From assembly GCA_015179125.1 (NCBI GenBank), contig WHVA01000094.1, positions 186,001-250,000 on the forward strand: DNA of 64,000 nt, in the 5' to 3' direction. Within the stretch, counting starts at the first letter, position 1. Each line of letters starts with the position of its first letter. The stretch is from Gautieria morchelliformis. Taxonomy: Eukaryota; Basidiomycota; Agaricomycetes; Gomphales; Gomphaceae. A program made the position numbers and the translations under genes. The notes beneath the pieces are model-generated. The model was given only the letters and a program-made list of their open reading frames with translations, searched no databases and had not been told where the DNA came from. Of the stretch, positions 1 to 64,000 are shown piece by piece.

Positions 1-1251
1 CTGCAGCTGTGCAGGTGCGCTGCTGGGTGACGATGCACGGAGGGAGGACAGCGATGTCGATGTGAACGTGTGTGGGGAGCGCTGGACCAGGCTCTCAGCT
101 GAATGGGTATCTTGTGGGCGGCTCTAATGGGGAGATACAGAGGAGGGTGGTGGGCAAGACTATGGTTGAACGTTGATGGGGGGATGGAAGAAATGGGGGA
201 TGTGGCGAGAGGAGAGAAAGAAAGAGCCTTAGTGCTGCATATATGTGATTTTCCTTCTGTTGGGGTATTGGTACTTGTCGTGATCAATTGCTTGGGGTTT
301 TTCTGGCGCCGAACATTTTTTTTCGTTGATTCTTATAGTTGCTGCGCTGATTACAAGCGAGCAAAGTATGGGCACAGCAAAAGCTAGCAAAAGCAAAGTA
401 GATTATATGAAATTTTAGAAATGTTAGTCCCCAAGTCACAGTCCCAGTCATTTCAGGTGGCTGGATTTCAGTTTTTCGAGTGGGTTTACCAAATATGCAG
501 ATTTGAGAGCAGATACTGCCCGATTAGCGCAGTTTGCAGATTTTGCGTCCGACAGCGTCCGATCCCAGCATAACCTCTTTTCACCGGGCATAAACACTGA
601 GTACTGAGGCCTAGTGAGGCTACAACACTGACACTCGATCATACGTAGTACTCAGTGCTCACTCCCGGTGAAAAGAGGTTATGCTGGGATCGGACGCTGT
701 CGGACGCAAAATCTGCAAACTGCGCTAATCGGGCAGTATCTGCTCTCAAATCTGCGTATTTGGTAAACCCACTCGAAAAACTGAAATCCAGCCACCTGAA
801 ATGACTGGGACTGTGACTTGGGGACTAACATTTCTAAAATTTCATATAATCTACTTTGCTTTTGCTAGCTTTTGCTGTGCCCATACTTTGCTCGCTTGTA
901 ATCAGCGCAGCAACTATAAGAATCAACGAAAAAAAATGTTCGGCGCCAGAAAAACCCCAAGCAATTGATCACGACAAGTACCAATACCCCAACAGAAGGA
1001 AAATCACATATATGCAGCACTAAGGCTCTTTCTTTCTCTCCTCTCGCCACATCCCCCATTTCTTCCATCCCCCCATCAACGTTCAACCATAGTCTTGCCC
1101 ACCACCCTCCTCTGTATCTCCCCATTAGAGCCGCCCACAAGATACCCATTCAGCTGAGAGCCTGGTCCAGCGCTCCCCACACACGTTCACATCGACATCG
1201 CTGTCCTCCCTCCGTGCATCGTCACCCAGCAGCGCACCTGCACAGCTGCAG
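1..1251. repeat. Large near-perfect inverted repeat (palindrome), arms about 606 bp
   Basis: Bases 1-606 are the reverse complement of 646-1251: position i pairs with 1252-i, and the first and last hexamers are both CTGCAG. A spacer of about 40 bp (607-645) does not pair. Arm divergence is very low (for example one base in AAATATGCAG versus its partner CTGCGTATTT). An identical 94-codon ORF lies in each arm (103-387 + and 865-1149 -); it is a consequence of the repeat and resembles no protein I know. The repeat may extend left of the window, because the left arm still matches at base 1. The inner arm ends share the motif CTCTTTTCACCGGG. This could be a foldback-type element, a head-to-head insertion of two copies, or an assembly palindrome. 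Confidence 0.9.
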
Positions 1252-1740
1252 CCGAGGATGCAGCCCGCCCATCGCGCCCGCTGCGGCGTGCGAGCTTCCC
1301 GACAGTGGCCTTGCTTCTTCGCGTGGCAGGCTGAGTCCCGATATCCCCAATCCCAGTGCCCCCAACGAGCTGGTAGCCAGTCGTGGTGTTGACGTGCCCA
1401 CCTGCACCCGTACCCATGCACAGGTCAAGGTTTGGATATGGACACGCGTCCGGGGCCGCAGGGTGATTGAGCACTTCCCGTACGCATACAGCCCACCGAT
1501 ACCACGCCACTGATGGAGACTCATCCCAGACGTACCGTGGGGACAAAGTCAAGCATCGGCGAACGTCGAGGGGTGAGCATTTTTCCTCAACATAATTATT
1601 TTGACCATATCGTAGTTAACGCTATCGTTCAGCTTGCGATCAGTGCAGAAAGACCAAAAGCAGGTGCGACCATTCAGGTAACAGCTCTGTGCCGTGTCGC
1701 AGCTGCTTTCTGTCTGGCTATGGTGAGTGGTCAGCCTTAA

Positions 1741-2135
1741 TCAGAGGCGTGCACCGTTAACAGCCCTTGCGTAGACTGCACGTTTTTCGGTGATTACGGC
1801 TGTTTGTCGTATTCGACGACGAGCGGCGGACAGACACTGCTAAAATCTGTATTGTAGCCAGTTGCTAATAATAGATATATTCTAATATGCTCTAATCTGC
1901 TTTCAGTAAAATTTCTAAATCTGTGCTGGTCTGTTTGTGTGAGAATACTATTTTAACAGATTTGCGCAGATTGAGCTGCGCAAAACGGTAGTTTCCCGGC
2001 GCTCACGCTCTGCTCTCAGCTGCTATTGTCTCACTTATCTGCTCTGGCCGGACTTTTTTTGAGGAAGCAGATTTTTCCCGACGCCGACAGATGCCAGCAC
2101 AACCGCTTTTCACCGGGGCTCACTGATGCACGCGG
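1741..2135. mobile_element. Decayed relative of the inverted-repeat element end
   Basis: The stretch 2066-2117 runs GCAGATTTTT, then CCGACGCCGACAG, then GCCAGCACAACC and CTTTTCACCGGG. It aligns with the inner arm end of the palindrome at 536-590 (GCAGATTTTGCGTCCGACAG, GCATAACCTCTTTTCACCGG) with several substitutions. The preceding 300 bases, like the palindrome arm, contain repeated ATCTG or CAGAT words (near 1842, 1895, 1918, 1958 and 2037), as transposase-binding subterminal repeats often look. No transposase gene is visible. I infer a non-autonomous mobile element family. 1252-1740 contains only overlapping GC-rich ORFs that I cannot assign. Confidence 0.5.
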
Positions 2136-2211
2136 ATTCGGGTATATCTTAGATAGCTGATAGCAATACTTATACATAGCAAGATAACCGTACGATCCTC
2201 ACCGCTGTCCG

Positions 2212-3864
2212 TTACGTTATAAATGGATTGCACGCACAGATTGCACCTCTAACTCCGAAACTCATGAAGCTCCCAACCGCCAAGCCAGCCACCAAGCAGA
2301 ACTGCGCGATAGTCGCCGCGGTATCCACATCTTCCGGCCTGTGTTTCAGACGCGAATTGTGCTCGCGCGATGGCGCGGCCATCATCACAAGGCTGCCGAT
2401 GTATCCATTGCTCATACCAAAGAAGAGCAGGATCAGAAAGAACATAATATCAGAGTTGATCACCGGCCCTCCGGCGACTGGCACTCCTAGGGAGGATGGG
2501 CGGCGTACGTTGCAGAGTAGGAAAACGGGCACGAAGAGTGTCCGTGCAAGTGCCATGTAGACATGCGATCTGCTGGACCAGATTTGCAGACGGGGGACCA
2601 TCGGGAGGTAGCGTCCAATGAAATCGCCAATATTAAACGTTAGAAAATGGACGGCAGTGAAGAGCAGCGGGTGTGTGAGAGCTGACGAGGATGGGGGGTG
2701 TACCGAGCGGATGGATGACGTGATCGGAGGAAAGACTGATAATGTGACGGTGAACACGTAGGCCGCAGCAAAATTGTACTCGGCGTTCAGCTTGGTCACG
2801 TCCCATATGCGACCTTTCTTGTGCGGCAGGCGCTCCACCAACCCTTCCCCACCGACGAGAGCCTCGCGCTCCTCATCAGCGCCGATGACGCCTTTCTTGG
2901 CCTGAAACGGTGCCACCACAGCCTTGTATGCTGGTAATGTCTCCAACCAAATATGTGATGCTGTGCTGAATACCAAAAATAGGGTGGAGAGACCAAAGAA
3001 AACGAAAGCGGCACGCGCCGCAGACGCATCTTCTCCTTCGACATCAGACCCTCCTGATGCATCGCTCGTATGTATCCCCGCTCCTGCACTGAACACCTGA
3101 ATTAGACTGACCAACACGCCAACCGCAGCCTGGCCCGACATGACAGGCTGCATTGCCTCGGGCCCAAAGAGAGACGCAACAGCGACGACTGCACATTGCA
3201 GATAAGCACCAGCCGAGGCTTGACAGACGCCATTAAGCAGAATAAGCGTGAAGAAAATTGCAGGACGTAAGGGAATGAAAGTGCTGATCGCGAGGCTGGA
3301 AACAAGAATTATGAGAGCAAGTAGCGACAGTCGTATTCGTCGTGAATAGTCAGCCTAAAGGGAACACAAATCAATGAGCTTTATTGATAAACGCGTCTAT
3401 CGAGAACAGGTCTGCGTCCTACCTGTCTGGATGTAACAGTTGCGTGGGCCAAAAAGCAGAAGTTGGACACAGTAAAAGAGGTAGAGAGGTACGAGCTAAA
3501 TGTAGCTTGGAGGACTGATCCCGACAGACGACTCAGGAAATATGGCATCGCGGTAATGATTGCTAGAGATCTGTCACGAGAATGTCTGACCAGCAGTTCC
3601 AAATCTCTTACCGTTCCAAGGCAGGAGAACAGCTGCACCGAGTATGAAATTTATCCATCGTATTCGACTAGAGACTCTGGGAGAGGGGTTGAGCCGCGCA
3701 TGTTGTATGTCATTGTCAAGATCTTGCTCAAACTCTGGAGAAAGGAGGCCTTGCTCGTCTGTAGTCAAGTCACTGGGTGAGGACCGTCGCTGTGGAATAG
3801 CAGCCGCCATGCAGGGGTCTGACGAGTGGGGATTGACTCCGCGTCGTGACCTGTCACCACTCAT
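2212..3864 (-). CDS. Equilibrative nucleoside transporter (ENT/SLC29 family)
   Basis: Three exons: 3612-3864, 3423-3562 and 2212-3354. Together they make 1536 nt (511 aa) with no frame break. Exon 1 ends in a family hallmark, LLPWN, and splicing at the first intron yields LLPWNAIITAMPYF, the usual first transmembrane motif of ENT proteins. Later hallmarks are YLQCAVVAVASLFGPEAMQP with SGQAAVG and the C-terminal FFGMSNGY. About 11 hydrophobic segments are present, with a charged loop after the sixth. In fungi the homologue (yeast Fun26) sits in the vacuolar membrane and moves nucleosides and bases. The start at 3864 follows a short acidic cytosolic N-terminus. It shares a 145-bp divergent promoter with the PIG-O gene. 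Confidence 0.88.
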
Positions 3865-4009
3865 CAGCTTTGAATTGCTACCAAGATCACTCGAATTCCG
3901 CCGCTTGCAATATTACCAGAGCAAGTTTACTTTGTGAGATTTCGGTTCCTTGACATGACTCTTGAATTCTTCTCTAATGTCCAGTTCACCTTAGGAACGG
4001 CTGCGTGAG
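3865..4009. promoter_or_regulatory. Divergent promoter between transporter and PIG-O genes
   Basis: Only 145 bp separate the two start codons, so both promoters must lie here or overlap the transcripts. I see no clear TATA box or other named site. Confidence 0.45.
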
Positions 4010-7000
4010 ATGGCACGAAACTCTATGAAATGGCTGGCTCTTTCTGTCCTGCTATACGTGTTTTTTCTGCATGCCTCAACGCTGTATCTCTTCACGCGTG
4101 GCTTTCTCTTGACGCGGCTCTCTTTGTCAAATATTTCCTCTTGTTCGACGTGTACCCTTGCTCCGGCTCACTCGCGTCTGGTACTCCTCATCATCGACGC
4201 CCTAAGATTCGACTTTCTCGCTCCAGAGCCAGCCACCACTCCGTCGCCATATTACCATAACGTTCTCACTCTCCCGTCGCTTCTAACTTCTCAGTATCCT
4301 ACTCATAGCTTTCTATTCAATACCTTTGCCGACCCACCTACGGTTACCTTACAGCGGATTAAAGGAATTACCACCGGCTCGTTACCTACTTTTGTAGAAG
4401 TGGGATCAAATTTTGGGGGAAGTCAGATAGCTGAAGATTCTATTGTTCGCCAGATGACCCAAGCAGGAAGAAAGGCACGAAATCTAACGCATCTCTTTGC
4501 TGCCAACACTTATGCGCAGTAATGAACGAAGATTGCTTTCATGGGCGATGATACCTGGATAACTGTTTACCCTACGTCATTCGCTCCCAACATAACTTTT
4601 CCGTTTGATTCCTTCAACGTGGAGGACCTTCACTCGGTAGACGAGGGTGTCATTCATAACTTATTTCCCTTGCTAGAGAAGAACGCGACCTCTCAATGGG
4701 ATTTACTGATAGGCCATTTTCTAGGGGTGGATCATGTAGGCCACCGTCTAGGACCTGCACACCCCACAATGGCCGCAAAACTCAAACAGTTGAACGACAC
4801 TCTGGCTCGCGTTGTCGAGTCTCTGGATGACCAGACACTGCTTGTCGTCATGGGAGATCATGGGATGAACAGGAAGGGCGATCACGGCGGTGATGGAGAT
4901 CACGAGACCAGCGCTGCCACCTGGATATACAGCAAATCTACGTCACTTGCGTCGGGGCATATAAGTCCACCGCGACCATTGGCCCCTACTACAATATTCC
5001 CCGGAGCTCCGCTACCCCACCGCTCAATTCAACAGATCGATCTAGTCCCCACTTTGTCTCTCCTCCTCGGACTCCCCATTCCCTTTAATAATCTCGGGAC
5101 AGTAATCCCCGAACTTTTTTGTCGCGGAAATAATGACAGCCTTCTTTCAGAAGCGTTGCGTCTGAATACTAATCAAGTTAAGGATTATTTGGAGGCCTAT
5201 CGATCTAGTCCCAGCGGAGGGGAGCTGGACAGCGTTTGGAACGAAATTGAAAGGTCGTGGGCTTCCACCCTCGACAGCAAGGGCGAACAGAAGGTGTTGG
5301 CCATGCACGATTTCACTCGTCTTGCGCTTGCCTCGTGTCGTTCGTTATGGGCGCAGTTCAATGTCGTTTTAATGTCCTTTGGGCTCTTTGCGCTAGCTTT
5401 GGGCAGCGCCGCTGTCTGGGCGCTCTACACTAGCCTTGGGCGCGGCGTCCAATATTGGGAGGCGAATGGATGGGCAATTTTCGCAAGGATAGGCCTGGCA
5501 TCTTTTGGTGGTGCGGTTGTAGGCGCGACCTCGTGGGCCTTTATACCAGGAATTGCAAACTTTTTCGGATATATCGAAGCTGTCCTTACTGGAACTGCCT
5601 TGGCATCCTCTACCACGATACTCCTTTCCACAGCCCCGACCTCCTCCTTTATTTGGAAACTTCCCCCGCTTTCTATTCCTCTTATTTTCCATGCTCTCGC
5701 CTTTCTGTCCAACTCGTTCACATTCTGGGAAGACCGCATCCTGACTTTCCTTCTCATGACCTCCCTTATTCCGTTTGTCCTTTGTGCTTTCATGTACCCG
5801 CAAGGCGAGGCACGTCTGCGCCATCGTATACTCCTCTTCTCTGCCCTATTTGCTGGCTGTCTTAGGCTCATAAGCATCAGTACTGTTTGCCGCGAAGAGC
5901 AACACCCTTATTGTCACGTAACATTTTATGCCTCATCTTCACTTCCCTCGCCCCCACTGCTCGTACTTTTAATATCCCTTCCTATGTCCTTGACGTTGCC
6001 CTCCGTGGTGAGACGCTTCATGGCCATATCAGCATCAGACAAAGGCCCTGCCCCAATGTTGATTGATTGGGGCCTTCGTCTTCTCATGCTCGAAGGAAAT
6101 GTTCTATGGATGCTGGAATGGCTAGAGTCCAACGAGGTCGTTGGTTCTGAATGGGACGGTTTTCTGCGAGCTGTGAGGTCAGGGCTCGCCTTAGTTGCCA
6201 TCAGCCACACTTTAGTGGGTGGTACATTGTGGTGGTTTCTGCCACTCTGCTTGGAGGTCCATAAATCCGTAGGCCCGTCCGGAAAAAAAGAACTGCAAGT
6301 TATTGGATACGCAAACTCATACGGGTCGTCGTTTTTATTATTTCTATTGGCACTCTTCGGTCCCCTCTTTGTTGTAACACAGCTGACGGGCCAGATCATA
6401 CTCGCGTTATCAGTTATTGCACTCCTTGCGATTTTGGAAGTTTTTGACAGCGCAAGGGATCTGCGCCTGGCCATGCAATTCCAAGCTGACGAGGGCATGC
6501 CGACTATTATGTTCTCAGAGATCGTACCTGTCGCGTTACTTGCCATGCAGACATTCTACGCCACTGGTCATCAATCGACATTCCCGGCGATCCAGTGGAA
6601 GCCGGCGTTTCTTATCACGAGAACGCTTTGGTTTCCCGTCTCTCAGATACTGGTTATACTTAACTTCTTTGGGCCGCAACTTTTTTTTGCGGCGGCAGTC
6701 CCGCTGCTTACGACCTGGAACGTGGGGCCTCTCATAGCCAGCAGGGCGAAGCCCCCCGCAGATCACAAGTCGGACTCTGCGGAGTCCCCAAATGCACAAC
6801 ATACCTCCAGCAGTTCTTGGGTCTTGCTGTCCTCATTGCGCGCCGCTTTAGGGATATCGTTTTATTTCTCTGTTCTTTTGCTCAGCAGCGCTGCCAGCTC
6901 AGCGTGGCTACGACGGCACCTCATGGTATGGAAAGTTTTCGCGCCCCGCTTCATGGCGGCGGGTGCTTCGGTCCTCGCAGTGGACATAGGGGTTATGCTT

Positions 7001-7066
7001 GGAATGGCGCTGGGTGTGGGTCGAGTTGTACAAAAAGTTGAAAAGACATTTCAGCGTTTAATGTGA
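4010..7066 (+). CDS. GPI13: GPI ethanolamine phosphate transferase 3 (PIG-O / GPI13)
   Basis: Transfers ethanolamine phosphate to the third mannose of the GPI anchor in the ER membrane; this is the bridge to protein. The N-terminus has one membrane anchor (residues about 5-30). An alkaline-phosphatase-type catalytic domain follows: LLIIDALRFD, then GDDTW, GHFLGVDHVGH and VMGDHGMN with GDHGG, which hold the metal ligands. The C-terminal half has more than ten hydrophobic segments. Length is about 999 aa, normal for the family. Two in-frame stops at 4520-4525 are removed if bases 4475-4531 are a 57-nt GC-AG intron. That splice joins QAGRK to IAFMGDDTW, exactly as in homologues. The gene converges on the uL24m gene, with 118 bp between stop codons. 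Confidence 0.92.
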
Positions 7067-7184
7067 TTGCATTCATGTTTACAAGCAATCAATTAAATAA
7101 CTCGCTTCAAAAGATGAGCCATTTACTATAATTGCGTATGATTGTGATAGGTTAACAGCTTTCCACCAAATATTTGTATACAAG

Positions 7185-8464
7185 CTATTCTATCGTTGAA
7201 GCTTGACTGCCGGGAAGAATCTGGTTGGGGGCGGGATCCAGTACAAGGGCTTGCATCTTCTCCACCACCTTGCGTTCCTTTCTTTCTTGTCGGAGCCGTC
7301 TCCTTTGAATACGCGCAGCACCACCTCTTAACACCCACTGCTTTTGCTTTCTGTCCTTCTCCTCCTTCCTACGCAGTTCGGTCCATTTCCACTCTGCTTC
7401 GACTAGTGCTTCCTTGCGGGTGCGACCATCGAGAATGGCAAGTTCAGCCTCCAGGAAACGCTTGTGAGCCAGGTGGCGAGCCTTGATGCGACCCTTATAG
7501 CGGTGTTGCTTTTTTGTCCGAGAATGTGGATTTGAGAGTTCATCTCCGAGCATATATTCAATTGCTGGAAACGTCTCCTGATTATATTCAAGAGCGGGTA
7601 CGGAAAGCGGGGGTGGACGAATAGAGTGAAGGTAAGAGTCTTGGAGATGCTTAGCCTTGGAACTGTTGGAAGGTGGATAGAAGAGATATGATGGGCGCCA
7701 AGTAATTTCATTCGCTGCATCGGCAGGTGTGTCGCAGGGTTCGACTGTTTCGAAATGGGATACGTAAGTGTCTAGCAACATTACCATAGGGAACTTACTG
7801 GAAGGAATTGCGGGCACAGGCGGCTTGGGCCATGGAATGTGAATCTTTATTTTTTCGCCTTGTTCGGCAACGCGGGGAGTTGTCTGCACAGCATAACGTT
7901 CCCAGTCAAAGCGACCTAGGTTTATAGCATATTTTGGGGCTGTACAGACTATACGGGTGGCAAAGACACTGAAATGCTTTCAGGATACGTGAGATAACAT
8001 TAACATTAAGAAATACGAACGGGACGACCAAAGACTTAGTTTCTCCCGCTAGTGGGGGAAACTCACGGTCTCCTATATAGAGCTGGCATTTTGAGTATGG
8101 CACTTTCGGTTGCGTAGGTACCTCCTGAGAAGCAGTTTCTTGTTGCTTGTAGCGCAACTCAGCGAGCCAAACGAGGAACGCCAAAGATAATGCACACCTG
8201 GCGAGCTTTAAAATACACCAGGTTTCTGAACTTGTTGACGCCAAATACTTCCCTGAGAGTTCCTCCCTCACCACGTATACGAATGCGGTCCCCTGGTACA
8301 ATGTTCCATTGCTTTATTCTGTCTTTGACTGGGACTGGTGTAGGTAACTTTTGGGCCTTTAACCGTGCCCGGGCCGCCTTGGGCAGTGGTACGAGATGCT
8401 CCCAATGGCGAGTCCAAGGGGATTCGTCAATCGTGCGGAGAGCATTGAGACGAAAAACACCCAT
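7185..8464 (-). CDS. MRPL40: Mitochondrial large-subunit ribosomal protein uL24m (MRPL40-like)
   Basis: Exon 1 (from 8464) encodes a basic N-terminus and a KOW-type motif, NIVPGDRIRIRGEGG followed by REVFGVNKFRN, diagnostic of ribosomal protein L24. A middle exon gives VPYSKCQLYIGD. The long last exon (7185 to about 7940) gives FATRIV, then GRFDWERYAVQTTPR and a highly basic coiled C-terminus rich in RRRLRQERKERK. This matches the extended fungal mitochondrial form, which is larger than bacterial L24. A 40-nt intron starts GTGTGC near 8215. The second intron is less certain: donor GTATTT near 8015 with acceptor near 7980 restores frame. The start lies 64 bp from that of the divergent MBF gene. 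Confidence 0.8.
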
Positions 8465-8528
8465 TGTGGTATGTTAGGATTTATGGACCCTCATAGACGC
8501 GGTACCCCCGCACGTACTACCACTAAAG
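8465..8528. promoter_or_regulatory. Very short divergent promoter (64 bp) with an ACGCGN site
   Basis: The start codons of uL24m (-) and the MBF factor (+) are only 64 bp apart. The spacer contains GACGCGG near 8497. Two further ACGCGN words lie in the first two introns of the plus-strand gene: ACGCGT at 8564-8569 and ACGCGA near 8657. ACGCGT is the core of the MCB box bound by MBF in yeasts. Autoregulation is an inference. Confidence 0.4.
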
Positions 8529-10798
8529 ATGCCTGACCCACAGATTTTCAAGGTAAGGAGCGCACGCGTCGTACAAGCCGATGCTAATACGCTCTTCAAG
8601 GCGACGTACAGTGGCGTGCCTGTATACGAAATGTACGTTTCTCGTCCAGCGGTATACACGCGATTCACTCACAACTTGCAGGATGGTCAAATCTGTGGCC
8701 ATCATGCGACGCCGTTCAGATTCATGGCTCAACGCCACTCAAATACTCAAGATCGCGGGATTCGACAAGCCACAGCGAACGCGCGTCTTGGAGAGGGAGG
8801 TACAAAAAGGGGAGCATGAGAAGGTTCAGGGTGGCTACGGAAAGTATCAAGGCGAGCACTGTTCTATTATCTTTTTTACACATCCGTGATAATAGCTGCG
8901 AAACAGGTACTTGGGTTCCCCTTGATAAAGGAATTGCACTCGCTAGACAGCACAACATCGACCATCTCATGAAACCACTTATCGACTTCCAGCCTGCTGC
9001 AACGAGCCCTCCGCTGGCACCTAAGCACCTGAGTGCCCCTTCTCGCACCAAGCGTGGGCGTGAGACGGTTCCAGATGGTCCCAGTGGCTCCATGTCTTTG
9101 CGGTCTTCAAAACGAGGCGCTGAAACGGCTACCGAGTCTAGAAGTCCCACTCCACTCGGTTCCGAGGACGGCTCGATGACCACCTCCCCTGGCACGGCTT
9201 CTGCCACGTCTAGAACACCGTCTCCCATTCGTAACACGCCTGCCCACCTTGTTGATGACTCCGACCAACATGCTTCTCTCCCGCATCGCGCCACGCGCGC
9301 ACGTACTGCCGCCAGCGCAAAGCACAAGTCATCTTACCGCGTAGTTGAACCCGAGCCTACACATACAATATATGGATCAGAAGACGAAGCCGCATCCAGC
9401 CAAGTCGACTACGCTGACGCCATGCTCGAGTATTTTATCTCCGAGTCCACGCAAATTCCCGCTTTCCTCATTACCCCGCCAGAAACTTTTGATCCCAACA
9501 TGTCTATTGACGAAGAGGGACACGCTGCCCTTCATTGGGCTTGTGCCATGGGGCGTATACGCATCATCAAGCTCCTGCTCACAGTCGGCGCTGACATTTT
9601 TCGCACGAATGCTGCCGGTCAGACTCCCCTCATGCGTGGTGTTATGTTTAGCAACAATTACGACGTGCGCAAGTTTCCAGAACTATACGAACTTCTTCAC
9701 CGTTCCACTCTCAATATCGACCATACTAATCGCACAGTCTTCCACCACATTGTCGATCTTGCCATGACTAAGGGAAAAACTCATGCGGCACGCTACTACA
9801 TGGAAACGATACTGAACCGTCTTTCCGAGTTCCCAAACGAGCTCGCTGATATTATCAATTTCCAAGCAGAGGATGGCGAAACAGCCCTCACTCTCGCTGC
9901 TCGTTGCAGGAGCAAGCGTCTCGTGAAGCTTCTCATAGACCACGGAGCTGATCCCAAAATTGCGAACAAGGAAGGCAAATCAGCTGAAGATTATATCCTG
10001 GAGGACGAGCGCTTCAGGAGCTCTCCTGTCCCTCCGTCTCGAATCAGCGGCATGTCATACCGGAATGCACACGCCAGTATGCATTATGGCAATCATGCTG
10101 GTCCCTCCACAGCCTCGAGCGGCATCTACGGATACGAGAAATTGCCACTACATCACTCCGTTGTCGCTCAGCGTGCAAGCACGACTTGCGTTGATGACAT
10201 GGCAAATATGCTTGATAGTCTGGCAGAATCTTTCGACGCAGAACTACAAGAAAAGGAACGCGATCTTGGCCAGGCACACGCATTGCTAAATAACATTGAT
10301 GCCGAGATTGCTGAAAGCCAGAAAGCTGTAGAAGTCCTCAAGCGACAGGCTGAAGGACTCGATGAATCAAAAATGCGCCTTCGTGAGCTTGAACAGACCC
10401 TCAAGTTTAAAATGGGACGTCGTTATCAGCTTGGATGGGCTATGTGGCTGCGAGAAGAGGAGACTCGCGAGCAGGAGTTTCTACAGCGGGGCGGTGTACT
10501 TGATGGCTCGACGCCTACCATATCCAGCGACCAAGACCTCGTTGACCTCCACTCGGCAACTCCGGCCGACCCTGACGAGCTTGCGAAGGCATGTGACGAG
10601 CTGCGCCAGGAGATGACACAGCATCGTATTAAACGCAAAGAGACTTTTGATGCGTTGATAATGCAACAAGCTGAAGCCGGTACAGGTGGGCGTATGCCAG
10701 AGTACAGGAGACTGATCGGGGCTGGATGTGGCGGTGTCCCCCCTTCCGAGGTGGATAATGTTCTCGGACTGCTCCTCGAGGTGAATCCTAGACATTAA
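8529..10798 (+). CDS. MBF/SBF-type cell-cycle transcription factor (KilA-N/APSES plus ankyrin repeats)
   Basis: Four exons: 8529-8552, 8601-8632, 8682-8851 and 8907-10798, giving about 705 aa in frame. The N-terminal KilA-N/APSES DNA-binding domain reads [46 protein letters not shown] and [14 protein letters not shown] disordered Ser/Pro linker follows. Ankyrin repeats come next ([20 protein letters not shown], then [23 protein letters not shown]). After them come a coiled coil (about residues 530-590) and a conserved C-terminal [11 protein letters not shown] helix, all as in Mbp1/Swi4/Res proteins. It should bind G1/S promoters. Intron 3 (8852-8906) must be a GC-AG intron. The first exon encodes only eight residues. 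Confidence 0.93.
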
Positions 10799-11177
10799 GA
10801 TCATAAGAGTCGTGATGATCTAATTTTCTATCTCTATAGACACTGGAGTCAGAAGAGTCAAGTACAGAAATTCTCTGGAACGGCCCACCACAAGTTCGAC
10901 CTTCCGTCGCGAGTGCGGGATAGAATCAATTCGATAACATAATTCTAGGGCTTTGTACAAATTAATCAGTCTCTTTCCCTTTATTGACTCCTAGCACCCT
11001 GCTGTCTCATAAGCACCCAGTGTAGCCTTTGCGTTGGTCGAGTTCCTCCTGAAAATCCTTCAAATATTGTGTGAAATAATCAGTGACAGCGTGACGATAC
11101 ATAGTGACCGCTTCGCTCATTCGCCATCGACTGTTGGCTTTCATACGTCCATACGTTCTCTCTTCCCCATATCGACA

Positions 11178-14100
11178 ATGCCGTCAAAGGGTAAGAAGAA
11201 GACAAAGAAGAATGATGATGATGTCCGGTAAGTGCTCTACATGCCAGTCATTTTGCACACTTAATAAAATAACAGTGAAAATGCGGAGGCTGCTGCCGAG
11301 ACCACAACCCAACAGCCGCAAGCCGAAGCACCTGCTATAGAGAAAGACGATGCTGACGATGATGCAGATGAAGGGGCAGTCGGGGTTAAACCTGATAAAA
11401 AAAAGAAGAAAAAGAAACCGGCGAAAAAGGAAGAGGCGCCTGCACCAGCAGCTAAGAAGCCTACAGGTGCTCTCGCGGCACTGAAGGCTGCGATGGAGCA
11501 GAAACGATTAATGGAGGAGGAGGCGAAGCGACGAGAAGAGGAAGAACGGCGAAGAATTGAAGAGGAAGAGAGGAAAGCTGAGGAAGAAGAGCGGTTGAAA
11601 GAAGAGGCGAAGCAGAGGCGAAAGGAGAAGGAGAAGGTTGATAACTCGATTCCATATGCACTTCACGACGCTGCTAATTTTCTTCAAAAAAAAATTCCTC
11701 ACAGGCTAAACGTGAACAGGCCAAGAAGGAGGGGCGGCTTCTCACAAAGAAACAGAAGGAGGAGAAAGCGGCCGCTGAAATCCGAAGGAAGGCCCTTCTT
11801 GAATCTGGGGTCAAAATTGAAGGGTTGCAGCAGCAGCAGAATGCACAGAGCGATGGCCCTGCAGTGCCGAAAAAGGTTATGTATGGTAATCGAAAGAAGA
11901 AGGCGCCGGCTGCGCTCTCGAAGGGCGAGCCAGTTCAGAAGGCGGAGGAGGAGGTGGAGGCGGCAACACAGCAGACTCCCGAGGTTGCTGAACTTCCGGA
12001 GGCAGAGGAGGGCAGCCCTACGGAGGATGTGGAAGCAAGTGAAGATGAAGTGGATATGGCGGATAGCAAGGCGTCTGGGATTAAGGATAGCTGGGATGCC
12101 AGTAGCGACGAGGAGACGGAGCCTGAAAACGCGAAACCAGATAGTAAAGGTAGGAGAAATGTGTACGATCATGGGTGTGCACTGAACCTAGATCTCTTTT
12201 ATATACAGTTAACGGCAGCGAAGCATCAACCAAGGATGCTGACCCACCGCCACATACGTCTGCATCTACGAAACAGGCGTCCACGTCTATAAAACAGGCA
12301 GTCACATCAACAATGTCGGATGAAGATGACTCTGATAGCTCTGAGTCTGAAGGTATGACTGCCACACAAAGGCAGGTTGCTCGGCGGAAGCTAGAGGCTG
12401 CAGAGAGACGAGCCAAGGAGACGGAGCATGAAAACGCGAAACCAAATAGTAAAGGTAGGAGGATGTGTACCATCATGGATGTGCACTGAACCTAGATTTC
12501 TTTTATATACAGTTAACGGCAGCGAAGCATCAACCAAGGATGCTGACCCATCCCCACATACATCTGCTTCTACGAAACAGGCATCCACGTCTACAAAACA
12601 AGCATCCACATCAACAACGGATGAAGATGACTCTGATAGCTCTGAGTCTGAAGGTATGACTGCTACACAAAGGCAGGTTGCTCAGCGGAAGGCCGAGGCT
12701 GCAGAGAGACGAGCCAAGAGACACGAGGAAGCCCTCGCACAGCGAACTAAGGATGATCTGCGAAGCCCCATTTGTTGCATTTTGGGACACGTTGATACTG
12801 GGAAAACGAAGCTATTGGATAAGGTCTTTGTTCCCGTAACATCATGTCTCATTATTTCTCATCGTGTGATATAGATACGACAAACAAACGTTCAAGAGGG
12901 GGAAGCAGGGGGTATCACACAACAGATTGGTGCAACATATTTCCCAGTGGATGCCATCAAGACAAAGACCGTAGTTATGAATGTTGTATGTCGTGCACGT
13001 TCTCGACCGCGTGTGAGGTTGACATTCCCTCGCGCAGGATGGGACCTTTGATTACAAAATTCCCGGATTGCTTATCATCGATACACCTGGACATGAGTCG
13101 TTTACTAACCTAAGGTCTCGAGGTAGTTCGCTGTGTAACATTGCTATTCTTGTCGTGGACATAATGGTACGTTTCTTGCTTTAATAGCTATGCTTTCCAC
13201 ACTCATATTGTATTAGCACGGTTTGGAGCCACAGACACTGGAATCATTGCGACTACTACGTGACCGGAAGACACCCTTCATCGTTGCGCTTAACAAGGTG
13301 ACTTACCGTCCTTGTACAGGTTTCTTATACGTGCTGAAACCTTTCGCATCTTTACAGATTGATCGTATGTATGGTTGGGCAGCGACACCCGACAATGCAT
13401 TCCGAGATTCCTTGGCGAAACAAAAACCCAGCGTCCGGCGTGAATTCGAGCAACGTGTCGAGCAAACAAAGCTTGCCTTTGCGGAACAAGGTCTGAATGC
13501 AGAACTCTACTACGAGAACCAGAGTTTCGCACGCAATGTCTCATTGGTACCGACCTCTGCCATCACGGGCGAGGGTGTTCCAGATATGATCATGCTCTTG
13601 GTCAATCTTACGCAACAACGTATGAGCGACCGGTTGATGTATCTTTCGGAACTCGAATGCACGGTGTTGGAGGTGAAGGTCATTGAGGGCCTTGGCACCA
13701 CGATTGACGTGGTCTTATCAAATGGCATCCTTAGAGAAGGTGATCGTATCGTTGTATGCGGACTTAATGGCCCGATCGTCACAAATGTGCGAGCGCTGCT
13801 TACGCCTCAGCCGCTTCGTGAACTCCGTATCAAGGTATGTTGTAGCGCAACCCAGTGTGTTCTACTGCTGATAATTCATATCTCAGTCCGCCTATGTCCA
13901 TCACAAGGAAGTGAAGGCTGCCTTGGGGGTCAAGTTAACAGCACCGGATCTCGAGAAAGCCATTGCTGGTTCCCGACTACTTGTTGTAGGTCCGGATGAC
14001 GACGAAGATGACCTTAGAGACGAGATTATGTCGGACTTGACCAGTCTATTAAACACCGTTGACAAATCAGGGCAAGGTGTTTGTGTACAAGCCAGTACAC

Positions 14101-15071
14101 TCGGGTCGCTGGAGGCCCTGTTAGACTTCTTGAAGTCCAGCAAAATACCTGTCTCAGGTATTAACATCGGGCCGGTGCATAAAAAAGACATTATGCGTGC
14201 TGCCACCATGCTCGAGAAGGCCAAGGAGTTGGCTTGTATCCTCTGCTTCGATGTTACTGTTGACAAAGAAGCGGAAAAGCTCGCGGAAGAGCTTGGGATC
14301 CGCTTATTTAAAGGTAGTGTGTTTGTTCAACACACAGCGCAAAGTAATTGACCACGTGAACTCAGCCGACATCATCTATCATCTGTTCGACGCCTTCACA
14401 GCATATAATGCGGAGATCACCGAAGCGAAACGGAAAGACGCAGCCCCTCAAGCCGTTTGGCCATGTCGATTAAAGGTCATCGCCGCGTTTTGTAAACGGG
14501 ATCCTATCATTTTGGGGGTGGACATCCTTGATGGAACCTTACGAGTCGGTACTCCAATCTGTGTTGTGAAGACAGATCCGCAGACTTCAAAACGAGAAGT
14601 CATTCGCTTGGGGAAAATGTGAGAATAATTTTATCACGGCGTGATGCTTGCTCACCTTATCTTCCAGTACGTCACTGGAAATAAATCATAAGTCCATGGA
14701 TGTGAGGCTGACTCATGATTCGTCAGCATGTTTTTGACACATTGCAGGTGGTCAAAAAATCTCAAGCAGGCGGCGGTGTAGCTGTCAAGATCGAACATGC
14801 GGTGTACGAGTCAGCAAAGATGTTTGGTCGACATTTTGATGACAAAGACGAGCTATTAAGCCAAGTTACTCGACAGAGTATTGATGTTCTCAAGGTTTGT
14901 GCTCTGAAGTTGCGCTCAGGCTATGTCTTTTACATATGGTTGCAGTCGTCATTCAAGGCCGATGTTTCAAACGAAGAATGGTTATTAATCAAGGCTCTTA
15001 AACCAGTACGACGTTTCTTTTTGTCCATTACAAGTAGCTCATCCCCGGCGCAGCGTCTTGGTATACCTTGA
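11178..15071 (+). CDS. FUN12: Translation initiation factor eIF5B (IF2-like GTPase)
   Basis: Promotes 60S subunit joining with GTP hydrolysis. Exon 1 (11178-11227) starts a Lys-rich N-terminus; a long Glu/Arg coiled region and an acidic Ser/Asp linker follow. The GTPase motifs are GHVDTGKT (G1), [13 protein letters not shown] (switch I), [16 protein letters not shown] (G3) and NKIDRMYGW (G4), each crossing short introns. Domains II-IV follow: [34 protein letters not shown] and [11 protein letters not shown] with [10 protein letters not shown]. The final helix ends LLIKALKP, then LGIP. About a dozen introns are visible. The acidic linker carries a tandem duplication of a whole exon plus intron (see separate entry). 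Exon ends are reliable in the GTPase region and approximate elsewhere. Confidence 0.93.
12118..12722 (+). repeat. Tandem exon-plus-intron duplication inside eIF5B
   Basis: Two copies of a unit of about 305 bp lie head to tail (about 12118-12421 and 12422-12722). Each contains the end of an exon (GAAAACGCGAAACCA), a 54-58 nt intron starting GTAGGA and ending ATATACAG, and the next exon starting TTAACGGCAGCGAAGC. The duplicated exon 12209-12454 is 246 nt (82 codons) with phase-1 introns on both sides, so the reading frame survives. Introns and exons are both about 90% identical by eye. The duplicated protein segment is acidic and Ser/Thr-rich, with [18 protein letters not shown] in each copy. 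Confidence 0.9.
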
Positions 15072-15555
15072 GCGTCGTTTCCCGTGGCTTCTGTGTGCGA
15101 GCCACGTCAATTATTTATGAAGAACTCGTCACTTTGAAGGCTTTTCTCAAGTATCATCTACTAAGGACGAGCCTTACCCACCTCATACAGCCTTGCAAGG
15201 TGGAAGCATACAGGAAATACGGTATCACGTATTTATATGTACTAGCATCAATCCAATATCAGTTCCTTTCCCCACCGCTCCAGTGTCTGCGATAGACAAC
15301 CATGTCATAGATGTGGTGTGGTTCGTTACAATAAGGAGCACATACCTTTCGGCAAACGGTTCTCAACCATTTTGCTTGGGTAGACTCGGTCTGGTTAGCT
15401 TCACTACTTTCCCTACCTCCCAGGGTTTCCTCCGTTGCGCCTTCAAGTTGAGATGCACCCCCTGCAAACCAATGTCCCAATGCCATCATCTCCCTAGCGA
15501 CAAGGAAACACGTCTCAGACCGTTGTTTCCGAGCTAAACGCACACGAAGGTTACT

Positions 15556-16891
15556 CTAAAATCCATTTTCACCATCAGATGAGACAGGAATGCCGTGAAA
15601 GCGAACCTCGACTGTCTCTGGCAATGCATCTAAGTGTAGTGGCAAAGGCGGAGCCCCCGAATCGCTCCACCCATCATCATGGAGCAGTTGTATTTTTCCA
15701 TGCGAGCGCAACCAAATATTCCATATGCATTCTCGCCAATGAAGTGCCATTTCAATGTTGAATGCCGACTGATAATCGCCTTCGTCCTTGGTCTCACTTC
15801 CAATCGTGAAGAATCGCTCGGTGCACCATGGCGCATTGTCCCTATCCAGTAACAACGCAGAAGTGGGCAAGAAGGTATCGCGAGCCATGTCCACACTTGA
15901 AATATTCGAGAGGCCCAGTGGCAGCATAGGAATTATGAACTGTTCGTGGGTCTCCCTCGTGTTACGCAGAACAGCCGCAGATCGAGGTAAAGCACCCCAG
16001 ACAGTCAAGGCAGAAGGCGGAAAGAGAAGCACTTTGGAGCTTGGAGAGAACAGACGGGCAAGATTGACGTAGGCATTGAAATTACGCAACGAGGAAGGCG
16101 TGTGCTGGATATGAAAAGAGATGTTGGGCACAATTTGGGAGAGAGAAACCAGACGTGAAAACAGTTCTTTGTAAGCTATGCTGGATGGCGGGGCTGCATG
16201 GGTAACTAGCAGAGATATGGGACCTTTCACCCGAAGTGAGCGAGAAATGCAGCACAGATAGTCCTACTGCACACCTGTCCATGAGGACGCCCAGTCTGGA
16301 ACTAGAGAGAGTCCTGATTCGCTTGTCCAAAGGCAAGCAGAGATGTCATCTGTGTTCCCGCGAGGACCCAGAAGATATGGTGTGAGGGATAGTGGAGTGG
16401 GATACAGGGAGCTGAGTTTCGAGAGACGAAGTTCAAGAGGAAGCGTGGAAAGAATGGATTCTGGTGTATCTGCTGATATGAACGTCAGCACCCTAGTTAT
16501 CACGGGAACTTACAATCATACTCAAATCGCCCTGAAGCTCTTTAGGCTGAAAGGTGCGCCAGTCAACAGTGAGTTGATTCAACTTGTTAAAAATGGCAAC
16601 GCAGAAGTAGCCAAAGCAGAACCACTTCCAGAGCAAAAAGAAACCTTTCAAAACCTTATGCACTCGCGTTACGGCGATATTTCTGTGAGTCGGCGGGCGA
16701 TGCACTTCGTGACCAGTTCCTAGACCCTTTTGGGAACTTGGTAGAGAGGATGGCGGAGGGGATACATGACGAAAGCGACGCGAGGAAGAGCTAGTACGGT
16801 TGCTAAGTCGCGAAGAGCTAGACGCAGAGGCTGTAAGGTCCGGCTCCTCCTGCACACCAGGATCAACTGACAAGGGAAGCAAAAGTTCCAT
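15556..16891 (-). CDS. LARGE/GT49-like glycosyltransferase (type II membrane protein)
   Basis: At least three exons. The N-terminal exon (16891 to about 16507) has a Ser-rich cytosolic tail and one membrane helix (KGFFLLWKWFCFGYFCVAIF), the layout of a Golgi type II enzyme. The next exon gives NTDDISACLWTSES and PDWASSWTG. The last exon gives PISLLVTHAAPPSS, PNISFHIQHTP and NAYVNLARLFSPSSKVLLFP. The pattern resembles the glycosyltransferase 49 (LARGE) domain, in which the segment after NLARLF normally carries a metal-binding DxD. Here it reads LLFPPSALT with no DxD, so activity is doubtful. The first intron boundary could not be fixed. It converges with eIF5B. Confidence 0.5.
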
Positions 16892-17356
16892 TAGGGCGTT
16901 TCACGTTTCACGAACGATGCGAAATTGGTCCCGGATGAAATCGGTTCCCACACTCCGCGCTAGTACGTGCTACAGCGCCGGAATTTAAAATAATAACATA
17001 AGGGAAACATACGATGTCAGCTTGCGCTTGACATGCGTGTCTGCGAACGTCTGAGAAGGGGTACTGTATCCCTCCGTTAAAAGAAAGCCTAGAGTTTGTA
17101 GTTACAGTAAAGACACTAGTTCCTTCAACAACACACATGAATGACTAGTAACACGGGTTGAGGGTCTATAGGCGATGTACTTGCATCGTCTGACCGATAC
17201 ACTCTATGCAATGGCATGCATTTCAAATGACGGCTCCCAGATCTAGACTTGCTATTACCAGCGTTATGGTGAGCTAACTGATGTAAGATGGGGAGACATT
17301 TAATCACTGGGCACGCACCGATGAAAGAAATTTTAATCGAGCAGTGTGGCCATGCC
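16892..17356. other. Intergenic, no gene seen
   Basis: Short ORFs only; no codon-biased frame, repeat or RNA gene that I can support. It holds the upstream region of the GT49-like gene and the 3' flank of the phosphatase gene. Confidence 0.4.
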
Positions 17357-18111
17357 CTAGGACTTGGCATCTAATGCGTCATCTAGTACAACTCTCGCGA
17401 ATCCCTTTACAAACTCGCACTGCTGACCCGTCTCTGGACTGTTCGGATATCGTTTGCACTTCTCCACCTTCTTCCAGAGTATCTTCACAGTCTGCAATGC
17501 ACCCTCACCATCTGTAACCCTGCCGCTCTGGATGAACCAGCACCCAACCTGGGATGATGTCAAAGCTCGTGTCAGTAAATGACGCTGCAGTTGCTCACGA
17601 CTGTCCCTGTCCTGCCAATGCCTCCTCGGCAGTGGACAACCGCTTTCCTACCAAGACGTTCGCACTCCTATAATAACCGGATGCGATGAACCCGACCGCA
17701 AGCCCGACCGAGGGTATGACATACCTGAAGAACCGCCATTATTCCCAGCATCGTCTGCCCATCGTTAGGTGGTGTGCTTCGATCTCGAATGGGAAAGCGG
17801 TAATACCACAACTGCTCCATGTCCGGAATACCCACAGCTCGAGCACGAGCGCGAAGATGATACTCATAGGGCAATAACTCATGTGGTTCTGTGAGGTCAA
17901 TAAACGTTCTGATTCCAGCCTTCAGAAGCTTGTCCAGTTGAGGTTGAGGCTGCCCTGGGCTGAAGGGGTACTCAGAGGCACATAAAAGCGGCGTAGCCCA
18001 GTACGAATTCTCTATGGGTGCCGGGATGAGAGAATCTGTCTGACAGCTATCCAAAGGGTGGGCATGGGGGGCATGGGGGGGGATAGCAGACATGAAAGGA
18101 GCAGAAAACAT
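17357..18111 (-). CDS. Dual-specificity / tyrosine phosphatase-like protein
   Basis: Three exons. The first (18111 to about 17728) gives ENSYWATPLLCASEYPFSP, AGIRTFIDLTEPHELLPYE and WYYRFPIRDRSTPPNDGQT, with the general-acid Asp in the IRDRSTP loop. The second carries the catalytic P-loop VVHCRGGIGRTGT, matching HCx5R. The third gives VGCWFIQSG and NSPETGQQCEFV and ends at 17357. Length is about 220 aa, consistent with a compact cytosolic cysteine phosphatase. The start at 18111 (or Met 18093) is chosen because the proline-rich leader precedes the conserved SYW motif; a longer N-terminus to 18183 is open. It is divergent from ARL2, with about 235 bp between starts. Confidence 0.8.
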
Positions 18112-18346
18112 GAGGCAGCGCTTGTCTCCGCTTATAGTAGAAGGAGCCGGGAAACTCCGCGGAGCGAGCAATGTAGGATGCAAGGAACCTGAAGAAAATG
18201 GGTATAACTCTGTGAGCGCCCAAGAGAATATGGTATAGCAAGAGATGCAATCAGGAAACCGACTCGTCTCATTAACCCTGGTGGCGTTTCAATTTCCCAC
18301 GGTTAGAAAGTGGCGTCCGCTTGATCATCGTGTACTCAACCTCAAT

Positions 18347-19174
18347 ATGGGGCTTCTCACTATTATCAGGAAGAATCGTCAGAAGGAGAAAGAAATGCGT
18401 ATACTGTTTCTGTGCGTCAATGAAACGTTTGGTCGTGTCCTCCGTTGACATCGCAAAGTGGCCTCGACAATGCAGGAAAGACCACGATTCTGAAGAAGAT
18501 TAACGGGGAAGACGTGCTCTCGGTCAGTCCCACTCTTGGATTCAATATCAAAACATTCGTCCATGGAAAGTGAGTGAAAACAACCACCCATCTTTTTGTA
18601 GACAAGCTCATGGCAGCTGCCACTAAAGATACACACTAAATATATGTGCGCTAATGTGATTTAGTTCATTATTTACACTTATCATCATCAACACAGGGGA
18701 TGTTGGAGGTCAAAGATCCCTGCGGCCATATTGGAAAAACTACTTCGAGCAGACTGACGCTATTGTCTGGGTAGTAGACTCCGGAGACCGTCTACGCATG
18801 CAAGATTGCAGCGATGAGCTACACAGCCTTCTTCTCGAACAAGTAGCAGGGTCGATCCATCAACAGAATTAATTAACTGACAATGTTTCAGCGACTTGCC
18901 GGGGCTTCTCTTCTCGTTTTCGCCAATAAGCAGGACATCCAGGGCTCCATGTCCGACATGGAGATCCGCGACGTAAGATACCGCCCTTTTGTTTGAACCG
19001 CATATTTCTGATTGGGTGCAACAGGCCCTGGATCTACGCTCCATCAAGTCACATCACTGGAAGGTTCTCTCATGTAGTGCCATTACCGGAGACAACCTCG
19101 TCAAAGGACTGGATTGGGTGGTGAATGATGTCGCCGGCCGCTTGTATTACAGTACCACGGAAATGCCCAGTTAA
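18347..19174 (+). CDS. ARL2: ARF-like small GTPase ARL2 (Cin4/Alp41)
   Basis: Six exons: 18347-18411, 18459-18569, 18629-18645, 18697-18842, 18892-18972 and 19025-19174. They sum to 570 nt (189 aa). Motifs: N-terminal MGLLTIIRK (ARL2-type, Gly2), P-loop [18 protein letters not shown] (switch I), [18 protein letters not shown] (switch II), NKQD and [12 protein letters not shown]2 acts with tubulin cofactors in microtubule biogenesis. Exon 3 is only 17 nt and encodes YTLNI plus parts of the flanking Lys and Trp codons; without it the conserved strand before DVGG would be missing. All six exons keep frame. Confidence 0.92.
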
Positions 19175-20750
19175 TTCACCCCAAATCTGATTTTGGAACC
19201 CCAACCAGCTCCTGGCAGTAGTTCTTAGTTCCGGGCTATATTTAAGACCCGGGACATACGGGCACATACGACCGTACCCGCACTTGCCAGTAATTGGCAG
19301 GCTTCTGATATGCATTAACCCGGTTTTGTTGTCTAGCCATCGTCGCGCAAATATTGTGTGCTCTTTAATTTGTCCAGTAGTCACAACATGACTGATGAGA
19401 TATGTAAAGCACGAGATGGTGATCTCTCGGAACTCACTTAATCCCCTCCATGACGTTGTTCCATCGCGCCAGTACTCCGGGTCTATCGAGTATATAACCC
19501 TTGCTGCCAGCCGTTTCTCAGAGTATCGGTGACATTTGGCTGTCGCCATTCCCAGTGTTGGAATTTCTGGAGCACGATAGAATCGTAGTACTGGTTACAG
19601 TACACTTTAACTTTAACACAGGAGATTTCTTTTTGGGAAACGGCGTAGCTTAGCGTAATGGTATCGATATCAAGAACGACGATGGCTATAGCGCACAGAC
19701 AGGATAGGACAAGAGAGTCGTTAAGCAGCAGGATGATGCACAGCAGAGTAGGATCACATCACACCACGATAGATAGGACAGGGAGGGGCACAGACGAGAA
19801 ATACATAGCGTTCCAGGTCCGCACGTGAGCAGGGCGCCGACGAGGGGGACAACGCGGCGTGCCATGACGTGCGGCGGGTCGAGGAGGGTGTCGCGCGGGT
19901 GGCGGCCGTGGCCCAGGATGATGAGCACGATCTCGGCCGGGACCACCGCTCACACGAGGCCGCCCGAGACTCCGTGGCACGGGGCGCACAGATGCAGCGT
20001 AACGCACAGCTCGAGGTGTGTTGGGTTTCTCCGCCGCTCACAGGGTGCACCACTTGAATCAGTGCAGTGTGTCTGAGTGCGGCAGCGCGCTCGTCGCCTC
20101 CATTGGGGGCCTACAAACCCCGAGGAGAGTCGATACGTCCGGCAAGTCGATTCTCACTGGGAGTAAGGAGTACAAAGACTCGGTCTCGGTCTCGGAGCCG
20201 CGCTGTCAGTCAGATTATGGAATACGAACATCCACCATGTGTTATCAAGTCGAATCCATATTACTGATGCGTGATGGTATAGCTATGCTGAAGGATCTCA
20301 GCTGCCATGAAGCGGTATAGTCTTCACCCGGTCCGGGAGGATCTAGATGCCAGCTTTGCATTATTTAACCACTAGCAAGCCGGACGTGTCGAGCTAGCCG
20401 GCCCAAGAATGAAGACGAAAGTCGGACGTACGGCTATTACCACAGTCGATGGACGGTAAGGTTCTCAGTTCTGATCTCGTCTGAGGTTCCGCTTGATTCC
20501 CACATTTGGACACTTGCTGGCAACACGCCTCAAGAGAGGAACATTCGGTTTGTCAGCCAACCCTGTGTCAACCCATTGGACAATGTTCCTCTACACGACC
20601 TTCCAGTTGACGCCATAACCCAGCATCCCCTAATGCACATCTCAAACGCTCATTCTCCGGTTGGCCGAGCATGTTTCCGGGGGAAGTGATTGGTAGCGTT
20701 CATACTGAATAAGTAAGACAAGTAAGGCAGGCTCGACGTTCCAGAAACCA
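19175..20750. other. Intergenic, possibly gene relics
   Basis: There is no gene I can name. A minus-strand frame at about 19770-20055 is GC-rich and reads EIVLIILGHGRHP then PPHVMARRVVPLVGALL, which looks like a former coding exon, but I do not recognise it and flanking exons are not apparent. The stretch 19640-19680 has a superficial tRNA D-arm resemblance but no T arm. 20400-20750 holds nothing I can support. Confidence 0.35.
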
Positions 20751-21112
20751 CCTACGCACCAGTTGCGCCACCACGCCGGAGCTGTTCCTGCCAGGACCCC
20801 AATGGTTCTTTGGCATTCGCTAGCTTTGCTGCCTCTTCCCTTAGCATCTTTTCTCGTTCGAGGCAGCGGAACGAGAACAAATCCTAAGGGGGGAGGCAGC
20901 AGAACGAGAACAGACGCTCGTCTGAGCTACTTGTATCCTTCGGAGAGAGTCGGGGATCCTAATTGGGCACGTGCCTACCCGACGAGACGCACAAGGATAA
21001 CGTAGTCCCCTTCGTGCAGCCGCTTCTCCTCAAGCACACATGTGTCCTCCCCTGACGAGGATTTGACAGGACCACAGTACTTGAACTTCTCCAGCAAAGT
21101 TTGAGGGACGGC

Positions 21113-21472
21113 GACCTCGTCCTCCTTTATATCCCAGCATGGGCTTCAGGATGCGTGCTCCCTGGGAAAGGCGACGAGCATGTCCTCCTTCGTGCCCTCC
21201 TCAACAGACTCCGTCGAATGGCTCCTTGACACGGTTCACAGGCACACCCCTGCGTACCTCGTCGGGTATAACAGCTACGCCTTCGACAACGTTTGCTTGG
21301 CATATCACAGCCCGCGTTGGTCTTGGGATCGAGTCTTCAAGTCTGTCGCCTTAACGCGAAACGGCAAGAGCGTGAACGGGTTCGTCATAAACATACCTGG
21401 TGTGTACAACGTGGACTTTTATCTGTACCTCGACAAGCCGCATCCCAGAGGGAGATCCCCGGCATCAGGATA
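21113..21472 (+). pseudogene. Fragment of a virus-type family-B DNA polymerase exonuclease domain, frame-broken
   Basis: One frame at 21180-21472 contains LVGYNSYAFDNVCLAYH, which fits the Exo II motif (YNxxxFD) of family-B DNA polymerases. A later GVYNVDFYLYLDK resembles the strand after it. The preceding coding-like stretch (21113-21210, ending in LLRALL) lies in a different frame. The piece is therefore broken by a frameshift near 21195-21210, and another stop lies upstream near 21053. Exo I, Exo III and the polymerase palm motifs were not found, so only a small part of the gene remains. No introns are visible. Which virus or element family it derives from cannot be told by eye; polinton-type, nuclear-arthropod-virus-like or herpes-like sources are all possible. 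Confidence 0.5.
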
Positions 21473-22327
21473 ATAAGCCCCTCTGATTCGACGAAGAGCT
21501 CAGACGAAGGCTTCCTAAGGTCCCCTGAGGTTGGCTTCGAAAGGCTTAGCCAAGCCGGATCCGACAAGGCGTCGTTGTGTATGTCCAACATAACGGACCC
21601 GAACACCGCGTACCTTGGCACCATGAACCTTGCACAAGCCATACGAACCAACAAGGTCAGAGGATTCTCGCCTTCACCAAGCCTTCAGACCATTGCGCCG
21701 AAGAACATGCCGTCGTCGAGCGTGTCGCCGCTCAAGGGCTTCATGCAGCAGATATTCACGCCCAACAGAAAGACAGACGAAGACGAGCCGCTTCCGGTTT
21801 ACAACGGAGAGATCCCAAGAGCACACATCCACGCAGACAAGGTGACGTCCCTTGACATGGATCCTTTGAGCCTCACGTGGCTTATGAGCCTCACGCTGAA
21901 AGGTGTGGTTTTCATGAGACCTCTGAATCTCATAGCATGGTGCATATACGACGACACCGACATGAAGACGGTTGCGTGTATGAATGTGGTAGAGCTGTGC
22001 AGATTCATGAGAGCACAGCGTGTCAAGGAAAGGAGGCTGAACAAGGGTACCGTTAACACGGCGCGGTACTTCGAAGTGTGTGTTGCTGTTGTGGAGATGC
22101 TTGCATCTCAGAGGAGCGAGTACATGGCGGCCATAACCAAGAGCCTCAAGACGTATCGTTCTTTTGTCGTTGTTGGGAGCGACTCGTACCTATGCGAAGG
22201 GAGAGACCGCCAGGGGAAAAACATGTACGGAGAGGCGCTGACCCTTTATCAGCACAGGGCATGGGTTCTAAACACACACGACGCCAAACCCGCAAACGTC
22301 AACGCCATCAAGGCCCTTTGCTTCTGA
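21293..22327 (+). CDS. Intronless ORF of unknown function in virus-like island
   Basis: 344-codon open frame. The first 50 or so codons overlap the polymerase fragment in another frame and look like shadow sequence. The real protein probably starts later, for example at Met 21581 or another internal Met. From about residue 50 on, composition looks coding: LGTMNLAQAIRTNKVRGF, DMDPLSLTWLMSLTL, ELCRFMRAQRVKERRLNKG and YFEVCVAVVEMLASQRSEYM. I recognise no family. It has no intron over 1 kb in a genome where most genes have several, third positions are rich in G and C, and it lies 88 bp before the next ORF on the same strand. I infer an endogenised viral or mobile-element gene. Confidence 0.5.
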   Translation: MLGISQPALVLGSSLQVCRLNAKRQERERVRHKHTWCVQRGLLSVPRQAASQREIPGIRIISPSDSTKSSDEGFLRSPEVGFERLSQAGSDKASLCMSNITDPNTAYLGTMNLAQAIRTNKVRGFSPSPSLQTIAPKNMPSSSVSPLKGFMQQIFTPNRKTDEDEPLPVYNGEIPRAHIHADKVTSLDMDPLSLTWLMSLTLKGVVFMRPLNLIAWCIYDDTDMKTVACMNVVELCRFMRAQRVKERRLNKGTVNTARYFEVCVAVVEMLASQRSEYMAAITKSLKTYRSFVVVGSDSYLCEGRDRQGKNMYGEALTLYQHRAWVLNTHDAKPANVNAIKALCF

Positions 22328-22415
22328 GCACTCATGCAAGCCTGTTTCAGCCTTTTAAAACGGGAGAGAGGAGGACTCCGACGAGTGGCTCTCACCACAA
22401 ACGAACACCTGAGAC

Positions 22416-23027
22416 ATGAACACTCTTGTAAATGCACTACATGACACCATCGCCGAAGGGTTTCTCGTTTCAGCTGCGTACGTCAGGTCGGATACAGTCT
22501 CACGCGGGCTAGGTTCGACCCTTGTCATAGACTGGTGTGTTCTTCAGGAGTACATAGACGACAAGGAAGAGATCTCTGCCCTCTTTTCTTCCAAGGTGAG
22601 CGCAGCGCTGAGCACAGCCGCAGGTGACGTAAAGTACGATAACAGCGTCTCGCCAGTTCTCATGTGCGTGTTTATGCTGGCGTCCTCCGGATACACACTC
22701 GACGAACGAAGCATCAAGGGCATAAACAACCAGGCGTTTGCGTCTCTTTGGAGAACCGTGTATCTGTGTAGCCTTTCGAACACAGACTCTGGACGATGGG
22801 TACGGACACACCTCAGGAACAGAACAAGAGACATCTTCTGCCGAATTAAAGGCCTCGGCGAAAGACAAGGAAACGACGGTCTAGACCCCTTCCCGGGCAA
22901 CGTTTTAGAAGAGATGTCCTTGGAGACGTTTTCCCAGAATCACATCGGCGAGTCTGTTCCTCTGGACGCAACGTACGCGCCCCTAACACATCTCGAGTGC
23001 ACGCTAAGCGTCTTCGGCATGTCCTAA
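22416..23027 (+). CDS. Intronless ORF of unknown function in virus-like island
   Basis: 203 aa, starting at the first Met after the preceding ORF. It reads as a globular alpha-rich protein (EEISALFSSKVSAALSTAAG, SVSPVLMCVFMLASSGY, GINNQAFASLWRTVYLC). No family recognised; no signal peptide or membrane helix is obvious. Its stop codon (23025-23027) overlaps the stop codon of the minus-strand ORF at 23024, a packing typical of viral genomes and not seen among the fungal genes of this window. It could be a viral structural or accessory gene; this is an inference from context only. Confidence 0.5.
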   Translation: MNTLVNALHDTIAEGFLVSAAYVRSDTVSRGLGSTLVIDWCVLQEYIDDKEEISALFSSKVSAALSTAAGDVKYDNSVSPVLMCVFMLASSGYTLDERSIKGINNQAFASLWRTVYLCSLSNTDSGRWVRTHLRNRTRDIFCRIKGLGERQGNDGLDPFPGNVLEEMSLETFSQNHIGESVPLDATYAPLTHLECTLSVFGMS

Positions 23028-23458
23028 GCTCGCAGGGACTCCAAGAACATGTCTCTGTTGTCTCCGTCCATGCATATCCTCAGCATGAATCTGAATCTTC
23101 GAAGGAGTTCTAAAACTGCTGTCAGGTTCCCTTCGGACGAGAGCCTTCCAGAAGACGTCAAGGAAAGCGGCGTTGTGCTGTTGTGCGTGGATGCGTCGGT
23201 AAGGCGAAGGGAGAGGGTCTTGTTCTTGGTAGGGTTCATCTCGGCCGAAACGCAAAGGCGTGTGTTCTTCTCTGCCACGGATGCCAGGAGACGGGCTGTG
23301 TCAGACGTGAGCCGAAAGGACCTGGTCTCTGCTGGGTCTCCTGCTTGTATGTGTCTTCGTGTATACGTTATCATGGGACCGAACCCACAGACGTTGACGA
23401 ACGAGACCGTCACATGCTTGTACGCGTCCCATCCCGAGACCGGAAGCAAACCATCCAA
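23024..23458 (-). CDS. Intronless ORF of unknown function, tail-to-tail with its neighbour
   Basis: 144 aa. It begins MDGLLPVSGWDAYKHVTVSF and ends in a charged helix (RRFRFMLRICMDGDNRDMFL). No family recognised. The 3' end overlaps the plus-strand ORF by four bases so that the two stop codons interlock. A long plus-strand ORF (23049-23588) covers the same bases. The minus-strand reading is preferred because of the end overlap and its protein-like composition, but this is not certain. Confidence 0.4.
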   Translation of the reverse strand: MDGLLPVSGWDAYKHVTVSFVNVCGFGPMITYTRRHIQAGDPAETRSFRLTSDTARLLASVAEKNTRLCVSAEMNPTKNKTLSLRLTDASTHNSTTPLSLTSSGRLSSEGNLTAVLELLRRFRFMLRICMDGDNRDMFLESLRA

Positions 23459-23569
23459 TGAGTCAGGGGCAAGCTTTCCTATGACACGTAAACGGTTTGT
23501 GCTCAGTCACTACGGGCTTCGTGGGAGTCTTCCCAATCAGCGTCTAACCAGTCCGGTGGATAATCGATC

Positions 23570-23827
23570 TCATCCACGTCGCTTTTGATGGTACCGCGGG
23601 CGATAGCTGATTCCCATGAGGTCGCATATCCTCTTCGGTACCTCGAGCTTGACGCTAAGGACGTCGTTTATCTCGCTGATGCTAGACTCAACGAGCCCTT
23701 TCGTGTGCGGATGCGGACGACGGAACCTGAACAGACCCGAGGATACCACAGGCACAAGCACAAAACTCCAGCATCGGGACGCGAGGACATCTGCTGCTCG
23801 AGTGGAAACCACCAGCCGCAGTTCCAC
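23570..23827 (-). other. Possible remnant ORF, weak integrase-like motif
   Basis: An 85-codon minus-strand frame containing PHTKGLVESSISEIND. The TKGxVE pattern recalls the last catalytic Glu of DDE integrases, but the rest does not resemble one. No upstream catalytic Asp residues were found in frame. Listed only because it lies in the same island. Confidence 0.2.
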
Positions 23828-23903
23828 GGTCGGTCAGCTTGAGTGGGTAGCTTTCGTCCTCTAGGCTCTGACCCGTATACCTCCGACTAGCATGCGCACT
23901 GTT

Positions 23904-23955
23904 AGCGGCTCAGTGGTAGCGACTCCTAAGAGAGCTTTCGTCGGCTCGAAACCGC
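23904..23955 (+). other. tRNA-like sequence with pol III box A/B resemblance
   Basis: CGGCTCAGTGGTAGC (from 23906) resembles a tRNA D arm / box A. GGCTCGAAACC (23943-23953) resembles box B with two mismatches. A plausible acceptor stem and a standard seven-base anticodon loop could not be built, so this is not called a functional tRNA. It may be a decayed tRNA or tRNA-derived element. Confidence 0.25.
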
Positions 23956-24443
23956 TGCACATCCGTCTCCCCCAGCTAACAGAGCCCAATCTGCGGAGAC
24001 GGCTGTCTGCAGCGGGTGCAAAGCTTGTGGTCTGTCCAGCGGCGCTCTGCTGGACGCGGCTGCGTGTCCGCTGGACCACTTCAAAATGCTTAGTCCGCGT
24101 GAAAGAGATATATTTTTTTGTATCCAATTTATCGTCTTTTGGGGCGCGGCCCTATGTAAGACGTTGCCACAGGGGACCTATTCGACGTGTGTACTATCCA
24201 AACTTTACTTCTCTATCTCCGCTTGTGCTCCTTGGGCGTGGAAAGAGATAGTACTTGCGTGTCACACTATTGCCTTCCGTGAATGAAAATTATCATCATA
24301 TATACTACTGTACGCCACCGAGCCTGAAGATCTGACTCGATCAGCGACCAGAGTTTGGTACCATTCTGTATAGGCGCGCCAAATTGTCCCCGGTTCGCAT
24401 CATCACTTTTCAACCAGCTCCGATAGCAAGGCGCCTGGCCATC

Positions 24444-27267
24444 ATGGACCGCCAGCACGTTCCTAGGGGCGCATTGTTAGCGTCCAATCTACCTCAGCTA
24501 CAGAATCTTATCAAACGAGATGCACCAGCATACCGAGAGGAGTTCCTGCAGCAATGGAACCACTATGAGAGTATCCGGAAGATATTTCAGATCAATCCGG
24601 ATGAGCAGGCGCAGAACTTTCGCCAGCTTGTTTCTTTTATATCTCAGGTATTAGTTGGCTACACACTCAATCTTTCGCGAATGCAACCGTTATTCTTTAT
24701 CCTAGGTCGCACAGTGCTACCCCAAGGAAACGGCGGATTTTCCATCCCAAATATCGTCACTCTTGCTTGAAAGCTACTCGACCCTCAGTCCTGACACTCG
24801 CAAAGCACTCGTACAAAATCTCGTCATGTTGCGCAACAAAAACGTGATAACATCCATCCAGTAAGTTATTTTCACCCGCTCAAGCTCATGAACTCAGCGC
24901 GGTCCCAGATTGCTCAAGACGCTATTTCCTCTTCTGCCACGTACCACCTCATCTACGCTGCGCACCTTCGTCCGAAAGACGATTCTCTCTGACATCCGCA
25001 CGGCCAATATGCGGGCTAAGAACCACAAGTTAAATCGCGCAGTACAGGCTATGTTGTTTGGAATGATTGAGCGAGGCATGGATGGCGAGGTGCTGGGCGA
25101 CAAGGGAAAGCTGAGAGCAGGGGCCGCACCTGTGGATGGAAGTGCGAAGCAGAGTGCTGATGAGGCCATGTGGGCTGTGGTATTGGCGAAGGAGCTGTGG
25201 AAGAAGGGTGTTTGGTGAGTGTCTTCGACGATATTTTGTTATTGCTTGCATCAACGGAACTTGTAGGAACGATGCCAAGACCGTTTCCATTGTTGCATTA
25301 GGGTGCTTCCACCCATCCACGAAAGTGCAGAGCGCGTCGGTACACTTTTTCCTGGGTAGCGAAGATGAAGAAGACGAGGATAGCGATGAAGATGAGGTAT
25401 GATCCCGAGAGGATTATGTGAATTTAGTTCATACCACTCTTTTCAGGGTCCTAACGTCAAAGGTCTTCAACATCGCCGTGAAATCAATAAAAAAACGCGT
25501 AGCGCTGACAAAAAGCTGGCAAAGTCCATGAAAGTTGCAGCTAAGGTGAGCCTCCATCAACTGTCTCTTCACATGTTGCAATGGCGACCCAACAATTGTA
25601 TAGAAACGCAAGGAAAAGCGTAACGCTGAAGGAGTCACGCCTAATTTTCCGGCTCTCCAGCTACTACATGACCCGCAGACATTTGGGGAAAAGCTATATG
25701 ACTGTCTGAACCGTTATGGTCAGTGATCTGCGAATTAGTGAACTATCCCACTGACTGGCGGATTCTAGATAAGCGGTTATCACTAGACCACAAAATTCTT
25801 ATTATGCAATTACTTAGCCGTGTTATGGGAGCACATAAACTATGTGTCCTTGGGTTCTACTCATACGTCGTGAAGTAACAAGAAGCCTACTGTTCATCAT
25901 ATCCATCTTAACTTTCCTTTACCACAGATACCTAACTTATCATCAACTTCGCATTCCTGCCATCCTGGTCTCCCTTGCCCAGTCGGTGCATTCGCTTACG
26001 CCGCCAGACGTGCTCACACCTGTTGTGCGAAAGCTTGCTGCAGAGTTTGTGCACCCTGGTGTAGGACCAGAGGTGATCGCGGCAGGTATCAATGCCATCA
26101 GGGAGGTATGTCGTCGGCAGCCATGGTGCATGGAAGAGGATCTACTCGGTGATTTGGTGGAGTATAGGAAGAGCAGGGATAAGGGCGTCATCACAGCCTC
26201 AAGAGGAATATTGCAACTATATAGGGAGGTAAACCCAGGAATATTAAAGAGGAGAGAGAGGGTGAGCTCTGATACCAGAACTCTAAGCAGAAAGTTTGAC
26301 CATTTGCTGGCATATCAAGGGGAAAGAAGCAAGCATGAACAAAAAAGGCACGGAGCCTTTGCCATTTGGTCACACCCCAGATGTACCCGTGAATATCGAG
26401 GGCTTAGAGGTGCGTACCGAAACCAAGTCGTGTTCCATCCTATTGATTTGTTATTTAGCTTCTCGAAGATCACTTCGAAAAACTTCGTGCCGAAGCTGGG
26501 GAAGACGGTGCTGAGGTCGAAGACAACGAGGCCGACTGGGACGGATGGGAAGTGGATTCAGACTCGTCTGATTCATCCGAATCGGAGGGTTGGATCGACG
26601 TTGATTCGGATGGAGACCAGAATCTTGAAGTCAGTGACAGCGAGGACGATACACTTCCCAACAAAAAAAATAAGGCAGATGCCACGACATCCAATCAGGC
26701 TAGTGAAGATGTAACATCGCCACCTGCACCCCGTATATCAACATTAGCGACAACCAAGGTAAATACTTTGTCCTCAATAAAGCCAATCTCTATCTTCATT
26801 CCACACGACAGATCCTCACGCCGGCAGACTTTGCCTTATTGAACGACCTGCGCATCAAAGCTGCGACGGACGCCGTCCAGGCAGGTGGTGGGTCATCTAC
26901 AAAACGGAAGCTAGCAGAGCTTGAGGCGACCAAGAAAACCATGTCTGTGCACAACACCGGTCTGATGAGCGACACGTTCGTCTCTGAAAATGATATACTG
27001 GGTCCTCGGAAGAAGGCCAAGGCTGATTACGAGGAACGGTTGGCTTCAATCCAGAAGGGCAGAGAGGGTCGCGAAAAATTCGGCTCTGCGAAGGGCAAGA
27101 GAAAGAAGGATGCCCCGAGTAGCTCTACGAATCGTGAGAAGGCAAGGAATAAGCCGATCATGATGATCATGGCGAGCGGAGCAGTGAAAGGAAAGAAAAA
27201 GGCTTCATTGCGGGATAAGCAGAAGAAGTTGAGAGCTCATGTGGATAGATCGAAGAAGGGTGGTTAG
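24444..27267 (+). CDS. SDA1: SDA1 ribosome biogenesis protein
   Basis: Needed for 60S pre-ribosome maturation and export; nucleolar. The start at 24444 gives MDRQHVPRGALLASNLPQLQ, then RDAPAYREEFLQQWNHYESI, the SDA1 N-terminus. Further exons give LLKTLFPLLPRTTSSTLRTF, NRAVQAMLFGMIERG, VSIVALGCFHPSTKVQSASV with an acidic SEDEEDEDSDED tract, and HKILIMQLLSRVMGAHKL. Next come INAIREVCRRQPWCMEEDLL, DKGVITASRGILQLYREVNP and a long acidic stretch. The conserved basic C-terminus follows (PRKKAKADYEERLASIQKG, then LRDKQKKLRAHVDRSKKG). About nine short introns. The gene runs in the same direction as the lipase, 247 bp upstream of its start. Confidence 0.92.
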
Positions 27268-27514
27268 TTTGGAGGCCCGGGTAATGGTTTTCTGTTGTTT
27301 GCTGGAGATCGTGCACAGGACAAATACAATTTGCGGGCGACGACTGAGCTAGGTGCGATTTTAGGCGAGGGGTGTAATTGTGAAGCTAGGACTCGAAGGT
27401 TGTCTCTGTCTAAGTTCAAGGTAGCAAGGTAGACTGAGAATGGATTGCCATGTATGTGACAATCACCTTCCGTCACGCCTCAAGGTCGACTTTTCTCTCT
27501 TAAGTATTATCACC

Positions 27515-30493
27515 ATGCCCTCGAGATGGTTAGGCATGGCTCACTCGCTGACATATACCGCGTCTAGACTAACAAGCTTTGGGTTTGGAGTTGCCAAAGC
27601 CTCCACGAAACTTGGTGTCAGCAGTTCAGTTAACCTCACGTGCAAAACACCTGGCTTAATTATGTTCAGTTCTCCGTCGCGCGACATATCGCTAGCATTG
27701 TCTCAATACCCTTAATTACGACCTCCCTGGATCATCTTGAAAGCTTGAGTCTTCTCCCCATACTTCTCGGCGAATCCATAGCATCGACGTCGCTGGCCGC
27801 AGCCTCAACTTCATTAGACGCTATTTCCAACCTTTTAGATGCAAACGACGAAGCATCGTTCTCGCTCGCAACATTTGTCACGCTAGTTCGAACCGAATGG
27901 GCAGACCATGGACCGGTTGGACGGAGTGTTACAGAGGTCGCGCGAGCTGTTGCCGCATGGGCAGCCATACAGGGCTTTACAAAGCAATGGAGCGAAGAGC
28001 GGTGGCTCGGAGGTACTACAGAGCTCACACAACGCGACTTCAAACCTCCTGAGAAGTCTAATGGGAAAACTCAATTTGAGCCCCCTGGCCATCGACGCAC
28101 AATTAGCCGAGTGAGCGTGACGGACGACGTGATCATTCCCGAACAACTGAGTCAAGTGATATCAGCGGACATCGGCAGGAAAGACACACCAGTTGATGCA
28201 AATTCATTAACAACTGCTCCTTCCGGTGGCACACCTCGGATCGACTCGTCTGTGTCGTTTCACTCAAACTACGAGACGTGGATGGATCTTCGTCGACTTT
28301 CGAAAATGGTGCTTGCGGGCTATGGGGGAGCCGGACTTCTCTTCTTTGGTACACCTTTACAACCAACTGAACCCAAGCCCAGTTTTTCACAATCATCCGC
28401 ATATGAGAACCGCATTCCGTCTTCCTGCACAGATAACGAAGTCAAAGACATGGAGGAAGATATCCTTATCAACCTCGTTGAAGATGCTGAGGCTGAAGCC
28501 ATGTCACCACCCATGCGAAACGTAGCTGTTTCAGATGTACCGTCTTTTGAGTCAGCTTCGAACCGTACATCCCACCACCGTTCGGGTATCATCAACCCCA
28601 CTCTAGCGCAAAGCTCTGCCACCCCTTCGTCGTCATATTCATGGTGGAACGTTCTTTTGGGAAAGCATGATCGCGAGATCTTTGAAGGATACGCATTCAC
28701 GCCTGCCGATGATTCAGATAAAGCCACCAATCACTCCTCACCCGGTCCTTCCTCAGAACTGTCCTCCCCCACCCATAGCCGGCTACATCTCCTGTCGTCA
28801 ACGTACGGCATACCAGACATACCCACCGTAGCGTCCGACGGTACCCACAAAAAGGAAGGACCAAAACCTCCGACAGCAATCATTGGTGACATGCGTCATA
28901 TGCCTCGGTTCTGGGTCCTGACAGATCATGGGAGGAAGCAAGTAGTCCTCGTTGTCAGAGGTGTGTTTGATCACTTCTGCATTGAGATGCGTTTGCTTGG
29001 AAGGCATCTGTAGAAATCAAATTGAGCTGACATGCCTGATTACACACCAGGGACCATGTCGTTCAATGAGCTAGCGGCGGTGGGCACCTCTTCCGATGTT
29101 TGTTTCTTCCATTTAATGTTGTCTGGGTTTTTCCTTCAGGATCTCACCTGTGAGCCAGAAAATTTTGAACCTGCAACGGCATCTTCTCCAGCAATTTCCA
29201 AACCAGTAGGTGATTTTCATGTCTCTAAGCCTGATTCCACGGAGATGTGTCGGCCGTCGCGAACAAACAGCAGCACTGTTGTTGTCCCGTTTCCAGTTGA
29301 AAATTCCTCCACCGGCAAATGTGATGTATCCAATTCTTCTATCCCCCCGACCTCAGAAACCTCGCCACACCATCACTGGACGGCGAACTATGTTAATGAT
29401 GAAGCTCAGACCAGCGGTGTACCAATACGGACTGTTCCTGAAGTTGGTGAAATTTTTGCTGAAGACGATGCGCCGTCCTATCAAGTCCACGGCGGGATAC
29501 TCCGTTTGGCACGTGCAATGGGATCCAAAGGCAAGCCTGTGCATGAGGCCGTTTCTGCAGCTTTATCTCGGAATCAAGGTTACGGTTAGTGCCAGAGAAC
29601 ATATTTGTGTTATAGCACTGAGGTTGATGATTGGTAGCACTTGTATTATGTGGACACTCTCTTGGTGCTGGAGTGGCTTCGCTGCTTGCTTTGGTGGGAA
29701 CCTTTTGTGCTTGGACTGCATTAATCACTGGGTTACTAAAAATATCAGTATAGATGTGGGCAGATCCGATTAGCTGTCTCACAGTACCTTCAAGTGGTTT
29801 ACCATCAAATCGCCGTGCCTCTGTATACTGCTTTGCCCCGCCGTTCGTATCTGCCGTTTATTGTTGTTGCGACCCTTGAAATCGCTTTGATAGGTGTATA
29901 GCCTCACCTTCACTCTCCCGTCTCTGCAAGAACCTCATCACGTCGATCGTGTATTCCTTCGATGTAGTCTCCCGCCTTTCTTTAGGATCAATGCGTGACC
30001 TCACCAAGGCAGCCTTTTGGCTCTGCGAGGGGCAGGGCGAGGAGAGCACTGTGAGCTTACTGCGCCGAGCCCTCAAGGGGAAGTTGGGCTTTGGGGACAT
30101 CGTGGAAGATACGGAAGATGACAAGAAATGGGTCAGTTTTACATATACTCGCAGAGGCTTAGGGGCTGAGGTTTATGGCAGTTCATCGCGGTGCGCAAGA
30201 CACTCGAGGCTAACATGTACTTTGCACATCTCTTTCCTCCAGGTAGAGTATGGTGGGCGGTGCGCAACGAGTCACTGCACCCATCTCACCAGACCCCCGA
30301 AGCGGGCACACGGCTCCGCCTGTATGAAGTGCAACAAGTGGAAAAAGTATTTCGACAGATTGAGTTCAAAGGAGACATGCTCAGGTGAGTTCCGTAAAGC
30401 CTGGCCCACGCGCATTTGACGTCTCTTGTCCATATTTGTAGTTCACATCTACCGCATCAATATGATCGCATGCTGACGGAACTTGAGCTTTGA
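27515..30493 (+). CDS. Class-3 lipase, sn1-specific diacylglycerol lipase-like
   Basis: Multi-exon. A long N-terminal exon (about 27670-28960) has hydrophobic segments (ARHIASIVSIPLITT, LLPILLGESIASTSL) and a Ser/Thr-rich linker. The alpha/beta-hydrolase core follows: RQVVLVVRGTMSFNE, DLTCE, YQVHGGILRLARAM and the nucleophile elbow LCGHSLGAGVASLL (GxSxG, catalytic Ser). After it come MWADP, a YCFAPP strand and VVSRLSLGSMRDLTKA with the catalytic Asp region. The last exons give LFPPGRVWW and end SHLPHQYDRMLTELEL at 30493. This layout matches membrane-associated diacylglycerol lipases releasing fatty acid at sn-1. It converges on SPT4, with 121 bp between stop codons. Confidence 0.85.
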
Positions 30494-30614
30494 TTATGAT
30501 ACCGTGCTTTCCGGTTGATACACCAGTGTATGATTAGCCGCCATGTAGCCAAAACCCTCTCAATACAGTACAGACATGCAGAATACCTTTAGCGAACTTC
30601 CACTAGTGAAGGAG

Positions 30615-31096
30615 TCATTCTCCGGTCTCGTCCCGAGGACGATAGGTCATTCCACGGCCTTTGATGTCGTCGTCAATCTCCTCTGGAATCCGCCCTATCA
30701 CGCGTGCGGCGTACATTCCTCGGACATACTTCGCTGCAGGGACGGGAACCCTAGGAACTTGCGCGAAATGCATGACGAGATGTCACTCACAAGTGCGCTG
30801 CCACCGCGCCACCCAGCTTGCCTCCGGGTCGATGACGGCAATAACACCATCGAATTGTGCAGATGTGCAGCTCGATATCCGCTCATGGTTCACTTTCAGC
30901 TTGGTGCACTTATCATCAGTACAGGGAAAGGTGAATATGTGCCAGAGGTACTCGGCACCTGAAGAATCTCCTCGCAGTTGGGACAACCGACTTTTCTGAA
31001 ATCACCTGGAGTCTGTACGATAGAGCAGAGAAGACAAGCACGAAGCTGGCGGCTGCGTGCATGGCCTGGAATGACGGCTTCGCCTTGTAGGGACAT
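30615..31096 (-). CDS. SPT4: Transcription elongation factor SPT4 (DSIF small subunit)
   Basis: Partner of Spt5 on RNA polymerase II and I. Exon 1 (31096 to about 30960) gives RQLRACLLCSIVQTPGDF with KVGCPNCEEILQ, the four-Cys zinc finger (CxxC...CxxC). The next exon gives CTSAQFDGVIAVIDPEASWV. The last gives RVIGRIPEEI and YRPRDETGE before the stop at 30615-30617. Size (about 120 aa) and order fit the family. The start at 31096 gives a short leader before the zinc finger; a second in-frame Met is absent before the conserved part. Confidence 0.92.
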
Positions 31097-31444
31097 TAGG
31101 GCACGGGGGCAAAGTCGTTTATAACTTTGGGTTATACACTAGATGCCGGGCCCAAGCCCGGGCTTTGGGGCGGAGCCGGGCCTGCATATCACTACTCTTG
31201 ATATAGGAACGGGCCAGCATGTAAATAACAAGGTAAACACACAAAAGAAAGAAGGATTTCTATTTTTATTTTTACAAAATAGGTGAAGAGGGGGAATCGG
31301 AACTGCCGTGAAAAGCGGCAGCACTGCTTCGACTATCGTGTCCATAACTTCGACAGGTTTCTCGCTATCACCGACACCTACCACCAGTAGTAAGAAATGC
31401 ATTCTGCATCCCCCCGACGTGTTGCGAAAACAAACATTTCACTA

Positions 31445-33230
31445 TTAGAACCCCTCTACGAACTTGAACACATCCTCAGGATCCACAGCTCTCTTTATGC
31501 TCTCTAGTCGCTCGACGTGCTCCCCAAAGTATAGTCGACGCCACTCGTCATGGGTCAGCGTCGGATCCATGTAGTTCGGGTACGCCCCACGGGGCTTGCG
31601 TTCCAGGGCCGACACCATGCCATCAACAAATGGAATGCCGTCTTTCGGGTACGGCGGTGTGATAGACGAGGCGTACAGCTGGTACACAAGGAACGCATCC
31701 CGGTGCGCAAATGCAGTAGCGTCGGCGGGCACCGCGTTGATTGCACTCTTGCCTCCGCCGTACACTGCGCACGTCGTCAGCTGACCCTACAGCTTCTCGC
31801 ATGGCTACTCACGGTCGACCTGCGCGAACCAGGTCGTGTTGCTCCTCGATCCCTCCGCTGCCAGATAATTCACCCAGGACGTGATCGAAGCATTCGAGTC
31901 AGGCTGGCTCGTTATGATAGACTGCCACCGATTCAGTACAGAATACATTTATACGTAGACAAAGAAGTCACCTTGGCAAAAAATGTATCATGCTACGCGC
32001 CCGTCAGCACAAATGCAGAGAACAAAGGTGAAACCTACATACACTATCAGGTTGAGACGTGCTGATCGTCCCGTTATCGTTCGCTAACGCAGCCAGTCCC
32101 TCGATCCATCCCAGTGCATTGACCGTCATATTTGCAACCTTCGGGAGCGTGACCACGAACGGGTTAATCACTTTTCTGAACTCATCCTCGGTTCCGTAGT
32201 AGTTGCCCGAGAACTCCGTCGAGACTGTCCCAAGTTGGCCGGGGATCGCTACGAAGAGAGCTGCCATCGCGAGCTCATTCGGGACCGTCGTTGCAAATGC
32301 TTCCCAGGCCGCATAAGCCGCGACTGTCTCGGGTATGCTGAGCGGTTCGAAGGTGATCACATAGCGTACTGTCGTGGGCGGGGCAGGCAGGGTCAGGTAT
32401 GTCCATGCCGTGACGAGTCCGAATGAGGGGCCACCGCCTCGGAGTGCCTACGCGTGAACATTCGATCAGTGCCATCCATACGAGTTCGGACTACGTACCC
32501 AGAAGAGGTCCGTGTGCGAGGTGTTGGAGGCCGTCACCAACGTCCCGTTCGCGAGGACGACTTCTGCAGACACGACCCTGTCCAACAACAGCCCACCAAT
32601 TCTCGCAAATTTTCCAAATCCACCATACAGGGTATGTCCTCCCGTTCCAACCTACCATCAGAAATTCAATAGTCGCCCAATCACACGACTCCAAGACGCC
32701 ACGCACATAAGGACACGACCCATGCGGCAACGCGCGTTGTCCTTGGTCAAAGATGCCCGTCGCGAGTTCCCCCAGTCTGTTTCCTGTCTGGACAACAGCT
32801 GTCCCGTCAGAATTGAGCGTGAGCCCCTTCATGTTTTCCATGTTGATGACCACGTCCCCCGATAGGCCGTAAGCAGCGTAGGAGTGCCCCCCTGACTTTG
32901 CAGAGACGGAGAGCTGGGCTTTCCCTGCGCACGCCACGACAGCCTGGATTTGGCTCACCGATGTGCTAAACACGACGACATTGTCAGAAATACAGGAACA
33001 TGCGTACAGGGACTGCAGGTAAGTAGTTACGGGATAACGACGAAGGACGGGTCAGTACGGATTCGTAGGTTGAAGGGCTCCGAGGCATTCAAGTAACCTG
33101 GGGTTGACGGTGTGAATACCACGAGGTCAGAAATCATGGAGATACACTGTTGTGCAGAGTGTACGTGATTTCCCAGCGCCGCCACCGAGGCGAATACAGA
33201 CCCTGAAATCAGCATTGACAATCTCGCCAT
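31445..33230 (-). CDS. Secreted FAD-linked oxidase, berberine-bridge-like (copy 1)
   Basis: Signal peptide at the N-terminus (MARLSMLISGSVFASVAAL). The FAD-binding PCMH domain contains SVSAKSGGHSYAAYG, whose His is the usual covalent flavin site. GSCPYV then VGTGGHTLYGGFGK follows across an intron; its Cys is the second flavin attachment in sugar-oxidising members. The substrate domain and a C-terminal BBE motif follow (YPNYMDPTLTHDEWRR, then ERLESIKRAVDPEDVF). Such enzymes oxidise sugars or secondary metabolites outside the cell. Five or six introns, each under 80 bp. A paralogue at 36117-37903 has the same exon layout and about 85-90% identity, including the 3' flank. Confidence 0.88.
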
Positions 33231-33585
33231 GTCGTGGCTTGTCTTCAAGTCTGTTCAACCCCCTTCAGCACCTATCGTCCCAGGCTCGGCGCTAGGCTCG
33301 AAGCTTCGACTTCGACTCCTGGGAGCGGCTTGGAATAGCAACAGTGCCGCTGCGCGTCCAGCACAACCACCTGTCCAAATTGTCCTAAAAAATTGACATA
33401 GAGTACTGTCTAGTAATGATTTTCCCAACTGCAGATATGTAAACAGTTACTGCATAATTTATACGGCTGGATGAGCCACTGTTCGACATTCGTGCAGTAC
33501 ACGCGTTGAGCTCAAATCGGATTTTAACAGTACGAGATTCCAACTAGTACTCCCTGCATCAGCCCAGTGCCCTTTCAACTTCCCA

Positions 33586-35049
33586 TCAGTGATCGTGGTG
33601 GTCGTCAGGCGGACTAACTGTCCCTGGCGGCGGGATGACTCCCGGACCAGTGACGGAGCACGCCAGGGCAGCAGTAGTGTTCCCGGGTGCCGCGAGCGGG
33701 GGCATCACCGGGAAATTCGGCGTCTGTTTCGCTAACGCCTCAAAGTCCAAGAAGTCCGTTAAATCGTTCGCATTTGCGTCACGGAAGGTGAGTGCGGGGA
33801 GGTTGAATTTCCGCTCAAGGAGCGCCAGGACAGACGTATGGTCATAGACCATGTGGCTGACGAAATCCCTTTTCGCATACGGCGAGATGGCGATCATGGG
33901 CACACGGAAGCCATAGCGCTGATAGCCGTCGAATTGGGGCTCATTTGGGTTAATGGGCAGGATGGAGTCGGGTCGCAGGGCGGCAGGAGGCGGGACGTGG
34001 TCAAAGTAGCCGCCGTGCTCGTCGTAGTTGATGATGAAGAGGGTTTTATTCCACAGGGGCGAATTCCCGATGGCATGCGTGATATCGGAAATGAAGGCGT
34101 CGCCGAGGACGACGTTACGCGGATTCTCCTGCTCAACGCTGTTGTTGGGGTCGATGAAACTGAACTGCGGCAGCATGCCGGCTGCAGCGTCGGCGAAGAA
34201 ATCGGATATAGATTTATGGTTGACGGCTTCTGTCAGGTTATCGTTGATGAGGAATAGTTCTGGGGTCGCCCCATTGGGAAACTGTGCAACGTAGTCGGTC
34301 CAGCTGATATTGAACTTGTCGAGCGTATTGAAAATGGTTCCTGCCGCTGGTTGTAGCTGGCTGATGTCCTGGTTGTCCTCGGTAATTCCCAGCGAGGTGG
34401 CCGCGATGAGGTACATACGGTTAGGAAATGTCTGGCCTAAAAGTGAACAAAAAAATCGGTCGGCAATGGGAAACTGTTTTGCCAGGCTAAATGTCGTTGG
34501 CAGGTCTTGCTCGATGTAGTAGCCCATGGCTACTCCTCCGACAAGCAAGGTGCTACCCTGGAAGATTGGGGTAGAGACAAAGCCATCCATGCTTCCGTTG
34601 TCGAAGGCATTGTGACTTGCGGTCCACGTTTGGCTTGGCTGGCTAGGTAGCTGACACGTGTTGGGCATATGAAAAGCGTGTTGAATTGACCCATTGGGAT
34701 AAGGATTTGTAGCGAGTGGCTTCCCGTCAGGACCAAGCGTGAAGCCATCCCCACGACCCAGCAGACCGAACATGTTGTCGAAGGAGTGGTTTTCCATCAT
34801 CAGCATTATGATATGCTCGATCCCGGGAAGCGTGTCTGTCCCTGCGGGTAATTTGGGATTTGGAAGAGACCCGGGGTGTCGCAGCTCCTCGCGGCCCAAA
34901 GCGCGCAATGCCGCCTGCACACTGTCGTCGAGCTCGGGTGATCCTGGGTTAGGGTCTCCGTCACGGCGACTATGGTTGGCAAGCACGACATTCGCCGCGG
35001 CGCAGAAGCAGACAGCAGCGTTGAAAATGAAACGCATCGGATTCGGCAC
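33586..35049 (-). CDS. Secreted phosphoesterase / non-specific phospholipase C (PF04185-type)
   Basis: 487 aa in a single exon. Signal peptide MRFIFNAAVCFCAAANVVLA. Metal-site motifs: IEHIIMLMMENHSFDNMFG (nucleophile region), QTFPNRMYLIAATS, INYDEHGGYFDHVPPP and YGFRVPMIAISPYAK. The C-terminus is Pro/His-rich (PPDDHHDH). The family hydrolyses phospholipids or phosphate esters and is common in bacteria and filamentous fungi. The lack of any intron contrasts with its intron-rich neighbours, which suggests retrotransposition or old horizontal transfer. It lies between two copies of the FAD oxidase, all on the minus strand. A decayed relative sits at about 42.8-43.6 kb. Confidence 0.9.
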   Translation of the reverse strand: MPNPMRFIFNAAVCFCAAANVVLANHSRRDGDPNPGSPELDDSVQAALRALGREELRHPGSLPNPKLPAGTDTLPGIEHIIMLMMENHSFDNMFGLLGRGDGFTLGPDGKPLATNPYPNGSIQHAFHMPNTCQLPSQPSQTWTASHNAFDNGSMDGFVSTPIFQGSTLLVGGVAMGYYIEQDLPTTFSLAKQFPIADRFFCSLLGQTFPNRMYLIAATSLGITEDNQDISQLQPAAGTIFNTLDKFNISWTDYVAQFPNGATPELFLINDNLTEAVNHKSISDFFADAAAGMLPQFSFIDPNNSVEQENPRNVVLGDAFISDITHAIGNSPLWNKTLFIINYDEHGGYFDHVPPPAALRPDSILPINPNEPQFDGYQRYGFRVPMIAISPYAKRDFVSHMVYDHTSVLALLERKFNLPALTFRDANANDLTDFLDFEALAKQTPNFPVMPPLAAPGNTTAALACSVTGPGVIPPPGTVSPPDDHHDH

Positions 35050-36116
35050 CAGCGGTCGCTGGTTAGGATTGAGTGACAGAAACCGGGCACTTTATACTCA
35101 CCGCGCAAGTCGATAGACTTGAAGCGAGTATCTATTCTTGCCGCGACACACAGGGTTGACGTCTGAGCCTCTCGTTCCAGCTTCTCAGCAGTGCTGATTC
35201 GCTGAGCTGTCAACGGCGTTCCCAGCTTTATTACAAGTTGCGCACGTGCTCAGCATAGCTGATTTCCCTTGTTACGGTGCTTCTGAGTGAGTGAATTGTT
35301 TGGGGATTCCCTGGGAATGAGAATGAGCTTTCACGAGTGGTGAGGCGACGTTACCTAACACACATCTCTGCGCACAGACACCAGTTGGATTGGCGATGAG
35401 GACAGATGGCTGGATACAATGGCAGTCAGATTTTCTCACACTTCTTCCGGATACGAGACATCCAGACTTGTCGTCGATTTTGTGCCTTTGTCCAACGTGC
35501 AAGGCGGGAGATATAACTGACGGAATCTGCTAACTAGAGGGAGGGCCGGCGTGCACCCGGCAGACCGTGGCTGATTCCGAATCTGGACGTTACTTTGGTC
35601 TGGATGTGCACATCAAAAGCAAGTCTATAAAAGCTCGCCACTCTTTCACTCACTTTCGACTCTTCCAACCTAAACTTGCTGCTCCGACAAGCTGTAGAGG
35701 TATGGTCGTTTACTTGGTTCTTTTTTCTTCACCGCCAGCACAGTCTCATAGTATTTACAAGAAACTCAAGCCAGCTGCGAGCAAATCCCCAGTCAGGACC
35801 GCAGGAGGTCGCTCAGAGTTCATAGCCCAGCGTATCCCACGGATCGAAGATTCCACCTCTCTGCCACACGTGGAATTTTCGATGGGCATGCCGCCAACCC
35901 CTTACGATGAAGAAACATACGATTTTCTGTCGCAGCTGATCAGTTCAATCCAAACATACGATGTCTTAGGGTGGGATGTGTGTTGTTAGGATAAAGATAG
36001 ACTCAAGCCATATGTACTGAAACCTACCAGTTTCTCGCTATCACCGACGTTCTACCGTCAATAGGAAATACATTCTGCATACCTCCGACGTGTTGCGAAA
36101 ACAAATAATTTCATTA
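35050..36116. other. Intergenic, with a possible small plus-strand gene
   Basis: A TATA-like TCTATAAAAG lies at about 35623. Downstream, an open frame at 35567-35989 (or from Met 35701) encodes about 95-140 residues ending in DVLGWDVCC. A GTATGG...CATAG intron (about 35700-35752) is possible. I do not recognise the product. The last 110 bp before 36117 match the 3' flank of FAD oxidase copy 1 (31350-31444). Confidence 0.3.
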
Positions 36117-37903
36117 TTAGAACCCCTCTACAAGCTCGAAGACATCCTCAGGATCCACAGCTCTCTTTATGCTCTCTAGTCGCTCGACGTGCTCCCCAAA
36201 GTATAGTCGACGCCACTCGTCATGGGTCAGCGTCGGATCCATGTAGTTCGGGTACGCCCCACGGGGCTTGCGTTCCAGGGCCGACACCATGCCATCAACA
36301 AATGGAATGCCGTCTTTCGGGTACGGCGGTGTGATAGACGAGGCGTACAGCTGGTACACAAGGAATGCATCCCGGTGCGCAAATGCAGTAGCGTCGGCGG
36401 GCACCGCGTTGATTGCACTCTTGCCTCCGCCGTACACTGCGCGCGTCGTCAGCTGACTCTACAGCATCTTGCGTGTCTACTCACGATCGACCTCTGCGAA
36501 CCAGAACGCGGTGTCGCTACTCGATCCCTCCGTTGCCAGGTAATTCACCCAGGATGTGATCGAAGCATTCGAGTCAGGCTGGGTCGTTATGATAGACTGC
36601 CACTGGATCGGTACAGCATACACCGATATGTAGAGAAAGAAGTCACCTTGGCAAAAAATGTATCATGCTACGCGCCCGTCAGCACAAATGCAGAGAACAA
36701 AGGTGAAACCTGCGCACATTATCAGGTTGAGACGTGCTGACCGTCCCATTGATCGCAAACGCAGCCAGTCCCTCGATCCACCCCAGTGCATTGACTGTCA
36801 TATTTGCAACCTTCGGGAGCGTGGCCACGAACGGGTTAATCACTGCTTTGAACTCATCCTCGGTTCCGTAGTAGTTGCCCGAGAAACTTATCGAAACTGT
36901 CCCAAGCTGCCCGGGGTTTTCTCCGAAGAAAGCTGTCATCGCGAGCTCATTGGGCGCCGCCGTTGCAAATGCTTGCCAGGCTGCAAAGGCCGCAACTATC
37001 TCGGGTACGCTGAGCGGTTCAAATGCGATCACATAGTGTATCGTCGTAGGCGGGGCAGGCAGGGTCAGGTATGTCCATGCCGTGACGAGTCCGAATGAGG
37101 GGCCACCACCTCGTAGTGCCTACGCGTGAATATTCGGTCAGCGCATGCCATCCATACGAGTTCGGAGTATGTACCCAGAAGAGGTCCGTGTGCGAGGTGT
37201 TGGAGGCCGTCACCAACGTCCCGTTCGACAGGACTACTTCGGCAGACACGACGGTGTCCAACAACAGCCCACCAATTCTCCCAAATTTTCCAAATCCACC
37301 ATACAGGGTATGTCCCCCCGTTCCAATCTACCGTCAGATACTAATTCAATGACCGCCAGTCACACGAGACGCCACGCACGTAAGGACACGTCCCATGCGG
37401 CAACGCGCGTTGTCCCTGCTCAAAGATGGCGGTCGCAAGCTCCCCCAGTCTGTTTCCTGTCTGGACAACAGCTGTCCCGTCAGAATTGAGCGTGAGCGCC
37501 TTCATGTTTTTCATGTCGATGACCACGTCCCCCGATAGGCCGTAAGCAGCGTAGGAGTGTCCCCCTGACTTTGCAGAGACGGAGAGCTGGGCTTTCCCTG
37601 CGCACGCCACGACAGCCTGGATTTGGCTCACCGATGTGCTAAACACGACAATGTCAGATATACAGGACCGTGCGTACAGGGACTGCAGGTAAGTAATTAC
37701 GGGGTAACGATGATGGACGGGTCAGTATGGATCCGTAGGTTGTAGGGCTCCGAGGCATTCGAGTAACCTGGGTTTGACGGTGTGAATACCACAAGGTTAG
37801 AAATGTTGGAGATACACTGTTGTGCCGAGTGTACGTGGTTTCCCAGCGTCGCCACCGAGGCGAATAGACTGGACACCGAAATCACCATGAATAATTTCGC
37901 CAT
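36117..37903 (-). CDS. Secreted FAD-linked oxidase, berberine-bridge-like (copy 2)
   Basis: Paralogue of the gene at 31445-33230 with the same motifs: signal peptide MAKLFMVISVSSLFASVATL, flavin site SAKSGGHSYAAYG, GTCPYV followed by IGTGGHTLYGGFG across an intron, and the C-terminal ERLESIKRAVDPEDVFE. The last exon is almost identical to copy 1, while the middle exon has drifted more (for example IAFEPLSVPEIVAAFAAW versus ITFEPLSIPETVAAYAAW). The intron after CPYV differs by several bases and a short deletion. No stop or frameshift was seen, so both copies look functional. The start at 37903 is chosen to match copy 1; an upstream Met at 38032 is open. Confidence 0.87.
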
Positions 37904-39337
37904 TGCTGTTGAATCGTGGCTTGTCTTGGAAGCCTTTCTGACCTTCTGACTTGGAGACGCCGGGTAGTGCTGGATGGCCCAAATAGGGAGGGCGCCAGCC
38001 ATTGCTGAAAAGCCAGGTTTTTGATGCTCCACCTCAGGATAAAGCTTAAAGGATAGTCCAAATTCACTGCAAGGCAGCGAAGCTGAGCCGGCGGCCGATA
38101 ATCATGCTGTCTCTTACCTTTACTATTAGCCAGATCCGAGTACCCGTGCCACTGGCTCCTCTGCAGTCGCCATCTAAACGAAGGAAAAGAAATGCCAATG
38201 GAGCTGCTTCCCTGTATCAGAGAGAGAATGATAATTCTGTGTGGCAATCCGGGATTTCTGCTGACTCATCCGCAACGATTCTTATGTCACCAAGTAGGGA
38301 ATTGGTGGACAGTGAAAGGAGTATGCAAAGACAATGGTATAAGAATTATTTAATCAGGGTGTGGCAGCCCATCCGGCGTGTCGACATCAAGATCCATCAT
38401 CCCCGACCAAGAAAGCAATCGCCTGGTGCACGGGTTTTTCTTCTTTTTTGGGGGTCTTCCCACCCCGGGCCCTCCTTCGACGGCTTCCACCCCCGTCCTC
38501 GCCACCCCCGTCCTCGCCGACCCTGCCCTCCCACCCACCTCGCACTCCTACCCTCCCCCCACGTCACCCCGCCTGCTCCCCCGGTCTGTCTTAGGCGTGC
38601 GTCCTCGCTGTTCTGTTCTAACTCCCCCACCAGTGGACAGCGCAGCCGCTGACGCCACCTCTCCTGCCTGTCCTCCTACCTGCTCGCCCGTCCAGTCCTC
38701 CACACCTCCCCGTCCGACGGGCCCTGTCTGTCTGGCGTGCGCATGCCCGCGATACAAACACGCCTCTGGGCGGCGTAGGCGGCTGTCCCCGCACGCATCG
38801 TGGCAGATCTCCCCCCTATATAACATCCCATGTCACCTTTTCCATCAACCAAAATCCTTAGTTCTACTATATTGTATTATGAGTTACATTATCCAAATTC
38901 TCTGGCGATCATTTATAACTCTGGGAATATATCTAGATACTACTTAGAAGTCATGAGGAGTTGATAGCAAATATAAGACCTCATTTTCATTGGATAATTC
39001 TGCAGATATTGCTTTAACAAACACAACTGAAAATACAATTCAAAAACATAAAACATATGGAAGATAAAATCATCTTTTTAAAATCCAGATTTAGAAAATA
39101 TCCCGACCCTACCCCTCTCCAACTCCCCACGTCCTCGCCGATGCACCCGGCGCTCCCCACGCTCATCCTCATCACCGTACTGCCTCCGTCACCCTACCCT
39201 TGCGGACGCCGCCTAAACAATACTGGTGGAACACCATCACCAGCCTCCTCGCCTTGCAGAGCCCTTATTTTTCTTCGGGGCAAAGTAGGTCGGATGGGTA
39301 GAAGACCGAGAATCTTCCCCTCTCTCCCCACCGTGCC
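37904..39337. other. Intergenic: C-rich low-complexity and AT-rich tracts
   Basis: 38440-38780 is a C-rich tract (CCCGTCCTCGCC, CCCTCCCACCCACC) that produces long ORFs in several frames with proline- or arginine-rich, non-protein-like content. 38830-39090 is strongly AT-rich. 39100-39330 again carries C-rich sequence. I see no gene. The abrupt composition change suggests degraded repeat DNA. Confidence 0.4.
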
Positions 39338-42300
39338 TTATCTTCTGCGTGCCCTCCGACGGCGACCGGTGGAGGGCGCGTCGGGTTGGGGGTCAGCCTG
39401 TCGGCCGGCTTCAGCCTGTCGAGTGGCTCGCTCTTCGGCCTCTCTAGCCCAGTTGCAACTGCGATCTCTCTGCCCTGGGCGGCTTGGGGAGCTCTGCCGT
39501 GGAGTGGAAGTTGGCCACCGCGAACGGCCACGGGCCAAGTGCGCGTCGGATTGGGAGTCAGCCTGTCGCGGGGCTTCAGCCTCCCGTGCGTCGCTAGCCC
39601 GGTTCACGCTCCGATATCCCTCTCGTCGAGGTGAACCAGACCGCTGACCAGCATTAATTTCCTCTTGCCCCACGTCCGAACCAGGGTCAGCGCCCTGACG
39701 CTCCTTACGCCTACGACACATTCAGTTAACTCTGATATTTGCCCGTTGCAGAGATTCTTACCTTTGGCGGGCACTCTCTCCCGCATTTGTGGGCGAGTGG
39801 CTAATAAACCATCAGCTATTGGTGTATACAAGGAAATCGCCCAATTCTCACCTTCCGCCTATTATTTGTGCTTGGCGGTGGGATTGGGCCGCCGAGCCAC
39901 CTTCTTCTCCGCCTCCGCCTTCTCCGCGAGCCTTCTTCTCCGCCGCCGCCCTCATTAACTTCTCCCGTTCTCCCGGTATCCCCATCGCGCCTCGGCGAGG
40001 CCCGGACTCTCTAAGGGGAAAATTGTTCCCCGCCACGTTGCTTCCTGCAGGTTGGGTGTGGTAGACCGCTGCGGAGCCAAGAAACTCTCGTGGCTTCGGA
40101 GCGGCGGGTTGGGAAGACACAGCTGAAAACGCTGAGGTAACCAGGCGATCCGTGGGCTGGCTGTCGTTTCGGTCAGGCCTACGATACATTCAATTAGCTG
40201 TGATATTTGCCCGCCTGCAGAGATTCTTACCTTTGCCCGACATCCGCTCGTCCATGTGGGGCGATCAGTGAGCGACCCTGGTTAGTCGGCGAGCCGCTAA
40301 TAAACTATCAGCTATGGGTATACAGAAATCACCCAACTCTTACCTTCCTTCTGTCACGTGTGCGTGAGGTTGGGATTTGGGTGAGGGTGAGGTCTCGGCA
40401 GTTGGCGAGCTGCTGATAAACTATCAGCTATGGGTATACAGAAATCACCCAACTCTTACCTTCCTTCGGTCACGTGTGCGTGAGGTTGGGGTTTGGGTGA
40501 GGGTGAGGTCTCGGCAGTCGGCGAGCCGCTAATAAACTATCAGTTATGGGATTACAAGAAAATCGCGCAATTCTTACCTTCCTTCCGTCACTGGTGCTTG
40601 AGTATGGGGTTGGTGGGGTGAGGACTCTGGCTCGGCATCAGCCGCCTCAGTTGCCGAGTCACTAATAAACCATCAGCGCTCAGTACGCAACGAAAGCACC
40701 CAATTCTTACCTCCCTTCCCTCATGTGCGCCTGGGTGCCCTCTGACGCGGTTTCATCCACCGAGTTGGGGCCATCTGTTAGGTTCTCTACCCTGATGCCT
40801 TCTGCCTTGGTTGACTCAGTAATAGCTTGTAGTCCGGACTGATATTGGACATTTTGTGCCTCGAGTGGGTCTTGCAGCTCATTATTTTCGGGGCTCCCGT
40901 CACTGTGGCCGGTCTCGACGCTGGGGTCGTCTGTTGACGCGTCGCTAGAGAAAGAACTGAACTCGCTCGAGACGGCATGCGCCTGACTGAGACTGCTCTC
41001 TGGACGGGGCCTCAAAATGTGATTAGGAAGAGTCTTGACTTCTGGGATACGCTCGAGGAGTTTGTTCAAGCCCTCGTCTGGCATGCTGTCTAAGTCCAGT
41101 CCCAAGCGCGCATACGCTGCTTCACGTTGGGCATACGTGCCGTCAACGTCGTCGATCGAGTCTGAGGCAGGTGAGTCGGGGGGAGTGGCAGGCGTTGATG
41201 CAGCGGTGTTCTCCAACTCAGCGCTGGCGCTCTCACGCTGCTTGCGAACAGTTTCTGGGTCACTGAATCGGAAGACATGGTGTTCACCTAGATATCTGAT
41301 CAGCACAATACAAATAGCCAAGTTGATTGCAATTTACCGAGAATGATACGGGAGCCAGAACGAAGCGTGTAAGACTACATAAAGACCCCATTAAGTTAGA
41401 CAAGCTCAATCAATGCAGGGTACAGCTCACCTGCCCAACTGTCAGCTGCTCGCCGTTGAGGAACTGTGGGTATGAGCCGTGAGGACCATCGACAAGGACG
41501 AGTTACTAAATTCGTACCGTTGTGCTGTTTGGCTGGGCACTAAGCGTCACCTCTCCATCTGTATTGTCGAAGAAACAATGCTCCTCAAGAATGTGGTCGC
41601 CGGTAAGTGGAATACCAGCTGGGTTTTCACTGTCCAATCGACCGACCTGCCATGCGACACGTCAAACTTGTCACCTATAGTGACTGTGTGACACGTACCA
41701 TGGTTCGCCCAGGGCGCAGCTGATAGACAAGACATTCACTCATCAGAGGGTCTGGATCAGATATTAGTCACGTGGAATCTGACGAACTGGTCAACTCACC
41801 TTCGTTCTATGTCACCCAAACAAACAATAACCATTATTGAGTACCACAGATTATAAGGAACGAAATACTAACCAAGTTGACCAGGTGAGGCGTCTAGGTA
41901 ATTACATCATCAGCCACAACTTGCCATTCGCGCACCGGTAACGCACCTTAGGCATGTGTAGGCGCGCGTTGTTCTCGACAGTGATTCCGAGGTCTTCCAA
42001 TGCTTTCTCGCGCTCCTTCTGCGCTTCTTGTGTACGCACCAGGTCGTCCATGAGCTTCTCGCTGGTCTCAAGCTGCTCCTGTAGCTCTGCCATGCTGATT
42101 TTCTTGATCGTACCATCCTTGGCTCGATACGTGATGATCTGCTTCTCCAGCGGCACCTTGGGGCCCCACTTGTCCCCGCCCGAAGAGCCAAACACTCTTA
42201 CCAAGACGTGCGAGAGCAAGAATACAGCCATCGCCATCGGTAAGAGTTCTTGCCAATGTCCACGAACATGATCGATGGCAATCGTGTTCACGATCTAGAA

Positions 42301-42685
42301 TGGCGGATCAGCTCTTGCCTTTCACATTAGTGTGGCAACATACCCAGAGGAGATCTGTGAAAGAGGCATTTGACATTGGCACAGGCGGTGCGTTCGCAGC
42401 GTCGATGAGGCTGTCCATCGCGGCGAGTGGTCCGGGGGCGGGTCGAAATGTTGGAGTTGCGGTGGCGAAGGCAAGGGGGATGACAGGGGTGGCGAAACCG
42501 GGTGATGGCTGGGGGAGCAGCTCGAGCACACGTGTTGGGGCCTGGCAAAAAATTGGGGGCGGCAGGACGCAGAAGTTCGTGGCGAAAGTAGCCGTGTCGG
42601 TGTTGTCCGTGTTTGTCGGTGGCGAGGGTGGGATTCCGAGGGTTTGTAGCACGGCTACAACGTAGCCAAGCATCAGATATAACAT
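39338..42685 (-). CDS. Chimeric protein: motorless kinesin-3 neck + FHA module with a duplicated-exon tail
   Basis: Sixteen exons followed by hand (high to low): 42344-42685, 41947-42294, 41873-41893, 41800-41806, 41699-41751, 41518-41646, 41431-41463, 41338-41374, 40711-41287, 40578-40661, 40460-40528, 40344-40412, 40231-40296, 39852-40178, 39762-39800 and 39338-39710. They total 2574 nt, 857 aa, with no stop. Exon 1 gives a hydrophobic start (MLYLMLGYVVAVLQ) of unknown origin. Exon 2 enters kinesin-3 neck sequence (KVPLEKQIITYRAKDGTIKK, KEREKALEDLGITVE). Exons 3-8 give the FHA domain (HLVNL, NEDPLMSECLVYQL, HCFFDNTDGEVTL, ILGEHHVFRF). Exon 9 has the post-FHA AQREAAYARLGLDL. The motor, PH domain and rest of the kinesin are absent. 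The tail is disordered, Pro/His- then Arg-rich. FHA domains bind phosphothreonine. Confidence 0.75.
39711..40710 (-). repeat. Tandem exon-intron repeat array in the chimeric gene
   Basis: Two intron types recur. Type A starts GTAAGAGTTGGGTGATTT and ends GTTTATTAG (about 47-50 nt); five copies are seen. Type B starts GTAAGAATCTCTGCA and ends TATCGTAG or TGTCGTAG (about 51 nt); two copies are seen. Exons between type-A introns (40460-40528 and 40344-40412, 69 nt each) are nearly identical; 40578-40661 is a diverged relative. A larger unit [type A intron, short exon, type B intron, longer exon] is present twice (39852-40343 and 39338-39851). Every internal exon is a multiple of three (84, 69, 69, 66, 327, 39 nt), and every intron is in phase 2, so any copy number keeps frame. 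Confidence 0.9.
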
Positions 42686-42750
42686 TCTGTACCGCTACAA
42701 GATGGCGGTTTGCACAGAGGAGTTGTGGGGGGCGCTCCTCGCGCCAGCCC

Positions 42751-42760
42751 TTTATATATC
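42751..42760 (-). promoter_or_regulatory. TATA box of the chimeric gene
   Basis: On the minus strand GATATATAAA lies about 66 bp upstream of the start codon at 42685. This is well placed for a core promoter and supports exon 1 being a true 5' exon. Confidence 0.5.
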
Positions 42761-42829
42761 CCAAACCAATACAGTAGCGCTTAACTTGCTTAATGCGCGG
42801 GCCGGGCGACGGCTCGAACGGTTCGGTGC

Positions 42830-43560
42830 TTGCCAACGACATTTAATCAGCCTGTGAAAACCGTTTCCTAATGCATCAATTTCTTTGTTCAGTTTTGGGC
42901 CCAACCCGGTATACCTCATGGCAGCCACCTCCAGCCAGAACCGACGGCTGGACCCATTTTCAATACGCTCCACTCGTTCAATCTCAGCTGGACCGAATAC
43001 GTTGCTCAGTTCCCCAATGGGGCGACCCCAGAACTCGCCGAGCTGTGCACCCCCCTTCACGCGTAGTGGTGGCATCACGTCGGGGAATCACGATCAAAAG
43101 CCTGGAGGTGGTGGCGCCCGCGAAGCCACCCCAGGCGGTGGCGCCAGGCCCGACGCCCCGGCCAGCGACGAGGGCATCGACGAGGGCAGTGTCGCGCTGC
43201 GTGCAGAGGTGCGCGGCGCGCGATGGGGCATGGTGCGCGGTGGGCGGGCGTGGCGGCAGCGACGGGGCGGGACGGGACGAGATGCACATCGGCATTGTAT
43301 GGCACCTGGCCAAGGGATCGGGTCCTGCCAAGTGCTGTCAAAGTCTATATGACATTTATTCGCCGACGCTCCAGCCCGCGTAACGTCGTCCTCGGCGACG
43401 CTTTCATTCCGACCTCACGCATGCCATCGGGAATTCGCCCTGTCGAATAAAACCCTCTTCATCATCAACTACGACGAGCACGACGAGCACGGCGGCTACT
43501 TTGACCACGGAGTCCCGTCTCCTTTGCATCCCAATTGAGTGAGTGCCAATTCAACGGCTA
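42830..43560 (+). pseudogene. Decayed phospholipase C copy, interrupted by GC-rich DNA
   Basis: Fragments of the phosphoesterase at 33586-35049 recur on the plus strand. 42880-43040 corresponds to the region around its FFCSLLGQTFPN and NISWTDYVAQFPNGATPEL, with frameshifts. 43378-43520 corresponds to RNVVLGDAF through INYDEHGGYFDH, where a GACGAGCAC triplet block is duplicated. A GC-rich block (about 43080-43340) sits between them and replaces the intervening coding sequence. Several stops and frameshifts make it non-functional. The orientation is opposite to the intact gene. Confidence 0.7.
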
Positions 43561-44999
43561 TCAGCACTATGGCTTCTGTGTGCCACGATCGCCATCTCAT
43601 CCTCGGATATAGATCAGGGCGCTAGGTGGACAGGCTGTTGTCGGATTTAACTAACGTCACTAGCTGAGAAGACTTGGAAAGAATATCATCGAATATTTGG
43701 AGGTCGTCCATACGTTGGTTGCCACATCTGTGAGCCGGCCCGAGTGAGTGGTGGAATCGTGCACCGTTGGTGCGGATAACATTAGGCTACGTAGAAGTGA
43801 ACGACAAATTGTAGTTGTTCTGCCACTTACCTCAACCCATCAGGCGCGTGATGACCCAGTACTGCCACCTGGGAAAATCAAGCCTGTCGATTCCGGGAAT
43901 CAGAAACTACAAAACTGTCATCGCGCCAGCGAAACGTGTAGAACGCCGGCACACAAAATCGACAGATATTACCACTGTATCAAGGGACTGGGCACGTGTT
44001 CGCTATTCGCAAATTTGATAATTCTGTCTGCCGTCAATTTTTGACGGTTTCAGGATTGAATGCTGTTGACATACCGAAGACATTTGGTCGATTCTGGGTG
44101 TGACAAAAAGTTTGTCAGTCATACCTGTTTATATTATTCGTGTCTCGCTCGACGTGAAGCTGGGAACGTGATGTTGTAGTTGTTTTCGGCTGAAGGGAAG
44201 ACAGCTGCTATATTACCGCCCCTTGTTCGGTTGTTCCAAGCAGTCGATGAAATTAGCGCATGCAATGTCATAGTCGTCGGAGCAGTCTCAGACCCCCAAA
44301 TACTGCCATCACTGTCCAAGTCACACACATTGTTGCGACGCCCATTTCTCTCATCCAGGACAGGCCACGCAAACCCGCCAAGTTCGGCCCACGAGCATAG
44401 AGCAGGAATGGCTTCGTAAGTGGAATCGAGCCCGAGTTACGAAACAGAAAGCCCCGGGGGGATTGGCCCTAGCCAGTTTTATTGAGAAGTAACATGCACA
44501 CCATCGGCTATGTATTCCTTTGGACCAGAAATAGGGAGGCCAAGCCAGGTTTCATATAAGACTGCTCGGGTAGGGTAGGCCGTTCAAGGACACAGGTGCC
44601 TCTGGGACGTGCTGAAGTTGCTCCGACAACATATCAAGGTATCCCTGACGACCAAAGGCCCACAGTCTGTCCAGGGGAGACGGTCATGTTGGGATTGATA
44701 TATGGATGAGTTCAAGACCCTAACATCGAGAAGAGCGGCGAGCAAGCAAGATGTCTGCGTGAGGAGCAAGTCGTCGCCATTGTTTGTCGCAGAAAGTCAT
44801 TCCCCGCAATGAGAGAATATGGAGGAAGGATTGGAGAAGGATTTCGTTTGGAATACTATTCTTACTTGGCTTGGCTGAGCGGGGAAAGTTCGATGAATAT
44901 TACTAAGCGCTGAAAAAGGAAACCTATCCCTTGCCGCAAGCAACTGACTGACTGACTGACCTTGAGCTGCAACCGACGAGCGTTTGTGACGAAACGGCC
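43561..44999. other. Intergenic, no gene recognised
   Basis: Only short ORFs. Nothing at 43740-44400 or 44440-44950 looks like a known family, RNA gene or repeat. A short tandem GACT run (ACTGACTGACTGACTGAC) occurs at 44943-44960, just upstream of the BIG1-like gene. Confidence 0.35.
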
Positions 45000-46047
45000 A
45001 TGTTTCCACGGAGTGTAGTCTGGTTATCCCTTTTCTCTCTTACTTGCGCCTATAAGGACACCGTCCCCGTCGTTGCCTGGTCATCCCACCTGTATGTCCG
45101 CGCGCACAATTTCGGCGCAGCTAATTGTGATATAATATAGCTCGGACAAGCTCGACTCGCTCGGGGCACGTCCAGAGCCCTTCACACAGACTTCGCATCT
45201 GTTCAACGTGCTCTTGGACGGAGATGACGTGTGCCAATATGATGCGGTTGTGATCGCTGAGCAACCTGGGGTACGCACGCGGTTCTTTGCTCGCATAGTT
45301 AGTTGCACAGCTGAGGACGCCTGGACGCCTGTGCGTAGTTGCATGCCTCTGATCTGCGGACGCTTTCGCGGACGTCGTATCTTTCGACACGTCTAGCTGG
45401 TGCAGCCTCGTCGCTACAAATACCGTATATGCCTCATTCGGGCAGCGATTCCTTGGAGGCGTTTAAGCGTACGCTCGCCGACCGCTGTGGCTCGAGGCGT
45501 GTGGAGCTAGGCCTGGGGCAAGGCGGCGTCGATCTGGAGCAAGGCGTGAAGCATGTCGTGTGCTTGAGCATGCCCCATCTAGAGGACGAGCGCACGGAAA
45601 GGCACGGCGCGATGCGTGACCATGGTGCGTGTAGATGTGCCAGGACAACGTATCTCATGCCAAATATTGTTCACTTCAGAGATCCAACTCTCGAATGACA
45701 TCACTCGTGTGACGACAGCCTTCCCCACTCACCTTGTCCTCTATACCGGGTCCCAGCCCATGGCCAAACGCCAGGACGTCATTTCAGAGTCAGAGGATGA
45801 CCCATCCCGTCCCACCGTCCTGTCCAACGCCGATGTCGCTGCCGCACCCATCAACACCACCCTTGCGGTCGGCGGTCTCTTCCAGCGATACAGATTCTTC
45901 ACCCCAGGTCTCATCACCGCGCTCCTCATCGTGTTCGGGCTGCTGATACCTCTACTCATGGTGGGCATCTACGCGCTGGCGAGCATCCAGTCCCCTCTTC
46001 GCATGGACGCACCGAAAGGGCCCAGTCTGGAGAAAAAGAACCAATAA
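45000..46047 (+). CDS. BIG1: BIG1/VOA1-like V-ATPase accessory protein (ER)
   Basis: Four exons: 45000-45091, 45141-45270, a third from about 45340 to 45625, and a last exon from about 45680 to 46047. The N-terminal signal peptide is MFPRSVVWLSLFSLTCAYKD, followed by VPVVAWSSH as in the family. The lumenal part gives CQYDAVVIAEQPG, LHASDLRTL and HVVCLSMPHL, then FPTHLVLYTGS. The C-terminus is diagnostic: RYRFFTPGLITALLIVFGLL (membrane helix), LASIQSPLRMDAPKG, as in ATP6AP1/Voa1 and fungal BIG1 proteins. These assist assembly of the V-ATPase Vo sector in the ER and affect beta-1,6-glucan synthesis. All splice junctions proposed keep frame. Confidence 0.85.
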
Positions 46048-47577
46048 TCTTGTTCCGTTGACTTGTATTATACAGCTACATGGCATTAATTCACAGACAT
46101 GTTTTGAGATTATACGATTACGTGGAGGAGCCGACCCCACAAGCATGCACGGAGACCATTCACGAACTAATTCCACGAGGCCCACTATGAAACTCTTGCG
46201 CGCGCGCCATCGTGTTTTCTACGTGGCAGAATGAAGATTTGAAGGTCTGTATAGTCTCTTAGACGTATAACGTACCCGCCATGCCCCACCCTGCAACAGA
46301 GAAGACCAGCGGGTCATTGCAAAGGTGGTCATATTGTATCATTAAGGCTCGCAGGGCAAATTGAAATTTTAATTGCATACTTATACGCCACAAATGTCTT
46401 GAATGCCTACTGGCTGATCACCCCAAATCCCGCCTGCTGACCATATAGAAGGTCCATTAGAATGGATACCATGTCCCCCGTCTAAATTAAGCGAGCGCTA
46501 CGGTAGTACCCCAGCTATGCATAGTGCTCTGGCGCAAGACTAGACTGGTGCATCCCTGCATGATTCCTTAATATAAGCAATAACTGAGTTTGTACGATCT
46601 GAATAAGTACACCACAGTATTCCGAAGAGCGGCCGAACCGGTACCGTCGTCGGACCCAATGGTAATAATACAAGGCGTGTCAACCACCCGTAAAACAAGG
46701 TCATACAGGCGTGGACGCCGTCACGCGTTGCTTCAGGTCGAACGAGTCCTCAAAATGCAGCTGGTTTTAACGGGGACGTAAGCGGGTGGAGCAGGGAAAT
46801 AGAGATGAGAGACTTGCGGCATCAGGGCCCATGGGTTTTAGTCTTAGCGCAACATTGCCCTGACTCACCTGCATGGCAGAGGATGTCAACCACAAGACGA
46901 GACATGCAGGGTCAGGATACACACTTCGGGCTGCAAGGTCTGGGATCCCTGGAATCTGACACCAGAAAAGTGGTGTCCAGTAGAATCAAAAGCGACACTC
47001 GCTTTGGGCTTGTGAAAGTTACGAGCATTCAGGCTGGCCATGCCTAAGCGTCAGTGTTGTATCTAGAGGGTAAAGTGAAGGTTGGCATACGAGGCCATTA
47101 ATGTGTTTGAGAAGACTGTTCGTGTTTTAGCACGTTGCGGGTTTAAACATATGGCCTCGTACATTTGGCGTAAAACATGAGAAGACCAATCCATATGACT
47201 AAAGAGCGGTGAGTTAATGAAAAGTAAAGGTGTGTGGAACACCAACAGTTCGAGGGCATGGTCAGACACTGTACCAAAAAGAATAAAACATATTAACACG
47301 TAGAAAGAATGATAGGAGGCTGAACATACGCATGCCACTATTGTTATTGCACAGATGCTGCATCGGAACATCAGTACCTTCGATGAGACTGCGCAGTGGT
47401 GATGTACCAAGTGATTAAACCGGTCTCTGAGACTCGGGATTAACTTGCTAACGGTGCACGAGTATGAGAAGCGGCTCACCGACACTCCAAAAGACAATCT
47501 TGGTGATTAGGCGATCTGTGCTGAAGCACGGCGTGTAACATGTTAGGCGTATGGGCTCGACGGATGGATAGGTGTGC
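46048..47577. other. Intergenic, 1.5 kb, no confident gene
   Basis: A 144-codon minus-strand ORF (47063-47497) is hydrophobic in places (CSICAITIVACVCSASYH, FYVLICFILFG). It spans an intron-like GTATGT...CAG, so it could be part of an unrecognised membrane-protein gene. Nothing else is supported. Confidence 0.3.
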
Positions 47578-48286
47578 CTACGCTTCGAAGCCCGAGCGTC
47601 GATGCAACAGATAGTAGCACAGGGAAGCGGTAGTCAAGACGTCGGTGCTTGCGGCTACGACGATGGTCGAGGTGACGAGCCACTGGAACTGGGCCACAAA
47701 GTGCGGGAGGGTCTTGGACTGCATTGATGTGACGCCAACGGCGACGCCGCCAAGACAGCGCAAAAAGACACCGATCCAGCAGATGACGGGTATGATAAGA
47801 CGACCGGACAACACCCAGACTCTGTAGCCAAAAAAGGACTGAATTGGTGTGAGGAGTGTGCGAGACGGGTGTGGGTATTGGAGACATACTTGGACTGATG
47901 CGGTGACGAAGGAGGTAAAGGTGGGCTGGAGATCTATTGACCAAGAAGCCTGGAGGAGGGACGCGGGATTGCCATAGTTGGTGACGGTCAGGGAGTACAG
48001 GAGATGGATGGTAAGGACTGAATGGACGGTCTCGAGTGTCCTGGGGACACATAAAGATGTGCAGCATGGGCAGACGGGAGATTCTCACCACACAAACGCG
48101 ACCTGGAAACGGAGTCAGAGCTGAATGTGATGACATGGATGCTCGTACCAAAGAGCGGAGGACCCAGTGGTCTTTGAAGTTTGCCTGGGCGTAGTTGATG
48201 ACCTGGACAGTCGCGGCGCCGTAGAGGATGAGGGAGAAGATGGACCCGATCTCGAGGGCACCGAGGGTGGCGTCGAGCTGGGACAT
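47578..48286 (-). CDS. DUF6534-type multi-pass membrane protein, C-terminally short
   Basis: Starts MSQLDATLGALEIGSIFSLI, then GAATVQVINYAQANFKDHW, typical of a very large family in mushroom-forming fungi. Later exons give FVWVLETVHSVLTIH, GYRVWVLSGRLIIPVICWIG and QWLVTSTIVVAASTDVLTTA followed by SLCYYL. Five or six membrane helices. The frame stops at RRSGFEA, directly after the SLCYYL motif; in most relatives a further helix and a cytosolic tail follow, so the gene appears truncated at its 3' end. Function of the family is unknown. It is divergent from the P450 gene, with 378 bp between starts. Confidence 0.8.
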
Positions 48287-48664
48287 TGGGAGGTGGGGGA
48301 GAGAAGGTATGTGCACCGTCGGAAGCGTAGTTTATATATCCATAGTCGTGACATGAATAAGGGATGAGAAGTACCTGGAGTACAGTATGGTGGCGCTGAT
48401 GGCCGCGTGAAGCATGTGCCGAGCGTGCCGGCCGGTATTGCCAAATCAGGACCTGCACACTTGCTCACCGTGCCCTGTGCGACAATATACCATGTGGGGC
48501 TGCCTGGTTGTGGGGGCAACTCCAATCTCTGATCTGTCCCGGCGCTGCAGCCTGGAACAGCAACCTTTCCTCCTGCAGGCGTCTTCGGATCACTCGCAGC
48601 GGCAAGCGCCACGTGCACGAGAACACCAATCGCTTGCCGCGCGAGTTGCGTCGAACCCCGTGCT

Positions 48665-50952
48665 ATGTTTGGCCTACCTGCACTCGTCGTTGCGAGTGGC
48701 ATTGTGAGTCCACACACCGCTCCCTGCCTCTGTCACGTCCGCTAACCACCCCGCCGCTGTCCAAGGCTGCGCATATCCTGTTCAATCGCCTCGAGCCCCG
48801 CTCCATCACAGCGTATCTCGTCCTGCTGCTCGCCTTTCCTTCCTTGCTGTCCGTTCTGCTGTACACTAGCCATCCCAATCCCTTCGCCTCTTTACTCGTC
48901 TTCCCCACCTATCTCTCCTCCTTGGTCCTCTCTCTTCTGCTATATCGCCTGTCCCCCTTCCACCCTCTAGCCAGCTATCCAGGCCCCTTGGTCTGCAGAG
49001 TCTCCAGGCTATGGGCTTGGAACGTAGCTCGACAGGGGAAACAGCACCTCTACTACCACCGTCTTCATGACCGTTACGGCACTCACGTGCGCACGGGTAA
49101 ACCCTCGGACTCCAGCGATTCCTCTCATGTCATTTGCTGACCGTCATTTCCGCAAGGCCCAAATCATTTGCATATTCGCGATGCAACAGCAGTTCCGCCG
49201 GTCCTAGGCCCACAAGGCTTCCGAAAGGGCGGTCGTAAGTGTACTTTTCTGTCCCGTGTTTTGCGTGTCAATTTTGGACTAGGATACTCCGTCGTTAGAT
49301 TCCACGGATCGGAGGGAAGCATTCTGCATCTTACTGATCCAAACGAGCATACGCAGCGTCGCCGTTTATGGTCCAATGCCTTTAGCACGTCCGCACTCAA
49401 AGGCTATCAGGTCTTGCTTGCCCGCAGGGTGGAACAGCTCGTGGAAAACCTAGAAAGCAGGGTGGGAATCGTTGATCTCTCTCGCTGGATCAGCTTTTTC
49501 TCGTAGGTCACGCTCACCACTGTTTGCCTGTTGCGCTAACGCTTCCGGTCTCACAGCTTTGACTTCATGGGCGACTTAGGGTAAGAATAACAGCGCCCCC
49601 ATCGTCGTAACTCAAACAAGACCTTGTGCTCAGCTTTGGTGGCGCCTTTAACCTCATGCAACAGGGCCAAGATTCAATGCATTATATGCTCCAAGCCGAA
49701 GTATTCATTAGGCATGCCTCGCCACAGTCCATGGTCGTATCGCATGTTGCATAGCTAACGCCTGTGCTTCAGGAAAGTCGAGCTCGCCGGGACGATCCCA
49801 TGGGTGAAGCCATTCTTGGCACAGATGTTCAAGCGGCAGCGCCCCTCTGGTCTCAATCTCTTCGCCAAAGAAAGCGTGTTGTCTCGCAAGGCAAACGGCA
49901 CAGCCCACAAGGACCTGTTGTATTACTTGGTCTGTCTGCCTCCGAGTTGCCGTCGACGTCTTCTGACGATTGGATATGTCAGCTGGGCGAAGAGGGGAGC
50001 GGCACCAAGCCACTCGCCTTGCCCACTGTAATCTCTGACGCAGGCAATCTCATCGTAGCCGGTACAAATACCCCTACGCCCGCTCTTTCCACAAAACGCT
50101 CATTAAGCATCCAGGGTCTGACACGACAGGAACATCCTTGTCCAACCTGTTTTATTATTTAATGTCACACTCGAAAGCATACGCTCGCCTCCGGGCTGAG
50201 ATCGATACAGCGGTGCCGTCAGAGGCCAGCGTACTCGACGCTGGCCTGTTGTCGGAGCTGCCCTACCTCAATGCTGTAATGTAACCATCTGATCTACATG
50301 CTCATAAAGTTACGACTCTCACTCCGCTCCTTCCCAATAGAGACGAGACATTGAGACTCCAGCCGGCGGTTCCCAATGGAGTGCAACGAGTTCCGCCGCC
50401 CGGAAGTCGTGATACGCTGATTGCGGGGCAGTAAGTGAAATTTTGTGCGTAGTCGGGGATGGCTGAGCTTCACGCCGCGCAGCCTGGTCCCCCCGTCAAC
50501 CACAGTGCAAACATCTACATACAGCGGTGCGATCTTCTCCCCACTTGTTCCCCCCATCTCATTCTAAGAGGAGATTGTCTATAGTCCACCGAGATCCCAG
50601 GTACTTCTTTCCCAACCCCGACGCGTTCTGGCCAGAGCGATGGCTCCCAGAAGAGCAAGTCGCCACCGAGAACTATAAATTAGAGCACGACGCGTATTTC
50701 CCCTTCAGTTTTGGTAAGTTATCGCCCCGGTTTCGCCGCGCCATTGCCAATAAGCGTATTCCAGGCCCGACGAATTGCATCGGGAAGAACCTGGCCCTCG
50801 TGGAAATGCGTACGGTGACGGCGGCATTAGTGAGGAAGTTTCGATTTGAATTTGCCCCCGGCTGGGATTCGACCCATTGGGAGAAGACGCTCTGCGATAA
50901 CTACGTGATGACGAAGGGGAGCCTGCCGGTTGTTGTGTCACGCAGGGAATGA
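48665..50952 (+). CDS. Cytochrome P450 monooxygenase
   Basis: About ten exons. The start at 48665 gives a small first exon ([13 protein letters not shown]) spliced to [18 protein letters not shown], the usual N-terminus of a basidiomycete P450 clan. Membrane segments follow, then [26 protein letters not shown] with PNHLHIRDA, and [13 protein letters not shown] (helix C WxxxR variant). The I-helix reads [14 protein letters not shown] once the intron with donor GTACAAAT is removed. [15 protein letters not shown] (ExxR), [20 protein letters not shown] and the heme loop [16 protein letters not shown] (Cys ligand, interrupted by an intron after Gly) follow. All key residues are present, so it is probably active. 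Substrate unknown. Confidence 0.9.
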
Positions 50953-51281
50953 ACCTCTTGAGACTAGCCTGGGAAGGGGAACCTAAAAAGCCTCTGGTTC
51001 CACCCACTCGTCTAAATTATCGGCTGGGGCACTGGTTTACATAAACCCTTCGGCGAAACTTTTGTGAAAGAATCTACTGATGTACTGTACTTATTTTCAG
51101 CGAGAAGGCGGGAATACATCATACCGTGACTCCGCTTTAAGACGTTTCCCCATAAGATTGATGTTTTGACGGTAGCTCGTTGCATGGTCGGACAGAATAT
51201 TGTGCGACGAAAGAGTCTCCATATGTCATATTACGTAAACGCACGCCCCTAGGCTCGAGGCTCTTCCGTCTTCTCGTACCC

Positions 51282-51641
51282 ATGGCCAAGCTCGCAGACA
51301 TGCCCAACGAAATCCACCTCCAATTCTTCGCCCACATGCCCCTCAATGCCCTCATTGCGGCACGCGGCGTCAACCAGCACTGGCGACGACTTGTCCCCCA
51401 CGCACACGTCCTGCCTGCGCGCCGCCCGCTCCTCGACCTGTACCTCGACGTGCTCAAACCCCAGTGTTGCCTGCGCACACGGCCGTCGACGTCGAGGGTG
51501 CACAGACGCCGGCCCTGCGATCGTAAGGGTAAGGGGGGATACCTCGACACGTCACGGTTGCGGGGGCTGCATCAGTGCCTCCCGGAGGGTTTCTGCACCG
51601 CGGCCCTTTTGTTGTTCTACTTTTTACTGTTCGTTTTTTAG
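51282..51641 (+). pseudogene. Truncated F-box protein
   Basis: Starts MAKLADMPNEIHLQFFAHMP with LIAARGVNQHWRRLVPHAHV and PARRPLLDLYLDV, a normal N-terminal F-box. After about 65 residues the sequence loses protein-like character (RTRPSTSRVHRRRPC), and it stops after LLFYFLLFVF. Related full proteins are several times longer. I read it as a truncated, probably non-functional copy; a very short F-box-only protein cannot be excluded. Confidence 0.6.
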
Positions 51642-52632
51642 ACCCGTTCTTTCCTATGTAAGATGGAATAATAAGTGGCCGCTCGCGTTACACTAGCTGC
51701 TGGTCATCTTCAGCAGGGTTCTAGGGACTAGGGCAGGCTGGGCACCGGACATATGGCAGGGGCGCCCTAGGTGGCGGCGCGCGGCAAACGGCCCTGTGGC
51801 GCCACCCTTTTCCGCCTGAGCTACCTGTTGTCCGACTCGGGCACCCAGGTGCTTGCGTGCGACAGCCTAGTCCTAGTCCTGACCACGCGGCGACTCAGCT
51901 CCCTGCGCTATCCACGTCGCACTATAGAGTCACGTGGCTTCTCTTAGACGAGCGAACTGGGCTTTGTGTGCATCAGTTATACCGTAAAGCAAATTGTTCA
52001 CCGAGGATGGCTGTGGCAAGTACGACACCCTATACGCGAACTTCGTCGACAAGGCATTTATGGCGGAAACTGGAAGAGGAAGGGGAATTTACAGCTGCCA
52101 GAGAAGACGCCGCTCTGGGACGACTCTGCGACCATTCGCGAAGCTCAGATTGAGCATTGTCTTTGATCTGTCAACCGAAACCGCCGACATTTTTCTCGTA
52201 CCAGCCTCTGGCCACTTCCGGTTTTGATAGGCTTCAAGCTTCATCCCTGGTGCATCCGTTGGAATCCGCCGAAGTCACCCGAAACGGAACAAATACAATG
52301 TTAGTGTTGTGGTGTTTCATACAAGTAGCACACAACAACACAGCGTCCATCTGGGCTTGGTCTGCACAGATATCCCAAAGGGCCTCTTCCAATGGTTCTC
52401 TCGTCTTCTTTCAGCTGGCGGCCCTCACTGACCACCGACGACAGTTCGTCAACTACGTTGCCACCACTGAGCTAGCCTGCCCGCCGCTCCCCCTTGACCT
52501 ATACCAATGACCAGTGAATTCTCTGTATGTATGGTGCCGATATCCTCGAGTTTGCCACTTGAATGGGCCTGCTTGCGCCGCTTTTCTGGATTTTCTGAGG
52601 TTTAGAACTTTTAAGCGATCTGTCAGCCACTA
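51642..52632. other. Intergenic, no gene recognised
   Basis: Overlapping short ORFs in three frames at 51857-52510 without a clear best frame. I see no known family. This could be the decayed remainder of the F-box gene or unrelated DNA. Confidence 0.35.
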
Positions 52633-53019
52633 TTAATCGAGTATCACTCTTCCCAGCAACTCCCCGGTACATTGTTTGTGATGGCCTGATACACCGAAGT
52701 AACTCTCATCACTGAGATCGATCATCATCACCCGCCTATATGATTCGGTATCTCTTTTCTCAGCCCAATGCACGCCACTAATATACAATCGGTATCTGCC
52801 AACGGGAGTACTTGACGCGCCCATGTATATTTTGCGATGGGTGGCGCATCCATAGTCAAATAGTTGTTTACTGATGGGAACACAAATCATTTCAACGTGA
52901 GTGGGTGGGCGGGGTCTTCCCGACAGATATCTTTCCAAAGGGTCCTTCCGCAGAATATTAGAACGGTGAGCGTTTGCAATGTCACCGGTATCATGAAAAC
53001 AACGGAGGTCAAGTTTCAT
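52633..53019 (-). CDS. Hypothetical protein just downstream of SNM1
   Basis: An open frame of about 128 codons starting at Met 53019, nine bases beyond the SNM1 stop and in a different frame. It reads MKLDLRCFHDTG, PLERYLSGRPRPPTHVEM and SSTPVGRYRLYISGVHWAE. I do not recognise it. It may be a real small gene, an alternative 3' end of SNM1, or a chance frame within the SNM1 3' UTR. Confidence 0.25.
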   Translation of the reverse strand: MKLDLRCFHDTGDIANAHRSNILRKDPLERYLSGRPRPPTHVEMICVPISKQLFDYGCATHRKIYMGASSTPVGRYRLYISGVHWAEKRDTESYRRVMMIDLSDESYFGVSGHHKQCTGELLGRVILD

Positions 53020-53027
53020 GGTGTCTC

Positions 53028-55508
53028 CTACCAGTGGTCCAACCGCCTGTAGTCCACGACGTCGTACTCCCCACCCGGCTTTAGACGCTTCATCCTCTCC
53101 GCTTGCCACTTCTCAAACCATCTTGCCATTTTCCCTCTCGACTTGGCGCTGTCTACGTTTACTGTCGCGATCATCCTGCTCCAATCCAGGCTTAGCGCAA
53201 AACATGTAAGTTCGAAGAACGAGGAATGCTCCGAATACGGCACGCCGTACAGCATCAAGGAAGGTGTCGAGTTTCGCATTGGGCGCAGATTGGCGTGAGT
53301 GAACGTGCGGGCCTGCTCTCGAGATATGACATGCGGAATGCTCGGGAATATGTCGGCACCAGCCTGGGAGGTGTACGTCCATCCCGTAGGCCGAAAACCT
53401 ACCGCCTTGGTCCATTGACCTTTCCATCTTGAAAGGTAATCTTTGAAGTTATCCGAAGTAATCATATGGAGGGGGACGACGTGAACGTCAGCTTCCAACG
53501 GGTCGTCGATAAGCAAGTCTTGCAGTTCGTCGTCTGACATGCATCGGAGTATCCCAGTTTTACGAGGATCACAATACACTTTCGACGAGAGGCGGTTAGC
53601 GATCGCTACAAAACATGGTCAGAGTGATTTTGGCAAGAATTGACACAAACAAAACCTTTAACTATCCGCTCCTTCCCGATTGAATATGTTCTAGCCACAG
53701 TTATTCAGAGGTTGATAGACTTATGTGGACCATGACTCACCCTACCACTACAAGGGTACGCTCATCTGGTGTGTTGTCCTTCGCCTTCCCCTTGGCTTTC
53801 CTCGTAGCCCAGTCAGCAAGCCAAGTCTTGTCCTTGTCCGACGTCTCATCGGGATTACTATTTTTGTCCCGAATACTGGGGCCCCGGACAAGGCGGTGAG
53901 CAAGCTCCGCACACGCAGAAATGACCAGCGGCTGCGGAGGAAAGCAATACTGGCCTCGAGTCGTTAATGATGCCGCGTGACCGTATGAACGCACCTACCT
54001 TTGGATCTAAGTATGTGGTATCTAAATATACAGCATCAATTTTCTTCCCCCTTACTTCAGAGTGCAGGACGTGTTGGGGGCACGCTCGAAAATCTCCACA
54101 ATGCAGATATCGGAACACACGTGAAGAACCGACAAAGGGAGACTTGTATGTGCTGTCCCCTGCATCCACAGTCTGCTGACCTTTAAATAAGAATAAAACT
54201 GAGCCGGGACCTAATAGAATCACCATTAAATCAACGGCACCACACGCAGTTGAGTGATACAAATGTAAAGCTTACAATGATTTGCCGGGATGAGTGTAAC
54301 CTCCACGCCACCAGTGTCCGGCACTACGGCAGGTACGTCCATTGGAAGAGGGAAAACCCATTTCGGATCCACGTTTAACATGTGAATAATCAGGTTTGCT
54401 GTTGTCTGTGAGCAATATATTGCTCCATTTTTCCAGGAAGAGGATAAATTGGTATAATGGTCGGAATGTGCATGGCTGTAATCGATCAGGGCGCTGTCGA
54501 AAACGCTAATTCGTCTGACGGCTTACGTGAGGAAGTATGCTGTAACCCCAGGGATCTTGCCATACCGAAACGCATCAACGGCGATGGGCATACCTTGCAT
54601 GACCTATGAAAGACATTATAATTGACGATAATGCGCTATCAAGTCCGAGCATACCTTATAAAATGGTGCAGGTCGTCGACCCCGAGTCAGCTTCTTAGTC
54701 TCGGCCTCCGATGCCTCTTTCCAAGCGGTGTTTTCTTTGTGGCTCGACATGAGAACTGAGAACGCAGTTGATGGCTTTGAAGGGGGAGCAACCGAGGTAA
54801 CGAGAGTAGGAGTGCGAGTTTGTGTGGCGGGAAGTGTCTTATGCTTGAGGTCTCGCGAAGGAGACGCAGGAGACAATCCATCGATGCACATGTTCACGTG
54901 CCTCTCTACTTCCTACCCACACCATATGCGTGAGACAGTTTCGGCAGGAAGGAAAGATCGTCAATCACAGAAATGAGCAGTCCATTGAGTTTCTCCCCAC
55001 AGACAGGGCAGACAGTGACATCCCCGTGGTAGCTGCCTTGGCAGAGTTCAACTTTGACCTCATCTACCTCAATTTCCTCATCTTCCTCTTCGTGCAGAAG
55101 CAAGCCTTCGTCATCCCCCGTACCCCACTCACCATATTGCCCCTGGGTCTCCTTGGTGACAGCGGCAATGTCAGACAATTCCTGTGGGTAATCAGCACTA
55201 GTAGGCCATACACCGACTGGTTGAGGAGGTTCAGGCTTGCTTTCCAACAACAACGCGGGTACCCCGAACATTGAGGTATGTGCCATGGTTGGACCGTTGC
55301 TTCTGCCCGCATCATTGGGTAGAGCTTCAGTCATTTCATCGTCGTCGTCAGAAACGACAATAATATCATCGGGCCCTGGAGTGGGGTCTGCGAAGCGCTT
55401 TGATGTTGCAGGTGCAGACGTGCGGGTCCTCTTTACAGAGGGAGCTGCGAAGAAGTCGAGTAATGTCGAAGACTGTGCCAGTTCCTTGCGTTTTTTAGAC
55501 CCTGCCAT
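53028..55508 (-). CDS. PSO2: DNA cross-link repair nuclease SNM1/PSO2
   Basis: Multi-exon. The start at 55508 gives MAGSKKRKELAQSSTLLDFF, a PIP-box-like N-terminus, followed by an acidic linker. A UBZ4-type zinc finger follows (CPVCGEKLNGLLIS ... H). The metallo-beta-lactamase domain then reads PFYKVMQGMPIAVDAFRYG, FLTHAHSDHYTNLS (HxHxDH metal ligands), ANHCPGSVLFLF, CGDFRACP and DAVYLDTTYLDP. The beta-CASP/DRMBL part reads VVVGTYSIGKERI, FRPTGWTY and VPYSEHSSFFELTCF. It acts as a 5' exonuclease in interstrand cross-link repair in the nucleus. All catalytic motifs are intact. It is divergent from EMG1, with 288 bp between starts. Confidence 0.92.
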
Positions 55509-55796
55509 GCTAGAAAATTTGGAGCCCCAGCTCTCGAAACATGCAATGAGTAGGAACAAGTCAAAATAAAGACATAAGTAATTGATTTGCCTGGTTTGTC
55601 TTGCTTCTGACCAGCGTAAGCGGTTATGGGTTTACATTATTACATAATATCTACTTGGTAGTTCGCTATCAAACAAAAGCGGCGCAAGTTCCCTCTTTTG
55701 GTCCTTCTGCGTCTAACACTTGTTGTGAGCGTTCTTTATATATCTTTGCGCTCACATCCATCTTTATCTGCCCTACCGTCACGCTCGTCGTGGACT

Positions 55797-57303
55797 ATGT
55801 CTCTCTCTGCAGTTTTACCACCTGCTACGCCTTCACGCAGGCGTCGCCATTCGTCCTCCTTTCCAGAGGATCCTGCAGCAGACGAGGTCGTCAACAGAGC
55901 TCGAAAGCGTCGCCCTCACAGCATGGAGCGGGATACGATCTCTCGTGCTAAGAACAGCCACGTTAAGCCGGATGTCGCGGACAACAATGAGAATGCTGCT
56001 ATTGACGACGAGGAATGGAACGGTATAGCAGATGAGGTCAAACCAGACCGTCTGACCCGTCCTCTGCCTAAGAAGGCGTTTTCTCCTCGTCCTGTTGTTG
56101 CCTCGGCGCATCCAAACCCTCGACCCGCCAATCCCGCCTTGCTCCCCATACAAGCGACCGTTCCACGCACCCCTGTCCAGCGCACAAACACCCGTCGTCT
56201 GATTGTCGTTCTCGAGAACGCATGTCTCGAGGCGTACCGAGTTGGTGGCTCCGGTCGCTCCACCACAAAGTCTTCAGGCGATGTGAAATACGCACTTCTT
56301 AATTGCGATGACCACCAGGGTATCCTCGCCAAGACTGGGCGTGACATTGCAGATGCGAGGCCAGATATTACTCACCAGGTATGGATCTCGTGTCACATGA
56401 TAGGGTCCATCGGCAGTTGACCATGATCTAGTGCCTTCTCACCCTCCTTGACTCCCCGCTTAATAAAGCAGGTCTCCTCCAGGTATATATCCACACTGCA
56501 CGTGGGGTCCTCATCGAGGTCAACCCCCACGTACGTATTCCCAGGACATTCAAGAGGTTTGGCGGCCTAATGGGTAAGTGTGGTCATGAGGTCGTGGCCA
56601 CTTCAAAATGCTTCGTTGCTTCTCCCATTGTTGCATTTCCCTTTATGTTTACCCTGACGCGCACTCACATTTTCTTTCTTTCTGCAGTCCAACTGCTCCA
56701 CAAGCTCAGTATTCGCGGTGTAAACGGCTCCGACAAACTCCTCAAAGTTATTAAAGTACGTATCCGGCAGACTAATCGTCTGTATTTCATCGATGCTTAG
56801 TAATATACTTCTGATAGAACCCTGTCACCGACCACTTCCCTCCGAATACCTTTAAATTAAGTGCGTACTCTTCTCTATGGCGTCATGCATTACTAATACT
56901 TCGAACAGCCCTTTCGGGTGATTCCCCAACAGTGCGACTCTCCTCATATCTGCCCTCCCTGCCGCAGACGCACTCCATAGCAGTGTTTGTTGGAGCGATG
57001 GCCAGAGGGTGAGTCATGTCTGGTTCGAAGTGATTCATCTAATCGCTGATGCATGTCATGCACAGACGAGATGATTTTGCGGACGGAATTGTAGACGAAA
57101 AAATCTCCATCAGTGATTATTCACTGAGTGCATCAGTGCGTTCTGCTTTGCCATGCAGAAACCCCTTACCCCTGATGTCGCACTCTCCTATTAGGTTGCG
57201 TGTGGCAAGGTAGGCAGGCACTTTTCTTACCGCTCTTACTCCTGCTCAAGGCGGCCCTCTCCAGTTCTGCTGCGCACTGGAAGAGATATGGGACGTGGTA
57301 TGA
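55797..57303 (+). CDS. EMG1: EMG1/NEP1 rRNA pseudouridine N1-methyltransferase
   Basis: SPOUT methyltransferase of the small-subunit processome. Exon 1 (55797-56378) has a basic disordered N-terminus, then [31 protein letters not shown] and RPDITHQ. Further exons give [90 protein letters not shown] and [11 protein letters not shown]. The C-terminal VACGK lies alone on a 15-nt exon (57195-57209), followed by [12 protein letters not shown] and the stop at 57301-57303. Every junction keeps frame. The trefoil-knot SAM-binding segment ([17 protein letters not shown]) is complete. Confidence 0.93.
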
Positions 57304-57783
57304 TGTCCCAAGATGTATTGACGAAACTCCCCCTTTCAACCGGGGGTTTTTCAGGTGTATGAGTAAGGAATACCGGGATAACTATTCGCGGAGGCTGCAG
57401 CAGGGGCCGTTCAACCGCCCATTGATGCCGTTGCAGACTTCGTATTCATATATCGCAGTGACATTGGAACGTCAGGGTTCGAGATAATAGTTCAGGCGCA
57501 TGGCATGGTTGACCACGGTTTCTGACAGAAAGCCGATGACTAGGTGTTCCGCGGGTATCGTAGTACTTGAAATGTATCGCTACATACTACAGACATACAC
57601 TGTACTATTGTCCGGGTTGCGGTCCCCAGTGGTGGTGAATTTTTGAATTACCAATTACTCTTTGCCTGTTTCTCAAATTCCTCCAATCTTTACAGCATGT
57701 TTTGATGAATTGCTTGGAGATAATTTTAAACTCCGCTACACACATCCGACGCGTCACCTCAACGAGAGTTTCAAGTCGCCAAC
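57304..57783. other. Intergenic between EMG1 and RPN10
   Basis: EMG1 3' flank and RPN10 promoter; only chance ORFs seen. Confidence 0.4.
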
Positions 57784-59098
57784 ATGCCACTCGAAGCTAC
57801 TATGATGATTATTGACAATTCTGGGTACATGCGAAATGGAGATTACCAACCGACGCGTTTTGCAGCCCAGTCGGATGCAGTAACCACCGTCTTTAACTCC
57901 AAGATTGATTCTAACCCGGAGAACACAGTGGGTTGCATGACCAGTGCAGGGAAGGGGTAAGTGTCCACTATCTCATGGCAATTGGGGACCGAGGCTCATG
58001 TGAGGCCAGTCCTGAAGTCCTGGTAACACATACCAAGGACCTTGGCCAGATTCTCCAAGGGTTACACAGCTCTTCACAACGTATATCTGGCCAGTCGGAT
58101 ATTCCAACCTCCCTTAGTGTTGCACAACTTGCTTTGAAGCATCGCCAGAACAAAAACCTCCGACAACGCATCATTCTATTCATTGGATCGCCACTCACCG
58201 GTGCTGGGGCAGACGAGAAGAGCATGGTTCGTTTAGCAAAGAAGCTCAAGAAAAATAATGTAGCAGTTGATGTTGTCTGCTTTGGAGACGAGGAAGGTAG
58301 AGATTTGAACGAGCCCGTACTGAAGGCGTTCGTGGATAACGTGATTAGTGGCGACAACAGGTGCGTGAGTATGCACTTGGTGTGTTTCTTCGACTTCTCA
58401 TGGTACCGTCATAGTCATTTTGTGACCATTCCACCAGGCCCGGACATACTCTCAGATATTATACTGTCTTCTCCGATTCTTAGTGAGGATCTTCCCGGCG
58501 GTGGCCCAGCTGGTGAGGCGTCGGGGTCTGGTGCAGGGGCTGCCAGCAACGACTTCGAGTTCGGCATAGATCCCGCTCTTGATCCGGAACTGGCTATGGT
58601 ACGTTTTATTCACTGATGTATTTTGGTATTGGTGCAGCCTCACGACTGACGGGACTCATATCTCACGACTGACGGGACTCATATCTTATTCCACAGGCCT
58701 TACGGATGTCCCTGGAAGAGGAGCGGGCGCGGCAAGCTGCCTCAGCTCCTGCAGCAGCCGCAGCGGAAACTGCCACCCTACCTCCTATCTCTGAATCCCC
58801 AACTTCCGCGCCGGCAGCCCCGTCTTCTACACCACTGCCTGCCACTGCAGAGCCCACCTCAAATTCGACGGACGACCCACAAGCATATGATGACGAGGAG
58901 ACTCTTCTTGCACAGGCGCTGGCATTATCGAAGGAGACTGGCGAGGATGTGGACATGGCAGATGCATCCCCTACGAAGGCGAGTGGATCTGCGGGTGCAG
59001 CAGAGGTCCCAGACGATGAAGAGATGAGTGAAGAGGAGGCCATTGCAAAGGCTATAGAGATGAGCATGCAGGAAGATCAAGAAGATAAAGCGAAATAA
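57784..59098 (+). CDS. RPN10: 26S proteasome regulatory subunit RPN10 (ubiquitin receptor)
   Basis: N-terminal VWA domain: [60 protein letters not shown] and [11 protein letters not shown]-terminal ubiquitin-interacting motifs follow: ELAM then [13 protein letters not shown] across an intron, a second [11 protein letters not shown], and a third-like [14 protein letters not shown]. The order and about 360-aa length fit Rpn10/S5a. The start at 57784 gives the conserved MPLEA. The last intron contains a perfect 23-bp tandem duplication (58639-58684). It converges on the F-box gene. Confidence 0.93.
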
Positions 59099-59423
59099 CG
59101 ATACTTTGTGGTCAGATGTTATACGCAATGTCAATTGAAAGACAGGGGCGACATGGGTCATATCAAGAAAGAGGAAGGGACAACAAATACTAAGATGAGG
59201 GGGGAATTCTGTTTGTGGGAGGCAGGCTAGAGTTTGAGCTCGACTAATTCTGTTTGTGTAATTGAAGTAGCCTATACTTACGAAGGACTTGCTCAGACTA
59301 GAATACGCTTGAGCTCGACTTCAGCTTCAGTTAGTAATGCACATGTAGCTGTGCTAGATTTCTTGTTGAAAGTTCAGATTCCAGTGCCTTGACTCGGACA
59401 AGCAAGGGGATTTATAACGAGGG

Positions 59424-60725
59424 CTAGTATTGCGCATCATGACATGAAGCGACTCGGACATCACCGTACTGAACAGTCACTGAAACTCCTCGTTCTACTA
59501 ATAACGGGTTCATAGCGACCACTTGGTTACAAATCTCATGAACCAAGTCTGGCTCGTGCGCCACTTCGCTCGAAATGTCGATCTCCAGCGTCCGAAGAAA
59601 TCCGAAATTCGTTCCTGCGAGAACGCGGTCTACTGGATTCCAAGCTGACCAGTCCGCTGGAACCTCCTCAGGATCATCAGGATCATCAATGAACAATAGT
59701 TCGAGTTGGAGCTGTGCTAATCGGTTGGATGTTTTGACATTAGAAAAAAAACGTTGAAGTCGGGTGGATAACGCAGTGAAGGCAGTGCTTGATATATGCA
59801 AGTTCGCCAAACATAGGGATCGGATATTCGAATTGAACTCCACATTGACTTCCCAACCATGTTCCCTTACTGTATTACTCCAATGTCAGACAAATTTATT
59901 CCAAGTCAATATAGGTGGTCACTCACGCCAGTATTGATGTTTCATGTCAAGACGGAGACGTTTGAGTGAGCTGCCTATAGTCCAGAATAGCCGGTTGACA
60001 TCATCTCCATGGGCGGAGTCGGGTGCCATTATATGCAGGTTGTGGATCTGTGATACCTTCCAAGGAGATCGGGGCCCGAGAAGCAAGGCAAAAAGCACAG
60101 AATAATCCCCCATGCACAATTGCAGGCCGGAAAGATGTGTTCGCTCGTCTCGAACGTCCTCTTTTAGCGTCCAAAGCTCCAGAGATTGCCTCGGTCCTAA
60201 TATTTCAATGTCATCTAGCGAGAGGTCCTTTAGACCTTTAGCAGCATATAGCAAGTACGCAAGCTCGTCCATCCTGTCAAATCGAGCAAGTTTGATTTTT
60301 ACGTAGTCAATCGAGGGCCGCATGAGTACGCAATGAAGTGCTTGCTGGAGATCCAAGGTGATGGTAGTCCACCACAGGGAGTAAATTGCTATCCTCCGCA
60401 AATTGCTGAGCTTGCGTAACAGTAAGGGGAGAGCTTTCTCAGTCTCAAGGAAATTCGGCTCCGAATGGTCACTGGGAAGCAACACCAACCATTGAATGTA
60501 ATCGGAAAGATGAGGAGAAGTGATTAAAAGTTGCCCGAGCTGCTCGGTACGTGAAAGTCGTTCTGTGGGTGCTTTGGCGTACAAAGTTATGCTGCGAAAG
60601 AGGTGGCGTTGACTTGAGCGAAGGCATGTACGGCCAACCAGCGAGAAGACAAGTAGGGAATCGCGGTCCTCGCGGCACTCTTCGATGATAGCATTGATCA
60701 GCTCTTGCGGTAGCTTGACTTTCAT
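59424..60725 (-). CDS. F-box-type protein (agaricomycete family)
   Basis: Two exons with an intron near 59870-59925. The N-terminus is KLPQELINAIIEECREDRDS then VGRTCLRSSQRHLFRSITL, a degenerate F-box, followed by irregular leucine-rich segments (LLLRKLSNLRRIAIYS, GLKDLSLDDIEIL, SSLKRLRLDMKHQY). Exon 2 continues in the same style (LCLANLHISSTAF, FGFLRTLEIDISS). About 400 aa. Such proteins are expanded in basidiomycetes and probably select substrates for SCF ubiquitin ligases. No specific substrate can be inferred. Confidence 0.7.
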
Positions 60726-61590
60726 GCTCGTTCACAGACGACGGAGTTCCAAAATGCAAAAACTTCATATACTCCCCGAATAAGGTTCAAGGTTCCCGCG
60801 TGTTTCCGCATGCGGAAATCCAGCGCTTTTTTGCCCCTATTGAAATGACGTCAGCCACTAGCTTTGCTCTGAGAACTGAATTTACTGAATTTACGGCCCA
60901 CACAAAGGATTTCCCCTCATCCACTTGGAAGCCACACATTGGGCCTGGATGGGTTAAAGCTATCATTGCATGGGAGCCGTCATTTGTAATTATCACTGCA
61001 ATTGGTACGGACAGCGCTGAGCCACACCGATGCGGTTTACGTGAAATGTGAATGTTCATATTTTGTCTACAGGTGGTTATCGCGTGGAACTATTGAGAGT
61101 GGCCAAAACCCAAACGTACTTCAAGTTTTGAATTATCTGAAGGATCGACCCTTGAAGTAGATGCGTTTTGATGGTATCAATGTACGAGCATTTTTCTCGT
61201 CTAAATCTACTATTAGAGATAACCTTTTAGAAACATACCCAGTTCTATCCAATAGGTTAATATTCAGTCTTGTTCCATGCTGCCAATATGAACCATCGTT
61301 TATAGTAAGTTTCGTGTATATACTTCCAGGATAATACGGCGGTGCTTGAATACTATTGCACTCAAAAACGCTAACAACCCTGCTGGTCGTTCGGGAAATC
61401 CTGGCTCTTGGGAGATAATCCACGGTTCTGGAGCGTCCTTATGTGGCCTGATGGCGCCAAGGCTGGTACAGCGACGAGTTTGGAGGCAGGACTACCTGCT
61501 GCCAGCAAACATTTGAGGGTGGTATGTACTTGGCCCCATGCGTATAAGTAATACTACCTGTAAATAATATTTGGCAATTCTTGTCCTCGC
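60726..61590. other. Intergenic, no gene recognised
   Basis: A 96-codon minus-strand ORF (61133-61423) and a pair of overlapping ORFs at 60787-61059 have no family resemblance that I can see. Confidence 0.35.
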
Positions 61591-61595
61591 AGAGT

Positions 61596-61712
61596 CAGAG
61601 CTCCCTCCTTTCAACCTTGTCGAGAAAGGCTTGAAAATATATACGGTATATAGGGTTTGCAGATTGACTTGCGTGGGATACGTGTCGATGAGAGCAATCA
61701 GACGGGATGAGC
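61596..61712 (-). pseudogene. Short decayed copy of a SCO1 segment
   Basis: On the plus strand, the stretch from AGCTCCCTCCTTTC through GGCTTGAAAATATATACGG and GGGTTTGCAGATTG to GAGAGCAATCAGACGGG parallels 62192-62291 of the SCO1 gene (AGCTCCTTCCTTTGG, GGCTTGAAAAGTATACACGG, GGCTTTGCAGATTG, GAGAGCGATCAAACGGG). Identity is about 75% with small gaps. It is in the same orientation, about 0.58 kb downstream of the matching part, and lies outside the SCO1 coding region. I infer an old local duplication remnant. Confidence 0.55.
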
Positions 61713-61964
61713 GTACCTACTTATTGTTTCCATTCGCCTGTCGCGCAATTGAAGCATGCAACTGATGTTGTCGTTTCAAGCGAGCTTAGACTTCAGATCT
61801 GCAGGGCGACAATAGTACAGCATATAATCACTTGTCCTAGGGCCTTCGAGAATACTTAGACAAAACGTATACAACTTGATTGCAGCGAGAGCACGATGAG
61901 TGGAGTGTATTATAAAATAATGCAAGACCTCCCAGTTCCCCTTTCCCCCTTGCTACTACAGCTC

Positions 61965-63100
61965 TCACGCTTCATACTGAGGAGCTCTCTCCCCCTTCTC
62001 CCACTTTGTAACTTCTTCCAGCACGCGCCGGGTGACGTCTTCCGCGGTATTCACCTTGCCAAAGGCCTGTACGAAGCGACCTTCCGGGTCCATGAGGTAA
62101 AAGTAGATGCTATGGTCAACGAGATAGTCGTCCCCAACTAGGCGACATGTTAGGGGTCAGGTACGACAAAACAAGAAGGGCTCGCACGGGTTTCAGCTCC
62201 TTCCTTTGGAGGAGGGCTTGAAAAGTATACACGGTAGGCTTTGCAGATTGCTTTGACATCGGGATACGCGCCAGTGAGAGCGATCAAACGGGGGTGGAAG
62301 TCTATAAAAGGTTTCAGTAGAGACCGCGTGTGGTCCGACGATCCCGGCATACCAAGAGCATATCGACGGACTTGTTCTACCGAGTCGCGTGCAGGGTCCA
62401 CAGAGATAAAAACGGGCTTGACGAGACGCAAGGGATTTGAATTGGGTAGTGAGCTCTCTGCAGGCCAGATGGTGCATGCAATATGACGGAGTGAGTAGAA
62501 GTCAAATTTCACGCACCGACGGTTTCAACGACCTTCCCCATTTTGTCGATTTCATCCGGACATATGTCTGGGCAATTTGTGAAACCAAAATAGACGAGAG
62601 AGTATGATCCTGTGGGAATGCGATATTACGGCATGACATGGAGAGAGCTAGCGATGGGTGTACCAAGAAGGTCCTTTTCCGTGAAGGACATTCCATGTTG
62701 ATCAGTAAGTGAGAATGGGCCGCCTACGTCTGGCCTGCCATAGGTTGCAGGTGCACGAGCTTTCTCTGTGAGACGTTTAATAGGTGTGAGTGGCATTGGC
62801 AGGGGCGCGTACGCTTTTCTTCATCCAACCTCTTCTTCTCCTGATTGAAATAATACAGCAAGCCGCCGCCAGCAATCACCAGAACAGCGGCAGCTCGCGG
62901 TGTAAAAACCTGAGATTGGATAACCTGTGTGTAAAGATACAAACAAAGCGAATTGTAGGACGCACGCCGACGGCTGCTCTGTCTTTCGCGGCTTGTGCAG
63001 TGATTTGCGACGCGTATTCTCTGTATCGTGGCCTCCAACGTGTTCCAGACCTAGAGACAACTCTCACTGGACTTGCCAGCGCGAGCTTTGAGGGCAGCAT
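61965..63100 (-). CDS. SCO1: SCO1 copper chaperone for cytochrome c oxidase
   Basis: Mitochondrial inner membrane protein that delivers copper to Cox2. The N-terminus (63100) is Arg/Ala-rich ([19 protein letters not shown]), a mitochondrial presequence. The next exon gives one membrane helix ([21 protein letters not shown]). Then come [39 protein letters not shown] (CxxxC copper site), [39 protein letters not shown] and [18 protein letters not shown] (conserved His ligand in VDHS), ending [12 protein letters not shown]. Five exons or so. It is 66 bp upstream of the CGI121 stop codon, in the same direction. Confidence 0.92.
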
Positions 63101-63166
63101 TACAACAATTACTGGTACTAGTATTTGACAATCTTAACATTTACATAAGCGCCTTAGCTAACAACG

Positions 63167-63939
63167 TCATGCAGAGACACTCTTCATTGCAACGCAGCTA
63201 ATAACAAGCTGATCCATATATGCTCGATGCTCTGGTTGTGACTGGAGACTAGCTTGTACTGACGGATCAGGGCTGAGCTTGTAATACTGCAAAGCATTGC
63301 CAATCGATGCAGTTCAATCCTCTCAGGGGAAAAATGCTGACCTTGCGGACAAGCGTCCAGTCAGTGATCTGCTCCAACGAGGACAGCGGAAGAAGATCGC
63401 CTTTCAGCACCAGTCCAATTTTGGATTCGAAATCGTCGAGGGTGAGTGAAGGGGCGCACACACGGACCACCAGGAGAGCTTGCGACGTATCAGAAATGCC
63501 AAAGCGTTTGATCGCTTCAGATATCTGCGAACGATCCGAATATGGATGTTCAGTAGGGAAGATCTACTGTCATACCCACATTATGACCAGGGCTCAGAGC
63601 CCACAGCACTTCAGAGTGCACAGTTTTGGTGCGCAGTGAGCGCTGGGTATAGGCCAGAATGGCCTGGTAAACGGCCGTCTGCACATGCAAGCGACTAGTA
63701 ATCTATCGCCAATGGTGAGCCAGGGCGGGTGAGACAAGGCGTGCACCAACGAGCTTGGCATCTATAAAGGCATAATTCACGACTTCCCGCTCCCGTCCCC
63801 CCTCTTCTCCAGGGAGGGTAGCTGCTCTTACTAGTCGCTCTTTAAGTCGAGCAGCATTGGTCACGTTCGAGTACAATGCAAGGTGCACGGTCGACACTTC
63901 GGAAGGAAAGTGTGGATACGTGACGGTATGGGTTTCCAT
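63167..63939 (-). CDS. CGI121: KEOPS/EKC complex subunit CGI121
   Basis: Three or four exons. The start at 63939 gives METHTVTYPHFPSEVSTVHL, LYSNVTNAARLKERLV and NYAFIDAKL. The second exon gives SRLHVQTAVYQAILAY and LRTKTVHSEVLWALSPGHN. The third gives QISEAIKRFGISDTSQALLV and KIGLVLKGDLLPLSSLEQIT. The last ends in KSVSA with its stop at 63167-63169. This is the CGI121/TPRKB fold. The protein binds Bud32 in the KEOPS complex, which makes t6A on tRNA and influences telomeres. An upstream Met at 63990 is open but gives a non-conserved leader. Confidence 0.9.
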
Positions 63940-64000
63940 AACGGACCTCAGTTCGGGTGTTGCCGTTGCTCCCCTACAGTTGATGCTCATGCTAATATTC

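Follow-up and report, generated by a model that had tools for sequence, protein, structure and literature searches.

Kinesin-3 motors of the KIF1/UNC-104 group (Klp8-type in fungi) are the closest described relatives of the gene analysed here, which resembles them in a remnant of the CC1 coil, the FHA domain, the post-FHA linker, the micro-exons and remnants of the PH exons. Unlike them, it has no motor, KIF1B or DUF3694 domain and no whole PH domain, has lost the NETWE and (K/R)RWFVL motifs by deletion, carries a foreign N-terminus and has 9 of 101 FHA residues changed against its kinesin parent. Jingwei-type exon-shuffled genes, as they are commonly described, likewise combine a partial duplication with the 5' exon of another gene through a phase-matched intron join, whereas the family reported here has many dispersed copies, an exonised intron and tandemly duplicated exons. 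Helitron and Pack-type fragment families, as they are generally understood, also unite several gene fragments and copy them around the genome; our comparison with them covers the fragments and their joints. A literature search limited to chimeric and new genes, exon shuffling, partial duplication and kinesin in fungi returned nothing.

The DNA analysed (the window) is a 64-kb stretch of contig C1048 (276,802 bases) in a 122-Mb assembly. Rebuilding the chimeric gene from its splice sites gave a model on the minus strand, 42685..39338, with 16 exons and GT-AG introns throughout (Table 1). Its coding length is 2,574 nt, or 857 codons plus the stop, with zero internal stops, and the structure in the first-pass annotation was thus reproduced exactly. 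The spliced protein matched the Pfam models Kinesin_assoc (E 2.7e-16) and FHA (PF00498; 27.0 bits, cut-off 20.7), the FHA domain following the neck as in kinesin-3, while the motor (PF00225), KIF1B, DUF3694 and PH (PF00169) models were all unmatched up to E 0.1. The closest solved structure was KIF1A 4egx (E 1.4e-33), and the next nearest were also FHA-containing kinesin-3 fragments (KIF1A 4ejq, KIF1B 2eh0 and KIF1C 2g1l). These matches bear out the annotation's reading of the protein as kinesin-3 neck, FHA and post-FHA sequence without a motor.

Table 1. Features of the chimeric gene and its 5' flank, in window coordinates.
Feature	Coordinates	Strand	Basis or remark
Exon 1, 342 nt	42344..42685	-	First ~95 codons, then oxidase-like 3' end from ~42398; gene model and DNA identity
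Intron 1, hybrid, phase 0	42295..42343	-	Donor half oxidase-like, acceptor half kinesin
Exon 2, 348 nt	41947..42294	-	Kinesin neck exon remnant, exonised kinesin intron (residues 131-149) and truncated CC1
Exon 3, 21 nt, FHA start	41873..41893	-	Gene model
Exon 4, 7-nt micro-exon, FHA	41800..41806	-	Counterpart in parent: L040 4442-4448
Exon 5, 53 nt, FHA	41699..41751	-	Gene model
Exon 6, 129 nt, FHA	41518..41646	-	Gene model
Exon 7, 33 nt, FHA	41431..41463	-	Gene model
Exon 8, 37 nt, FHA	41338..41374	-	Gene model
Exon 9, 577 nt, FHA end and post-FHA linker	40711..41287	-	Parent homology stops near 40783
Exon 10, 84 nt, first tandem hybrid exon	40578..40661	-	Gene model and parent comparison
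Exon 11, 69 nt, second tandem hybrid exon	40460..40528	-	Gene model and parent comparison
Exon 12, 69 nt, third tandem hybrid exon	40344..40412	-	Gene model and parent comparison
Exon 13, 66 nt, PH-exon remnant (first PH-domain exon of parent) carrying the 21-nt deletion	40231..40296	-	
Exon 14, 327 nt, low-complexity linker	39852..40178	-	Gene model
Exon 15, 39 nt, second PH-exon remnant	39762..39800	-	Gene model and parent comparison
Exon 16, 373 nt, tail like those of other family copies, terminal stop	39338..39710	-	
Upstream TATA box and 5'-flank module	42686..42830	-	Close matches in C178 copies A and B
Pieces of broken inverted phosphoesterase gene copy, upstream of chimera	42830..43598	+	

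A search of the genome for the full-length kinesin-3 parent, which the annotation had proposed, found it on a contig other than that of the window (C325; L040, about 2167-8100). We reconstructed 23 of its exons, from the motor to the first PH exon, with zero stops; the reconstruction ends there, with the last intron left out, and the expected C-terminus follows. The encoded protein shares 91% identity, over 99% of its length, with a kinesin of Ramaria rubella, a species that PMC7550596 mentions as newly sequenced, and 82% with that of Sphaerobolus, a closeness that points to the Gomphales. Judged by sequence correspondence, this gene is certain to be the kinesin parent of the chimera. The annotation had also named a motor-encoding exon nearby, normally spliced in, as one of the findings that would overturn its proposal. 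A genome-wide search for the kinesin motor gave 33 matches and none of them lay on C1048, which is therefore a contig without a detected motor exon. With the motor-bearing parent on C325 and nothing found in favour, we ruled out, within this assembly, that the window gene is a truncated reading of a full kinesin-3, an explanation to which we assign almost no probability. A search of a plasmid collection gave no match and was uninformative.

The acceptor half of intron 1 and exons 2 to 9 derive from the neck-to-FHA part of the parent. Exons 3 to 9 track the parent exon by exon, including the 7-nt exon, and exons 3 to 5 (81 nt) are identical in the two genes. Within exon 2, a former parent intron (L040 3959-4013) has become exonic: its AG is now GG, and in shortened form it is part of the open frame. 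It encodes residues 131-149 with a mean hydropathy of 2.04, and the matching stretches of two sister copies reach 1.91 and 1.81, so that this product of a former kinesin intron would be membrane-helix-like. A T-rich intron translated as protein is hydrophobic anyway. Past ~40783, intron 22 of the parent and its exon 23, where the PH domain starts, are repeated in tandem, and remnants of this first PH-domain exon with its flanking introns lie in tandem within exons 10 to 15. The statement that the gene holds no PH or cargo domain therefore needs correction: it stands for the PH, KIF1B and DUF3694 domain models, which are unmatched, and fails for PH sequence as such. The last exon resembles the tails of copies C178A, C720, C440 and C648b.

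At the 5' end of the gene, a mosaic of oxidase pieces found on two other contigs matches the 3' end of exon 1 together with the donor half of intron 1 (81% DNA identity for C252, 79% for C707), and this mosaic in turn is 71-78% identical, in scrambled order, to the window's own FAD-linked oxidase genes. Direct comparison of exon 1 with the two oxidase genes of the window gave only one match of 22 nt (E 0.08) and one of 19 nt (E 0.28), both too short for significance. The end of exon 1 thus resembles an oxidase gene by way of an intermediate mosaic, at 71-81% similarity in the two steps. The likeness begins after the first ~95 codons of the exon. Two exon 1 peptides matched no family in a Pfam scan. 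The other half of intron 1 terminates in CCATTCTAG and is the acceptor end of the intron that precedes the neck exon in the kinesin gene. The join of exons 1 and 2 is in phase 0 and lies inside introns of both source genes, with an oxidase-like donor half and a kinesin acceptor half, as expected from the annotation's proposal of a foreign 5' exon joined in phase 0 through an intron. Upstream of the gene, the 5'-flank module has a 96% identical counterpart in C178 copy A (141 of 145 nt) and one in copy B that is 93% identical over 88 nt, and its downstream part has 85% matches on C47, C173 and C238. The module includes a TATA-bearing block of 50 nt that is identical in three copies; this identity is suggestive only as a sign of selection on a promoter, and the module may drive transcription. 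The phosphoesterase pieces beyond it (42830-43598) belong to an inverted copy of the gene at 33586-35091.

The window gene is one of many related fragments. A search with the parent DNA found at least 63 matching pieces, the parent included, on at least 16 contigs (C325, C1048 and 14 others); the family size is a lower bound, since 25 scored candidates stand behind the piece count. Oxidase pieces adjoin the kinesin pieces, or lie within ~200 bases of them, on C648, C173, C1004, C440, C252 and C707, and C325, which carries the parent, also has a near-complete oxidase match, ~30 kb away from the kinesin gene on the same strand. Two close relatives of the window gene, copies A and B, lie on C178. 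An LTR retrotransposon interrupts copy A; it has gag, reverse transcriptase and RNase H matches, an integrase match just under the Pfam cut-off and a flanking 5-bp target duplication. Copy B carries a frameshift of 2 bp, and homology to it stops within the FHA part. We considered whether C178 is an allelic copy of the window; this is unlikely, with an identity that ranges from 83 to 98% piece by piece and with outer flanks that differ. Frame-breaking exonic indels are present in five of the nine copies that were aligned, and the LTR element divides one (C178A); the window copy is the longest that is still open. The C173 copy is scrambled by tandem and inverted rearrangement.

How the copies were dispersed is a question separate from that of function. 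Capture of kinesin and oxidase exons by a Helitron or another transposon would agree with the numerous partial copies at unrelated loci, some with joints in common, and with the at least 150 Helitron-like N domains that were matched (all 150 scored, of 865 candidates). Against it, Castanera et al. 2014 (PMC4289320) report that the Helitrons of Pleurotus capture no fragments of host genes, a stretch near copy C648a that looked helicase-like carries no Pfam domain, and segmental duplication followed by tandem and inverted rearrangement would suffice equally. We regard transposon capture as possible but somewhat unlikely.

The indels of the family bear on whether the chimera was ever translated. 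Nine copies (window, C178A, C178B, C226, C648a, C648b, C720, C440 and C707) were aligned to the parent; blast pieces of less than 100 columns were dropped, copies on eight further contigs were left out, gap placements differing by 1-5 bases between copies were merged by hand as one event, and one 27-nt gap across an intron and an exon was excluded. All of the exonic indels common to at least two copies were multiples of three (9/9, a small sample from nine copies), compared with 4/17 private exonic indels (Fisher P 0.0002) and 0/5 shared intronic indels (Fisher P 0.0005); for private intronic indels the count was 1/9. Between window and parent, the exonic indels were likewise all in frame, both with MAFFT gaps (6/6 versus 0/5 intronic, P 0.002) and, with a weaker contrast, with blast gaps (6/6 versus 1/4, P 0.03). 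Two of the shared deletions remove conserved kinesin motifs: one of 24 nt removes NETWE, which is present in 119 of 120 kinesins, and one of 21 nt removes (K/R)RWFVL, which is present in 105 of 120. Because these motifs are near-universal, a working kinesin-3, such as an unsampled functional paralogue, is an unlikely source of the shared deletions. The pattern is most simply explained if the copies with descendants had been open chimeras, and since the shared exonic indels all keep the frame, the ancestral chimera was probably translated.

The same data speak to the possibility that the locus has been debris all along, a patchwork of gene pieces that is stop-free by chance. Such an origin would explain the five frame-broken copies of nine, the LTR-split C178A, the tandem and inverted scrambling of C173 and the equal divergence of exons and introns from the parent (see below), but not the contrast between shared exonic (9/9) and intronic (0/5) indels, and the probability of finding no stop in a neutral descent from the parent is low (0.06, with 2.7 stops expected over 340 aligned codons). 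We consider debris from the start quite improbable. The annotation had itself argued that an open frame of this length is unlikely for debris; that argument is weak, as the probability of no stop becomes 0.53 for the window lineage alone under a different mutation model, and long stop-free stretches are common in the window (190 of at least 100 aa over six frames). Stop-free survival is accordingly weak evidence.

For the window copy today, the comparisons with the parent point to little protein-level constraint. Exons and introns have diverged from the parent to the same degree (83/1,039 sites, 8.0%, versus 30/378, 7.9%), and the corresponding values between window and C178A are 6.7% and 5.6%. 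Ka/Ks over the whole segment is 0.86 for parent and window and 0.94 for window and C178A; by part, the parent-window values are 0.67 for the neck, 0.92 for the FHA domain and 0.93 for the linker. In the window lineage we counted 8 synonymous changes among 40, where 10.7 would be expected without selection. We then related the changes to site conservation in an alignment with 120 agaricomycete kinesin-3 proteins, using the 369 parent columns minus those gapped in window, C178A or Ramaria. The window copy is changed at 56 of 335 comparable sites and at 22 of the 130 near-invariant ones, with 21.7 expected at random (permutation P 0.43). By comparison, Ramaria is changed at 14 sites and at 0/130 near-invariant ones, and Sphaerobolus at 66/333 and 6/130, results that 0 of 20,000 permutations reached in either case; both controls belong to the 120 proteins that define conservation, which favours them somewhat. 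Thus, contrary to the annotation's use of the open frame as a sign of present function, the substitutions largely ignore codon position and the sites conserved in kinesin-3.

Comparisons with the C178 copies gave a more mixed picture, and some of them lean towards constraint. Ka/Ks against C178A is 1.1 for the first 67 codons of exon 1. For the neck it is 0.31 (parent) and 0.39 (window), and for the FHA domain, on few changes, 2.66 and 1.39. Against C178B, over 152 codons, Ka/Ks is 0.37 for the parent, 0.49 for the window and 0.65 for C178A, and the exons of this copy are less diverged than its introns, at 6.1% and 8.7% in blast pieces or 6.6% and 14.4% in a multiple alignment that runs beyond the end of homology. 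Changes found only in the window lineage (28) show a weak tendency to fall at variable sites (P 0.08, 8/130 near-invariant sites changed), and the 25 common to window and C178A show none (P 0.95, 13/130). On the branch common to these two copies 12 of 38 changes are synonymous, which fits poorly with strong selection on the ancestor. No exonic indels separate window and C178A, aside from 9 nt at the C178A insertion joint. In the PH part of several copies, exons appear to evolve faster than introns; we did not use this observation, which is confounded by the hybrid exons. The identity of exons 3 to 5 and the lower frequency of changes in the FHA domain than in its flanks may reflect weak constraint on the FHA core. 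Overall, the sequence evidence leans against strong constraint, and the window copy appears to be without clear protein-level constraint today.

A functional new gene would be a membrane-anchored, motorless FHA protein that regulates the kinesin-3 motor by binding either to it or to its partners. This would be in keeping with the 857 open codons and their full set of splice sites, the FHA score above the Pfam cut-off, the hydrophobic segment retained in three copies, the in-frame shared indels, the neck Ka/Ks of 0.39 against C178A and the conserved upstream block. It is opposed by the Ka/Ks values against the parent in all three parts, by changes that overall are blind to conserved sites, and by a hydrophobicity that any T-rich translated intron would be expected to have. 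Moreover, no motorless chimera of the same make was recognised among the matches listed (120 of 406 database hits), where the inspected hits without a motor model (such as P0016, P0017 and P0022) were at most 59% identical and may be partial gene models. Present function is, in our judgement, unlikely. A narrower version, in which the family was born by the intron-intron join and selected for its frame while it was copied, and the window copy still yields a membrane-anchored FHA protein that owes its transmembrane helix to a retained intron and modulates kinesin-3, seems to us distinctly improbable.

We therefore favour, with slightly more confidence than doubt, the reading that the window gene is a copy in a family descended from a fusion of a FAD-linked oxidase gene and kinesin-3, with an ancestor that was probably translated, and is itself a young chimeric gene or proto-gene that either drifts today or has a product indifferent to almost any change of sequence. 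In this scheme, an oxidase gene would have been fused to internal kinesin-3 exons, and the fusion would then have been copied to dispersed sites. In the window copy the join falls inside an intron on either side, so that for the spliceosome it would be a single ordinary phase-0 intron; intron 1 would be spliced and the FHA exons read in their old frame. The kinesin intron within exon 2 has lost its acceptor and become exonised, and tandem duplications follow downstream. If expressed, the product would combine a shortened CC1 and an FHA fold with a tail that is probably disordered and rich in A, S, R, P and G, and it would have two hydrophobic segments (residues 1-19 and 131-149) that could serve as signal or anchor. 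The proposal of a new gene born by partial duplication and exon capture is thereby upheld for its origin. The gene is one of a set of dispersed fragments rather than unique, and present function is not supported by the open frame as such.

One genome here holds the kinesin parent, the oxidase relatives, the introns with the breakpoints, the sister copies and the decayed relatives, so that a translated-but-unconstrained phase of a chimeric gene can be tested for directly. Exon 2 is a concrete candidate for a membrane-helix-like stretch born from a retained intron.

The annotation suggested that a free FHA protein could compete with the parental kinesin for phosphothreonine partners, which is speculation and requires a folded FHA domain. 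FHA domains contact phosphothreonine through Gly-Arg, Ser-x-x-His and Asn-Gly motifs. In the alignment with kinesins, the window FHA keeps VGR, the histidine of EEHC, and LNG, and what we take to be the serine of the Ser-x-x-His loop is leucine in parent and window alike. Since the serine contact is absent from the parent too, it is uncertain whether the kinesin-3 line of this genome, as a whole, reads phosphothreonine. Among the 120 agaricomycete kinesins, ILEEHC is the commonest form of the loop (68/120), and ISEEHC is found in 6/120.

In the window, a phosphoesterase-family gene is flanked on each side by one FAD-linked (berberine-type) oxidase gene, and the two oxidase genes share about 90% DNA identity. 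Further partial copies of the phosphoesterase gene lie on contigs C178 and C473.

The joining of oxidase to kinesin sequence was also observed on C648, where a fusion unit of about 485 bp is present three times in tandem and its joint is spanned by one open frame. Oxidase fragments with an identical inner joint, at which query positions 470 and 573 abut and both sides are contiguous in the genome, were found on C675, C208, C79, C40, C197, C937, and C215; these look as if they were multiplied copies of one spliced or deleted oxidase piece. The short modules on C47, C173, and C238 that resemble the TATA box and 5'-flank of the chimera (the motorless kinesin-3/oxidase gene copy) precede sequence other than the chimera's.

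Locations of the oxidase, phosphoesterase, 5'-flank, and fusion features
Feature	Location	Strand	Remark
FAD-linked oxidase gene 1	window 31429-33245	-	
Phosphoesterase-family gene	window 33586-35091	-	Pfam E 3.6e-73
FAD-linked oxidase gene 2	window 36100-38000	-	
Broken inverted phosphoesterase copy	window 42830-43598	+	in pieces; upstream of chimera
TATA/5'-flank module	C47:188788-188861		85%
TATA/5'-flank module	C173:61679-61737		85%
TATA/5'-flank module	C238:185580-185633		85%
Oxidase-kinesin fusion unit	C648:209207-211271		tandem array

The Helitron load is heavy genome-wide: a Helitron-like N domain was matched by all 150 candidates scored, from 865 in the whole genome, and many of these matches lie within long open frames.
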